A stretch of DNA of 64,000 nt, taken from positions 290,922 through 354,921 of the forward strand of contig NW_026516248.1 of NCBI RefSeq assembly GCF_025602895.1. Direction: 5' to 3'. This DNA comes from Polychytrium aggregatum (lineage: Eukaryota; Chytridiomycota; Chytridiomycetes; Polychytriales). The stretch's first letter is position 1, and every line of letters begins with the position of its first letter. Both the position numbers and the translations under genes were made by a program. The notes below the pieces were generated by a model. That model was given only the letters and a program-made list of their open reading frames with translations. It made no database searches and was not told the origin of the DNA. Of this stretch, positions 1 to 64,000 are shown piece by piece.

Positions 1-45
1 GACGAGCAGCAGGAGCAGCGGGTGCATCATCGCCTTCCCCAGCAT
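1..45 (-). CDS. 5' end of a third PPxY/SH3 membrane-protein paralogue (partial)
   Basis: Fifteen codons are visible, starting at the ATG at 45-43 and running off the left edge. They encode MLGKAMMHPLLLLLV, the start of a hydrophobic signal peptide. This is identical in DNA to the first exon of the membrane-protein gene that starts at 40569. I infer that another family member lies to the left, with the same promoter and leader. Nothing in the window shows whether its ectodomain or SH3 domain is intact. It could instead be a truncated duplicate. Confidence 0.55.
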   Translation of the reverse strand, partial: MLGKAMMHPLLLLLV

Positions 46-252
46 CGCGCTCAGAGCTGACGGAGGCAGAGAGGGATTCGTCCAGACCAAGCGACGAGCC
101 AGACAGAAAAGCTCGAGCAGGTCAAGGGGGGGGGCGAGGGCGACACAATCGAACGAACCACCGCAACAGACCAGTCCATGAATTGGTGGATCACCGCTTT
201 GTTCATCAGGCCAAATGGAGACATTTGAAACAGGGACACGCACAGGATCGCG
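1..252. repeat. 252-bp perfect repeat, copy A
   Basis: Bases 1-252 match 40525-40776 base for base in the same orientation. After base 252 the two copies diverge sharply, though patches of weak similarity remain further out (for example around 335-370 against 40855-40895). The left boundary is unknown because the window begins inside the repeat. Read on the minus strand, the repeat holds about 207 bp of upstream DNA plus a start codon and the beginning of a signal peptide. Confidence 0.97.
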
Positions 253-866
253 GCTCACCGCGCTTGAAGGCAGCGAGGCAAGGGGCGATATGGAACGCCC
301 TCGAATATGCTCTGTGTCAATCGTCCCGAGCCACGCAGCCAGCGCTGTTTCCTCAGTGGAAATGCAAGGGTGGTCAGAATCCCAACGGCACTATGAAAAA
401 AAGCTGACGTGTAAATTACGCGTTGGCCAATACTTCCCTCGCAAATCCCCCACCGGACTCAGCATAACAAGGAAAAACACGTCTTCTCGCGTTTTGTTTT
501 GCCTTGGGGGTCGCGTCTGGCCACTGAAGCGACCGCGACGGGCTCGGGTCACCCGCATTTCTCCTTGTTCGTCCAGGTTGCTGGCTCCCTGGGTGTCCCC
601 GAACCCGCACTGCCACATCCCGTGGAGCCCTCGGCCAATGGGCTGCTTCCGTTCACGTGACATGGCATCCGAGTCATCCCGGCTTTTCACTGTCTTCCGC
701 GACTCGTTCACTGTCCATGACCCCCGGCTGCTTTCCTGACTCATCTGTGTTCATGGGTCATCAGAGCCTTCGGACTTGGACAAAAACCGGGCATTTCCGC
801 CCCCAGTTGCTTCGTCAATCTCCTCTTGATCCTTTCTCCCCTCGACCTTCTCATCCGACTCTAATC
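253..866. other. no gene seen; DNA between the left repeat and the transposase
   Basis: No convincing coding exon is seen. CACTATG at 389-395 is a possible left end of a CACTA-type element, but it is not supported by a target-site duplication. Confidence 0.5.
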
Positions 867-3800
867 ATGAGTTCAGCCGCTCAACCATCTGGGCACGATC
901 ACCCAAGGCATACTCCATATCCAATATCATCGACCAGGGTACCATCCTCGATAAATAGGGCTCACGATGGGCTTCCCAAGAACAGATCCATCTGTCGTTG
1001 TCGCAAGTGTAGCACCGATTCGCAAGGCTTCAGGATTGTCTCCAGAACGACCTACTACGACCACTTCTATCGCTATGGCTTTCCACCTGGAGTCCCCCCT
1101 GTTCACATGTACTCGCTCAAAGATCCTCAAGAAAACACAGCTGGCCATCTTTCTTCGTTCCCTCACCGTCCTATTACAAGCATATGCGAAAATAACCCCA
1201 ATTTGCGAACTTCGCCGACATTTCATCCCCCAGTGTTGGTGGTAGATGAACTGCGACCACATGGGATAACATCGCAGCGACCTTCATTGGGTAAGACTGA
1301 GCACCTGATATCACATTCTCGCTAAATTTTTGTGTGCGTCACGGTTTCAGTCTTGAGCAATAATCAGTGATCTGTGCTTGGACGCTGCCAGAGCTCACTA
1401 CGAAATGACCAATACACTCTCGATTTGTCCGACTTTGTTTCTTCATCCTTGGCCTGGCCCAAAGGCTCACCCCGCGCATTTGAGCACGAGAGCATGGATA
1501 TCCAAACAGGAGCATCTATTCAGCAATGCACCCAAGACAACGAAGGCCCTGCTCCAGCTCAATTTGAACGCTGCCCTTCGTGGTCGCCAAGCATGTGGGC
1601 ATCGCGGGACTCTGAAGAAGCGTCCATGTACTACGAAGACTCTGAAGACTCTTCGATAGACTCAGAAGACACCACTTCAAGCTCACCGAGAGAATTCGAT
1701 GACATTTCGGGTGAGATATCAACGTCACCCAGCCTGATCGTATCGTCGAATCTTCCTGGTCTTGCTTCAGAGTCCGGTTGACTCATATAAATGCCACGGT
1801 TCACCTTCCAGGACAGTATCCGGATAGCTTCCTCGGCCACTTTCGACTGCTTGAAATGAATGAAGATGATGAAGAAACTGGTGACGAAGAGCCCCGCATA
1901 TCAGATGGTGAGTCAAATTCAAAGGACAGATAGCAATCCGATGTAGCATCCGAATTGATGTATTCACCCGCGGCTTTCCCCCAGATATCCCGCCCTTCTA
2001 TTCGCAGCTGGTCAAGGTGTTGACCGAGTGCAATGTTACCGACAAAGCCATCAAATCTGTCCTTAATCATTGCAACAAATTCCAAGGATTGTCATTACCA
2101 GCTGCACCCAGTCTGTACAAGATCCAAAAGATCATTTGTTGCGAGTGGAACGAGTATCTTCAGAGGCTTCCCTGCTGCCCAAACAGCTGCATGGGATTCG
2201 ACATCAATGATAACCAGAGTCGAATATGCACGTTTTGTGGAGAGGATGCTTATGCGACGGTGAACGAAAAACTTCTGAATGGCGGCATTCAACCACAACT
2301 GAGGCCGATTCAGACCTACAAGTATTTCGATTTTGTTCAGATACTTCAGACACTCTACCGAAATCCAACTATGGCAGAGTTGATGATGTACAGAGCAAAC
2401 AGAGCGAGCGAACCAGGTACTTTCCACTCGTATTATTTCCCAATACTATATTGCTATATGGTGCTCTGAACTCACCAAATCTGAATCTTCAGGCATCATG
2501 AACGACATATTCGATGCCGAATATTACCAGCACCGTTGTAGTCGCTCAATGTTCCAGCAGCCCACCGACGTTGCTCTCGGGCTGCATTTTGATGGCTTCA
2601 ATATCAATCAGAGGTACGCCCGCTCTCTGTTTCAAAATCAGATTATAACCACAGCTGACCTTTGTATCTGGTGTAGGCAAAGCCATCAATCGTGGGGCTT
2701 CATCTTGATCAACTTCAATCTTCCACCTGCTCTGCGCTACAAAAAGGAAAATCTCATTACGGTCTTGCTTACGCCAGGTCCACGATCGCCTCGAGACTTT
2801 GATACATTTTTGAAGCCGTTTTTCGAAGATATGAAGAGACTTGAGACCGGTGCGTAAGCCCCTCTGGTGTGGATCACTTGGTCACTCCACATAATCCTCG
2901 CGAGAGCACGCTGCTGACGGAGCAATGTCTCTCGCTCCCAGGTGTTGAGGCGATAAGGGTCGACAAAAATGGCGTGGAACATTCTTTCACTCTCCGAGGT
3001 CACTTGCTGTACTGCCAGAGTGACATGCCCGGATCCAACAAATTCGGTAAATTTTCTGGGCACACCGCCACGAAGGGCTGTCGTCTCTGCGAAATAACGG
3101 CCACGAGGGCCGGGGGTGCCATGTGCTTCTATGAGCGTGACACTCCCAGTCCATACCGCACCGAAGAGAGTCTGAACAGAATATGGGAGGCCATCGATCA
3201 AGACGGCATGCCCCGAAACGGTACGTTAACGAGACGAGTCAGGGCGTTGTTTTCGACTCCGATGTTAACATTAACTATGTTGATCAGGGATCGTGGGGCG
3301 ACCAGGTGTAACTCAACTTGAGTCCATCGAGCTCAGCTTCTGTCTTCCTCTCGATCTGATGCATGTGATCTCGAACATCGGTCCACTCATGATGGAGATT
3401 TGGAATGGAACGCGGAAGACTCCCTCATCCTCAAGTTTGGACCAAAAGATCACGTCCAAGTGCCTGAAAAAGATCGGAAGGTGGATCAGCGAAGGCAGAA
3501 TTCAGATTCCAACAGGCTTTGGCGCCTCTTGTCGGGACCCTGTCTCATACAAAACCTTCAAAACCGAAGAATGGAAGAATTGGATTATCATGTACTCCCT
3601 ACCTCTGCTCAATGCGGCGGGCTTTCCACTAGAACACTTGTAAGCTCTTGATATTGTACCCTGCTCGAACCGGGGCCCGTCCTACGGTCGATGAGATACT
3701 TGATTCGAATTGATCCTAACAGTGATGCTATTGTGCCTAGATTGGGATGGAGGCGCTTTGTCTATGCCCTTCGATTGATGCTGCTTCCCCAGTTGAATGT

Positions 3801-5130
3801 TGCTCAATGCAATCAGATCGAGAGAAATCTTCAGAGGTTCCAGGAGTACTACACAGAGCAAGTAGCACGAGACAGCAGTCCCTTCACTTGAGGATGTTGG
3901 GCAGCTCACTAATTCTCAATATCTAACCACGTATACTCGAAATGTATTCACCAGGTCAATCGCAAATCTCCCAGAGTCACTCGAACCTCCTCCAGACAGA
4001 GCTCCAGACCTGTCTGGACTTCGTTTGATGAAAACCTACGTGCATCAGCTCCAACACTTGCCCAGGTGCATCCGATTGTTTGGACCCTTGGTATATCAAT
4101 GGCAGTTTGAAATGGAAAGAACCTGTGGTCGCCTGAAGCTCATCGGGCGATCGAAGGTCCATCCAGTGGACAATATGGCCAATCGGCTCGTCCTCCAAAG
4201 CTCTCTGAGCGGTCCAAGCATTGCTCCGAACTTGACCTTGAGAGGAACATCCAGGTTGGGCGAAGACCCTGGGATATGGCCATCCTCCTTTGCAAACAAT
4301 GGGCGGGCCTCGAATCAAGATAGCCGCGGAACCTTGTCTGGCCAGCAGCAAAAGCTGAAGCTACCCTCTGAACAAGTCGCGAAGCTAAAGAGCGCTTATG
4401 CCAGGACGATTTCTGCCAATTCCTCATACGGCTATCGTGAAGCCTTGCAATGTGTCCATTCACTTTGGGATCAGAATTCGGACACTTGCTCCAAACACAC
4501 CAAGATGGATACGGGGGAGCTACATGTCATATCTCAATCACATCGGATGAGCACGGCACATCATCGGATGAACTCTGTTGCGAAGGTAAGGCATTCGGTA
4601 GCACGCGATAGCGAAGCCTCATATGAGCTAATGCATTCTGAATCTACAGGTTTGGACCAATATGCCCGATGCATCAGCAAGCAATCACCCATATTCTTCT
4701 GTCCGCTTCTATCAAGTCCAATATTTCATCAGCCACTCCTTTGATGGAGAAACAACAAACTGGGCATACTGTGTGATTCCAAAGATCAACATCAGATATG
4801 GAGATGACAGTTCAGGATACCGCCCATGCAAAGAGTGTGCTACCTTTCACCTCGACAGCATGGAGTCAACGAATCATATCTTTGTCCCAGTCGATACAAT
4901 CGTTTCTACTGTCGGATACTTCGAGATGGAAGGCGGTGGGTACAGCTTTGCTGCAATTGGAGAGGCAAAGTCAGGCTGATACTTATATCAACCATTCCAG
5001 GTGGCTTTTATATTATCGAGCAAGATCCTCCGATTTGACAAGTCGATGCAAATGTCGCAGGTAGTTGGGCCAAAAAGTGCTTGAGGCCGCTTGATGACGA
5101 AGGGAGTTAGTCCGAACTTGACCCATAGTG
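389..5130 (+). mobile_element. candidate CACTA-type DNA transposon carrying a Tnp2 transposase
   Basis: CACTATG at 389-395 and its reverse complement CATAGTG at 5124-5130 bracket the transposase gene, as expected for CACTA elements. The match does not extend past 7 bases. The flanking triplets (CGG on the left, ACC on the right) do not form the usual 3-bp target duplication. The ends are therefore tentative, although the element's presence is well supported by the gene inside. Confidence 0.35.
867..4978 (+). CDS. Tnp2-type (CACTA/En-Spm superfamily) transposase, multi-exon
   Basis: Several exons on one strand add up to a fungal Tnp2-like transposase. The first exon begins with the ATG at 867 and holds a cysteine cluster (CRCRKC) followed by SRTTYYDHFYRYG, typical of the Tnp2 N-terminus. 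Later exons carry LHFDGFNINQR (about 2580-2613, first acidic residue), GHTATKGCRLC (about 3058-3090), LPLDLMH (about 3344-3364, second acidic residue) and WQFEMERTCGRLK (about 4100-4140, third acidic residue). Clear introns include about 2416-2494 and 2614-2679; the exons join to give the conserved NLPPALRYKKENLI block. The core DDE region shows no stop codon within the exons I joined, so the copy may be recent. The exact last exon and stop are uncertain; a reading frame ends at 4978, but a further short exon is possible. Confidence 0.8.
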
Positions 5131-7444
5131 ACCATATCAGTGTAATGACAGGTCAAGTCGGAAGGTTTGGAATATAAATATCCCCCCGACCACCGCTTCC
5201 TGCCCGCTTCCGTCGTCAGGCTCAAGTCAATACTCCCCTCAGGCCCTCTCTATCCTAACTTCCTCGGCGGGCCCATGAGCCGATCGATGACATAGGTGCC
5301 GTTAAACGCATGCATATTGAGGATGAGCCGCATCATGAATATGTCTCTAATGTTTTTAACTCTAACGCTTCCTCTTTCACTATCTTGAATATGTCTCGAA
5401 TGTAGGAAGCCATCCAAATCCAAGTAAGTCCCTTCATGACGATTGAGTATCATCTGAGAGAGCTCGAAGGCGACGCTTCAACTAACCGCATCGCTCATTC
5501 CCTCCAGATATCCTCGCCCCCATGGGACATTATCTTGATTATTATCATTTCGGGTTTGTTATCACTTGCGTTTTTACTGAACACGGCATATCATACCGCA
5601 TTCTGTTTGCGACACTGAGGTTAAACTGGCTGGTGGAGCAGTGACCACCGCGGGTTTGACCTAATCCTGGACTAGTTAGAACGGCCGAGGATTGCCCCAG
5701 GAGTTCACGGTGCCGCCCAACGGCGGTCGGAACTGGGGTGTCCGAAAGGCAGTTCTCAGAACGGGTCATGGTGAGGGAGAATGAGGATATGAGAGGTTCG
5801 GGGCCGGGAGAAACCGGGGCGGAGGGGTCCCGGAACGGAGCGGGACGGAGCGGGACGGCAAGCGAATGCCAAATCGGGCCAGAGCACGTGTGGGAAGCAA
5901 CGCTGTTGATTGGCTAGCGAGCAGTCCCAAAATGGCATCGTTCGGACGAGGCTGCACCAGACTGTCGGCACACACGTGACTCATTCTGTGTCTTAATGTG
6001 CCTGCTGACCAGGTCCCGAGCCGAACACAGCCACTGTAGAGGGGTCACGTCCTATTTTTTTCATCGTGACGGTGTCCGTTGCATGCAGCCAGTTCAGAAC
6101 GAAACGAGACACTCGCGTCCTTACGGGCGATCCAATAAAAAACGGGACACCCAGGTTTTGACCATGGTCAGAGCATTTCCGCATGCCCTGCGCTCTCACA
6201 CCAGCAAGCCACCACCAACCTCACCACCCACGGACCCCGATCCTCCTCGTCCCCAGTTACATCATATTGTATCTCCCACCACATGCATAAAGAGATGAGC
6301 GATAGGACAGGTAACGATGAGCAACTGGTGAGGGCGTGAAACGTGGTCGTTCCTCGCATCAGGGCGCATGATCCATCATGGAGCGGGCCGGGGCGGATGA
6401 GATAGTGAGCCGGACATGTGGTTTGGGCTTAGGAGATGTGGGGGAAGGGCTGCTGACAATGCCGCTGTCCCCTTCTCCCGGTTGAGAGGGCCAGGTGACG
6501 ATGGTGCCAGGGAACCCGAGTTGCTCTCGATGACGAAAGCACGATTTGGTTGTTGTTTGGGGGAAGAGAGGGGTCATGAATGCTCGGCTCGGCGATGGCA
6601 TGGCGCTTGGTTGATTTGACCGGCTGACCAAACCCACCTTCCCCCAAAACCAAATCACGGTCTCCCACCCACGATGTCGCCCGCATGTTGGGTCCCCTCC
6701 CTCCCCCCTCCTTCTGCTTCTCGCCTTGCCTTTCCCTGGGCCAGCCCTTCGACTGCAAGAGCGAGAGCATCATGTCAAAACAAAACACCTCGTCTTTGTT
6801 CCTTGATCATTACTGAGAGCGAGCGAGAGAAGGGGACAACAACGTCGAGTCACGGAATGTGAGGGAGAGCCGGGGAGGGATGAGTTGGGAAAGGGAACTG
6901 AAGGAGGAAGGCGAGGCACTGCTAACGAGAATTTGGCAATCTATACTGATGGACGGAATCACTAGTATCATTCGCTTCCCTGCAAGCAAGGAAGAGTTGG
7001 GAGGGGATATTTGGGGAGAGGAGAAGAGGAGGGAGATGGACGGGAGGTCGAGACGGTGGTGGAGGAGGGAGTACTATCCAGAGCACTGATGGGGAGGAGG
7101 ATGTTCCTTTTATCGACCAGTCTTCTAAGCAACAGAAACTCCAAAGGAGGCTTCGCCAGAGCGTTTCCCACAATTCCGGAGGGACTTGCCAGTGAGGAAA
7201 CTCCTTGCTGTCGAGCCGAGCTGGCTGTTGGGTTGGTTTCGTTGCTGCTGTCATTGTTGCTGTCATTGTTGTTGTTGGTGGTGGTTCCGCTTTGTTGGGG
7301 GATTCGATGAGCCGCACCGGCCGCCAGTCGGACTAAAAGTCTGTCCGGACAAGCAAGTGCGCCCCAGGGTCAAACGGGCTCGGCCCCGATTTGCAAACGA
7401 AGGGAAAAAGAGCGTAGGAAAAAGAACCGAGAGAAAACGCTGGA

Positions 7445-7515
7445 GAAGATTGAAAGAGTAGAGAGAGGGAGAAAGAGAGAGCAAGAGGGAGAAAGAGAGA
7501 GAGAGAGAGAGGAAG
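7445..7515. repeat. GA-rich simple sequence
   Basis: Imperfect runs of GAGAGA and GAGGGAGAAA. On the opposite strand the run reads as artificial Ser/Leu-rich protein. Confidence 0.8.
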
Positions 7516-7957
7516 AGCATACAGCAAGACACACTCCAAAGAGCAGGGAGGCGCGGACCGTGCGATGGACTTCCAGAACCAAAGCGAAAGGTGAGCATTA
7601 AGTGGAGAAGGATACGAAAGAGAAGAAAGGTAGCTCGCAAGAGAGAGATAAATACGGGAGAAAAGGACAGACACGAGTCATAAAGATATAATGGGAAAAA
7701 AAAAGCAATAACAAACAAACGGAAAGAGTCAGAAAAGTGCGAGACACATCGGGGGGGAGAGGGGAAAGGGTATAGGATCAAAGTTTGGTTCCAAAATTGG
7801 TTTCTTGTTTCGGGGAGCCCATCCCAAGGATGATTCAAAAAAGAAAGGAAGAGAAACGAAGGCATCCATCCACAATACCCAGGTGTGGCAGGCACAATTC
7901 AGAATAAATAACTGAGGGGTCGACAACGAGCGAGCGCGAGCGAGAGCGAAAACGGGA

Positions 7958-8028
7958 GAAAATAGAGCGAGGGAGAGCGAGGGAGAGCGAGGGAGAGCGA
8001 GGGAGAGCGAGGGAGAGGGAGAGGGAGA
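7958..8028. repeat. 10-bp minisatellite (GAGCGAGGGA units) followed by a TAA run
   Basis: About six tandem copies of a 10-bp purine-rich unit, followed at about 8030-8045 by a short TAA trinucleotide run. It lies about 300 bp past the cyclin stop codon. Confidence 0.85.
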
Positions 8029-8317
8029 AATAATAATAATAATAAAGGAGGGTTGAAGTGCTCGCGCCCACTACGCACGCAACTGGCCGGTGGTAGCAAA
8101 CCGGCTGTAAGATAGAAGAGGAGGAGGAGGGAAGAAAACGCCGACGGAAGGGAGAGAAAGTGCGTCTCTGCCCCCTTCCCGCCCGCCCCTCCTCTGTGGG
8201 GCCGAGCACAAGGATGAGCTCGAAAGAGTGGCAGCGCTAAATACAAGAGGAGGAGAGACAGGGTAGGGAGCAGAGGAGCAAAGGCAGACCCATCCTTAGA
8301 GGGACCGGGCGACAGGC

Positions 8318-10256
8318 TCAGTGAATCTTCATCCTTCGGGTGTCGCACATATGCGCATTTTTGGCCAGGGACGAGTCGATGGTGATGACATCGTGGACAA
8401 GTGTGCTCAGGCGCTTCGAGAGAGTAGCCGACGAAGGGACCGGCGTTGACGAGATCATGCACGGCGTGGAGGCCAGCGACGAAGACGCGCTGCAGTCCGA
8501 TAGACACGGTTGCAGCGCCAGGCGGATCGTGGCCGAGTCGGGTTTGAAGTCGGCGGCGATGGCGGCGGCGTCGATCGGGTGATTCCGAGCGTATGGCTCG
8601 GTGCCGGGAAATTTGGACTGGACTGCGAGCGTGCGTGGGGTGACGGGCACCGAGTCGGAGCGAGATTCGGGGCCATGCAGAGTGTACTGCGATACGGAGC
8701 GGGTGAGGCGCTCGTTCTGCAGTCCGGAGCAAGTCCGCGGGGCACTCTCGGGGCGGGGCAGCGAAGGCGACTGCATGGAACATGGCGAGCCCGGGAGCAG
8801 CGTCTGTGCCAGCGATTCGGTCGAGGACTTGCTTGGACACTCGGCGAGGGGCTTGACAGAACCCGACTGGTCCGTAGTCTCGGTCTGCAGAGCCTTGGCC
8901 GGAGCCGGGATTGTCGGTGGCGCTGATGGAGGCAGCTCCGGCAGAGACAGATCGTCGCAGACCGACTCGATCTTGGAATGTGCGGTAGCCTCGGCCACAA
9001 TGTAGCAGGGCGACTCAACCACAAGGGGAGCGCAGCTGTCGACGAGGTTATTCAGTTCGTCGATGTTGATGTGCAGGTCGTAGTCCTGGAGGCAACGAAG
9101 CACAAGTTGAGTGGAGGTGAGCCACGATGCTGAGGGAGGGGGGGGGTTTAGACCACCCCGACCTGTCAAAGCAGGGCCTCACCCGCTGCGGACAAGTGAC
9201 GGTACTGCCATCCCCGACGGCAGCCAGGACGCACTCAAGATGCACCCGGACGTACCAGCAGTCGGAGCATCTGTCGCTCCATTAGATTGACGTCGCCAAG
9301 GAGGAACATGCCCGAGAACTCGGCCCAGTGCTTGTTCTTGAACGAATTATCGCACAGATACTTGGAGGCCAGCAGCAGGGCGGCGAGGAAGATGCGGTGG
9401 GCGGCCGAGTAGCGGCCGGAGCAGTCGCTCGGGAGCTTCTCGCGCATGCGCCTCATGTAGACGATGCTGCCGAGGAAGGTGGTGTACTGGACGTTGGAGC
9501 GCCGGGCCATCTGGACGATAAAGTCAAAGAGGGAAGGGATGCGGAGCGACCCCGAGTCGGGATTGCTGCACGAGATGATCTTGGAGGCCATGTGGTAGAC
9601 GCTCTCTGTGTGGGTGCACGATGGAGGAATGGCGGTTGGACGAGAGAGAGGCAGAATCGGGGCGGGAGGCAGGGCGGATGGGGAGGGGATGAGATGAGAT
9701 GCGATGCGGTGGCAGACACGATAGAGTCGGCGTGATTAGAGCAGGCGGTAGAGTGAACAGGTCAGCACGGTGGTGCGTGTGCGTGTGTCCGCGTCGGGCG
9801 GTGGCCACATGCGGAAACATGGTGGCAAGGCCGGGCATGGCAAATGCGGGTGATCGGATTCGGGGGGGGGTACAACGGCATCCCCCTCGGAATCATGAGC
9901 AGGCAGGCAGAGCAGGAGGCGGCGACGGGGTTGTCCGGAAGGAGACGAGACGAGAGGAGAGGAGAGGCAGCCAAGCGGGAGTGCGATTTGTGTGTGGGTG
10001 TGGATGGAATGGGATGGAGTGGAGTGGAGTGGAATGGGATGAAGGAAAGACACTGTGCATGGGAGGAGTATGCCATGCGTGGAGGATGTGTCGGACTGAT
10101 GCAAGCCAAGGAAACCGAGGAGTGGTGTCGGCGGATGTGCTTCAATCCGAATTGACAGGCAAGTCAAGCAAACGCAAGAACAGAAGAGGTTTGATCGGAC
10201 TTACCAATCATGCTCCGATTGATGGTGGGCGGGAAGTCTTGTGAAGTAGTCTCCAT
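8318..10256 (-). CDS. Pcl-type cyclin (PHO80/PCL1,2 class)
   Basis: Three exons (10256-10205, 9605-9256, 9085-8318) join in phase to give 389 residues. The cyclin box spans about residues 20-155. It contains MASKIISC, RIPSLFDFIVQMARRSNV, HRIFLAALLLASKYLCDNS, NKHWAEFSGMF and LLGDVNLMERQMLRLL, then DYDLHINIDEL across the second splice. This order and spacing match fungal Pcl cyclins, which activate the Pho85 kinase in cell-cycle and nutrient control. The last roughly 220 residues are Ser/Pro/Thr-rich and probably disordered, as is common for unstable cyclins. The first exon is short (17 codons), and the first intron is about 600 bp, long for this window. I chose the ATG at 10256 because the frame upstream has only non-ATG starts. 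The pairing with a Pho85-like kinase is family knowledge, not shown here. Confidence 0.88.
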
Positions 10257-11457
10257 GCTGGGCAAAGCGGGCGGCTGGGCTTGCAGGAAAGGAGCAGGGA
10301 GGGAGAGCGAGGGAATGGCGAGTTGCGGCGCAAGGACTTGGGTCCGCAATAAATAATTAGGATGCGGATGTGCGTGGGAAATCTATGTATGGCAAGGGAG
10401 GCCCGTTTTTAAATAGATCGGGCCAGGTCTGCGCGCGGATGATCGACGGCGGTGGAGGGATCGATGGCGCAAGCCGAAGGGTGAGAGGGCAACGGAGGGA
10501 CGTATGATCGTCGAGCAGAGGAGGCGGTCGAGAGCAGGTGATGCGGCTGGTGGCGCAAAAAAAACGAGGGCCGTGGCAGAGGAGCAGGCCGGATGAGCTT
10601 GTGCTGCGGAAGCACCGGGGCTGTCGAGAGGGCAAAGGGAAATACAAGTACAGAGGCGGAAGAATGAAGGAGAGTTTGCCTTCTTGCAAGAGCGAATGGA
10701 ATTTGCGTTGGTGGCCCCAGGAGTTGGTTTACTCGGGCCGCTGCAACATAACGATCGAGGAGGCGGGATGCAACGTGGGAGGGGGGGAAGGGTGTGTGAG
10801 AGTCGAGGAGGTTATGTGTGACTGGGGGTCGGGGCAGGTCTTCCCGAGACAAATATGTGGTGGAGATAAGGTCGGCTGACAAGCAGGGCGGGAGGCGGGT
10901 GTTGGAACAGCCGGGGAAGCGGGGCAGCGGAGGGGGGTTGTGTGTGGGGGAGCAGGAGGAGCAGGCTCAGAGATGGCAGCCGGAGGGCGTCAGGTTTGCT
11001 GCAGGGTGCAAGAGACGGGAGAAAATCGGAGGAGGGTCAGCAACGGCCTGGGCAGCGGTGAATGATCATTGCAGCGAGCGATGGCGTCCATGGCCGCTGG
11101 GGAGGGAGGAGGAGTGCTGCACGAGGGATGGGTTGCCGCCATCGGGCCGTATCGGGGGGTCGCTTTGGCGCGTGGGTGGCCAGCGGCCGAGCGACAACAG
11201 CGGGTGATGGGAAAGGCATGTGTATGGGGTGTGGGTCGGGGGGGGGTATGGAGTGGGAGGGAGTGTGGGCCGAGGGCCGAAAGGACACAGGTGGCGACGG
11301 GCGATTGACATAAGCGCGAGGGTGTGCAGACAGAAGCACGAGGATGTGCAAAAGCAGAATGATACGGGGATAGCGAAGACGGCGCGATGGAATTCAAGTG
11401 TGTCGAGAGGGGTCTAATTGGGGAGGGCTGGCCAAGACATTGGCTGCGAGTGTGGAA

Positions 11458-11553
11458 TCTGCAGCCGTCTATCAAGCCGTCTATCACGCCATATATCGAG
11501 TCGTCTATCAAGGCGTCTATCGAGTCGTCTATCAAGGCATGTATCGAGCCATG
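11458..11553. repeat. degenerate 12-bp tandem repeat
   Basis: About eight units alternating between GTCTATCAAGGC-like and GTCTATCGAGTC-like forms. The 12-bp period keeps all frames open, so it creates artificial peptides on both strands. Confidence 0.8.
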
Positions 11554-14500
11554 GCAGCGATGCACGTCGTGGAAAGAGGGCAGCGACGACGAGCACCAAG
11601 CGACGGCAGGAGTAGTCCTGTCGACAGCAAGAATACTAGTGGGATGTAGCTCTACTCACCGATCGGCCACGGGCAGCCCTGGAAGAGTGGGTGCGATGAG
11701 GGGGACCAAACTACTTTTGGCTGGTGCGTGGTGTGCAAGAAAAAGAAACACGGCTCGCAGGCGATTTGGGCGGTGCTTTGGTCAAAAGTGCTCCAGGCCA
11801 GGGGGTGATTGGCAGATGCGGCTGTATCGGGTGGGTGAGCGAGCGGGAGCCAGACAGGAGGGCGGCAGATCGGGCTGGGGAAGACAGCGATCCGGCAGGA
11901 GCACAAGCGAGGAGCGACACCCGAGGGTGATATCGAGAATCAAGGCCTGGCGAGCCGACGGATGGGTCGATGAACAGGCCGGCGGATAGGTCGATGGAGC
12001 ATCCCTTTTTGACCAACGCTTTTGAGCGAAAAGGGCGTTGCCCAAGAACGAGAAGCAGCAGGCGGCGAGAGCGCCGCGAGGCGGGAGGGCGCACACAGAC
12101 TGCGGCGGCTGCAGCTCGGCGCGGCGAGCGAGAGCCGCGGGCGAGCAGCGAGAAGGGCCAGCAAGCGCCGATGCGAATAAGGGCGGCGGCGTGCACCGCG
12201 GCCAGCCAGCAAGCGGTTGCCCGAGAGCACATGAGCACAGCGCCGCGCCCGGTTGATGTCCGCCTGCGCGGCCTGTCCTTGTGGGGGGGGGGCAGGCGGG
12301 AGTGTCCCAGTGTGTCTGCAATTGTCCTAGTGTGTCCTAGTGTGTCTGCAGTTGTCCTAGTGTGTCCTATTGTGTCTTGGTCTTTCTGCAGTTCTCTGTG
12401 GGAATGGGAACTCCCAACCATGTGTCGATCGGTGCGACGATCTTGTGCGAGCGAGTGCGACGGCCAGTCTTCTGGCCACTGCAACAGCACTGTATCGTCG
12501 ATATCTCGTGCAATCCATCCCTCCTGTGCTCCGTATCGCACATGGTCTGGGCCGCGTGGCTGTCCTTTTGGCTGTCCTGTTGGTCGCCCTCTTGGCCATC
12601 CTCTTCGACGCTCGGCGATGGCCTCTCGATGCATCCGTCCATCTTCCAGACGCTGTCTCGGACGCCGCCGTGCAAACAGGCTGGGATGCATGGGAATGCC
12701 CGCTCCCGCCGGGATTCTTGCCCAGACACCTCCCAATGTTCCGACCTGAACACCCTGGCACATGCTCGCTGGCCCCGCCACGCGCGCGTCGGGCTTGTCC
12801 GTCGGCGGGGTGCCATGTCGCACGGCTCTTGTTGGCGCCGGGGGCACAGCGGCGGCCACAGTTTCTGTGGACCGAGTCTCATGCGGGAATCGACACTCTC
12901 CGGCATCCGCCACCAGCATCAGCGTCCGCATGGGACACCACCACGACATTAACATTAACGCATCAACACCACGGCATTAACACCACGGCATTAGCATCAA
13001 AGCACCAACACCGCCCGCACCCGTCCATCCCAGCGCATCCAGCAACACGCACTTCGCTCCCAACAAGGCACGCGTCCTGGTCATGTTGCCTGCCCAGGCG
13101 CTCCCGGTCTGTCCCTATCGGCCTTGCTGCCGCCTCACCAACCCCCCGTGTCCTTTGCTTGCCCCGTTGTGCCACCGCGGTCATTGCCGGTCATGCTCTG
13201 CTGTTGCCTTTGCCTTTGCCCTCCAGCCCGGGGCCTTGTCCTTCGGTGTGCTTGCAGAGGCACCTCTTGATCTCGCTATCTCGCCGGTCAGCTGGCGCCC
13301 AGAGCTTCTTGCTCGGCCGTCATGTCTCCACCAGCCCCAGCGTCTTTCGGCTTTGGTCCATCCCGCCTCGCTGCATGGTCTCCGCGCTGCCAATGCTCCC
13401 GGGCCCACCAGCCTCCGCCTTCGCCCTCTCCCACGGGATCCTCTTTGTCCTGGTGTTTGTGCATGCTGGCTGGAGGGGTGAGAGAGCGAGGGTCGCCACC
13501 CATCTCCGGACAATCCCCTATCGCTCCATCGGCCGTCTGCAGTCGCCTCCAGGCCGCTATTGCCCTGCCGTCCAGAGCGACCGCACATTCGGTTCTGGAC
13601 ATGTGCGGCCAGCGCCAACAATCGCCGTTGAACCCCCCCCTATCTGTCCACACGACCGTTGGACCCTGCTCGTTCGTACCAACGCCTCTCGTCCCTTGCA
13701 CCCCGTCTGTCCATCCCTGGTCGTCTCGGCTAATCTGCGATTCTGCGGTTCTGCGATTCGTCTGCGGGCAAGTCGGCCGCTCGCCTGTTTGAACGTTTGC
13801 TTCTGCTTGGCGTCGCATCCATGTCCAGCCAGCCCTCGGCCGTGTCCGGCCAGCTCTTGTCGTCCAGGGTAACTCTTGTCTGGTTGGACGAGTCCCTCTG
13901 TTCCCAGAGAGATGCAGTCTCTGAGCCTCCCTGCACGCCTCCAATTCGTCTCCCTGACATCCCTCTCGCCAGCAATACCCTCTCGCCAGCAATATCCTCT
14001 CGCCCGGCGCTGGCTCCACCGGCTGCATCCCGTTGACTCGGTGCCGCCGGGCTCCAATGTCCATCATGTGAGCCGCAGCGGGCTTCTCGGAGTCTGCGGT
14101 TGCGTCCTGCCTTTTGCCGCCCCGCATGGAGACTGTCCCGAGGCGAACAGATCCCGCCCTGCTGTCCCCCGCCGCCTCGTTGGCTCCATTCTGGTGCATC
14201 CCTTTGCCCCTCCCTCTCACGCCCGCCCATGCTTTGTGTCCATTCCCTCGTTGCCTCTGCTCCGTGGCATCGACACAGCCCCGTCGTGCGCCCTGTGGCA
14301 GTCGCCGTCATGCGGCTGTCGTCTTTCTCTGTATCCGAGCACCTTCCCACACCTTACTTTTTTTTCTCTTTTTCCTCTTCGCAACGTGGCTTGGCCCAGA
14401 ATCAGGCCCTGGCTTGCCAGAAACGCGGAGCCGAATGCCACGAGGTCCCGGCCATCATTTGGTCTTTGATGATGCTCTGTCGTGCTCGATGTTTAGGCGG

Positions 14501-15502
14501 CATGGTGGGTCCTGGGCTCCAGTGCACGGCCGGGGCTGGGGAAGCCAAAAGCGGCCACGGAGCATAGCCCCGGGGCAGTCAGATGCCCATGCGTCTCCTT
14601 TCCTCTCCCATTCGCACCCACACCCACACCCACATGTCTCCCTCCTCTTCTCTTCGCTGGGCATGCAGCGGTCCTCGCGTCCTTGCCAGAGGGCGAGACT
14701 GCCAAGTGCGTCATGCATGGCGGTGTCAACCTCGACGAATGCAGCAGCACGCTCAACCTGTGACCGAGTCCAGAATTGGCTTTGAATTGGCTTTGAATTG
14801 GAGCATGATTCAGCTTCCAACTCCGATTCAACCTCAGAGTTCGAAGTTGCGCTGGAGACAGTGACTTTGGCTCAGCACCGCGAAAGAGACAACCTTGCAT
14901 CGGGGCTCTGGAAACAAGCCACCTCCAAGACCATACCGTCCCCGCCATCGGCGGTGCGAATACTTCTCTGATATGCTATGTATAATATCTGCGAGTGAGG
15001 GAAGTCATATTTGTATTTTTCCCATTCATTCGTTCATTCGTTCATTCATTCATTCATTTGTGGACAAAGTAAACTGTAGGCGACGTTAAAGCCTGAAGGA
15101 GCAAGCCAAGTTGCTTCGAAATGAGGGAGGGGAGGATAGGACATCAAAATAATAGCAAGAACAATGTGCGAGGCCCGAGATTCGGGGCCGGGGTTGAAAA
15201 GGGAGGTGGAGGGACGAGGAAAGGGCGGTCGGGAATGGTATCATGCCTGGGACAGTGACAAAAATCGACGGACAAGAAAGTGTGGGCTGAGTCGAATGGA
15301 GAGGAAGGGGGGAGTAGACTAAACTAAGCTGAATTGAGCTGAGCCAAGCCGAGTGGAGAAAGGTGGAGAGTGGGGATATATGCAAGAGCGATTTTCCAAA
15401 TAAATTATGTAAGGGTTTCCATAGCTCAAGGCCCGTGAATGGAAGAGAGGAGGAGAGGAGATTGTGATTCCAAAACAAAGTGGGGGGGTGGAGTGAAGAT
15501 GT

Positions 15503-15503
<1 letters not shown>

Positions 15504-15538
<35 letters not shown>
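15504..15538. repeat. (GA)n microsatellite
   Basis: An uninterrupted GA dinucleotide run of about 17 copies. Confidence 0.95.
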
Positions 15539-15541
<3 letters not shown>

Positions 15542-16038
15542 TGGGAACTGTGGGAACGGGGTGGATGTGCGTTCCTCCAACACAAGCGACGAAAAATCAT
15601 GGGGAATGAGCCAATATGCTCACCACAAACGACGAGGAATAATTGGCGAGCCCAATCAGGCTGGCAGCAAAGATGGACAAAGGAGGGAGGGGGCAGGGGA
15701 ATGGTATCGATTTGAGAATCAAGCCAAATGGCAAAGGAGGAGAGCTTGGAGGAGGGGAGGAGGACGTGCAAACTCTGACCAAAAAGACAGACGGACGCAG
15801 GTGAGATGCAACGGGGCTGAACCGGTCGGTGTGGTGGAGCCCCACAGCCAAGGAGGCTTGCCAGATGAATAAGTGTCCTGAGACAGAATAGTGGGGCGGG
15901 CGAGCAAACTGGCCAATGGAGAAACGGGTGGGCCGAGCACCGACTTGAGCCCGGCCAAGCCTGGGCAGGGCAGAGTAAAGCATGACAAGACAGGGCAGAC
16001 CCGGCTTCGATCAACCAGGCTGAGCAACAATGGCACTC

Positions 16039-17067
16039 TCAGTGCTCGTGGAAAAAAGTGGAGAGCCAGCCCAAGATTGGGTGCTTTGCGCATGCATGAG
16101 GCGAAGGTGGGCCGCGACGGCGGAGATTGTTGTTGCTGCCGTTTCCATGCCCGCTGGTGTTGCCGTTTCTGTTGGTGCTGCCGTTGTTGCCGTTGCAGTC
16201 GGCATTGGCGTTGCCGCTCGATCCAGAGTGGAATTGATGGTGGAAGTGGTGGAGGTGGCTGTTTGGGTGGCGGAACAGGTCCTGCGGGCCGCAGTCGCAG
16301 ATCGGATGGAGTGGATGAGCCAGGTGTGGGCTTGGGACGAGCGTTGCCTTGGTCGCCGCCGTCACTGCTGCTGCTGCTGTTGCTGTCGCTCCTGCTGCTG
16401 CTCCTTTCTCGCTTGGAGGAGGGGTGACTAGCGCCGGGGCCGAGATTGTCGACACCAGTCCCGATGCCGCCACGGTCTTGGCTCGGACCGCGGCGCTGGT
16501 CTTGACTCGGAGGGCGGCCGACTTGGCCGAGGAAGGCGGTGGGCTGAGGGCCGACTCGCTGGCGCTGCGGCACATCGAACGTCGGCGCGAGAGCGATCGT
16601 CGTCCCGGGCGGGCTCCAGACAGGGTGTTGCCGAGGGGCGGAGCCGGGGGGCCTTGCAGCATCGCCAGGGCTCGTCGGTCCGACGACGACAGCGAGAGCC
16701 GGCGCGGCGACGAGCTGCGGGCGCCCGAGGAGAGCTTGAGGATGCAATCCTCCGAGAGACGCTCGACGGACTTGTTGGCCTCGAGGTCGTCCTGGAAGCA
16801 CTCGACTGAGCAGTACAACTCGTCCTGCGCAAAAGGAAGAAAAAGGAAGCGTTAGCATCCTGCATAAGCACCTCAAAAGCAGGGGAGGGAGGAGGATATC
16901 GCTCTACCTTGGGCGCTCCCCTGTTGACGGGCCCTGTCACTCCCCTCCCTGTCACCCGAACCAAAACAAACCCAAAGCCCTGTGATGCAAAGTCTTACCT
17001 CGGCCGTGCGCTTGCCACAGCGACACCAGTCCAGGTTGAAGGCCATGCATTCCGTATCTGCGCTCAT
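16039..17067 (-). CDS. Ecl1-type zinc-binding protein
   Basis: Two exons (17067-16999 and 16824-16039) join in phase to give 284 residues. The N-terminus carries NLDWCRCGKRTAEDELYCSV followed by ECFQDDL. This matches the short zinc motif of the fungal Ecl1 family, whose yeast members extend chronological lifespan and act in stress and nutrient responses. The usual first pair is C-x2-C; here it reads C-x-C, with an extra Cys at residue 7. The splice site falls inside the motif. After about residue 30 come Ser/Arg-rich sequence, an Ala/Thr/Val-rich block, and a His/Asn/Gly-rich tail (about residues 195-265) encoded by impure triplet repeats. Family members are often much shorter, so the tail is an expansion. 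The assignment rests on the motif only. Confidence 0.65.
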
Positions 17068-19763
17068 TTTCTTGTGCAAAACTTGTCCAGCTGCTGCAGG
17101 AAGTAGGGAGAGGTGGGTGCGTGTGGAGAGGGGCGAAAGGGTGGGCCAGTGGATTGGATCGCCCTCTTGACCAAGAGGTGTAGGTGCTGGAAATCAAGTG
17201 CAGGGGTATAAAACTTTGAGAGCCGAGGGGAGCGGGAGACAGGAGACAGAGGAGATCAAGGCGAAGGCCAGATGGAAAGAAACAGGTGACAGAGCAGGGC
17301 CAAGGCGGGCCGAGGCGAAGGGAATGGTCGACGTCAGCGACAGCTGCTGGGAACTACGCAGTCGACCCAAGACCGAGGCTGCGGACACTCCCGCAGGATG
17401 GACAAAAGTATGGGAAAGAAGGGTGAGGAGAGAGAAACGGCCCGGGTCCAGACGGGCTCGGGTTCTCCAGAACAGAGTCCGGCAGTGTCGACAGGGGACC
17501 GCTCGACGAACGAGGGTGCGATGACCAACGAAAGGAAGAGCGGGTCCAGAGCCAAAAACAACAACAAGCAACGTCCAGCAGCTGCTCCGGGCACCTCGCC
17601 TTTGGTTTCCAGCCTACACGAGGAGCGTCCAGAAGGGATCTTCCTTTGTCCGGGGTGGCCTTTGGCAGGAGCGTCGTAGCCCAGACCGCAACAGCAGGAG
17701 GACGGAGCAGGAGCCGAGGGAGCGAGGCTGCGGTGGAGCTGGGAGGGCAGAGATGTTGAGATGGAAGACGGGAGATGCGAGAGAGACCCGGCCCGGTGCC
17801 AAGGCAGATAAGGCCTCGCTGGCTGGCTGGCTGGCTGGCTGACCCGTCTGTTGGCCGAAAAAAATGTGCTCGATCGGCCTGAGCAAACGAGCCTCCATTC
17901 CTTTCCTTTTTTTTCTCTCGTCGGGACACTGCCTGGGCGCCGGCAGCACGGAATGGGTATGTGCTCGGGCTCGTCCACGGCGTGCGGCTCGAAATCGAGG
18001 CCGGGAGCAAAGGACGCACACCGCAGTCCAAGTGCTGCTTGGGAAGCAGTTCAGCACCCCCGCGGAATCGGGAAAATGTAAGAGTGGCCCTCCCCCGGCC
18101 ATGGGACGCGCGTTCCCAGGTCGGGACCGACACCGAGGGCGCAGAGCCGCAGCGGGTCCAGCAGCCAGCACAGTCGCTGTGCTCGCTGTCAAAATGCTGG
18201 TGCATCTGACGTGTTGTCGGGCTGCTGTCTCCCGTCTCGGTGGATGTGTCGTCGTCGTCGTCGTCGTCGTTGGGGGCATTGTCTCCCGCCGACATGTCGA
18301 CCCTGATATCAGCCTGATATCAACCTGCTTGCTCCCAAGATTGAATCGCAAGTCGCCAGCGAGGCCGTCCAGACCCGGCCATGCAGCAACGTGCTGCTCC
18401 CGAGTGCCGCAGAAAGGCCTTTCTCCTGCTTTCCTCGCCGGCAACGTGAGCACCGATCCGACCTTTGTTTCCGAGGCAGGAAGCCGCCTGCTTTGGAGGA
18501 GCCAGGTGTCAGAGTTGGTCCTTGTCCTGGCTTGCTTGCTTGCCTCGTCCATCCCGTTCTTGCAAGGACAGCGCCGCCGGCTGCCAGGGCCGAGTCGTGT
18601 GGGAAGCCGACCGAGGGGTCGCTCGGTGCTGCTCCACCACGATGGTCTGTGCCTTCGCCCGATGCTGGCCGTCTTGACGGGAGAGCTGCTCCTCCCAGGC
18701 GGCGGCGGGTCGATTCCTGGGTATGTCTGCTGGAGAGGCCCCCGCTTCAACAGCCCGTCCGCTGTACATGTCCTGCAGCAGCCCGTCCAGAAGACCAAGG
18801 TTGCTGTGCTGGACTGCTGATTCGGAAAGCACGACTGTCGCCGGGGCGGGGAGGCGTCTTGAGCTGCACCTTGACAGTGTCCCTCGGGTTGTGCGCCGCC
18901 GTTTCAGCAATCGCCTTCGGCAGCGCAAGCTTCCGGCTTAGCGTCTTGCCGATACCAAGGCCACCGTCATAAGACGCCGCTGCCAGGCGGATGATCCGCA
19001 GGACCCCGTCCATCGTGGCAGCAGCACAATCCCATGCCCGAAACTCAATGGTCGATCCGGCTTGGTGCGCTTATCGGCTTTGGGGCGGCGGCACCAGAGA
19101 GCACGCCCGGTGCAGCAATCCCCCCAGATCGGCAGAGATCTGGCTGTCCTGGCAGCGACTGTTGCGAGATGACCACCGTCCCTTCGTGTGCTTGACCATC
19201 GACAGTTGGCTTGGCTGCGGTGCGCTGTTCCTCCTGCGGCGGCTATCGTTCGTGTCCTCGCAGCTATCGGCATGCCGCTGCAACGCCGTCCTGAGCCAAG
19301 CCATACCAAGCCATACCAAGCCATACCAAGCCGAGCCAAGCCAAGCCATTCTCCCACCGAGACTTGTTCGATGTGACGACTCCTTGGTGACAACAGCGCT
19401 TGCCTGATATGCTGCCTGTATTTGTGCCCTGACAAATACCACAAAGGAGCGCTCCAAAACCAAGACCGGCAGTGCTCCCGCAGTTGCTCGCTCTCCCTCT
19501 TCCCGCCCTTATCTTCTCGCTCGTTTTTGTCTTCATATCGAAAGAGTTGCATTTCTCGGCCGGGGGGGGGAGCCGAAAGGTGGGAGGTTTGAACTGCTTC
19601 GGCATCGGTCCATGACCGCGCATCGAATAGGCCTTGAATCTCGCCTTTGTCTCGCTCGCTCTCTCTTTTCTTTTCTTAATGGGTCGATACAAAGTCCTGA
19701 AGGCGAATCAAAGTCGATCCGGCAAGAGCAGCACCGGGTCAGCAAGAGCAGCATCGAGTCAGC
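17068..19763. other. mostly gene-free stretch between the Ecl1-like gene and MIC19
   Basis: No complete gene is recognised. A possible coding fragment lies at 18747-19013 on the minus strand. Simple repeats include a GGCT run near 17820-17840, a GTC run near 18245-18275 that reads as poly-Asp on the minus strand, and a 10-bp AAGCCATACC repeat near 19300-19330. Confidence 0.45.
18747..19013 (-). CDS. possible small or first-exon coding sequence, unrecognised
   Basis: An ATG at 19013 in a fair start context (GCCACGATGG) opens an 88-residue frame. Its first 55 residues (beginning MDGVLRIIRLAAASYDGGLG) have high GC at third positions and a protein-like composition. An overlapping frame downstream (about 18830-18509) also looks protein-like, so this may be exon 1 of a gene with an unresolved splice. 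I recognise no family. It may be a chance frame. Confidence 0.25.
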   Translation of the reverse strand: MDGVLRIIRLAAASYDGGLGIGKTLSRKLALPKAIAETAAHNPRDTVKVQLKTPPRPGDSRAFRISSPAQQPWSSGRAAAGHVQRTGC

Positions 19764-19850
19764 CTACAGGGGGTTCAGGCAGATCCAAGAATGCGACGCC
19801 TCGCGACACTGCCGGGTCGCTCTTGTCCTGGAGGAGTGGGGCCCACTTAC

Positions 19851-21349
19851 ATGCTGTGCCTTCTTGGCAGCACCCTTAAAGTCAGCAACTTCCTTCCAGC
19901 AGTCCAACGCCCGCGCAGTGTTGTTTCGGTAGCAGTCGATCACAGCGTTTTGCAGCTGCTGGTATTCAGCATTGACGTGCTGCTCGGGCACACTGATGAG
20001 GGCAAAAACGGAGAACCAACAGAGTCGCCCGTTAGACATCGAGGCACTGGGACCATGTGGGTTGCAAGCACCTGGATAGATCGCGGTCCGTTTTTGGATC
20101 CCAAATGTCGTCTTGCCATTATGCCATCGCCACTATGTCACGGCAGAGGCGGCGGCCTTGTTGGTTTCCAATCAACATGAGCCGTAGGTTGTCGATGTTC
20201 TTGGGGATGGACTGCCTCTTCAAGCTCCAGAGACAACATTCGCGACGACTGGGGACATGGAGATGAAACCCAGGATGCAGTGCCGCATTCTTCGACAGCG
20301 GCATTCTTCGACGGCGGCATGACTCTGATCCATGTCGCTGTGAAGTCCTCTTGCTCGATCATGTTGGACGTTTCGGATGGCTCCGCGACACCAACCCACA
20401 GCCACGGCCACAAAAAGCCCACCTCCATCGCTGCGATGCATCTGTCCTCGTCGCCGCACAGATGCGAAAGAAATCGCCGCCATCAAGGCGCCGTGAGGAC
20501 GAAGCAATGGATTACCGTTTCTGGCGACGCAAAAGGTCTTCCGCTTCCCGTCGGACCTGGTCCGCGGATCGTTCTTCGAAAAAGAGTCGTTGCTGCTTCT
20601 CCTTCTCGATCGCTCGCTGCACTCGCTCATGGACGACGTCATCGACATCGTGGTTGTGGGCAGGCTTGGGCGAGGGTGCGGCCTGTGGATTGCAGCCGTT
20701 GGTTATTGGAAGGGTGAGCATTGTCGTATTGGCCGCGCGGGTGTCGATGGGTCGGAAGCGGGAGGGTGGGCCATTGAAAAACAAGTCGTATCATAGGGGC
20801 TGGTTAGTGCTGGTTGCGCTTTGCTATCCAGTTTGCGCTAAACGGACCAGAGTGGCCTGTTATCGTCCTGGATGGCTGCGGTCGTGCATTCCCCGGCAAG
20901 CCGACGGTGCAAGCGTGGCTGGTCCTACGTTTGGGTTCTGGATCTGGTCCAGTCGGAACAGCAGGTTGGGAGAGAACTGGCAGAGAGCAAAGGGTCGGCA
21001 TCAGTCATGGGCAACTTGGGACAATCCTCTCCATCATGCTGGTCTAACATCGCATGCGCTGCGGGGGTAGGCGATAGACACCGATCCGTATGCAAGCTGG
21101 CACAAGACCCGCCCCCAGCGACGATCAAGTTGCATGTTGATGCCTGAGGCATCAAGAAGTACGAGCTCCCTCAATGATCCCCCTTGGCCGTCCTGACGGT
21201 GATGTGGCCAACCATCTGGCAGCCACACCACATCCAGAGTCGGATATCTGCCCAGTCGCCTCGCTGACTGCGTGGCATACCGTGATAGGAATATCGGGCT
21301 CGTTGTAGAGCACAACAGGATCGGCAGGCTTGGTGTGAGCGTTGCCCAT
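19851..21349 (-). CDS. MIC19: MICOS complex subunit MIC19 (CHCH domain)
   Basis: Four exons join in phase: 21349-21281, 20976-20929, 20682-20516 and 19992-19851. The product starts MGNAHTKPA, a good N-myristoylation signal as in the CHCHD3/Mic19 family. It continues YNEPDIPIT|FSPNLLFRLDQIQNP, the conserved N-terminal block. A charged coiled coil follows (about residues 55-95). The C-terminal CHCH half contains CYRNNTARALDCWKEV, a C-x10-C pair, then FK. Mic19 sits on the inner mitochondrial membrane facing the intermembrane space and links MICOS subunits at cristae junctions. The last intron I infer (20515-19993) is long at 523 bp; a small missed exon is possible. The final few codons are unresolved: either read-through of the GTAAGT at 19850 to a stop at 19764, or a further short exon. 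Confidence 0.75.
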
Positions 21350-21840
21350 GGTGCTGGTTTATCGAGTTGGATCAAGGGGGGGGGAGTAGACGAAGACCGG
21401 GGTTTGGCTGGTTCAAAGCCGATTGATGGCGCAACCGGTGAAGAGCGAGTCGAAATGGACGATGGGGGGAGGGCAGGGTTTGTGGATCTGCTGCAGCCTT
21501 TTCCAGTGTTGCGCGATAGGGCCTCCGGAGCCAGGTCGACACGGGCAGTGAGAGATGCAGAGCGGTCCTGTCGAAATGGCCTTGCGCATCCAGCGATCAA
21601 AAGCACCCCGAGCGAATCGGCCCTGGCGACAATCGAAAATTTGCGTTTGCGGCTCGGCTCGGTTCGGCAGGACTGCTTACGTAACCAGGGTCGACTGGGG
21701 GTTGGATGGTGGCACCACCACAAAAAAACGGCGACGATGCGGTCTTGCTGATGCGGTCTTGCTGATGCGGTCTTGCTGATCTGCACCACGGCCACCACCA
21801 AGGCGATCCAGTGGACAGGCAATCTAGTTCGTAAGGCAAG
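21350..21840. promoter_or_regulatory. divergent promoter region of MIC19 and POP1
   Basis: About 490 bp separate two start codons on opposite strands, so both promoters must lie here. A 14-bp unit (GATGCGGTCTTGCT) is repeated three times at about 21736-21777, some 65 bp upstream of the POP1 start. No TATA box or known factor site is claimed. Confidence 0.5.
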
Positions 21841-24800
21841 ATGCAGCCACAGAAGGGCCATAACAAGCGCCCGTTCGGCGGCACTTCGGGCCACATGTCC
21901 AAGATGCGAAAGAAAGGTTGGGGTCGTCGATCAAAGGCAGTTCCCTGGAGCAGTCTCGGACGATGCATCGGCTCTAGCGACAGGCGGCATGGACTCACTT
22001 GCGAGCCAGCACACAAGCGAGATACAGACGAACCACATCGCAAAAGCGAGCCGGCGATCGCCCAGTCACTGCAGTTGACTGACCCCAACGATCAATCGTT
22101 GTCTGCATAGCCAAACAGGAGATCCAGGTTGAAGGTCCTCGAGACTCGGGTAGGTCGTCTGCTTCCGCTCGAGCCGCCGTGGCCCTGTGCTCAACAGCCC
22201 ATCGATCGAATGCGGCCTGAACGTCGCGCTGCTCGCCGGGAATCGCCGTGCCGCCCTCACTATCTACATCTCACGCTCGTCAATCTGTCGACGCGATGCT
22301 GCAGCACTGGGATCAGCTCCAAGAAGCATCAATGTCGAGGAGTTTGCCAAGGTGCGGCTGCGATGGAGATACGTTCGCCACTGTGTTTTGAGGCCGAGCA
22401 GACCTGTTCTGGATGATGCGCTCTGCCACACGGCGCCGATCGCTCCAGACGACTTTGATCGACTTAGCTCCAACGCGATGACTTAGGCCCGATCGTACGA
22501 GCTGAATGCGCTGGAGGTTGCCCTCAAGAATGCCACGTAGGTGTCTGTGGATCTCTGGATGTATCGGGTGGCAAGCTGACCCGAAGTGCGACTACCAGGG
22601 ACCCCGGCGGCCGGGCTCGATCTTTCCATCCTGGTCTGGACTAACACTGCGACACTGTGTCATGTCCGGGCTTCATATCCACCATCAGCCAGTTTACGGG
22701 TGCCCAGCGAGTCTGGCAGACGGTACCCCGACACATGCGTCGTCGAGCCGCCAGCCACAACCTTAAGCGCCTTCCCCAGCGACTGCGTCAGCGTGCGCTC
22801 GAGCAGGTATGTCGACGTGTTGCTCTGGAAAGGCAGGGCATGCACCCATACAATCGAGACGATCTCTCAGGTCTGACCGTTCTCCAACTCGTCGCGAACA
22901 TACTGCGTCTCCAACTCGATCACCGGCCTTGACATGACACAAGATCGCAAATGATACCGGCAACCCACAAAAGGCAGAAAAGCCGCCGTCTCGTCGAAAG
23001 ATCAGGCGATGCAAGACTGTGTTCGATGACTACTTGCGCCGACGAGGTTAGAGGCACCGAGCTCTTTCGAGGGAGTTGGGTCTGAGCAACGCCGACACAG
23101 CAGGACGCCGGCTCGACCTGCCTGCTGTGAGCTCTGTCGGTCGCCTGCCGCGCAAATCGGGTGCTGATACCACTGGTCCATTTGGTCGCCCGCTTACTTG
23201 CCTGTCCACTTATTCGCACGTACATTTATGCACAGTCAACAAGGGCTGGCTCGAGACGCACATCTGGCATGCCAAGCGAATGCGTATGGTGAATCTCTGG
23301 GGATACAAACTTGTGCGTATATACCGTGTGTTGCTGGCGAACGTCTGACTGTCGCCCAGGACAGGGCTACAGACTTGATCTGGATCTGGACCAACCAGCC
23401 CACTGATGTCAGTCCCTGCTTTACAATAGGCGCACCACCCCAACGACAAGAGCTTTCGCTCGGCGTATCGTGCCGGAAAATACCAGTGCATTGCCCACGA
23501 CGCCTCGTACTTTCAGCCCATCGAAGTGATTGGCCTTCAAGAACATATCGTCTCGGTCTTCAAACACATTGCCGATCCTACTGCTCCATCGATAGCAAGC
23601 GCACGATATGTGGATGGCACAAAGCAAGGCGCTACGACGATCTATGGATCCGACCGCTTTCCGCTTGGGGCCATCGCTCCGGTCACCTTTTTCTGGAGGC
23701 AAGAGCCGGACGAGCCGACTTTGGACCCCCAGGCTCACAAGCGAGCGCTTTGGGTCTGGGTGCATCCGGCTGCCTACAGCGATGTGCATGCCGAGCTCAC
23801 CAAGGCGGCCAAACAGTCCAAACTGGCATCAGGTGCGGCATACTGGCCCTGAGTCACATGTAACAGCACATGTTGTTTGACAGTGGCCGGATTTCGTCGA
23901 TTGACTCTGTGGCCTTTGCCGGTGCATCGCCAAACCCGTCGCACAGACGTGGAAATCAAGGCCCTCAAGTCCGAGCTGGTTCGCTTTGAGCTGACAGGAC
24001 CGCGATCACACGCCATCCTGAGTGAGGTTCTGAAGGTCTGCGAGGAAAGCTACGACAAGCATGGCGGTGTACACACCAACCCGGCAGCTCGCAAGGTAAT
24101 GCGATATCCTGGCTGGAACATGCATCTGTGATTTTGCTATGCCGGAAATTGATCCAAGATGCCCGCTTGTTGCCAATCCGTCTTTCCCTCCACAACCGAT
24201 CTCATCTGGCTGGGGACAAAAACAGACCTGGGCAGCGCTCAAGAATCTGCGAACGCCGTCGTCGCTTGCCCCGGGAGTGATTTTGTCGCTGACAATACAC
24301 GATCCACGATTGAGGTTTGTTTCCTGGATTAGATATCGGGCAGAAAGGTTTCAGCCGTCCGACATGCTCTCGCCGAGAAAACATATCTCAGCACGCCAAT
24401 TCGATGAGTCAGCATAACCGCATACTCATGCTATCGTATAATGTCAGCTTTCCGCCCCGGATGAGCCCACGCGCCAAATCGATAACTCCCGAGGAGCAGC
24501 TGGCCATCAACGCACTTCTAGTGTCGTGGCCATCGGGGGCAGCTGTTTCAGATATCTGGAGCCCCAAGAAACGGGACTGCCTTGACGCTCGACCCCGGGA
24601 TGGTGTCTTGGATGCCAGGCGCGCCAAGGTAACCTTCCATGACCTCTGTTGGAGCAGTCGCCAATGTCATGGAATAGTCGAGCTTCGTCTATTTCTCTAT
24701 CTGGCCACGTCCAGCCGACTCGCTAACCAGCTACCGCTCCTCCTGTGTGAGCAACAGGCGCTGATCCCTGGCACCAAGTTGATACCACAGCCAAACGACT

Positions 24801-26250
24801 GCCGCATCCCAATTCTTCTCGTTCAAAGGGACTGCTTCAGTCGCGATGCCGTTGCGGCGTCGGACAGCGAGTCTCGCGAGTTCACTGCTGGATGGGACTT
24901 GATTGCGCCCAAAGGCTGGGGCATGGATCTGTGGCGCCAACTGATCTATGCCGGTGCCCGCATTGGAGGTGAGCCACGTCCTGCAGATGGAATCACGCTG
25001 GCTTTCGTTCTATTCTCTGGACCGGAGTCGATATGCAGCAACCTGTGCTCTTCCACAAGACTCGCTCGCCCAGGTCCAAACCATTGATCCTGTATCTGTC
25101 TATCTCTCGGTTGCGTTCCTCATTTTGTTGGTCCCTGCAGGCTTGCGTGAGCGCCGCGCCCAGCACTTTGAATCCGGTGTTCCCTGCTTCCCATACGATT
25201 ACCCAGAAACGCTTGCGTATCGCCACTACGCTGCAACCCGACGTTCAGAACTTCAAGCGGCACACAAGCGCCGACCCAAATCGAAGCGGCCCAACTACGA
25301 TAAACTTGGGTCGGACTCTCCGTTCGAGGCGCCATTCTGGAAACTGGGCTCGGCACAGACAGGAGACAGCTCGAAGGGTATTGAGATAGTCAATTCCGGC
25401 TCTGCCCCCGCGCAGGCCATGGACACAGAGCCGTCGTGGCCAGCTCCTGCCGTCTTCGCCAGCGCGCGGGCGCTCGGATTGGTCCGCCGGCTGCTTGCCT
25501 CGGATGATTTCCCGCGTACCTCAGCAGAGTTCCGGCACTCGCTCCAAGCCTGGTTGGCCAAAAAGGGCTGCGGACCCATCCGGCAAGAACTGGAATCGAG
25601 CGACGTGGTGGCGAATGCCCTGGTGCGCGTCAGAATCGAGCTACTTGCCCGTGGTGTGGTCGGAGAGTTTGGCGCCATATACGATGCATCGCAGGAAGAC
25701 TATCGGCGCTGGGTGGACCGTCGTGATCAAGACGACTTGCGAGCAAACTTGGCGGATGTCGAGGTAAGAATAGTCAGAGCCCGCCAGCAGCCAAGTGAAG
25801 TGCCTGGAGGTGACGTGTGCGAACCGACAACTGGCTGGAAAGCTGAAACACCAACTGCGAACTTGAACACCCTAGCTTCCTCACCAAGCTCGTGCCATCG
25901 GATATCTCACAAATGGATCGTACTCGCTCTCGACTGGCCGAGGGCTTGCTATCGGCTGCTGCTCGCTCGGGGCACTTCACCAAATGCTTCAGCGGGCACG
26001 AAGGTACGTGGCGAGTCGAGCCGCTGTCAATGCACAACGTGCCTCTCGTGACGAAGCGTCAGCCAACCCATTGTCGTCCTCCAGCATTTGGCATATATTA
26101 CATTACCCATGTCGCTGACAGTGCAGCTGCCGATCCGCCATCCACTCTTTCATAACTCACAGCGAGAAGCGCACTCCAGAGACCTTCGTTCTTGTCCGAG
26201 GTGTCACGGGAAAAGTCTACCGACCCGCCAAGCTGACAATAATCGCATGA
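21841..26250 (+). CDS. POP1: RNase P/RNase MRP subunit POP1
   Basis: Fourteen exons, nearly all phase-checked, give about 790 residues: 21841-21916, 22305-22351, 22487-22536, 22689-22806, 22974-23046, 23236-23312, 23430-23832, 23884-24095, 24226-24314, 24448-24628, 24731-24968, 25141-25763, 25889-26003, 26180-26250. Pop1 is the largest protein of the RNase P and MRP ribonucleoproteins, which process tRNA and rRNA precursors in the nucleus. Diagnostic blocks appear in order: INVEEFAK, VPRHMRRRAASHNLKRLPQR, WLETHIWHAKRMRMVNLWGY, FRSAYRAGKYQCIAHDASY, TFFWRQ, LWVWVHPAAYSDV, RFELTGPRSHAIL, the POPLD-type GWDLIAPKGWGMDLWRQLIY, and the C-terminal FVLVRGVTGKVYRPAKL. The start and first two exons are the least certain. 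Gene order suggests co-regulation with MIC19 at most through a shared intergenic region. Confidence 0.93.
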
Positions 26251-26570
26251 GCCTGGCCTGGCGAGCGAGCTGATTGGCCCGGCCGTCCCGCTGCCCGCTC
26301 CGGCAGCAGCCACCCCTGGCATCAAGTCGGGGCAAGATCCACTTGTGCGTGCCTGGTGTATTTGCGAACATCGACTCTTTTACCACACGGAAGCCATCCA
26401 CGAAGCGCAATGTCGTTGCGGTGCGATTCAGGAGAGATGCGCCCCCTGGCGATGGGTCTTGGGGCCGTTTTCGGGCGAGCAGCGCAAGGCATCGCATGGA
26501 TCGCGCACCAGAACCTTGGTCTTCGTGATGATACTATAGCAGAATGCAAAATTATCTTGTTTACACGATT
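26251..26570. other. convergent 3' spacer between POP1 and RIM15
   Basis: About 320 bp between two stop codons facing each other. It must hold both 3' untranslated regions. No further gene is seen. Confidence 0.7.
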
Positions 26571-29500
26571 CTACTTTGGCGCATGGAATCCCCCCATGTT
26601 CTTGTCAAGGCCAGGGAAGCTGCTCAGCTCGCGTGTCCTTCTACCAAAGAACGCGCTACTATCGGAATCGATTGTTGTCATCATCACAAACCTCTTCTGG
26701 TCGCGGTTGGCGTCCTCAAGCACCGCCAGGTTTTTATATGTGAACTCCTGGAACTGCGTGTCGAAGCTCGTGGAGCTGCCAGTTCGCCGCGAGAGTCCGG
26801 ACTCGGTAGCCGACTGTGCCTCGGTCGTCTCGCGAGAGCTGTGGCCCTTGGCGTTGTGATGGGTCGCTATCAAATCCTCCTTGGCCGTCAGGGGATCTTT
26901 GTAGTAGCGTGCAGTCGAGTTCTTGCGCTGGGGCGGCTCTGCGCCCGAGTCCCGTATTTGATCCAGGTCGAATCGACATCGCGGGTTTGAGATCTCGTCG
27001 CCTTCTTCGGCGACACACTCTGGCTGTTCCTTTTGCCCAGCGTCGCTGGTCGGTCCGTAAGACATGGACAGCTTTTGGATATCAGGACGTGTGTTGCGTG
27101 CTGGAAGCAAAGGCAAATCGTCGAGAGAATGAGCCATCGCTCAAAGCAACGCCACACCATGCAGAGGAGCAGCAACACATGTGTGCAACACAGATGAGCA
27201 ACACAGATGAGCAGCATCCGTTGGTTGGCCAACCCTCTGCAGCGCCCGCAGCCACAGCATTCCTCGTACCGGCAAAGTAGCTGGTGTCGCATAGATCCAG
27301 TGGCTTGGGAATGAATGGCGCAGGCTGATCGCGGAGGCTATCCCAGTCAACCTCTCGGAAGAACGGATGCGATCGTATCTTTGGCGCACAAAGACGCCGC
27401 TTTGCATCGGACATTAGGAGCTCCATGACAAAGCTCTGAGCGATGTCGGATAGCAGGCATATCCCCTCCTCGTCTGTTGCCCACTCGACATCTGCGGGAG
27501 AGGGCATGGTTTTGTTGGTGATGACGCCATAAAACCGACACACCGCCAAAGCAATCGCGATGTGGATGCAGAGCCAGGATATGCGGAAATCGACCTGCAT
27601 CTCCAATGACAGCTCAGAGGACTTCCCCCTCCCTATCTATATCTCATGGCCATGACGCACCATATCAGCAATCGGCGATGTCCTTGCTACATGATGGCTG
27701 CCGGACAGGACTGTGTACCCACCTTGTGTCAGGATGTTTTTGAAAATGACCTCGGGAGACTCGCCGGTGAAGGGCGGGAATCCGTTCAGAAACTCATAGA
27801 CGCATATTCCAAAAGCCCACCAGTCCACTGCTGGGCCGTGATCGATTCCCAGCAAGAGCTCCGGTGCAAGATAGTCTGGCGTCCCCAGTATTGGCTTGCT
27901 GGAGTTGAACCGCTTGCGGGTCAAATTGGCTCGGCGGATGGTCGATGTGGCCGGCTGAGCATGGTGTGCACTGCCCTCGGGGGCGTCGAACGGAATGTCT
28001 TTGATGACTTCCATGGTATTGCGGCGATTGATGGCAATCTGTGTCGCTTTCCGTGAAATGGTAATGCTTGAAAGTTGTTGCTGGTTGAATGCATGAGTCG
28101 CGAGCCGCAAATCGAGCCAGAATCAATGCAGTGGATTAAAGATAGCGTCAGCGTACATACTTTGATGGATGGATGCGAGGCGATACAGGTCCATTCACTT
28201 TGGGGGGCCAAACTTCCATAACATCCGAGGTGTCTGCACCGGGCGTTGGCGCTCCGGGTTCTCAGCCACAGCACAGATGTGCACTTGGATGGCGGGGACT
28301 TGTCCATGGCCGAATACTCACGCTCAAGATGTTTTCTGAAGCTCCGTCGATCTCTCCAGGAACTGATATTCGCGAGAGGCCAAAGTCCTGAGGAGCAGGA
28401 TGCCGCCAACATACCCGTCGGTATCGAACAAGGATGGGCGTCAGATTGCTGCATAGACGAACATACTCTGCCAATCCCTCTCCTGGTATCGAGCACGCTC
28501 GCTGGAGCAACAGAGTCTCACCGTGAGCTTGATATGCCCCTCAGAGTTGAGCAACATATCTGCGGAGGTGGAAGAATAGGCGGTGGCTCAATGCTGAGAA
28601 GTGCCCTCAAGCGCAGGCCATGATACAGAGACAGAGCGTATCGTGCTGGCTCGACTTACTATCTGGCTTCAGATCCCTATGTTGATAAAGATATTTGCAC
28701 AGTCAAGCCACAGATCACATCGGTAACGAGCGTGCAGTAGTCCCCTGCAGTGTTCATATGATCTACCCGCATACCTGTGCGTGATACCGTTGTTGTGCAG
28801 ATACTCGAGTGCCAGGGCCACTTCGGCGGCATACACCCGAGTCATGTCCTCATCAAAGGACCCGAATGCCTGCAGCAGCGTACTCAGGTCGCCTGAGGCG
28901 ATCAGTTCGCAAAGCGGAGAAGGTCAGTTGGAGACGACGAAGTCCCCTACAGAGTAGCTACGATGTGACCGTGGGGGCAGCTGTGCTGGATGTTTCAGCG
29001 ACACCGGCATTGTTGACCAGATTCGGTGGTGGCGCAGAAGGTCGCCCATGGGACCCACGGCAGCGCTTACCGCCGATGAGATACTCCATCACAAGATAGA
29101 GATACTCTTTGCTCTGGAACGCATAGTACAACTTCACCACAAACGGATTGCGGCTTAAAGCAAGGACTTTGCGCTCGGCAAGGACCTGCGAGACCATGTT
29201 TTTGCGGATCATGTCGTCTTTCTTCAAGATCTTGATGGCATACAGATCCTTGGTGACCATCTTTCGGGCAAGGTAAACTTTCCTACTCGCCAAACAGCAG
29301 CATGCTTAGTGTCTCTGAGGACGTGAGCGGCACGAGAGATCCACGAAATGCATGTAACGATGCAGACAGCTTTCGGACATCCCGATGGGTCCTACCCAAA
29401 GGCGCCTCGGCTGATGGGCTTGATGATCTCAAAGTCATTGATTGAGGGGATATTTTGCTTCTTCTTGTCGTACTGTCGAGGGTGTCGGCAGCAAAATGCG

Positions 29501-32500
29501 CAATATGAGACCGGTGCTCAAACGAGGCACTGACTGACGCAGTTGTAGGCGATGCAATCGACATTGTTTGCTTACAGACTCGGCTTGGGCTGAGGGCTGC
29601 CCTCTCTTCCCGCTGGGCACGTTCCTGAGCAAACCCTGGAACAGCGAAAGAAAGTGCTTGCCGCCGGTGGACTCTGTGTGATGTCAAGACAGACATAGAC
29701 AGCGAGATTGTCCCAAACAGATAAGCGTTGCGAAAGATACTCGTCGCTATCCACCCAATGGTATTGCGTCCCTCACCTGGCTGTCTCTGGGCAAGCGACG
29801 CAGGGCTTCGGAGATCCCGGTTCGAAGTTTGCCCACTCATGTTTTCGGCATCATCCGACTTGCGTGTCGTGGATATCTGTCCGACCCCAACACCCCTCTG
29901 CGCAGCATATGATTTGAACTCGGAAAGCAGCCCTGACTTTTCTTGTACCTGAGTGTCAACGCCCTTGGATCAGCTTTCCATGTATATGCACAGAACGACA
30001 ACCAAATGGAGTGTGCATCGGCTTGGCTGCTGCAAATACTTGGTTTTGCGTACCTGTCGACACAACTTGGACCCAAGATGGTATACAGCCGAATTCTGGC
30101 CACCAAGGCGGAGTGCTTCATCTGTGTATCGCCGGAATTTGAGCTCGTACTTGGTGCACTTGACGATAGAGCGCTTTCCCTCGTCCTCCGAGATCAAAAG
30201 AACCCTGCATGGTGCCAAGGCAGTTCCGAACGATCATCAGTCACGCAAAACATGATACAGCAACCTGGGTCTTCCTTCTTTTCATCAGCGACACGGATAC
30301 ACTATGCTAACCGTACTTTTTACACGACTCTTCCATTGCCTCGACGAGCTTGTTCATGATCTGCCAGTCCATCCAGTCGTCAAAGTCCTGGAAGTGCGAA
30401 TCGATTCCGATATTAGTACACTTGACTCGCCAGTCGGTCCGAAACCACGGCAGAGTCCGGGCAAGCAAGGTTTATGTGCAAACTGATCAAAAGGCCGTTC
30501 GGTGCAATTTGCTACCATCCAAGGCTATGCGGCGAGACTTGACGCGGCGTGACAATGCACTGTCATCTCCCACTTTCCTCGACTAATATCGTTTTTTTGC
30601 ATTCCTCCAGATTGGATCCGAGCTTTTTCAACTTCAGGTTGCAGTTGAAGATCTTGATGTGCATCTCCTGTTCGAGTGCGCAGTACTTGGAGTGCTCTTC
30701 GATCAGCCGAGCATCGATCATCTCTTCGCATATTCGACAATGCATTGTCTTGATAGCTTCTGCTACTGCTGCAGGGGTGGCGGTAGAGGCACCAGAGTCC
30801 GGGGAGCACTGTCTGGGTTTAGACGGGGAAGGGCTGTATGTGGAGACTGATGAAGTCCTATCCTCGGGCTGGAACAAGCTTGAGGTATCTCGGGTCGTGC
30901 CAACACTTCGCGATATTGTTCCTGGAGCCGACGGGGTAAGTTCCGAAGGGGTATAGACTGGTGTGCTCGAACTTGTCTGAGCTTGCGTCGTCTCTGATGA
31001 GGATCTAGTGGGGAGACTTGTGTTGGAAATATTGCCGAGATCACGCTTGCTCGAGAACGTTTGCTTGATGAATTTGAGCAACATTGATCCAAGAGGCTTC
31101 GGAGCCTGTGGATGAATCTTTTGGAAACCAAGACATCTCAACACTCAACACTCAACACTCAACACTCAACACTCAACACTCAACACTCAATACTCAATAC
31201 TCAACACTCGGCAAGAACCAGCTCGCAACATGAGTGCCGTATCCGCCAGTACCAACCTTCGACGAATCCGCAGATTCCTGAGCCGGACTATCGGTTGCTG
31301 GTTGCGCTTGGATGATGTTTGGTTCCGAGCGAATTGGCTTTGATGCACCCTTTCCTTTGAGCTTGAAGAGGAGCTTGAGCTGAGAGCCGTCCGATTCCTG
31401 CTCCTTGGGTCTTCCCCATGAGAGCACCGAGGCCCGCGGCGATTCAAAGTCGTGCTTGGTTCTCGACAAATGCGAGACAGCCCTTGGTCTGGGGGGCGAC
31501 TGATCGTCCGAAAGAGCCTCGCCAGTTTCATCAAAGTCGCGATCCTTCATATCTGCATGGGTCGACTTGGCGTGGCCAACCTCCCATTCGTCGCGGATAT
31601 CATGGCTGTACACAGGGATGTCGGACTCGCTGCGGGAGTGGACAATTTCGCTTGTTGCGGCGTGCTTCTCCCTCGGCAAGCTGCCGGAGATATCGCGATG
31701 TTGGCTTGCCACCTGGGCTGGGGCACCTCCATCAGTTTGGCGATGTGCCAAAGACATGGCAAGCGTGGACTGGTGGAGTAAGCTGTTTTTTCGGTGTCCA
31801 TCCGGTGTGCCACCTTCCGATCCGTTCGTGAGAGAGTCGTTGCTGAGCTGTGGATTGAGTTCGTAGGCCTGCATCCGCTTGGACACACTCACTGGCGGTG
31901 AAAGCAGGCTGAACCGACTCTGTTCGATGACCAAAGAGTGTTGATTCTAAGGTCGTTCGACAGCAGAATATCATAATTTCGTGAGTGTCTGATCCTTTTG
32001 AGCGCTCCTTGACTCTGGAAAACTACAGAGATACGATTCCGCCCTCAGGGCCGAGGACCTGGTTCGATGAGTTTATGAATAACTCACCAGACTCTCCGCA
32101 ATCCGAACGACAGGAGCGAGCAGAAAAAGAAGCTTTGTGATCTGATCATTGACATCTGCATTCGAGACTGAAGTTGCTCGGAGTTCCTCGCGTATTTCCT
32201 CGAGTCGCTTCATAAGATAGCTGGCCAGGGGCGTGCTCATGAACTCGCTAGCAGGCATGAACAGAAAATATCGTGCGATGGACTCGACTTGGTTGAGCAG
32301 ATCGTCGTACACCGAAACTGCAGGGAAGTCGGAGCAAGAGGGAGAAGATGCATCCATGTGTGAGCTCCAGTTAGACCCTATACTGAGGTCCATGCCCATG
32401 GGCCCTATTGGCATGCTGGGTGACCACCAACGACGCTTTTTGTCATCCCAAATACGCCTCTTAACCCAGTCCAACTCAGTATACGAAGCTACTGAATCTC

Positions 32501-33915
32501 TAAAGTGCAATAGAACTTCCCAAAACCCGGACATTCCATATCCAAACCTCCCCCCACTTTGCACATCGGCTCATCGTCAACTGTACCAACGAGCGATGGC
32601 GGCCAGCTCATTGCGTGGACCAATCGAGATCGAAAGTACTTTGAAAGACCAGCCTGTCGCGGCGGACTGACTGGTTCCTCGATGGCAGCACTCAGGATCG
32701 TGGTGCCATAGATCAGCCGTATTCCGACGTCGGCTCGGATCTTGGCCTTGACCATCTCTGTCTCGAGGTACTTTTGAACATCGCGGTTGAAAGCGACGGC
32801 GCAGTCTTCGTCCACAATCCGGAATGTACTGCCAGATTCAATGTCTCCGGGCAGACGCAGCGGACTGCCCTGCGGCGGAGACTCGTCGTCCTGCAAGCGG
32901 CTCGCATCATCATGAGCGGGCTGGGGACTCTGAGGCGGCAGGGGGTCATCTTGCATTCCACCCCACAGATGATGGAACGATGTTTCTTCGTCCATTCCCA
33001 TACCGATGCTACTTTCCATGTGTCCCCTACTTGGAGACGATATCTTGGAACTGGCAATACTCGGACTTGTGATGTGGAATATCGCACCGCTGCCATGCGC
33101 GTTCTCCTCCGCCAGCTGTGCCGTGACTGTCTCAAACATGGGCGAGATCGACTCGGTGCGCTTGGGCGATCTCGTTGGCTCGCTTTTCAGCTCCTCAAAC
33201 TGAACTTGGCCATTTTGCTCGTCCTCTGGGTCTTCAAGGTCAACACTGTGCCCGGGACCGCTGAAATGGCGTTCTTGGTTGGAATATGATCGCTTCAGGA
33301 CGCTGTCAAACCCCCCTGACCCATGTCGTCGGTTGCGAAATAGGTAGAGCCACTGCTGCCCGCGAAACAGCACATTCCGGTAGTATGAGGGCTGGCGGTG
33401 GTGGCTTGAAAGCGTCCGCGATGCACTAGTGTGCGAGCCAGAGATCGGAGTTGTGCTTCGGATCGTGGATCTTGGGGACCGGTTCATGCTGGCATAGTGA
33501 GATCCGCCAGGCACAATGCCTCCGAGATATCGCGATGTAAGCGTGGGGACATCTCTGGGAGGAGTTTCATAGCATGCGCTTGTGACGCTTCCAGTCGAAG
33601 GCAGTGGCATCGAGGCGAGGGTTGGAGCAGAGGTTTGCATAGCCGTCGCCGTGAGCTTTGGTGAACTACCAGACAGAGCAAATGATCGTTTGTCGAAGAA
33701 TCCGGTCCCAGGCTTCAAACTCAAGACCGAGGCGGGACTGCTCCCGTCCGTCGACATTACATTGGTCCGGTAAGCAAGGCTTGGCTGTGGCAGAGCCAGT
33801 TGTTGCGACAGCTGCTGTTGTGGGAACGGCTGCTGTGGGAACTGCTGCTGTGAGGACTGCGATATCAGGTGTTGCTGCTGTTGCTGTTGTGGTTGCTGTT
33901 GTGGTTGCTGTTGTG

Positions 33916-33957
<42 letters not shown>

Positions 33958-34501
33958 CAACAGGCAGTGAGATCGACTGTTGTTGAGATTGCGTCTGCAG
34001 TTGAGATGTCGGCAGTGACGGCGACAGAGGCTGCTGTAGCTCGCTCTTTTTGGGCTCGAGCGTCGCTCGGTAGGCGAGGTGAGCCAACGACTGCTTCATT
34101 TTTTCGATCTTGCTGCTTTCGGCCAGGGTTGGCCCCGACCCAGCAGTGCTTCTCTTCGAGCCCAGCGAGCCGCGGTTGTCTGCCTGGATATCGCTTGCAA
34201 CCGAGTTTCGGTTCCGGTTGGCTGACTTCTCGCCCGAGAGCATCAGTAAGTTGGCGAGGCTGGTACTTTTCCTCTTCGAGAGCTTTCTGGGGATATGTGA
34301 CCCCGCCGGATCCAACTCTGCCCCGCCTGTGTTTCGGCGAGGCCGAGGCCGGGTGCTGCGATGGCCACCGAGTGTGGCAGACGAGGATGGCTCGGCAGTA
34401 GAGTGGACAAAGAGCGAGCTCATCAGCATCGGGGCTGCAAGTGACCCAGACCCAGGCAACTTCCGGGAGGCGCTGGCCTCACCGGTTCCTTCGGAGCTCA
34501 T
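26571..34501 (-). CDS. RIM15: Rim15/greatwall-type AGC protein kinase
   Basis: Many exons on one strand form a very large kinase, probably over 1,500 residues. The start is the ATG at 34501. The first exon (to about 32600) is low-complexity, with a poly-Gln tract near 33880-33960. Downstream exons hold a Cys/His motif, [20 protein letters not shown] (about 30690-30760), a Rim15 hallmark. The kinase domain starts at [19 protein letters not shown] (about 29430-29250), then AIKILKK (catalytic Lys), HRDLKPD (split near 28800/28660), DFGLSR (about 28380) and [10 protein letters not shown] (about 27850), so catalytic residues are complete. The AGC tail (27099-26571) ends with [12 protein letters not shown]. 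Rim15 promotes quiescence entry through endosulfine and PP2A in yeasts. I see no PAS domain and no receiver domain, both present in budding-yeast Rim15. The first long exon's join to the rest is unresolved near 32450-32650, so it could in principle be a separate gene. Confidence 0.85.
31137..31205. repeat. 7-bp tandem repeat inside a RIM15 intron
   Basis: About nine to ten copies of a CACTCAA-type heptamer, two with a C-to-T change. It lies in the intron between the exon ending near QESADSSK and the exon beginning [11 protein letters not shown], so it is removed by splicing if the model is right. Confidence 0.85.
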
Positions 34502-35169
34502 TGCCAAATGGTCCTGCGGGCAACGTGAGGGTACTGTGGCGGGCTGCAGACGGCTGTTGGGACCAAGTCCGATAAAAGCAACAGCGGAGTGGGTGAGGAG
34601 CTGAATCTACCAGCTCTGCGTTGGCAAATTGAAGTGAGCGGCAAAGACCCAAACGTGCGCCGATCGTGCAGCGAGTCGGCGGCAGAAGGATATGGCCGCC
34701 AATCACACACAAACTGCAGGGGCGGCCATCTCCAACGGCGATGCGATCGCCACTGCGCCGGACCAAGAAGAACAGTCTGTGCGCAACAGGTTGCTCGGCT
34801 CTGAAGCCGCCCGCCCTCTGGATCCGGTCCTTGGGTTCACAGCACATCCATCGGCGCGAGCATCCAGAAGATTGAAAGATCCGAGCAGCCCCTCGCACTC
34901 CCCGCGACCACCAAGACCGATCAAGAGCATTCGGAAAGCGCACCAAACACAACAGCTACAAATCATCGCAAGCGATCGGCCAGGTCGGTTTGTGAGAACG
35001 CGTGGCAAATGTAGAGTATCGGCCCGCTCTGTATTGTCAAAAGCGCATGCATCTGCAGCCTAAGCCACGATCCGACCCACAAGCCAAGGCCGGAGACCCA
35101 ATAGGCGACAGCACAAGACAGCCAATGTGTCTGAGGCTGACCGTTGGGAGACTTTGAGCAATTGCCGGC
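34502..35169. promoter_or_regulatory. intergenic region upstream of RIM15
   Basis: About 670 bp between the P-protein stop codon and the RIM15 start codon, both on the minus strand. It presumably holds the RIM15 promoter and the P-protein 3' region. No gene is seen. Confidence 0.5.
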
Positions 35170-37418
35170 TTACGGCGTCTCGACGCGACGATGGTTAGGA
35201 TATGAGCCAAGGATCTTCACATCCAAGCAAAAGTTCTTTAGCTCCGACACGGCTTCTCTGACGTTTGTGTTATCCACATGGCCCTCCATTTCAATAAAGA
35301 AGATATAGTGCCTGTCCGATACAATTGGCAGAGTACCGAGTCAGATCAGCTGCAGACCGAGAGTTGGGTCTGCTTCGGGCTGGTGGCGGACGGCGCTATT
35401 CCAAGATCCGTCCTCGCGGCAGCTTTGCAGACCCACTACTACAAAGGCGAGTCGACATCACAAGCCCATCCCGATTCACTAAACATGGCTGATCGCAATT
35501 TCCACGATCCAGCTCGCACCCAGCTCGCATCCAAGCGGTTCACGGAGCTTTGATCGCGCCGGTGGTCTCGAACGGCCAGGAGGACAATGCTTACCACAGA
35601 CGCTGACGAGATGGGCGAGAGTCGATTTTGGTCAGGTTGATGTTTTTGTTCTTGATAACGTTCAGGGCATCACAGAGGGCGCCAGGCTGGCGGTGGTCGA
35701 CCGTAAAGTACATAAGGGTACGGTCGTCTTTGGTTGGGCTCTCTGATTTGTCGCCGATGATGAAGAAGCGGGTTGTGTTGTCTGCGGAGACACAGCTTGG
35801 GTGAGCGGACAGGGTCGAAGGCGGCCAAATCCATGATGCCAATCGACTCGAGGATCTCTATGCACGCACAGGTAGTTGCTGAGGAGCACCAACACTGCAA
35901 TCTAAAGGATGTGGAAGGAAGCAGCTGCGACGCATTCACACATGAGACCGAAGGAGGGGCAGATCAACGAATGCGGCGACTCACTCTTCAGGTCCTCGAT
36001 GTTTTTCTCGATAATGTCGACGCCATAAAGCTCGGAGCAGACACGGCTGCAGATGGCCGCAGCGTTCTTCTCTTTGGCAGCCATCTCGGCAGCAAGACCA
36101 GTCGACGCAACAGTGATCCGCTCGGCATGGGGGGCATTTTCTTTGAGCCACCGCTGACACTGGCCGAAAGCCTGGGAGTTCCAACCGGAAAAGGTGAGTT
36201 TCAGGCAAGCAGCTTGCAGCCCTAGGCTGTCGATGCAATCGCTTCGGGTAACGCACCTCGGGATGGCTGTAGATGCGCTTGACATGTTCCAGAGGCGTAT
36301 TGCCGAGGAGACAGTGATGAATAGATAGGTAGTCCTCGGCACGCACTTGGACATTGTTGATGATAAAGCTGTCCAGCGTCTGGGTCACACTCCCGAAGGT
36401 CGAGTTCTCAAAGGGCACCACCCCGTACGTGGCGGCGCCGGAGTCAACAGCCGCAAAGACATCGGCAATGGTGGTCTGCTCGGAGTATCCAACCGAGTCG
36501 CCGAACCGCTCATAGGCCACTTGGTGAGTAAAGGTGCCTTTAGGGCCAAGAAAAGCGATGGTCACATCCTTCTGCAGCGAGATGGATGCCGACATGATCT
36601 CGCGATAGATGGCGTGGACGGCATCGTCAGACAGAGGACCATGGTTCAGCGATTTGATCTGGCGAGTTGGGCGATCGAAAAAACGGCAGAGGAGCGAGCT
36701 CAGCAAGTGCGTCTGGTCACGGTCTCGGTTATGGTGGCAGCCGGCGGCCCGAGTGCAGTACCAGCCCCAAGCAAGTGATACAGCATCGTAAAAGACGGCA
36801 GATCCCACAAACCGAGAGAACGACATGGACAGGACAGCTCTGCGGATGTCCCCACTGTTGCGCGCCAATCGGTGCCAGGACGTTGCGCTTTGGGCATAAC
36901 CCACCTTTTGGTAGACCTCAACTTCTCGGGCGGGGATGTGAACGTGGGTCTTCTGCTCGTCCCTACACAACAGACCACCATTGGTGAAGGGTTAAATACA
37001 ATCTGGCCGGGCGGTATCGCAAACGGCACGGCACACTCGACGCAGGCTTGGACGATCGGTGAGAAGGTCCCATGCAGAACGCCGAGGAGGGTGGCGCCGT
37101 ATCCAGAGAGGGTGTGCTGGAAGAGCCGTACTCGGACAAACCCTTGCGTTTCATCTCGGCTCGTTTGGCCATGCCGATGCCGATCGAGATGTTGGCCCGC
37201 TCGTTGAGCAGGTTGACCAGGCTCTGGTCCACAGCATCGATCTTGAGCCTCAGTCCAGTCAGATCCTGGGCGGGCGGCTCGGCCACGGATGCAGATCCGT
37301 CAACGGTGGGGTTCATGGCAGGCTCGGCGGGCAGGGGTGCTGTTGCTCGTTGTCGTGAAGATCTGGCGGCGGCAAAGGACGAAAGCGGGGACATTTGAGG
37401 TCGGCTGCAGGGTATCAT
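35170..37418 (-). CDS. bifunctional chorismate mutase-prephenate dehydratase (P-protein)
   Basis: Six phase-consistent exons (37418-37132, 36962-36905, 36658-36257, 36171-35985, 35781-35595, 35311-35170) give 420 residues. An N-terminal extension of about 50 residues precedes an AroQ-type chorismate mutase domain: LTGLRLKIDAVDQSLVNLLN, then REVEVYQK and NHGPLSDDAVHAIYREIMSA. The prephenate dehydratase domain follows: IAFLGPKGTFTHQVAYERFG, VVPFENSTFGSV, SIHHCLLG, and the catalytic NTTRFF. An ACT domain ends the protein: PGALCDALNVI, INLTKIDSRPSR and FFIEMEGHV. The enzyme would convert chorismate through prephenate to phenylpyruvate for phenylalanine synthesis, with feedback through ACT. In well-studied fungi the two activities are on separate proteins (ARO7, PHA2); the fused order is the classic bacterial P-protein. 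Six spliceosomal introns show it is an established nuclear gene. Confidence 0.9.
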
Positions 37419-38521
37419 CAGCCGATATTATGTAGATCACGTGGGCATTCAGCGGGTCACTTTGCTTGGATCGGGGCTGTCGCTGAGCTTCGTCCATCGT
37501 CAACCGCGATCAACAGGGTGTCCAAGGAGACTGGCATCGTGGCTGCCTTTGGGAACGCCTCGTGGAAGTAGGAGGAAGGGATACCATCGAGTCCACGAAG
37601 ACTCAGATTTGCGAGATGGTTTGAGCGACTCCGCCGCCACCAGAGATCCCCAGTTCCCGTCCAGGGAGTTGAATCATTTAGCACACTCACGGTGCCAATG
37701 CCAGTCGATCATCGCCAAAGGAGATCGGTTGGTTGGGTTCAATATTGCGCGCGAACCAATCCACATCACCCATTTGAAGATACCCTGAGATGGCCGAGGA
37801 ACCAATGGCAAAACGGCAAAAATCTCGACATCAGCGCACCATCCAATCGCTGTGGATGCGGATGGGGTCCAGACCCGACGAAATGCGACACTGCAGGACC
37901 AGCTTGACCAATGATGCCATCCATCGATGGCGTGCCCGGTGGAGAACGATCAAGGCCACTCACTGTGAGAGTACTTTATTTGTAAATAGCAGAACACATA
38001 GAGTAACCAGGACTGGATCTGAGCGAATGGGAAATACACAGGATCGAATAACTCTAACAGAGCCGAAGGAACGATATAGAATTGAAGAGAACCGAGTAAC
38101 ATCAAAGAGAGCAAAGCACTATCAAATAGAACCGAGTAACATCAAAGAACCAAGTAGAACGGCATGACACTGCTCCGCACAGGCATTAACAAACCAACAC
38201 TGCTGAGAGTCCCTGAAGCAATCGAGCCTCAGCAGCTGGATCGACATTGGCACGAGTCCTTGGTGGTGTATCGAATGGATGTCGAATGGATGTCGAATGG
38301 ATGTCGAATGGATGTCGAATGGATGTCGAATGGATGTCGAATGGATGCCGAATGGCAGGTCACCGGTCTGCAATAGATCCTCGTCCGAGACTGACATGCA
38401 TTGAACTGATATGCATCGGCACGAACTGACATGCATTGGCATGCATCGACAACGATGTCCACTGCGACAGCTCCATGCGACACATCAAGTGGCTCGCCCC
38501 TCACTTGGCAGCCATTGCTCC
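37419..38521. other. intergenic region with satellite
   Basis: About 1.1 kb containing the P-protein promoter and the 3' region of the neighbouring membrane-protein gene. A roughly 20-bp phrase (GAACCGAGTAACATCAAAGA) occurs twice near 38090-38150, and an 11-bp satellite lies at 38271-38352. No gene is seen. Confidence 0.55.
38271..38352. repeat. 11-bp tandem repeat (AATGGATGTCG)
   Basis: About seven head-to-tail copies, the last with one substitution, about 170 bp past the stop codon of the membrane-protein gene. Confidence 0.9.
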
Positions 38522-40569
38522 TCACGAGCACTTCTTCAGGTGGTTGAGCGGGACATAGGCTCGCTGCCCGGTCTCGCTCTCGGCCAGGGCCCAGCCGTCA
38601 GGCAGCTCCTGGAGCACAACGACTCGCTGTCCAACGGCAATGTCGAGCTCGTCGGGCTGCTCGGCCGGTCGAGCCTGGATGACCTCGCGGAAGTCGAGCT
38701 TGGGGATGGTTGGGATGGCTGAAACGACGGCCGGCGACGACGCACTCGAGCTGAGGGTCGAGAGCCGGCCGGGTGCTGGAGACGCAGCCAGGGCCGGGGA
38801 CGCAGCCAGGGCCGGGGACGCAGCCAGGGCCGGGGACGCAGCCAGGGCCGGGGACGCAGCCAGGGCCGGGGACGCAGCCAGGGCCGGGGACGCAGCCAGG
38901 GCCGGGGACGAGGCCACACTCTCGTACGAAGGAGGGTGGATCGAGTCGACTTTGGAGCTGGGGGAAGTGACGGCGCTGGCTGTTGTGTCTGAGCGAGGTG
39001 CAGGGGTCGACGACTGCGTGGCGGCATCAAAGTTCCCGAATGCCTCACGGTACTTTTCACTGGCCGAGAATGCTTCAGGGCGATCGGGCTGCGAGCGGCT
39101 CGCAATTTTGAGCTGGTCGGGCTGCGGGTGGTCTGCACGATCGGGTCGGTCGACAACGACAACAGGAGGCACCTCTCTGTTGGCCAGTGCCTCTCTGTTG
39201 GCCAGTGCCTCTCGGTTGATCTGAGCCTCTCGGTTGATCTGAGCCTCTCGGTTGATCTGGGCCTCTCGGTTGATCTGGGCCGCGAGACTCTTGTTCTGGG
39301 CTCGGATGCATGCGACAAACACTCCAACAAGGACTATTCCTCCGCCGACAGCGCCGGCAGCGATGATGATCGAGTTGGGGACCGAGCTGTTGGCCGAGCC
39401 GTCGGTCGAGCTTGTTGACGAGCCCGAAGTGGCCGAGGTTGGTGCAAGCGGAAAGCCGCCGTTGGTGGTGACGGCACCTCGGCCGACTCCGACGGTGGTG
39501 GCAGGGAGGAAGGCATTGCCCGTGGTCTGGATCTGCGGCGCCTGTGGGTGAATGGGTGAATGGGTGAGTTGAGTGAGTTGGGTGAGTTGGGTGAGTGTGG
39601 ATGCCGAAGATGGTAATCACAATTGCCGAAGCCAGGGGCTCATGTACAAGTGCGGCCTGTGAGTGAGAGCCAGTGTGAAGCGGCACATGGCGTTGGGTGC
39701 AATCACACTCGACTAGTTGCAGTTGCACTCGACATGGGACTGGTTGCAGCCGCACTCGACATGGGACTGACCGTGACGATGCTTTGGTGGCTGGTGGTCA
39801 CAACAGAAGGAGGAGCGCCGCCGGTTTGAGGGTTCTTGGCGTCCGAGGTGGTGGAGGGGGGCTTGGGGATGGTGGTAGTAGTAGTAGTGGTGGTGGTGGT
39901 AGTAGTAGTGGTGGTGGTGATGGAGGTGACCACATTGATCAAAAATGCCCCATCAGTCGAACATACTACGGGACTTCCCTCACATTCCCCAACATAATAG
40001 CTTCCTGGCTGGATGCCCAAGGGGACCATGATTGGAACTGGGCCATTGAAAGGTGAATGGGTTGGCGTAGTCGGCACCAGAGTGTAGATCACATTCGACC
40101 CGGACGCGGGCTGGACAGGTTGTGAGATCGAACAATATTTAGGCGCGAACGGTGATACACTGCGCTCTCTCGACAACAGTTCATGGGAAGAGATGTGATA
40201 GGATGGCAAGCGAGAGGAGCCTGTTACTCGAGACTTACCCACATATCAATTGTTACCATCACCGGAATATTCAAACCACCAGTCCTAACATTTGTTGGGA
40301 ATAGCCTCGGTACGTTCACGATCACATTGTAATTATTACCGATAACCCATGTGTTCTAAGTCGTTATCAACAGGGGTTGGCAGTGGTTTCAGCGTTGATT
40401 CAGCCAGGTGTCGATCCAGCAGCGAGGCGTCTCAGCCCAGAGCAAGAGCACAGTCGAAGCGATCATACCGTGGTGGAGGAAAAAGTCACATCGCAAGTGC
40501 AGCGTCGAATGAACAAGCTGCCGACGAGCAGCAGGAGCAGCGGGTGCATCATCGCCTTCCCCAGCATCG
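38522..40569 (-). CDS. single-pass membrane protein: KNH-like ectodomain, PPxY motif, C-terminal SH3 (paralogue 1)
   Basis: Exons 40569-40469 (signal peptide MMHPLLLLLVGSLFI), 40355-40239, 40110 to about 39767, and about 39549-38522 are phase-consistent. The ectodomain has NTWVIGNNYNVIVNV and a later block with two cysteines (PGSYYVGECEG, VVCSTDGAFLINVV), resembling Kre9/KNH-type wall proteins. A Thr run and Ser/Thr-rich stalk follow, then a membrane segment SIIIAAGAVGGGIVLVGVFV. The cytosolic part has INREAQ repeats, a PPSY motif that could bind WW domains, eight PALAAS repeats, and a terminal SH3 domain with PDELDIAVGQRVVVL, PDGWAL and YVPLNHL. Its architecture suggests linking the cell surface or wall to cytosolic partners; that role is inference. 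It is a tandem paralogue of the gene at 42250-44437, and its first exon and promoter are identical to the window's left edge. The third donor site is approximate. Confidence 0.75.
38779..38912. repeat. 18-bp coding minisatellite (PALAAS repeats)
   Basis: Eight nearly identical 18-bp units. On the minus strand each encodes PALAAS in the cytosolic tail of the membrane protein, between the PPSY motif and the SH3 domain. Near identity at the DNA level suggests recent expansion. Confidence 0.95.
39172..39290. repeat. 18-bp coding minisatellite (INREAQ/ANREAL repeats)
   Basis: Six to seven 18-bp units of two subtypes. They encode charged hexapeptides just inside the membrane segment of the same protein, and could form a short helical stretch. 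Confidence 0.9.
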
Positions 40570-40776
40570 CGCTCAGAGCTGACGGAGGCAGAGAGGGATT
40601 CGTCCAGACCAAGCGACGAGCCAGACAGAAAAGCTCGAGCAGGTCAAGGGGGGGGGCGAGGGCGACACAATCGAACGAACCACCGCAACAGACCAGTCCA
40701 TGAATTGGTGGATCACCGCTTTGTTCATCAGGCCAAATGGAGACATTTGAAACAGGGACACGCACAGGATCGCGTG
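40525..40776. repeat. 252-bp perfect repeat, copy B
   Basis: Identical to window bases 1-252. It covers the first 45 coding bases of the membrane-protein gene (from the ATG at 40569) and 207 bp upstream. The identity stops abruptly at 40776. Confidence 0.97.
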
Positions 40777-41069
40777 GATTGCTGCGCCTGGGCACTCTTT
40801 CACGAATCCCCTTGCCATGTACATTCCGTATTTGCGATGTATCAATTGCTTCAAGTCACGCGGCCAGCGAGGTTCCCAAATGGGAAAGCGAAAGTGGAGG
40901 TTGTGTATGCGGCGCGATTTTGTCGTGGACAACAATCCATGGCGAGACTGGAGCCGCGATAAGACAACGAGCCAAGACGAATGAGTTGGAGGAGATGAGA
41001 CCATCCGGAGAGCAGAGCAGGGACAACAGCAATGTGGCTGCAAAATTGCAAAAGTGAGGAAAAAGGAAT
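40777..41069. other. spacer between the membrane-protein promoter and the tRNA genes
   Basis: No gene is seen. Weak similarity to the DNA after copy A of the 252-bp repeat suggests an older, longer duplication. Confidence 0.4.
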
Positions 41070-41143
41070 CGCTCCTAGGTGGGCTCGAACCACCAACCTT
41101 CCGGTTAACAGCCGAACGCGCTAGCCAATTGCGCCATAGGAGC
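41070..41143 (-). tRNA. tRNA-Asn (anticodon GTT)
   Basis: A complete cloverleaf reads on the minus strand: acceptor GCTCCTA paired with TAGGAGC, D arm GCGC...GCGC, anticodon stem TTCGG/CCGGA with loop CTGTTAA (anticodon GTT), and T arm GGTGG-TTCGAGC-CCACC. There is no intron. The 3' CCA is not encoded, as usual in eukaryotes. Confidence 0.96.
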
Positions 41144-41147
41144 TGAG

Positions 41148-41220
41148 CGCCCAACGTGGGGGTCGAACCCACAACCTTGAGATTAAGAGTCTCACGCTCT
41201 ACCGATTGAGCTAGCCGGGC
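41148..41220 (-). tRNA. tRNA-Lys (anticodon CTT)
   Basis: Minus-strand cloverleaf: acceptor GCCCGGC against GTTGGGC (two G-T wobbles), anticodon loop CTCTTAA (anticodon CTT), and T arm GTGGG-TTCGACC-CCCAC. There is no intron. It lies 4 bp upstream of tRNA-Asn on the same strand, so the two could be transcribed together. Confidence 0.95.
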
Positions 41221-42249
41221 TGGATGTCTGAGTTATCGGTTGTGACTATCTGACCTCTTCTAGTCCCGGATATCAATTCAGTCGTCCCATTGATCATTCT
41301 GCTCCGTCTACAAATCGATAGCTCCCTCTGACAGCAGACGCATCCAACAAACTACCAGCAACATCGTGTCACCCACCCTCGAGGGCTGCTCCCTGCTGCA
41401 CCCGGTACGGCAACATGCTTGTGAGCGGCTCTCGGCCTCAGCAAATGGCATCGCTTCGACTCTCGTTGGGACCCACCCAATCGATTTGCCCGCCCTGTTG
41501 CCCACATTCAGCAATCGTTGGGATTTTCGGATCGTATGAGGGGTTTGCATTTTCTTATTCATTTTTGGTAGCTGGAGCAGTCAATACATTGTAAAAGGCT
41601 CTTTGCTCGAATTCCATCCCCTCCCATCCATGGCCATGGAAATGGGCAGGGGGAGGGACCAAAGGAGATTTTGAATGACAATAACAGACGAAAGAAATGG
41701 GGAAAACATTGAATCCAGTTGGTGTGAAGCCAAGTGTAAAGCTAAAGTAGGTATGAAGGTTTACAGATAGATCCACTCCAATTAGAATCAAATGGGTAGG
41801 CAGAGAGGGGGGTGAAGATGCGAATAAACGATGGGTGATGATAGACAATATACAAGGGTGAGGGCGGTGAGACTGAAGTGATGTTGCAATCGAGCGAATC
41901 GAGATCGACTGTGACGTAGCTCGAACAGCAGCAGCAACAGCAACAAAACAACAGCAGCCACGAATGAAAAATAGCAACAATGAATGAAAATACTTGATCA
42001 ATGAGAAATCAAAACAGGGGCCGCGAGAGAGCGGAGATTGTGACAAACTTGGGCCGATTGGCTGAACTTGGAGGAAGGTTGCTGGCCGCGCAAGGGCGGT
42101 CGGGGCGTGTGGCTATGAGAACGACTTCATAGAATTGGACACAGTGGCAGATCGACGAATCGCTGTAGATCAGTTCACCTGATCCGTTTCTGTTGGGCTT
42201 TCCAGCCACGGTTTGAAGTCATCTTTACTCTTGAGGACGTGTCAGCTAT
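41221..42249. other. intergenic region
   Basis: About 1 kb between tRNA-Lys and the stop codon of the second membrane-protein gene. No gene is seen; the right part is probably 3' untranslated sequence. Confidence 0.5.
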
Positions 42250-44437
42250 TTACGATAGCTTCCTCAAGTGGTTGAGCGGGACATAGGCCCGCTGCCCGGT
42301 CTCGCTCTCGGCCAGGGCCCAGCCGTCAGGCAGCTCCTGGAGCACAACGACGCGTTGTCCAACGGCGATACTGAGCTCGTCGGGCTGCTCGGCCGATCGA
42401 GCCTGGATGACCTCGCGGAAGTCAAGCCTGGGAAGGCTCGGGATCATCTGGGCCGATCCGGCATAGGAAGGAGCCGAGTTTGAAGAGACAGAGTACACAC
42501 TCGAGTCGCGTGGAGACGTCGTCAGCATGACACTCTCATACGTGGGCGGCTTCGCCGTGACGACGACTGGGCTTCTGGGATCCGGCTGGCTTCCAAATGA
42601 GGTGACCGAGTTGCCGTAGCCGCTGCTGGGTCGCGAATAGTTGCCAGCCGTCTTTGATTCATCCAGGACAAAGAGACCCTGGACCGGAGCCGGGCTGGAG
42701 TGATACGAGCCGACAATGCTGTTGCGGCCGTCGGGGGCAAGGGTGAGACCCGAATGGACAAAGTTTCCGAGAGGCTTCTGAGACGATACAGAGCTCACTT
42801 GGCTGATTCGGTAGTCCGAGTATCGGGCCTGGGGATCGCGAGAGTCCACCACCACCATCGGAGCCGAGACAGTCTCGGATCGCGGGATGTTGTTATCGAG
42901 CTGGTCAACACGCCAGGTAGTGGGCTTGCGGGACCGGGTGCACGAAACCACAACGCCGACAATCACAGCACTTGCGGCAACGATGCCAACGGCGATGATG
43001 ATGGACGAAGTGGAAGAATTGTCGCTGCCCGAGCTCGTTGCGACTCCAGGCTGCGAGGAAGGAAGCAAGGCCGGTGTGGTACTTGTGGTGGTCGCTATCT
43101 CGGCGGTCGAGGTGGGTTGGAAGGCAACGGCGGTCGCCTGAGCAAATATTAGCCATGCGATCGAATGGCGGTATCGTTGGTGAGAAAAATAGAGTGGATG
43201 CATTGGGGTGTAGTGCGTTATGCAGGTGTTAGCCATGCGTCTGTACAAGTTGGAAGCAGGACCGAGTGTGCACTGCGAATCACAAATGGTTCGGTGCAAC
43301 AAGAGCAACAGCTTACCACGGTTGTTGGGTTCTGAGCAGGGGGTGGTGGGACAGGGGCACTGTTTGCTGGAGGAGGAGGAGGAGGAGGCGAGGGAGGAGG
43401 GTGCGAAGGGGGAGGAGGCGAAGGGGGAGGAGGCGAGGGAGGGGGAGGCGAGGGAGGAGCAGCTTTGGATGTGGTGGTGGTGTGTGATGTGATGGGAGGT
43501 TGCCAGGTTGTGGTGGTAGTTGTTGGTGGGGACCAGGTTGTGGTGGTAGTTGTTGGTGGGGACCAGGCTGTGGTGGTCGTTGGTGGGGACCATGTCGATG
43601 GAGGAGGTGGTGCCCCGGTCGTTGGGGGAGGTGGTGCCCCGGTCGTTGGGGGAGGTAGAGGTCCGATCGGCACCACCACAAGCCTTGGATCGAGTTTGGG
43701 AGCGGGAACATTGGGTACGGACTCGACAGTGATACGGACACCAGATATGCTGCAAGTGGGTGCGCGGGACAAGGTGTAGCACACACTCAGGGAGTATTCG
43801 CCTGCAGGTGTATCAGAGGGCACTGTCGCAGCGATATCCTGGGCCCGGGCGGTGGAGGCTTGGACGATGGACGCCAAAGGATATTTGCCGGACGTGCTGT
43901 CGGCGGGCTGCTCGGACGAGTCAACACAAAGGGATTGCGTGGCCAAGCAACGAAGCCAGGCGGATGTTAGGTGGTGGCGCTGTCACCCGAACTCGGGGCA
44001 TCGGAGACAGGGCGAGCACAAACGAACGAACAAACGAACGAACGAGCGAACGAACAAACGAACGAACGAGCGAACGAACGAGCGATGCACATGTGCTGCA
44101 CTTACCACAAGAGCAAGGTCGATTTGATACGTTCCCAGCAACTCGGGAGCGGCAGCCGTCGACTCAGTCCAGGTCAGAGCCACCGTGTGTGTGCTGCCGG
44201 CGGTCCAGTGATCCTGCGAACGGGCATATGAAAGGAAGCGTGAGCCATGGATAACAGTGTATTGTGCGTCGCAAGGCATCCGACACGATGAGCTCCGATG
44301 CACGTCGATGCAATGCCTTCGACAGGGTTGACGCTCACCTCGGTGCCGACGACGGCGAGGACGGGCGAAGGATCCGAGGAGCGCACGCCACCCAGAAGGG
44401 CCAGCAGGCCGAGACTGATGTGGAGCCACTGCTTCAT
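42250..44437 (-). CDS. single-pass membrane protein: KNH-like ectodomain, PPxY motif, C-terminal SH3 (paralogue 2)
   Basis: Exons 44437-44339, 44213-44106, about 43911-43317 and 43137-42250 join in phase to about 560 residues. The signal peptide is MKQWLHISLGLLALLGGVRS. The ectodomain shows DHWTAGSTHTVALTWT and AGEYSLSVCYTL...CSISGVRITV, like Kre9/KNH-type domains. A long Pro/Thr stalk follows, with PPTTGAP, SPPTTTT and PPPPSPPPP runs. The membrane segment is SIIIAVGIVAASAVIVGVVV, with a basic stop-transfer CTRSRK. The cytosolic part has KPPTYESV (a PPxY motif) and ends in an SH3 domain (PDELSIAVGQRVVVL, LPDGWALAES, AYVPLNHL). The SH3 region is nearly identical to paralogue 1, but the ectodomain is not. 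The third acceptor is inferred. Confidence 0.78.
44015..44085. repeat. GAAC tetranucleotide repeat in an intron
   Basis: Runs of AACG/AACA tetramers within the second intron of the membrane-protein gene, close to its 5' splice site at 44105. Confidence 0.85.
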
Positions 44438-45087
44438 CAGACGAACAGAGAGACAACCGTGAACGGAGAGCGAGAGGGAGGTGGTGGGATGGGGTGAGTG
44501 GAAGGAAACTGGTGAGAGAGGGAGAGCCGGGAGATCTGTGGTGCCCCAGGTGAATGCGGATGGCAAGCGATGAGATACAGATGAGGGCAGACGGAGACGA
44601 GGGATTCCAAAAAACAGCCCGGAGAGGAAGAAGAAAAAAAGGACAAGTAATACCACCGGCGGGATGGCGCAATGCACTGCGCCCTTGGTATCAAAAACGA
44701 GCAAAAATGGGTATCAACGCGACAACAATCCATGCCGCTGGCTGAGCAGACCCCCCCTTGCTGCAGCCCACTCGGCCGCTGCCAGCCCGTGCGCCACGAG
44801 GAATGGGCGCACCCGGCGGGGGCAGAAAATGCACTGTGCGACGCAATCCGCCCAATGGCGCGCGAGTGTTTCGCGTCGTGGCTGTGCAGCAGGAGCGTGC
44901 CCGCCAATCAGAGGGGCGGCGGCACAAGCGGCTCATCCACACGTGGATTCGTGGCACCAGACGCGCTTCCAAAGAAGGACATGACCATCACGACAAGGAC
45001 AGCACAGCCGACACTCGGAGGCAGGTGAGGGGGGATGTATTGCAAGACACAGCCTTTGTTTCGCCGATTCAAACAGCAACTTGCCGG
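44438..45087. promoter_or_regulatory. region upstream of membrane-protein paralogue 2
   Basis: About 650 bp between the PPR-gene stop and the start at 44437. It shares no obvious similarity with the 207-bp upstream region of paralogue 1, so the two genes are probably regulated differently. No gene is seen. Confidence 0.45.
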
Positions 45088-48000
45088 TTATGCGTGGAAG
45101 AGCCGGCAGCTCTGCAGCTCCTCAAGAGCGTACGCAACATCCTCACCGCTGCGTACACGCCGCAGGTTTTCGCATACCACCTTGGCGAGTGCCGCCGTCG
45201 AGGCCCTCTGAACAGCCTCGATCATCGAGTCGTCGTTCTCCCAGGACTTGTTCCAGGCGTGGATCTTGGACAGCCCCGCAGGCGTGCTGTGCGACATGCT
45301 GCGTGACGCCTGCTGTGGTGACGCTGGGTCGGCCTCATGCTTCAAGATTCTGCGGACCATATCCTCAAGCTCTTGCGCAAGCTTCTTGGGCTCAAGCTCG
45401 ACGGTGCCTTGCTGAAACCAGGTCGAGACAATGTCGATGAACGACTGGTGCTGTGTCTTGCGCCGACGGATGCTGCGCAGCAACGAATATGAAAGCGGCC
45501 TTTGATGCGTCGCCGGCAGCGCCCGGAAAAGCGCAATCGTCTCATCGGTGCTGCCGTGCCGGATCTTGCCCATCGAGCACAGCAAGTGGTGCAGGACCGA
45601 TCCGCTCTCGGGGTCAACCGAGGCGACCAGCACTCGGTTGTGGGAAAGGTCTTCCGGGGACGGGTGCGTGGGGCGCGGATCGAGAGGACCGGAACTGAGG
45701 GCGATCGAGCCAAAGTCGCCTCGCGACGCAGGGCCTGATTCGACAAGCGTCCGGGACTCGTACGTGCCAGCCTTGCGACCAAGCAGATTGAATAGGAACC
45801 ACAGCCCTCGAACCTCTCCGGTCCGACCCATGGCGCTGACGATGCTCCTGAACATCTTGGCGGACAGCGGCTTTTGCTGCTCGACATGGTGGTGCAGCTG
45901 CTGCCAGATGGCCTCGGAGCCCGCGGCTTGACCGCCTGCCCGAGGGACGCCCACGGCCTGCAGGAGCTGAGTGGTGACCGCGCTTGATGTTTGGTGGGCT
46001 CGCAGCTGCCTTAGCCGAGCGATCAGACGAAAGGCATCGGCGATGCGGCCTTGCCGAAGAAACGAGGTCACAACGGCATCGAGAGCACCCCGGGTCGGCC
46101 GGTATCCATCTTGCTCGAGACGGTTCATCCACTCCAGGGCAACCGAGGCCTTGGACTGGATCGGTGCAATCTTGTCCAGGGCCTGAAACAGCCCTGTCTG
46201 TGCCCGTTCTGACGACAATGTGTTGTTCTTCCATGCCTGGATGGCCTTGTAGCATTCGCTGATATACGACAGGGTGGTGCCATTGGAAAACAGTAATGCA
46301 GCGGTGTCGGCGTTGGGGCCCCGCCGATGGCGCCGGACCCCGACCTTGGAGTCCCGTGGTGACGATTCGGCTGGGTAAAGGGCCATGATCCTGGCATATG
46401 TTCGTGAGACTGCCTCTTGATCTTGTCGCTGGATATAGAACCCGAGCAAAGTGTTCAGGAGTTTGAGCGATGGCCGCAGACTGGCCTCTTGCAATTGACT
46501 CAGGCACGTTTCGACAAAGATGACGTCGTCTGCGGAGCAGTTGCGAACAAGATGGGATGCCATGGCATGCGATGGACGCAGTCCGCTGTCCCGCAGTTGC
46601 ATCAGCACTGCGTGCATCGGCCCAATCGGTGGGTTGTGAATGTGGTGAATGTGGTAGATGTGGATGTGGATGTGGATGTGGATGTGGATGTGGATGTGGA
46701 TGTGGATGTGGATGTGGATGTGGATGTGGATGTGGATGTGGATGTGGATGTGGATGTGGATGTGGATGTGGATGTGGATGTGGATGTGGATGTGGATGTG
46801 GATGTGGATGTGGATGTGGTGGATGTGGTGGATGTGGTGTACACGACAGCACCGAGCAAACGATCGTGATGCGCATGGGAGACGATTGAATCGGGACAAG
46901 GCAGGGCCAAAAGACGAAAGTCAGCCCAGCAAAGGTCTCGCAGCATGGATTCTGCGGGCTTGAGTTGGTTTCGCAAACAACCCGTCCCTCACCCCCACCA
47001 TCATCTAGCTAACTCGATTCGGACCAATGCGGCGATTGCAGCTGGACTCACCTGCATCGAACCGATCCGAGACCCATAGCTGGTCGTAGCTCTGGACCAT
47101 CGCAGCGAACGGGAGGCTCGACAGAAGCCTGTGTGTCTGGCCAGCCTCAATCAAGGCCCTTGCATCGTGAACATACTGCTCGAGGATCTTCTCGGCCAGC
47201 GAAACTTCCTGGCAGCTCCTGAGGATCCATGCGGTTGCAGCTGGATAGAGTGGCGCCGGTAGCGAGCGGTCGTGGTGCTCGGAGTTTGGATCGAATCGGT
47301 CGGCGATCGAGCGATAGAGCGATGAAAAGAGCTGGTGCTTGCGCGGAACGCTGCCCTGGGCCTCGATTCCGTCGGCGGCATCACGGATCAGTTGCAAGAG
47401 CTGGGTGTGGCCAGATATATGATCGACCAGAAGCACGGTCGACAAGAGTGACGAATTGAGATTCAATGGGGTTGAGAACAGGCAGAACTCGGTCAGTTTG
47501 TAGCTCGCATTTGCGCCGCGCGGCTTCCAGGAACGAATCTCAGTGCCAGAGCCGGTAGCCAAGCCAAGCCCGGGCTCCAGATGGAGCGCGAGAGTGTTGT
47601 GGTCGATTCGCATCGGGGTGCTGTCGGCCTCGAGTGCATATCAAGGCCGCATGCGGAGATGCCTCTATGAAGCAGACGTGGCTTAAACGAACCTCACGAT
47701 GCGGCTGGCGGCCCCTCGACACTGGATCTGATGCGGACGGGCTGGTGCGTTGGCGAGAGGCCTTTGCGAGATAGAGCAGTTCAGCGACGCCCTTCCAGCC
47801 CTGGATCCGATTGGCCCGCCTGCGCCTCCGCCCCGCTATCCGGGCAGCGTCCAGAGGCGGGAAGACGTATCGGGGAGTGACACGCGATATGAAGTACGGA
47901 AAGTTGTCGAAGGGTTTCGGGTTTTTGTCCCAGGCATTCAGGGCGTAATCGGTGACGGGGACATACATGGTCGAGCTGGTCGTGGTTGCCGGGCGCCGGA

Positions 48001-48088
48001 GCGCAGGTGCCGAGGGCGGAAGCAGCGGACGGAAGGCTGGTGTGGAGTGCCGTGGCAGGCAGATCGGGCTGGGTCGGATGGACTTCAT
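45088..48088 (-). CDS. pentatricopeptide-repeat-like protein, probably mitochondrial
   Basis: Three exons (48088-47693, 47628-47052, 46607-45088) join in phase to 830 residues. The N-terminus is rich in Arg, Ser, Pro and Ala with few acidic residues, compatible with a mitochondrial presequence. Exon 3 is largely helical, with PPR-like pieces such as LKLLNTLLGFYIQRQDQEAV, TRGALDAVVTSFLRQGRIAD and AKMFRSIVSAMGRTGEVRGL spaced like 35-residue helical-hairpin repeats. Such proteins usually bind organellar RNA and act in its processing or translation. No specific yeast orthologue is recognised. The last intron contains a long hexanucleotide satellite; the acceptor CACGCAG at 46608-46614 restores frame precisely, so I treat the satellite as intronic although the frame through it is open. 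The first intron uses a weak donor (GTTCGT). Confidence 0.7.
46656..46818. repeat. (GTGGAT)n hexanucleotide satellite, about 27 copies
   Basis: An almost perfect 6-bp satellite with degenerate copies at both ends. On the gene's strand it reads CCACAT repeats, a pyrimidine-rich, AG-free tract ending about 45 bp before the inferred 3' splice site. Confidence 0.97.
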
Positions 48089-51000
48089 GGCCGACAAAAG
48101 TGCTGTGGGCTGGGATCAGGGCAAAGGCAAACGAAGGCCCGAAGCGGAGGATGCTGCGATGGTGGATGCGGATGCCGGTGCCGATGGTGGATGCCAAGTT
48201 CGGCCTGGTGGTGATCTGGTGTGTTGGCTGCGCGAGGTGAAAAAAAGCCTGCGGCTGGAACCGGGGCGGGACTGGCTCGGAGGCGGCTCGATCCGCTTCT
48301 GTGGCAGCACGGCCGCACAGAATCGCAGGTTTGCGCGATTCGCACAAGACCCTGGGTGCCGAGGGAACATCCCTGGCAGAGATGCGATCGAGACGACAGG
48401 CCGCCTTGGCAGTGGCAGAGATCCGTCGATTCTGGGCCTGCGTCTTGGGGCGCGATCGCACCGGGCACTGCCGTCGAACGCCAAGGGATGCCACAGGAAG
48501 CAATTAGCCCCCCCGGACCGCCGAGACGAGGCGACGAAACCCGCATGAGCAATCGCACCCACGGGTGATTTCGATCGTGCTGGCTGCGACGGCGGCGGTG
48601 GGTGTGCACAGCATCGCGCGGAACGAGCAAATAGGCAGATTTGGGTTTGGACCAGCATGCCAGGCAGCCAGAGGACACAGGCCCGTGGGAGGACAAGCGC
48701 ACCATGGGTCGTTTCTGTGGGTTGCGACACGACGGAGGGGTGGCGGGACCAAAGCCGAATCAGGGGGGCGATGAGCCGCGGGCGTTTTTGGGGGGAGGGA
48801 CGACGGAGAATCTGCCCGTGACGGAGAACCTGCCCGCGATGGCAGGAGCCGAGCTGGGCCGTCTGGGAATGGCCGTGGCCACGGGTGCATGCAAAGGCGC
48901 GATGCATCGAGACTGTCGCCATCTCCGAGGTTGGCCCAGAGAGACAGAGCGCCAATGCAGATGGGCTCATGCCAAGGAGAACCAGACGGCGATGTCGGGG
49001 GGGGGCGTGCAAGGCGGATTTGGGTTGGCGACGTCAATAGGGATGCAGTGGATCGATGCGGGGACTGATGCGAAGACCAAGGCGGGAATAGCGCGAGATG
49101 GTATTTGGTGCTATTTGGTGCTATTTGACAGAGCTTGGCCGATGCAATGTCGCACCAGAGGACTTGCTTTTGCCGATATGAAAAGCACACGGCCGGGCGC
49201 TGGTTTGCCACGCAGACTGGGCGCTTGGACCCGTTGTTGTTGGAGCGACGGGCTGGGGGGGGGGCGATACTGTGCGGCCTTTGGCGCCGAGCTTGTCATG
49301 CTTGTCATGCTTGTCTTGCTTGTCTTGCTGGCCGAGCTCTCTGGGCTTGCATCGAGCAACAGCGTCAGCCCCGAGGTGGTGGCCAGCGGCGAGACGAAAC
49401 GTCTTTGTCGCAGGAATTGCTTCCAGTGCTTTCTCCCTGCGGCTGTCCATCGGGAGCCATCGGCTTTGTGGACTGCAGTGCACCCGCTGCTCCTTGCTGG
49501 CCGGCTATTCCACGCCCAGCTTGCCCTCGCGTCCCGCCTCGCCCCTTCACGGCAGCAACTGAGTGCTTACGATCTGCTCTGCTTGTTGAGCCGCTTGTCG
49601 AGATGTTTGCCCGGCGGGATCGTGCTGCCGAGCCTGGTTGTTCAGGTAGCTGCTGCTGTGCTGCTGCTGTGCTGCTGCTGTGCTGCTGCTGTTGCTGTTA
49701 AACTTGGTTGTTAAACTTGGTTGTTGAGTCCGTCATGGTCGGCATGGCTGCGATCGCACTTGGTCGTCGCTGCGACATCCGGCCGTTCTTCCATCCGCCG
49801 TGCTGGCCTCGGCCCCTCCCCCCAACAGCAGCCTCCCACCCGCCTGTCTGCCCGCCATGCCACTGCCTCACCCACCACCGCCATTCCCCCGCCTTCCAAC
49901 CTTGCTCCCGCGCGAGCGGGTGGCTCTGTTCTTGCCTTTCTGCCGGGCAGCTGTCGGCGCCGTACGGTTGGGCAAAGGGGCCTTGCTCGTGGCCACTGCC
50001 ACCGGACCCCCGAGCGGCCCAACGTGGGTTCAGCGTCCATAACCCGCGCACCGCCCCCTCTTCAAAGAGCGCAAAGGCCCTCTGTTCGGCCGCTGGCCAT
50101 GCCCTGTGCAAAAGCCCCTCCCGCAGTCCCTCGCCTTCACTTTGTGCACAGTGCACTTCTGCCTTGTTGGCCACCCGTCCTCCTGGGCGTCTTGTTTCGC
50201 GCTGTGGGCTCTGCGGCTCAGACTCGTCCTGCGTTCGCCTTGGCCCCGGAAGTATCCGCCCCGTTACTCGGCCTTGGACTTGTGTTCGTCTTGGACCTGT
50301 CTTGGATCTGTCTTGGACCTGTGTTGGACTTGCTCTCGCTTTCTTCGTCCTGCCCTGCAATCCATCTTGCACTCAACCTGTATCCGTCTCTGGATCCCGT
50401 CCGTATCCATCGTTGGATTCGCCTTTATCCTGGCTTCGACCTATCCTGTCGTGGATTCGTCCTTCTCGTCTCACCATCGCCATCTTCCCCTCCGCGCTCG
50501 TCGCCCTCTTCCCGCCCAAGAAAGCCTCTCCTCTCGGCCAGCGACTGCCACTCCACCCCTCCCTCTGTCGGCCGATTGATCGCTTGTCGCCTGCATCCCC
50601 CAATTACCACTTGCGTTGGTTCGGCCAACTCACCCTGCAAAGGTAATTCATGTCGACCATCGATGGCGCATCCTGCTCTGTCGCTCTCACCGCTCTTGTG
50701 CAAAACTCAAAACTCAAAACTATTTCCGCCTGCTTGGCCGCGGCTCGCTGCCCGCTGCTGGCACCGCCCTCGTCTGGCACCTGTTTGTCTGGCACCCTCT
50801 CGCTAACGATGCCTGTCCTGATAATCCTCCTCTCCATCCCCGCCTCCCGATCGCTGCAACGCCTTCCGTCAATCCGCTCGGGCTGTTACCCTGATTTCCA
50901 CCTGCTGCTCGTACCCATTGCCATTGCCTCCCGATCCTGCAATTGCTCCGCATCGCTCTGCATTGCTCTGCATTGCTCTCGATCCTCGCTCTCGATCCTC

Positions 51001-51423
51001 GTTCCCGCCACTCGCCGCCTCGATTCGGCCGCCTTGCTTGTCGATCCCGACCATCCACCGCCCCCTCGGTTCGGCCCCCCCCCCACCACATTCAATTCCG
51101 CCACTCTCATACCTGGCCTCATCCCATCGTCACCACCAACCACAACCCACCACCGGCTCTCATCATCTTGACTCTGATCTCGGCCCCCGTTCGGGTTTGT
51201 CCGTCTGTCTGGCTCCCTCGACCGACCGGATCTGCTCCTCCCCCCCCTTCCATTCCGACCCGCCTCCACCTACACTGCCCCCCTCGGTCCCCGGCCCTTG
51301 GTCGCCTCAGATCGCACTCCCGTTTCCGTCCGGCCACTTGCCTCGCTTCCCTTCTCCCGCACACCAATCTCACCTCGACTGCCTCCGGCTTTCGTTAGAG
51401 CTCCTCTCGCCATCTCTCTCACC
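48089..51423. other. 3.3-kb gene-free divergent intergenic region
   Basis: Lies between the start of the PPR-like gene (minus) and the start of the second cyclin (plus). Open frames overlap on both strands and show no motif. CTG repeats occur near 49650-49695, and a TTAAACTTGGTTG phrase is doubled near 49697-49723. The final 1.5 kb before the cyclin is strongly pyrimidine-rich on the plus strand, as in a long promoter or leader. Confidence 0.55.
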
Positions 51424-52674
51424 ATGCAAATCGATGACTCGCTGAGGCCCCATCTGGCCCCGTCAAACGACTGTTTCGCCCTGCCTCCCAGCTCCTTCCA
51501 ACCGCAGTTCCTCGTGCCAGTTCCGAATTCACAGAAAGATATCGCTGCGGACCTGGGCAAAAGCATCTCCCCGCCGTCGCAAGAGCCCCGGCTAAGCCGC
51601 TCGTACGAATCTGCTGCATCCGCTCGCACTCTCTCGTCCTCCGGAACCACGCTCGTCTCGGCACCCTCGGCAAAGTTCGATGCTACCTTCCATATCGCCG
51701 ACTATGTCACCTACGTTATCCATCGCATCTGGTTCCCGACAAAGCCCGCTGTCGAGCTGCCCGGCAAGCTGGTCCACACCATCCATCGGCTCATCACCAT
51801 ACCCAACGTGCCCGAGGCCTCGCCACACCACATCAACTTCTCGCTGCATCTGCTTACGCGCCTCAAGCAGCTCAAGCCCTCGGCTACCTTCACCGCCAAG
51901 CTCTTTCTGATCGCCCTGATCGTCTCGCACAAATTCCTGACCGATCTGACCCTGCGCAACTCGTCATGGGCCAAGCGGGCCAACGTCCATGTCGACGAAA
52001 TCAACCGCGGCGAGATGGCCTTCCTGGCCGATCTGAATTACAATCTCTTTGGCGAGCCACACTTTTACCAGTCGTGGCTGCTGACCCTCCGCAGCCTCAA
52101 GGAAGACTGGATGATCGAGCGGCTCTCGCCCCATCGCCAACTCAGCATTCGAAGCGCCTCCACACCGCTCTTCACCACTCCACCGGCCCCGGTCTCCTCA
52201 CGGTCCTATCCGCCGCCCATCCCGGTCACCAGCGGCGCTGCATCGTCATCGACAGGCTTCCTGCTGCCTCCGAGTGCCACTCGAGTCATCACAGCGTCGC
52301 CGGGCGAGGTGGCCGTCTCCCCCGGGGAAATCGCGGTCTCCCCAGCAGCCATCTCCCCGGGCGAGTCCTCTGCCGCCAACCCATCGCATTCGATGCAGTC
52401 AACGCTGTCGGTGCCGTCAATAGCGATTCCAGCAATCCAAGTCACTGTTCCTTTGAATTCCATCAATCCGGATGTCGACATGTCCTTCTACCCGAAACCC
52501 GACCTGGCCTTTACAAAGTCCGACTCGGACACGACCCTTCTTCCGCCATCGCCAGCGCGGACGGCGTCCAGCACTACCACCGGCGGTGGGAATTCGGATT
52601 TGGCCACCATGATGGATCTGGAGATGGAGGAGCCGACACCCAAGGTTCCGCGGCGGTTCTTTACTGTTCAATAG
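51424..52674 (+). CDS. Pcl/PHO80-type cyclin, single exon
   Basis: One uninterrupted frame of 416 residues from the ATG at 51424, the first ATG in this frame (context CTCACCATG). The cyclin box spans about residues 90-230: FHIADYVTYVIHRIWFP, HHINFSLHLLTRLKQLKPS, AKLFLIALIVSHKFLTDLTL, NSSWAKRANVHVDEINRGEM and AFLADLNYNLFG. This matches fungal Pcl-class cyclins that pair with Pho85-type kinases. Ser/Pro-rich flanks include three SPGE repeats and probably mediate turnover. It is clearly distinct in sequence from the cyclin at 8318-10256 and, unlike that gene, has no introns. Confidence 0.87.
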   Translation: MQIDDSLRPHLAPSNDCFALPPSSFQPQFLVPVPNSQKDIAADLGKSISPPSQEPRLSRSYESAASARTLSSSGTTLVSAPSAKFDATFHIADYVTYVIHRIWFPTKPAVELPGKLVHTIHRLITIPNVPEASPHHINFSLHLLTRLKQLKPSATFTAKLFLIALIVSHKFLTDLTLRNSSWAKRANVHVDEINRGEMAFLADLNYNLFGEPHFYQSWLLTLRSLKEDWMIERLSPHRQLSIRSASTPLFTTPPAPVSSRSYPPPIPVTSGAASSSTGFLLPPSATRVITASPGEVAVSPGEIAVSPAAISPGESSAANPSHSMQSTLSVPSIAIPAIQVTVPLNSINPDVDMSFYPKPDLAFTKSDSDTTLLPPSPARTASSTTTGGGNSDLATMMDLEMEEPTPKVPRRFFTVQ

Positions 52675-55600
52675 CCCACTCACGCCCGGCCGCTTCCACA
52701 CAGCAAACTCGCCTCTCTCTCGCTCCTCCTTCTTTGTCAATCTCACCCTGTTCATTCTCAGACTCAAGCCTCCCGTCCAAGCCTGTACTGTCATTATCAT
52801 CATCGTCCACCACCACCGCCACCCTCGCCATCGTCATCATCATCATCATCAAAAACAGCAACAAAATATCGACATAGCTCCGCGCCTTCTTGTCTTATCT
52901 GCCTCATAGCAACGTCTGTACTTTTGCCTCAGTCTCTCCATCAACCATTGTCCCTTGTCGACGCGTCGCTGGTCGAGCTCCACGAGCTCGATAACCTCCC
53001 CCAAGCGGCCTTCTATCTGCGACGTATGCCCCTCGACCTGGGCCCATGGCAAATCCCATCGACAACACTGATTTGGAGACGCCATTTGTACCGACGCTAA
53101 TGCAATGCAACCCACACAAGAAAACAAAGAAACAAAACAAAACGAGACATCAAGGTTAACCTCCGCACCAAACATACCAAACGATACCACGACCGGGATC
53201 AACACCAGCCATTTCAACCTGCAGATGACGCTGGGAATCCGACCCCACCTCCCTTGCTATACACGATGGCGACGACGATTATGATGATGACAACGATAAT
53301 GACCACGACAATGAGCGAATGAACGCGCATGAAGCGAACGAATGAACGAGAATGTCAGGAACGGAAGAAGAGAGGGTCAGCAGCGCATGGCCTCATCGGC
53401 CCTGTGTTTGTTTGCCCAGCCCCATGGCACCCTGCTGTCTCCTCTGCATGATGTCCTCTCCAGCACGCCTTCCTGCCACACTGTCTCGGTCGTCTTTTGT
53501 ATCTGCTGCCTTGCCTTGCCTTGCCTTGCCTTGCCTTGCCTTGCTTTGCCTTGCTCTGCCTGTCCTTCTCTCGCCTCCTTGGCTGTATTTGCACATTTGC
53601 CGCCGTGTGCATCTGTCTCCCCCCTACTCGACTATCCCTCATCGACGCTTTTGTTATATCTGGATTACTGTATATTGAACCTTGGCTTGTAAAGCGATCT
53701 CATTTCTCTCTCGTTTCTTTTTGGCTTTCTTTCCTTCCCAGCTTTTCTTCCTGTTCCTGCTTTTTTTTTGTTTTGTTTTTGTGCATTTGGTACGCTCTGC
53801 CATGGTGACATTGCTTCCCATGCCATTGCTTTCCATGTCATTACTCTCTCACTCTCTCTCGTGATTTCTTGCAGTTTGCTCGTTTGGCCATACTCTAGAC
53901 GGCCACTTGATATCGCTGTGTTGTTTCTGGATTCCGCACCCTTCTATTTCCTCTCCTCCTCATTTCGCTCCGTGTTCGCTTGCACCGAACGCCTCAAAAA
54001 CAATATGATAAAGGCCGTTTTTAACAAATGATACAAAAGTGCCGCGTCCAACGCTGGGGGTGGAAGCGAGGAGAGCGGGGTGGGTGGGCCAAACAGCAAC
54101 AGGCAGCGGCTGTGCCCGTGGGCAATGGATCCCGTTCTCGATGAGCCCTGTCAGCAGCCAGCGCCTCTCCATGTATCCAATCCCCCCTCTCCAGACCCCC
54201 GGTCTCCATGCATCTCGCGGCTGCCCTCGGGATCGGTCGTCATGCATCCGCTTCCGACATGGCCAATCCAGCTATTGGACCCCTTCCTCGACAACGCCCG
54301 CAGGCAGACGTGGCAGAGGCGAACGGATCGCCCACCAGCAAAGATCCACCCAGCGCCTTGTCTGTTTGCCAGGATACGAAAGGACGGAAGGACGAGGCAT
54401 CGAGAGAGGAGGAGGGGCTGTGCTCTGCCGATGGGCTCCAGGACCGAGTCTGGCTTGTCCCCCCCCCTTCGGACCCAGCTTTCTTGTCTGCCCTGTGCCT
54501 CTTGCAAATGTCTCCATCGGCCTCCCACACATCCCCTTTCTGCCGCCACCAGCCAGAGAAGCGAAACGAAAGGATACAATGCCACACGGCGAAACAATGC
54601 GAAGCTGGATGAGCATCGCCGTCTTCTCCCCCCCCCGGCTCATGTCTCCCTCCCTTCGCCCCTGGCTCAGTTTGTTTGTCCTGTCCGTTGGTCCATGGCT
54701 GTCTGCTCCCATGACCTGGACCGGGGCGGGGAGCGGCACAGCCTCCGTCCTCTGGCGCAGCCCATGTCGCTCTGACTTTTGCGGCCCTGTCTTGGCCTCG
54801 GGGAAGGGGCGGTACCGTCTGGGCAGGCCAACCGACCAAGACCGGATTGCTTGGATGCGACGGCGGGTCCGGGTGATTGACGGGGCTGGATTGGCATTCT
54901 TTTTCTTTTTCTTCGGGCAGGAAATCCTCCCGATCGACCGACGCACTCGATGGGAATGGGAATGGGATCAATAGACGGATGAGTGCGCGGTGTTTTCGAG
55001 AACCAAAGTGAGAGTGGAAGAGGCAGGGGGGCACGGGAGGCAAGGGACAATGCGCCTGGTGGGGCGAGGGAGGGCGGATCGAAATCAAGCTCCGTTGGGC
55101 TGTCGATGCCAGACGCAGCATTGGCAGGCGTGTTGCCGCGCACGAAGGACTTTTGACCTCGGTGGGGAATGGTGGGCAGGGTTTGCCCAGGCCAACAAGC
55201 GATTCTTCCAGCCGGGGAGGTCGTTGTCGCTGGCTTGCTGGCTCGCCGGTTCACTTGCTTGTCGCTTGTTCCTTGCCCTCTGTTTCCACCCTCCCCGCCC
55301 TCTCCCCACGACGAGCCAGTGCGGTCGCTCAATCGGTACTTCGTTGCTGTCGTCGTCGTCGCTGCTGTTCGCGGATCTGCTGAAGCGCCTGCACTCCCCT
55401 CCCCCATCGGTTTCTCTCCAGAAGGCGGAGCAAAGAGTTTTGCCGTCCTGGCAGTCCACGCGGGTCGTGCGGCCGAGTGGTGCGGGGGAACAGGGCACAA
55501 ACCGCGCAGACCCGGCCAAGCCACCCAGCGGCATGGCCGCATGACCGCCAGGGCCTGGGGTCTTCCTCAGGCGGTGGCGGTGGGGAAGGGCACGCTCGGC

Positions 55601-56520
55601 GTCCCTTGGCCACGACAAGCACACCGCCCCCTCGTCTCCCCTCGACATGTCGACACGCTTCGGAGCCGCACCGACTCGAATCAAGCCGTGCTCGTCGGTC
55701 TGCTTCCACTGGCATTGTTGTCGCTGGTGGGTGCCCTCGGCCGGGCTGTCCGCTCTCGACCATTCGATTGGCTCCGTGCCAGCCACAAGGTGCCTTCCTG
55801 ACAGGCACACGGACACAGATTCATTTGTGTGTTCTGTGGCAGCTGGGTGGGGTGTGGCAACACGCGTCACCGCCACGGGAGTGGCACTACTCAGCCACCG
55901 TACTGCCACGCACGTGATGTCGTGCACCCTTCATCAAGATCGTTCCGCCGTGTGACTTTGGCCGGCAATATTTGACCTGGCGTGCCTCTGTGTGAGCAGG
56001 GGATGCATGGAGTGGGTGGACACGACAGGGGGACCAGCGAGTCGTTACAGATGCAGCCACTGCGGGTCAGGGCAAGGACATACCCGAGATGAGGGAGGGA
56101 GACAGGGCCAAGAGCAATATTGCGGATTTCATGGAGTTCGGGTGCCGTCTGATCCACACAACCCACACAACCCAGTCAACCCACACAACCCATCCGTGTG
56201 TGAAGGGGCCCCCGTTTCAAAATGAGTTTGCTGTATATTTTCACAGCCAGGGCTGCTGCTACATCAAACAGAAATGAACAAAGGAAAGGGGGGACAAACG
56301 TATGTGGTTCGGAACATGGAGAGAGAGAAAAGAAAAATAGAAAAGAAAAAAACAAAGGCAATATACGAAAGTGGATCAAGCAGGCAACAGATCAGATTGG
56401 ACTGGCCCTGCCTTTTTTTCTTTCGTTTCTTTTGGTTGTCGTGACGATCAATTGCACCGAAGCCAGGGGGACTTTGCTGGGAGGCTGTAATCGTCGCCCC
56501 AGCCTTCTCACAGCGATGGT
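52675..56520. other. 3.8-kb gene-free convergent region
   Basis: Lies between two facing stop codons. The first few hundred bases are probably the cyclin 3' untranslated region, with a CAT run near 52835-52850. Beyond that no gene is supported: frames overlap on both strands and lack motifs. A CCTTG repeat lies near 53510-53550. Confidence 0.5.
53508..53552. repeat. 5-bp tandem repeat (CCTTG)
   Basis: About eight to nine pentanucleotide units, the last ones imperfect. Confidence 0.9.
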
Positions 56521-59050
56521 TTACTCGGCCGGGTTGCGCAGGAGAGCCTCGTTGGTCACCTGGAGCTCTTCAATCTCAGGAGCAAGCTCGGCCAGCGCCT
56601 CGTGGGCCTCCTGTTGAGCCAAGAACAGCAAACCAGAAGTGAGTATCGCAGTCGGATATGCCAACGCAGCGGCCCGCATCCGTATCGTATCGTCCAGCGG
56701 GCCCGATGTGTCCCCACATCCAATATCGACAAGGACACCTTCCGCACACACACCCACACATCCAAAAGCTCATGCGCGCGATATCCGAGGTACTGCACCT
56801 TGAAGTAGGCCAGCTGGATCGCAACGAGATCGGTCAGGTTCTTGAGGGGCTCGGTGCTCTCGACCACGAGCTTCATCTTGCCCATGGCATCATCCACGGC
56901 AGTCACAAACTCATCCTCGGCCGCCTCCATCTCGACGCGGGCGGGCTCGACCTTCTCGGGCCGGGCAGCCTTCAGCTTGGCACGAGCGGCGTCGTAGTTG
57001 AGGCGGACGGCCTTGACGTTGTTGCGGGCTTTCTGTGGTTTATCGCGCCCAGGAAGCCATCACGGGCTGGAGTTAACCGACTGCGCGAATACACACGCAG
57101 TCTCAGGGAAGCATGTCGCACCGCTTCCACACTCCAGGGGGCATGCCCGCCTCCCACCACATTCTGGCCTCAGGGCCTCGCACGCAGCATCCTTATCTGT
57201 ATCCCGCCTCCCCCCCCCATCCCAGCAAGCCCCTGCTCATTCGCGAGATTGTCGACTCACCATGGCGTGCGCAATGGTCTGGTTAAGAGTGGTGCTGAAG
57301 GGCTGGTAGAACTTTGCGACGGCCTCGTGGTCCTGCTTCAGACGGGCGTTGGCAATCTTGTCGTGGGTGGCAGCAAAGCGCTGGAGAGCGGCACCTACAA
57401 GCCCAGATGAATGAATACGATGCTGAACAGTGCGGCCCATGGCCGCTGGGATGCCGTGGGCTTCGATGGATCGACCCTTCCCTCCCGATGGGACATCAAT
57501 GCTTACCCAGAGGCTCCTGAGTGCCCAGGGAAAGAGCAGCTTGAGTGGCGGCGCGAGAGAAGGCGTGGCTCAAGCCCGACGGAGCTTCTTCACGAGCAGG
57601 CTTTGGAGGAGCAATGGTCTCAGCACCGGCAACGCCGACAGCACGGGCTCCAGAGGCGGCGAGTCCGGAGGCGCGATCGCCAGCCTTCGAAGCAAAGCTG
57701 CCGAGGGTTTCCGAGAGAGGTGCCTCGTAGTCGTAGTGAGGAAGAGTATAGTTGCGGCCGACGCGGATAAAGTTCTCGTGGAAGGTCTTGATGCGGTCGA
57801 CTCGCTACCAGGACGGACGACGATATGCCAAACGTAAGAAAGCATGTCACAGTTACAGAGGGGGGGGGCCAGCGCCAAGCCAACTGTCGCCTGAAATAGG
57901 CGGGGAGGGGAGGCGATCAAGATCTGCCAGTCAGGCCAAGCTAGTGTGCAGGGCAGAGAAATGCCAAGGAGCCAAGGGTCGCAGCCAAGGGCAAGACCGG
58001 TGCTTGCGAAAGGCATCATGCAGAGACTCCGGATGTTCCCGAAGAGAGCCGTGCCGTCGAGCAAGCCAGAGGACTTGATGCAGCTTCAGATCAGGCAGAG
58101 CTCTCCCAATAGACTGCCACTGATTCTTGTAGACACAGGCGCCGGCGCTCGGCATCGAGCCAATAATGGCAGAGCCAAGGTCCCCATCGCACCGGTTGCC
58201 AAGAAGCCAGCCAGCGAGCCCAGCGATCTTGCCCCGAACCTGTCTGCACACAGCTCCGGGGGGGGGCTCCAGCCTCTCATCACAGCATCAACAATATGCG
58301 GCACAGCGACGGCGTCGGTACATACGTCTTCCAGATCACGGTACTCCTGGGGAAGCTCGGTGACATCGGCGTTGGCGCTTATACGCTCGCGGGCCAGCTG
58401 TATGATCCGCATCGTGAGGCAGGCGTGGTCAGTGTGAGATCAGCAGAGATACATCATTCTTCCCTCCAAGAGTGCGTCGTCGTGATGCCCATTCGAGTCC
58501 AGGGTACGGCCGCGGGAATGGCATTCAAAAGAGCCCTCTTCAGCGGGTGCATGGAAAGAGGCGCTCTCGCCAAGATCAAGCCGCCGGAGGCAAAGAGGCA
58601 AGGACCGAGGATGCTTGGACGGGGAGGAGCCAGCCGCTTGCCCAGTTGACGATCGATGTCCCCTGATGAGCGCCGGCACCAACAACGACAGTATTCCGCT
58701 GTCTGTACACTTGGATGGCCACTCAAGCAGGCGCTTGAGCAATCCCAGTCCAAGAACAAGAGCAAGCCGTTTTGGTGTCCTCCCTCCGCTCCACCCCTTT
58801 GCACCTGAGCCTGCAGCCCACAAGTTCCAGATGCGACCGCTGACGATTTGCCATGGGACCCATGTGCCCAGATGCATGCTTGAACCAGGATCCAGGGCAA
58901 AGGCGCAACGTCGCGAGGCTCAGGATGGTTTACCTGGGAGAGTTGCGTGATGTTCTTGCCGAGGGATGCGCTGAGAGGCTTGAGGCGCTCGGCAAAGCTG
59001 GTGGCCAGCGAAGAGATGTTGGCAGAGGTGGAGTTGGGTTGTTCGGCCAT
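56521..59050 (-). CDS. GVP36: Gvp36-like BAR-domain protein
   Basis: Six exons (59050-58934, 58397-58326, 57804-57507, 57394-57261, 57032-56799, 56610-56521) join in phase to 314 residues. BAR proteins form curved dimers that bind and shape membranes; yeast Gvp36 acts on Golgi vesicles and in endocytosis. Diagnostic blocks are LKPLSASLGKNITQLSQ|LARERI, TELPQEYRDLEDRVDRIKTF, QPFSTTLNQTIAHAM, NNVKAVRLNYDAARAKLKAA (then RPEKVEPARVEMEAAEDEF), LKNLTDLVAIQLAYFKEAHE and LAPEIEELQ. The acidic-basic heptads of exon 5 fit a BAR coiled-coil helix. The ATG at 59050 begins the conserved N-terminus directly. Confidence 0.87.
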
Positions 59051-59753
59051 GGCGATATTGATCGATTGACGGATGGTTGAGAGAGGCAAGGCAGGCGAGT
59101 ACGGCGGGGTGTCGCTGAGGAGGGGGGAGCGGCTGCAGACAAATGAGGCTGGAGATGGATGGAGAGAAAGACGAAACGTCGCTTGGCCCCGGCCAACACC
59201 ACGGTCTTCTCCCCTGGCCAAGATGGGCGGGCCTCGCTGGGCCTCTCGCGCGGCGCTCGCTCCTCGCTGGCCGGGCGATGGGGACACCGCCAAGACACAT
59301 GTGCATCGCCTCGGCAGCGACTGCATTCATGCCGATGGGCCTTGGCTGCTCGACGGCCGATGCATCGCCTGCCGTAGACACCGCCCACGACTCGCGGCAA
59401 CCGATTCGTTCGCTCAATCGTCCGGAACTCCAGATGCCGCAACCACAACCGCATCCAACGCATCCAACGCATCCAACGCATCTGCTGGCCCGCACCCTGC
59501 CAAGCATCGATTCTCCTGCACAGCTTCGATGTTCGACGCACCCAGAGAGCCTCTGTCGAGACGTGTATCTACAGGGCTGTGTGACGACATTGGCTCCCAA
59601 CACACTTCCAGCATGCTTCCAATTAGTGTCGGCGCTGTCGATATCGCGCGCGTCGACATGTCGCCTTCCGTCCTGATGGGCGATCGGTCCTGATGGGCGA
59701 TCGGTCCTGATGGGCGATCGGTCCTGATGGGCAAGCCACCAACGACGTCCTCC
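59051..59753. promoter_or_regulatory. region upstream of the Gvp36-like gene
   Basis: About 700 bp between the stop of the CCDC9-like gene and the Gvp36-like start. A 10-bp CATCCAACG-type repeat (four copies, about 59453-59485) and a 17-bp repeat (59671-59732) are present. No gene is seen. Confidence 0.5.
59671..59732. repeat. 17-bp tandem repeat (TGATGGGCGATCGGTCC)
   Basis: Three and a half copies, beginning about 20 bp past the stop codon of the CCDC9-like gene on its 3' side. It probably lies in that gene's 3' untranslated region. Confidence 0.92.
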
Positions 59754-62136
59754 TCAGGGCTGGTTCGGAGACACTGAGTCGGCCCATCGCCCGACGTCCT
59801 CATCCAAGTCAAAGCTCTGTGCTTCGAGAGTCGATAGCGAAATGACCACCACATCGCCGTCGGTTGCTGGGCCGCCTCGACCTGGAACCTTGGGCCCGGA
59901 ATCTTTCTCCGCGTTGACGGGTGCGCCAGCATCGTGAGGTTCAGCACTCGAGCGGGCAGGTTGGTCTCGGGAGTCGCCGCCTTCGCTTTGGCCACGGCCA
60001 CTTCGTCGGGGTGTGCCGGCCGAGTCCCACCGTTTGTTTTGGCCGCTGCTGTTGGCCCGACCCACGCCCGATCGGCCACCCCCGTTCTTTGATCTTCGGT
60101 CGCTGCCATCCTGTTCCTGTCTGGATATCCGATGGCGGGGCGGCCGCAGACTTAGCAGGAACCCATCACAACAGCGAGGTGCATCCCACAGCGACCCTCC
60201 AGGACGGGAGTCACAAACATTCCCGTTCCAAGGAACAAATCGTTTCTCGCCCTCCCCGATGTTGACTGCCTGCCTACCTCGAGCGCTGGTGGTGCTCCTC
60301 GCGGAGCTTCCTGGCTTGGGCTTCCTTTTCGCGCTGCCGGTGCTGATCTTGCCTCTCTTGCTGGACTCGGACCGCTTCCGATTTCTGCCAAGCGATCTCG
60401 TCCTCTTCTACCTCCTGAGATTCCAGACATACACCGGTCGCCATAGTCACCACACAGTCGCTGATTTAGTCACAGAGGTCCTGCTGCAGGATCACACTCG
60501 CGCGAACAATGCGACCAGATGCTGCCACATGGTGCTAGAAGAACTGTTTTGCAACCAAAGTCGCTCTCAGGGAGCAGAATCATACCTTTTGCTTGCGCAG
60601 GATCTCGGCGTTTTTCTTCTTCATCTCCTCCATTTTCTTCTCCAGTTCCTCGGGCGTTAGGCGCTAGAAAGGCGGCCGTGGCAAAGGCAATGTCAGTAAG
60701 CACAATGTCTGCTCGGCGCACAGACAGCCCATCTTCTCGGGTGGATCGCCTTGACACTTGGGTGAGACCGGGACTACTCAGGTGACGGCCATGTCCAGAG
60801 ACAGCATTTGCACAAGAAGCTGTAACACACCTTCTTGTCGGCGCCACCGCTCAAAATGCGAGATGGGTTGACATAGGGCGCGGTTCCCAGAGGCTTTGCC
60901 TGCACAGCACATGTGGGGAAGCAATCGATTGGTCGCCCAAATCAGTATCCATGAGACCAACTAGCATAAAATAGCCAGCCATCGCCGTGTCTCGGGCTGA
61001 CCCCCGAAATACGTCTGCTGCGATCGGCTGCGTCAATGTCGCCCACGGCATTCAAGCCAGTCGTCATCATGGTCATCATGGTCGTCATCAAAGCACCACG
61101 CATTCAAGAACAGACCGCCATACCGGAGTCTGAGATCGGTGCTCGTTGCGGCGGTGGACGGGCTCGTTTTCGGCCGCGCTGGGCTGGCTAGCGACCGCTT
61201 CCAAGGGCTCCTGTGACTGCTTGGGTTGGGGATGGCCACCGCCTCGGCCTCGACTTCCATACCGCTTGGGGGACCCGCGCGAGTGGCTCTTGTTTCTCTG
61301 CACTCGGACGTCAGAGGCCTCGTCTCCCTTTGCAATGTCGATGTCGATGCCGACGATGTCATTGTTAGCTGGGGCGCAGCGTCAGTTGGGAAGCGAGCAT
61401 GCGAGCAAGCGTCGGCAATGACCCCCAGCACATCGAGACCATGACCAAATGCCTGGAATCCAGGCAGCGACGACTGGCCATGGGTGCATCCATGAGCAAA
61501 ACCACCGTCGTCCAAAAGCATACGACGGCTGGATCCTCGATGTTCTCGGGGGAGCTCGAACAGGCCTCGTTGAACAGAGTCGGAGGCCAGCCTCACCTCC
61601 TTGTCGGCATCGTTAGCCGTGTCGGTGCTATCGACGGGTTCGTTGCTGACTGAGGCGGCACTGTGGGGTTTTCCGCCGCTAGTTGGGCGCTGGCGATCCT
61701 TTCGCTGGTTTCGATGCCCTCGCTTGGCCGGGCTTTGGATCGTGCCGATCTTTGCGCCGTCGTGTGAGGTGAGATCAGCAGAGCCGTCTGGGTTGAGAGG
61801 AGGTGCTGGCGGTTGATCCTCGCTAGGTTGCTGCGACTCTTCCCTCTCGGCTTGCCGGGATGCAGTGGGGGCATGGGCCAAGCCTTCCTCGCCGGCGCTG
61901 GGCGAGGATTCGGCGTGGTGTGGCCCGCGGCTCAGGGTGATATCTCTGTCCTCCAAGTCCGGCTCGGCCTCGTCGTCGGCATCTTCCTGGTTGCTAAAGA
62001 CCTCGTTCGCGTCGACAAAGAGCTCGTCTGATCCCTGGGGCTCGAGCTTGGCCATTGTGTCGGCCGGCTTTTCGTTTGGCTCAACATCGAAAGGCTGGCT
62101 GGCCGGTGCGGTCTGGTCCGCCGGGAGCTCGGACAT
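59754..62136 (-). CDS. basic Arg/Gly-rich coiled-coil protein (CCDC9-like)
   Basis: Exon 1 (62136-61597) gives an acidic, disordered start MSELPADQTAPASQPFDVEP. Later exons include one with KSHSRGSPKRYGSRGRGGG (about 61365-61140), AKPLGTAPYVNPSRILSGGA (about 60900-60833), RLTPEELEKKMEEMKKKNAE (about 60660-60583), EVEEDEIAWQKSEAVRVQQE (about 60415-60280), and a last exon with GQNKRWDSAGTPRRSGRGQ that ends near 59754. The order (acidic start, RG-rich basic patch, short KMEEMKKKN coiled coil, RG-rich tail) resembles the CCDC9 type of RNA-associated proteins. Molecular function is unknown. The join between exon 1 and the RG-rich exon is out of phase with the sites I tried, so an extra small exon near 61400-61590 is likely. 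Confidence 0.55.
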
Positions 62137-62900
62137 TGTGGGCAGAAAGACGGAGCGGGGGAAGCGGAGAGATGAGGGAGATTGCGTGGGAGTTTGGGAT
62201 GGTTTGGATCGGGTGTTGCTCGTTTAGTTTCGGGGCAGTGGAGAGAGTTGGGTGGTTGGATGAGTCGAAGCAAGTTGGCAGCGATCTGGGGGGAAGACAG
62301 CCGGCTGTGAAGGACGAGCGAGGCCTTGAGTTGCTGATGGGCTGCGGGCGCGGGGCGACCGGAACCTTGGGCTGCGGCTCATGCGTGCCGATGCCGGGCC
62401 GCCATCTGTGGACGCAGCACTCTGGAGCCGGGATGCTACTGCTACTGCTGCATATCGAAGGGCACTGGCCCTCAGCTCCACTTACTCCCCCCCCCCCCAA
62501 ATCGGCACTTCGGGCATTTCGATCGACTTCCACCATCAATGTGTGGTACTGGCCCGTCCTCAATCGCGAACACGCCAATCCACTTCCCATGCAACAAACA
62601 CGAGTATTCTCAGATCCAGCCCACCACAGATGCGCTGCCGGTCTTCACGGCGACACTGGAAAGCCATGTTGCGCGACGAACTTGTCATTGGAGCGGATAC
62701 AATCTCTGAGATCGGCGTCGCTCTCCAGGAGTGACTGCTCCAAGTCACAGACGATCGCTCAGCGGTCTGTTCAACACAGCAATGCGACACTCGCGAGCAA
62801 TGCAGCTGGACGAGACAAATCCGAAACGCATGCGGAAGCGACAGTATGACATGCGTCAGTCCAGTGCCAGCTCCAAAGCCACCATTCGTACAGCCAGCAC
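62137..62900. other. intergenic region upstream of the CCDC9-like gene
   Basis: Holds the promoter of the minus-strand CCDC9-like gene and probably the last exon and 3' region of the surface-protein gene to its right. A run of about 10 C lies near 62490. No separate gene is supported. Confidence 0.4.
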
Positions 62901-62904
62901 TCTC

Positions 62905-63840
62905 AGGCCGAAGGAGACTGCAACTCACCGGCAGCGACCGATATGGCTCCTCCGGCAACAGCGGCGGCACTCGTCGGACTCGCACTTTTGCTCAGCGATT
63001 CATAAGGCACATTCAGCTCCACTCGGTTGGGGAGCTGTGTCGGAGGACTCGAATGGATCGTGACTGTCGGACACTGGTATGTCAGCTTGACGAACGTTTG
63101 AGTTGAGCAGTTCCGGCATCCGCATCGACGCACACGAGCTGATTGATCTGGTCCGAAAACATCGAGTCCGCTGTCGTGAGACCGTACAGCCCATCAAAGA
63201 TCTTGGTGCAGGTTGGATAGACCGGGCGTCTGGAGAGGGCATATGGGTCGAAGCAATGCGCCGCGTCGATGCTGGTGGGTCCAGTAGGAGAAGGTTTTCG
63301 TCGAAAATGGTGGCGACCATAGGCTGGCGGCAGATCCACAGAAGCAGACAGGGGATGAAAGCGCCAGGTCAGTGAGCATGGGAAAACAGCATGAGGCAGG
63401 AAGCAGGAAGCAGGAAGCAGGAAGCGCGAAGCAGGAAGCAGGAAGCAACTGCGTTCGGCTCACTCAATATCCGTGTAGTTTTTGCTGCTGTAGACCCCGG
63501 TGAAGAAGCTGGGTGTGCAGGGATCGGTGTTGAGAGTCGAGAACTGGGCGACGACGGTGCAGTTGGCTCGACAGGTCGGGTCGCTGTAGCAGTTGTGGGC
63601 CACGATGGTGTTGTTCTCGGGAACCACGGCAAAGTAGACAAAGCCAGGCAGGGTCACATTGAACTCATAGCTCGGAATGCACCGGTTGGTGGCCAGGAGG
63701 TTGTCCCCGAGCATGCCTGCTGCCTCGGAATCCAGAGCCTGGGCCGGGTTGAGGCAGTTCGGGGCAATCAGCAGGGGGCTTGGTGGACGAGCCACTGGAG
63801 GTTTGTGGGTCGATTGGGACGGGAGCGATGCTGGCGGTCA
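62905..63840 (-). CDS. probable cell-surface or secreted protein, exons incomplete (5' end uncertain or outside window)
   Basis: At least three coding exons are likely on the minus strand. Exon A (about 63815-63468) encodes a Cys- and Asn-rich segment with CLNPAQALDSEAAGML, NNTIVAHNCYSDPTCRANC and CTPSFFTGVYSS, and many N-glycosylation-type sites. Exon B (about 63330-63085) encodes YPTCTKIFDGLYGLTTADSM and FSDQINQLVCVDADAG. Exon C (about 63050-62928) encodes a short linker and a hydrophobic Ala/Gly/Val stretch (SAAAVAGGAISVAA) that may begin a membrane segment split by an intron. No ATG or signal peptide is found upstream in frame, so the first exon is probably beyond or very near the right edge. 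The family is not recognised. Exon A to B joining is unresolved. Confidence 0.45.
63390..63446. repeat. 7-bp tandem repeat (AGGAAGC) within an intron
   Basis: Seven to eight heptamers, one with a change, between exons A and B of the surface-protein gene. On the gene's strand it is a pyrimidine-rich GCTTCCT array. Confidence 0.9.
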
Positions 63841-64000
63841 TGGAGTCGGTTGGGACGGGGCGAAGGGGCGAATAGTGGTGGGGAAATGGGCAGAGTCTCC
63901 CAGTTTGCTGACGGAGGAAGAGCACCGATGCAAACGGACTCGCTGGTGGGAGATGCGATGCTGGTGCAGGGGGTTCGTTGATGGCAACCAGGGCGACAAC

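Follow-up and report, generated by a model that had tools for sequence, protein, structure and literature searches.

Variable ectodomains on a conserved membrane helix and SH3 domain in a family of predicted single-pass proteins of Polychytrium aggregatum

Wall stress sensors of the WSC/MID2 type combine a signal peptide, a Ser/Thr stalk, one membrane helix and a cytoplasmic tail, and we know of no WSC/MID sensor with an SH3 domain. The membrane adaptors of Rsp5 are membrane proteins with a cytoplasmic PPxY motif. The ectodomain of Fus1 is glycosylated; to our knowledge, the surface receptors of flagellated fungi are almost uncharacterised. In the accessible part of PMC10315666, Fus1 of Saccharomyces cerevisiae and its fungal orthologues are described with one membrane helix and a C-terminal SH3 domain, the surface of which departs from the canonical one according to the accessible part of PMC5823434. 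Here we describe two genes, A (40567-38522) and B (44437-42250), on the minus strand of a window of 64,000 nucleotides of the Polychytrium aggregatum genome. The host fungus has flagellar genes and is probably flagellated. In the openly accessible literature that we searched, including the accessible parts of PMC4102429, PMC10315666 and PMC5823434 (subscription papers and annotation databases were outside the scope of the search), we found no description of the architecture reported below.

Gene structure and domain order of A and B

Both genes are predicted from the sequence to be complete, each with four exons and three phase-0 introns. All six introns run from GT to AG and all six are in phase 0, and the translated models begin at an ATG, start like a signal peptide and run to the stop after the SH3 domain with zero internal stops, the splice sites having been picked by eye from the genomic sequence alone. 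In the spliced model of gene B, all features of which are on the minus strand, exon 1 (44339-44437, 99 nt) encodes the signal-peptide-like start (MKQWLHISLGLLALLGGVRSSD...), exon 2 (44106-44213, 108 nt) the first half of a KNH-like ectodomain (DHWTAGSTHTVALTW...), and exon 3 (43317-43907, 591 nt) its second half with two cysteines (about 43907-43716) followed by a Pro/Thr-rich stalk. Exon 4 (42250-43137, 888 nt) encodes the membrane helix IIIAVGIVAASAVIVGVVV (42946-43002), a cytoplasmic tail with the motif PPTYESV (42529-42549), and the SH3 domain, which begins at LDFREV (42253-42426) and is followed by the stop. Gene A, also on the minus strand throughout, is built in the same way, with the signal-peptide-like start (MLGKAMMHPLLLLLVGSLFIRRCT...) in exon 1 (40469-40567, 99 nt), the first half of the ectodomain (NTWVIGNNYNVIV...) in exon 2 (40239-40355, 117 nt), the second half with two cysteines and a poly-Thr stalk in exon 3 (39772-40110, 339 nt), and the membrane helix IIIAAGAVGGGIVLVGVFV (39314-39370), the tail with PPSYESV (38915-38935), the SH3 domain from LDFREV (38525-38698) and the stop in exon 4 (38522-39541, 1020 nt). 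The helices and PPxY motifs were read off the translations, and the SH3 domains match Pfam SH3_1 (PF00018) with 24.4 bits in A and 25.7 bits in B, above the curated cut-off of 22.9.

The complete four-exon models, the Pfam matches and the late cysteines confirm the domain order that an earlier note had given for both genes. A signal peptide is followed by a small ectodomain, which has W..G and two late cysteines, then by a stalk rich in Thr/Pro, a single membrane helix, PP[ST]YESV and a C-terminal SH3 domain, and this order would place the PPxY motif on the cytoplasmic side. The two genes are neighbours as had been claimed, but two tRNA genes, both on the minus strand, lie between them (Asn, 41070-41143; Lys, 41147-41220). 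That the ectodomain and SH3 exons could belong to separate genes now appears unlikely, since the models of A, B, A' (a paralogue of A), L031 and L029, five genes in all, stay in frame through phase-0 joins all the way from the signal peptide to the SH3 domain. The four-exon plan recurs in A' and L031, L029 has two exons, and the model of L030 covers the last two exons only.

A large family with a constant helix and SH3 domain

A and B are members of a large family of probable cell-surface proteins. A query running from the helix of B to its end gave 65 matches at E <= 0.01 in the genome, both haplotypes counted, whereas up to E 1 the ectodomain queries of A and A' returned these two genes and no others, a search for a donor of the A' ectodomain yielded A' and A and nothing else, and the B ectodomain found B itself, with a next best match no better than E 0.07. 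Among six members, pairwise identity is 59-100% in the SH3 domain, 40-100% in the helix and 7-41% in the ectodomain, so that the variable ectodomains with conserved helix and SH3 anticipated in the earlier note are borne out in this genome. The middle of the tail is as variable as the ectodomain (14-35% pairwise in the same six members, A/A' apart), and the constant part therefore consists of helix and SH3 only. The two late cysteines are found in nine of ten aligned ectodomains, and in L047 a PPSYDSI-SH3 tail sits on what is, by eye, an ectodomain of another type. A constant inside (helix, SH3 and often PPxY) with a strongly diversified outside, shared in at least one case by two kinds of predicted protein, would fit a repertoire of modular sensors or recognition proteins.

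The KNH-like ectodomain proposed for both genes finds a sub-threshold Pfam match in B and no Pfam match in A. The ectodomains of B (E 0.001, 20.2 bits) and L029 (E 0.0026, 18.9 bits) match most of the Kre9_KNH profile (PF10342) below its curated cut-off of 24.6; none of the 11 family ectodomains scanned reaches this cut-off, nine of them, A included, have zero Kre9_KNH match in Pfam, and the comparison of a family ectodomain profile with KNH proper was not significant. A structure model of the L029 ectodomain is nearly all beta, with a poor pLDDT of 56, and had zero matches in the PDB at E <= 0.001. A bacterial sialidase, the best PDB-sequence match of the family profile, reached only E 0.08 and was set aside.

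On the cytoplasmic side, three tyrosine places of the canonical SH3 surface (ALYDY and SNY) are replaced in all 14 domains aligned, while the W and P are kept. The alignment covers 14 domains of 12 family genes, L021 and L025 being among those of the 19 helix-plus-SH3 genes that lie outside it, and uses a Src SH3 sequence as reference; the change is mild, to F, at the last tyrosine place of the members with two SH3 domains and at the first of L033. The aligned SH3 domains thus lack the tyrosines expected of a canonical PxxP-binding domain, and because of these replacements the Pro-rich partners suggested earlier find little or no support. The SH3 of B gave 212 matches in the PDB, and the 60 listed include no entry named Fus1.

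The 19 helix-plus-SH3 genes read in this genome were picked by SH3 similarity, and eight of them have a PPxY motif against 1.96 expected by shuffling; since it is missing from the other 11, PPxY is not a constant part of the family. All six members with the LDFREV-type SH3 of A and B carry it (summed shuffle expectation 0.28), a count equivalent to five independent tails because those of A and A' are nearly identical. The genome contains WW domains, three of them within 0.7 kb at C1:348014-348731, and A and B both show the cytoplasmic PPxY, its side judged from domain order, expected of a membrane protein that recruits a WW-domain ligase. Such recruitment, as put forward in the earlier note, is plausible only.

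The ectodomain as a cassette

Comparison of A with A' showed 192 differences among the 575 aligned sites of the mature ectodomain and its immediate surroundings (40500 to 39925) and only six at 1713 sites outside, indels aside. The cassette, from first to last clustered difference (39934-40494, minus strand), has its borders at the end of the signal peptide and the start of the stalk. The divergent block takes in intron 2 (34.6%), and selection on codons alone is therefore not the cause. Within the cassette dS is 1.13 and dN 0.55 (dN/dS about 0.5), with no sign of positive selection, and its divergence is old as judged from sequence. Upstream of A, a three-way comparison revealed a 90 bp block (40636-40725, minus strand) in which 41 sites of the window agree with A' against the gene's own allele on C112, as in a block replacement. 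No ectodomain differences between haplotypes were found for A and B in this assembly of one individual, and L029, L030 and L031 are 99.7-99.9% identical between haplotypes. L047 and L048, considered as a second cassette pair, are simply an inverted duplication with 99.7% identity along the whole length.

The KNH ectodomain of L029 is 97.9% identical to that of L046 over 427 bases from the ATG. Past the shared part, L029, which is found on both haplotypes, continues through a phase-0 intron into a helix-PPPY-SH3 exon, whereas the predicted L046 protein has, by eye, an end like a GPI-anchor signal. In at least one case, one KNH ectodomain thus sits on two different kinds of predicted protein. 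In its sequence the ectodomain behaves as a cassette, which is the strongest feature of the family and goes beyond the earlier note.

Possible roles and comparison with known systems

We give an even chance to the reading that A and B are single-pass surface receptors or adaptors, in which an ectodomain cassette, exchangeable or kept different, is mounted on a constant helix and SH3. A Thr/Pro stalk, which might bear O-glycans and reach across the wall, would carry a small ectodomain that either is of KNH type or has diverged from it, and this ectodomain would most likely contact a partner cell, the substrate or glycan of the wall. The helix would link it to a flexible tail, where the terminal non-canonical SH3 may hold a fixed cytoplasmic partner at the contact site, as a Fus1-like scaffold, and signal from there, and where PPxY may let a WW-domain ligase turn the protein over. 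Recombination between genes, probably as gene conversion, would exchange the cassette or keep it different while the flanks are homogenised.

The same data could reflect no special module, only duplicated adhesin-like genes with flanks homogenised by neutral gene conversion and an ectodomain that is merely old and fast. The old synonymous divergence of the cassette, the block replacement in non-coding upstream DNA and the mid-tail, as variable as the ectodomain, agree with this; however, the placing of the cassette borders, the sharing of a KNH domain between two kinds of protein and the retention of SH3 in the six members compared make it unlikely. Sensors of wall integrity or substrate of the WSC/MID type, whose stalk and ectodomain would respond to strain in the wall or to glycan of the substrate while the SH3 tail signals, would account for the Ser/Thr/Pro stalk with one helix, the KNH-type matches of B and L029, though below cut-off, and the domain common to L029 and a GPI-anchor-like protein. 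This too seems improbable, given that Pfam scans of the family pieces gave no WSC match, that we know of no such sensor with an SH3 domain, and that the role needs no cassette exchange.

Membrane adaptors, whose PPxY would bring a WW-domain ligase to the cargo that ectodomain or helix binds while the SH3 leads to endocytic actin, would fit the motif in all six close members (8/19 overall) and the WW domains in the genome, but 11 of the 19 genes lack PPxY, and we hold this role to be distinctly unlikely. Fus1-like receptors for cell fusion or kind recognition, with variable ectodomains telling partner cells apart and the SH3 organising the fusion or rejection machinery, are suggested by the order of one helix and C-terminal SH3, present in both A and B as in Fus1 (accessible part of PMC10315666), by a non-canonical SH3 surface as reported for Fus1 (accessible part of PMC5823434), and by a cassette resembling recognition repertoires. 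Against them stand zero allelic ectodomain variation in this assembly and a cassette dN/dS of about 0.5; the likeness to Fus1 is one of architecture, and we doubt that they are the answer.

A wider and more tentative proposal, possible but unlikely, is that an early-diverging fungus keeps a repertoire of surface receptors whose ectodomains are swappable cassettes, mounted on a helix-SH3 that stays constant and has PPxY beside it in one subgroup. Gene conversion and exon shuffling would have diversified this repertoire, which would share domains with GPI-anchored wall proteins and recognise partners, self or substrates. It would then be a fungal counterpart of the modular recognition receptors of animals. 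The family provides concrete, testable candidates for receptors that act in wall contact, attachment or kind recognition, and in the A/A' cassette, the L029/L046 pair and the upstream block what would be the exchange of fungal ectodomains can be followed nucleotide by nucleotide.

The family has in common with WSC/MID2 sensors the signal peptide, Ser/Thr stalk, single helix and cytoplasmic tail, but differs in its C-terminal SH3 and in having no WSC match in our scans. It resembles Rsp5 adaptors as a membrane protein with cytoplasmic PPxY, but adds an SH3 and an ectodomain cassette, and its ligase binding is putative only. As for Kre9/KNH-like proteins (PF10342), the ectodomains of B and L029 each cover most of the profile, and L029 and L046 have nearly the same domain; however, the scores lie below cut-off, nine other ectodomains are unmatched, and in the family the domain is fused to helix and SH3. 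With Fus1, as described in the accessible parts of PMC10315666 and PMC5823434, it shares, at the level of architecture, the order of helix and C-terminal SH3 and the non-canonical SH3 surface, and it is unlike Fus1 in forming a large paralogous set with a W..G two-cysteine ectodomain, a PPxY subgroup and an ectodomain cassette.

Gene models and genomic setting

On the minus strand, gene B runs from 44437 to 42250 and gene A from 40567 to 38522; each was modelled as four exons separated by three GT..AG introns in phase 0, the splice sites being picked by eye and then tested by translation. In both genes exon 1 is 99 nt long with a signal-peptide-like start, an intron interrupts the small ectodomain, whose second half lies with the stalk on exon 3, and the helix, tail, PP[ST]YESV motif and SH3 domain (above the Pfam SH3 cut-off in A and B) are all within exon 4. 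The earlier note had described tandem KNH-like / transmembrane / PPxY / SH3 genes here as a possible surface module, and its domain order and location of A and B are borne out by the translated four-exon models and the SH3 matches. The same translation check gave complete phase-0 models for A' (L035, the paralogue of A) and L031, with four exons each, and for L029, with two; for L030 it gave the last two exons, and the 5' end was not found.

Two tRNA genes sit between A and B. Two minus-strand frames neighbour the pair (35984-36991 and 45091-46920), the one listed first with a prephenate dehydratase match and a chorismate mutase match below cut-off, the one listed second containing a long His/Ile repeat and matching ATP13 weakly, below the cut-off. 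The assembly around the window has 64.7 Mb in 418 contigs, and because many matches come in pairs, both haplotypes were apparently assembled. Radial-spoke protein matches were present in profile searches of it, as were numerous chitin synthase 2 matches, from a profile that also rings in bacterial controls; together they fit a flagellated fungus. The window haplotype carries a 5.68 kb insertion (389-6068), absent from C112, the contig of A', with a 4-bp ACGG duplication and ends CACTATGAAAAAAA / CACGATGAAAAAAA; its frame 3866-4741 matches DUF4218 at E 7.7e-5, short of that profile's cut-off. We take this heterozygous insertion to be, probably, a CACTA-like DNA transposon.

The ectodomain cassette of A and A'

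A' sits on C112, 36 kb from the second allele of A, and the same contig carries the second allele of B. A and A' were aligned from 207 nt 5' of the start codon to a point past the stop. Outside the cassette, the block covering the mature ectodomain, only 6 of 1713 aligned sites differ; in addition, intron 3 varies in length and a repeat in the tail differs by 54 nt. The differences cluster at 40494-39934 (192 of 575 aligned sites within 40500-39925). The cassette begins where the signal peptide ends and stops where the poly-Thr stalk begins. Intron 2 lies within this block and has diverged by 34.6%, versus 4.4% for intron 1 and 1.4% for intron 3. With dS at 1.13 and dN at 0.55 over 110 codons, the cassette is old, its flanks being recent or homogenised. 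Patches of near identity persist within it, such as the GIQPGSYYVG codons.

Upstream of A, at 40725-40636, the window copy matches A' rather than its own allele at 41 sites; the closest sites of the opposite kind are 40778 and 40494. Since the alleles of A and B otherwise hardly differ, one copy has had this block replaced. The simplest explanation is conversion between A and A'; alternatively, the C112 allele may have been replaced from another source.

Between haplotypes, no differences were found in the A and B ectodomains; length differences lie in the stalk of B and the tail of A. They amount to 24 nt in a coding repeat of B exon 3 (43317-43907) and 54 nt in one of A exon 4 (AASPAL units, 38700-38935). 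For L029, L030 and L031, the stretches compared show 99.7-99.9% identity between the two haplotypes. A helix-PPSYDSI-SH3 gene occurs twice, a few kb apart, on C113 (L047, 439000-441900; L048, 447050-449950); as a cassette pair these loci were ruled out, being a uniform inverted duplication (99.7% over 2.9 kb).

Ectodomains and tails across the family

Searched against its own genome, the helix-to-end part of B finds 65 matches with E no higher than 0.01, both haplotypes counted. From the window and 40 loci, some of them allelic or overlapping (41 sequences in all), we obtained 30 SH3-matching ORFs, 18 of which also encode a membrane helix, a share that is not a genome average, as family loci were chosen by SH3 similarity; the remaining 12 were left out of later counts, and L047, added later, completes a 19-gene set. 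Among six members (the L030 ectodomain being represented by exon 3 only), identity is 59-100% in the SH3 domain, 40-100% in the helix, 7-41% in the ectodomain and, the A/A' pair apart, 14-35% in the mid-tail, which is thus as variable as the ectodomain.

In a ten-member ectodomain alignment a W and a G are kept throughout, and one P and two C in nine. By eye, the ectodomains of L025, L021 and L047 are of other types, and a Pfam scan of these three found no named domain. Within the genome, queries with the ectodomain of A or A' returned nothing but these two genes up to an E of 1. The query with the B ectodomain returned B itself, followed by five matches whose E was 0.07 or higher; of these five, L036 (E 0.36) is a family member. 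None of 11 family ectodomains scanned reached the curated Pfam cut-off for KNH (Kre9_KNH, PF10342); L049, chosen for its KNH profile match and without an SH3 match, passes it.

A KNH ectodomain occurs on two kinds of protein. In L029 (on C246 and C398) no intron interrupts the signal peptide and KNH domain; the stalk follows, and a phase-0 intron separates it from the helix-PPPYAAV-SH3 exon. Over 427 bases counted from its ATG it is 97.9% identical to L046 (C223), with no similarity detectable 5' of the ATG or past the domain; L046 joins the same KNH domain to a stalk rich in Pro, Ala and Ser and to a hydrophobic C-terminus resembling, on inspection by eye, a GPI-anchor signal.

PPxY is found in 8 of 19 tails versus 1.96 expected from residue shuffles, and [PL]PxY in 12 versus 2.64; all six members with LDFREV-type SH3 domains have PPxY (0.28 expected), A and A' being nearly one tail. 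In several members the SH3 domain is doubled and PPxY is absent. Set against a Src reference sequence, 14 SH3 domains from 12 genes have the canonical tyrosine places replaced, some mildly by F. On C56 (9714-18978, partly L032) four tandem frames have two SH3 matches each, and the run recurs on C190, presumably the other haplotype.

A proposed surface module and known systems

Our data show an intact, spliceable architecture in which SH3 domain and helix are conserved and the ectodomain varies in a block-like way. The proteins may be displayed at the cell surface, where the ectodomain would contact wall glycan, substrate or partner; the unusual SH3 domain could bind a fixed cytoplasmic partner, and PPxY with a WW ligase might bring about turnover. 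No description of this architecture was found in the titles and abstract starts of the open-licence literature searched. The family belongs with known single-pass SH3 surface proteins, and its surprising part is the ectodomain cassette. The closest functional model is Fus1, described as a scaffold at the plasma membrane that has a single helix and ends in an SH3 domain (PMC10315666), the latter reported to deviate from the canonical surface (PMC5823434). The likeness lies in the single helix and C-terminal SH3 domain common to both, and in the departure of the SH3 domain from the canonical surface in Fus1, paralleled by the replaced tyrosine places in the family.
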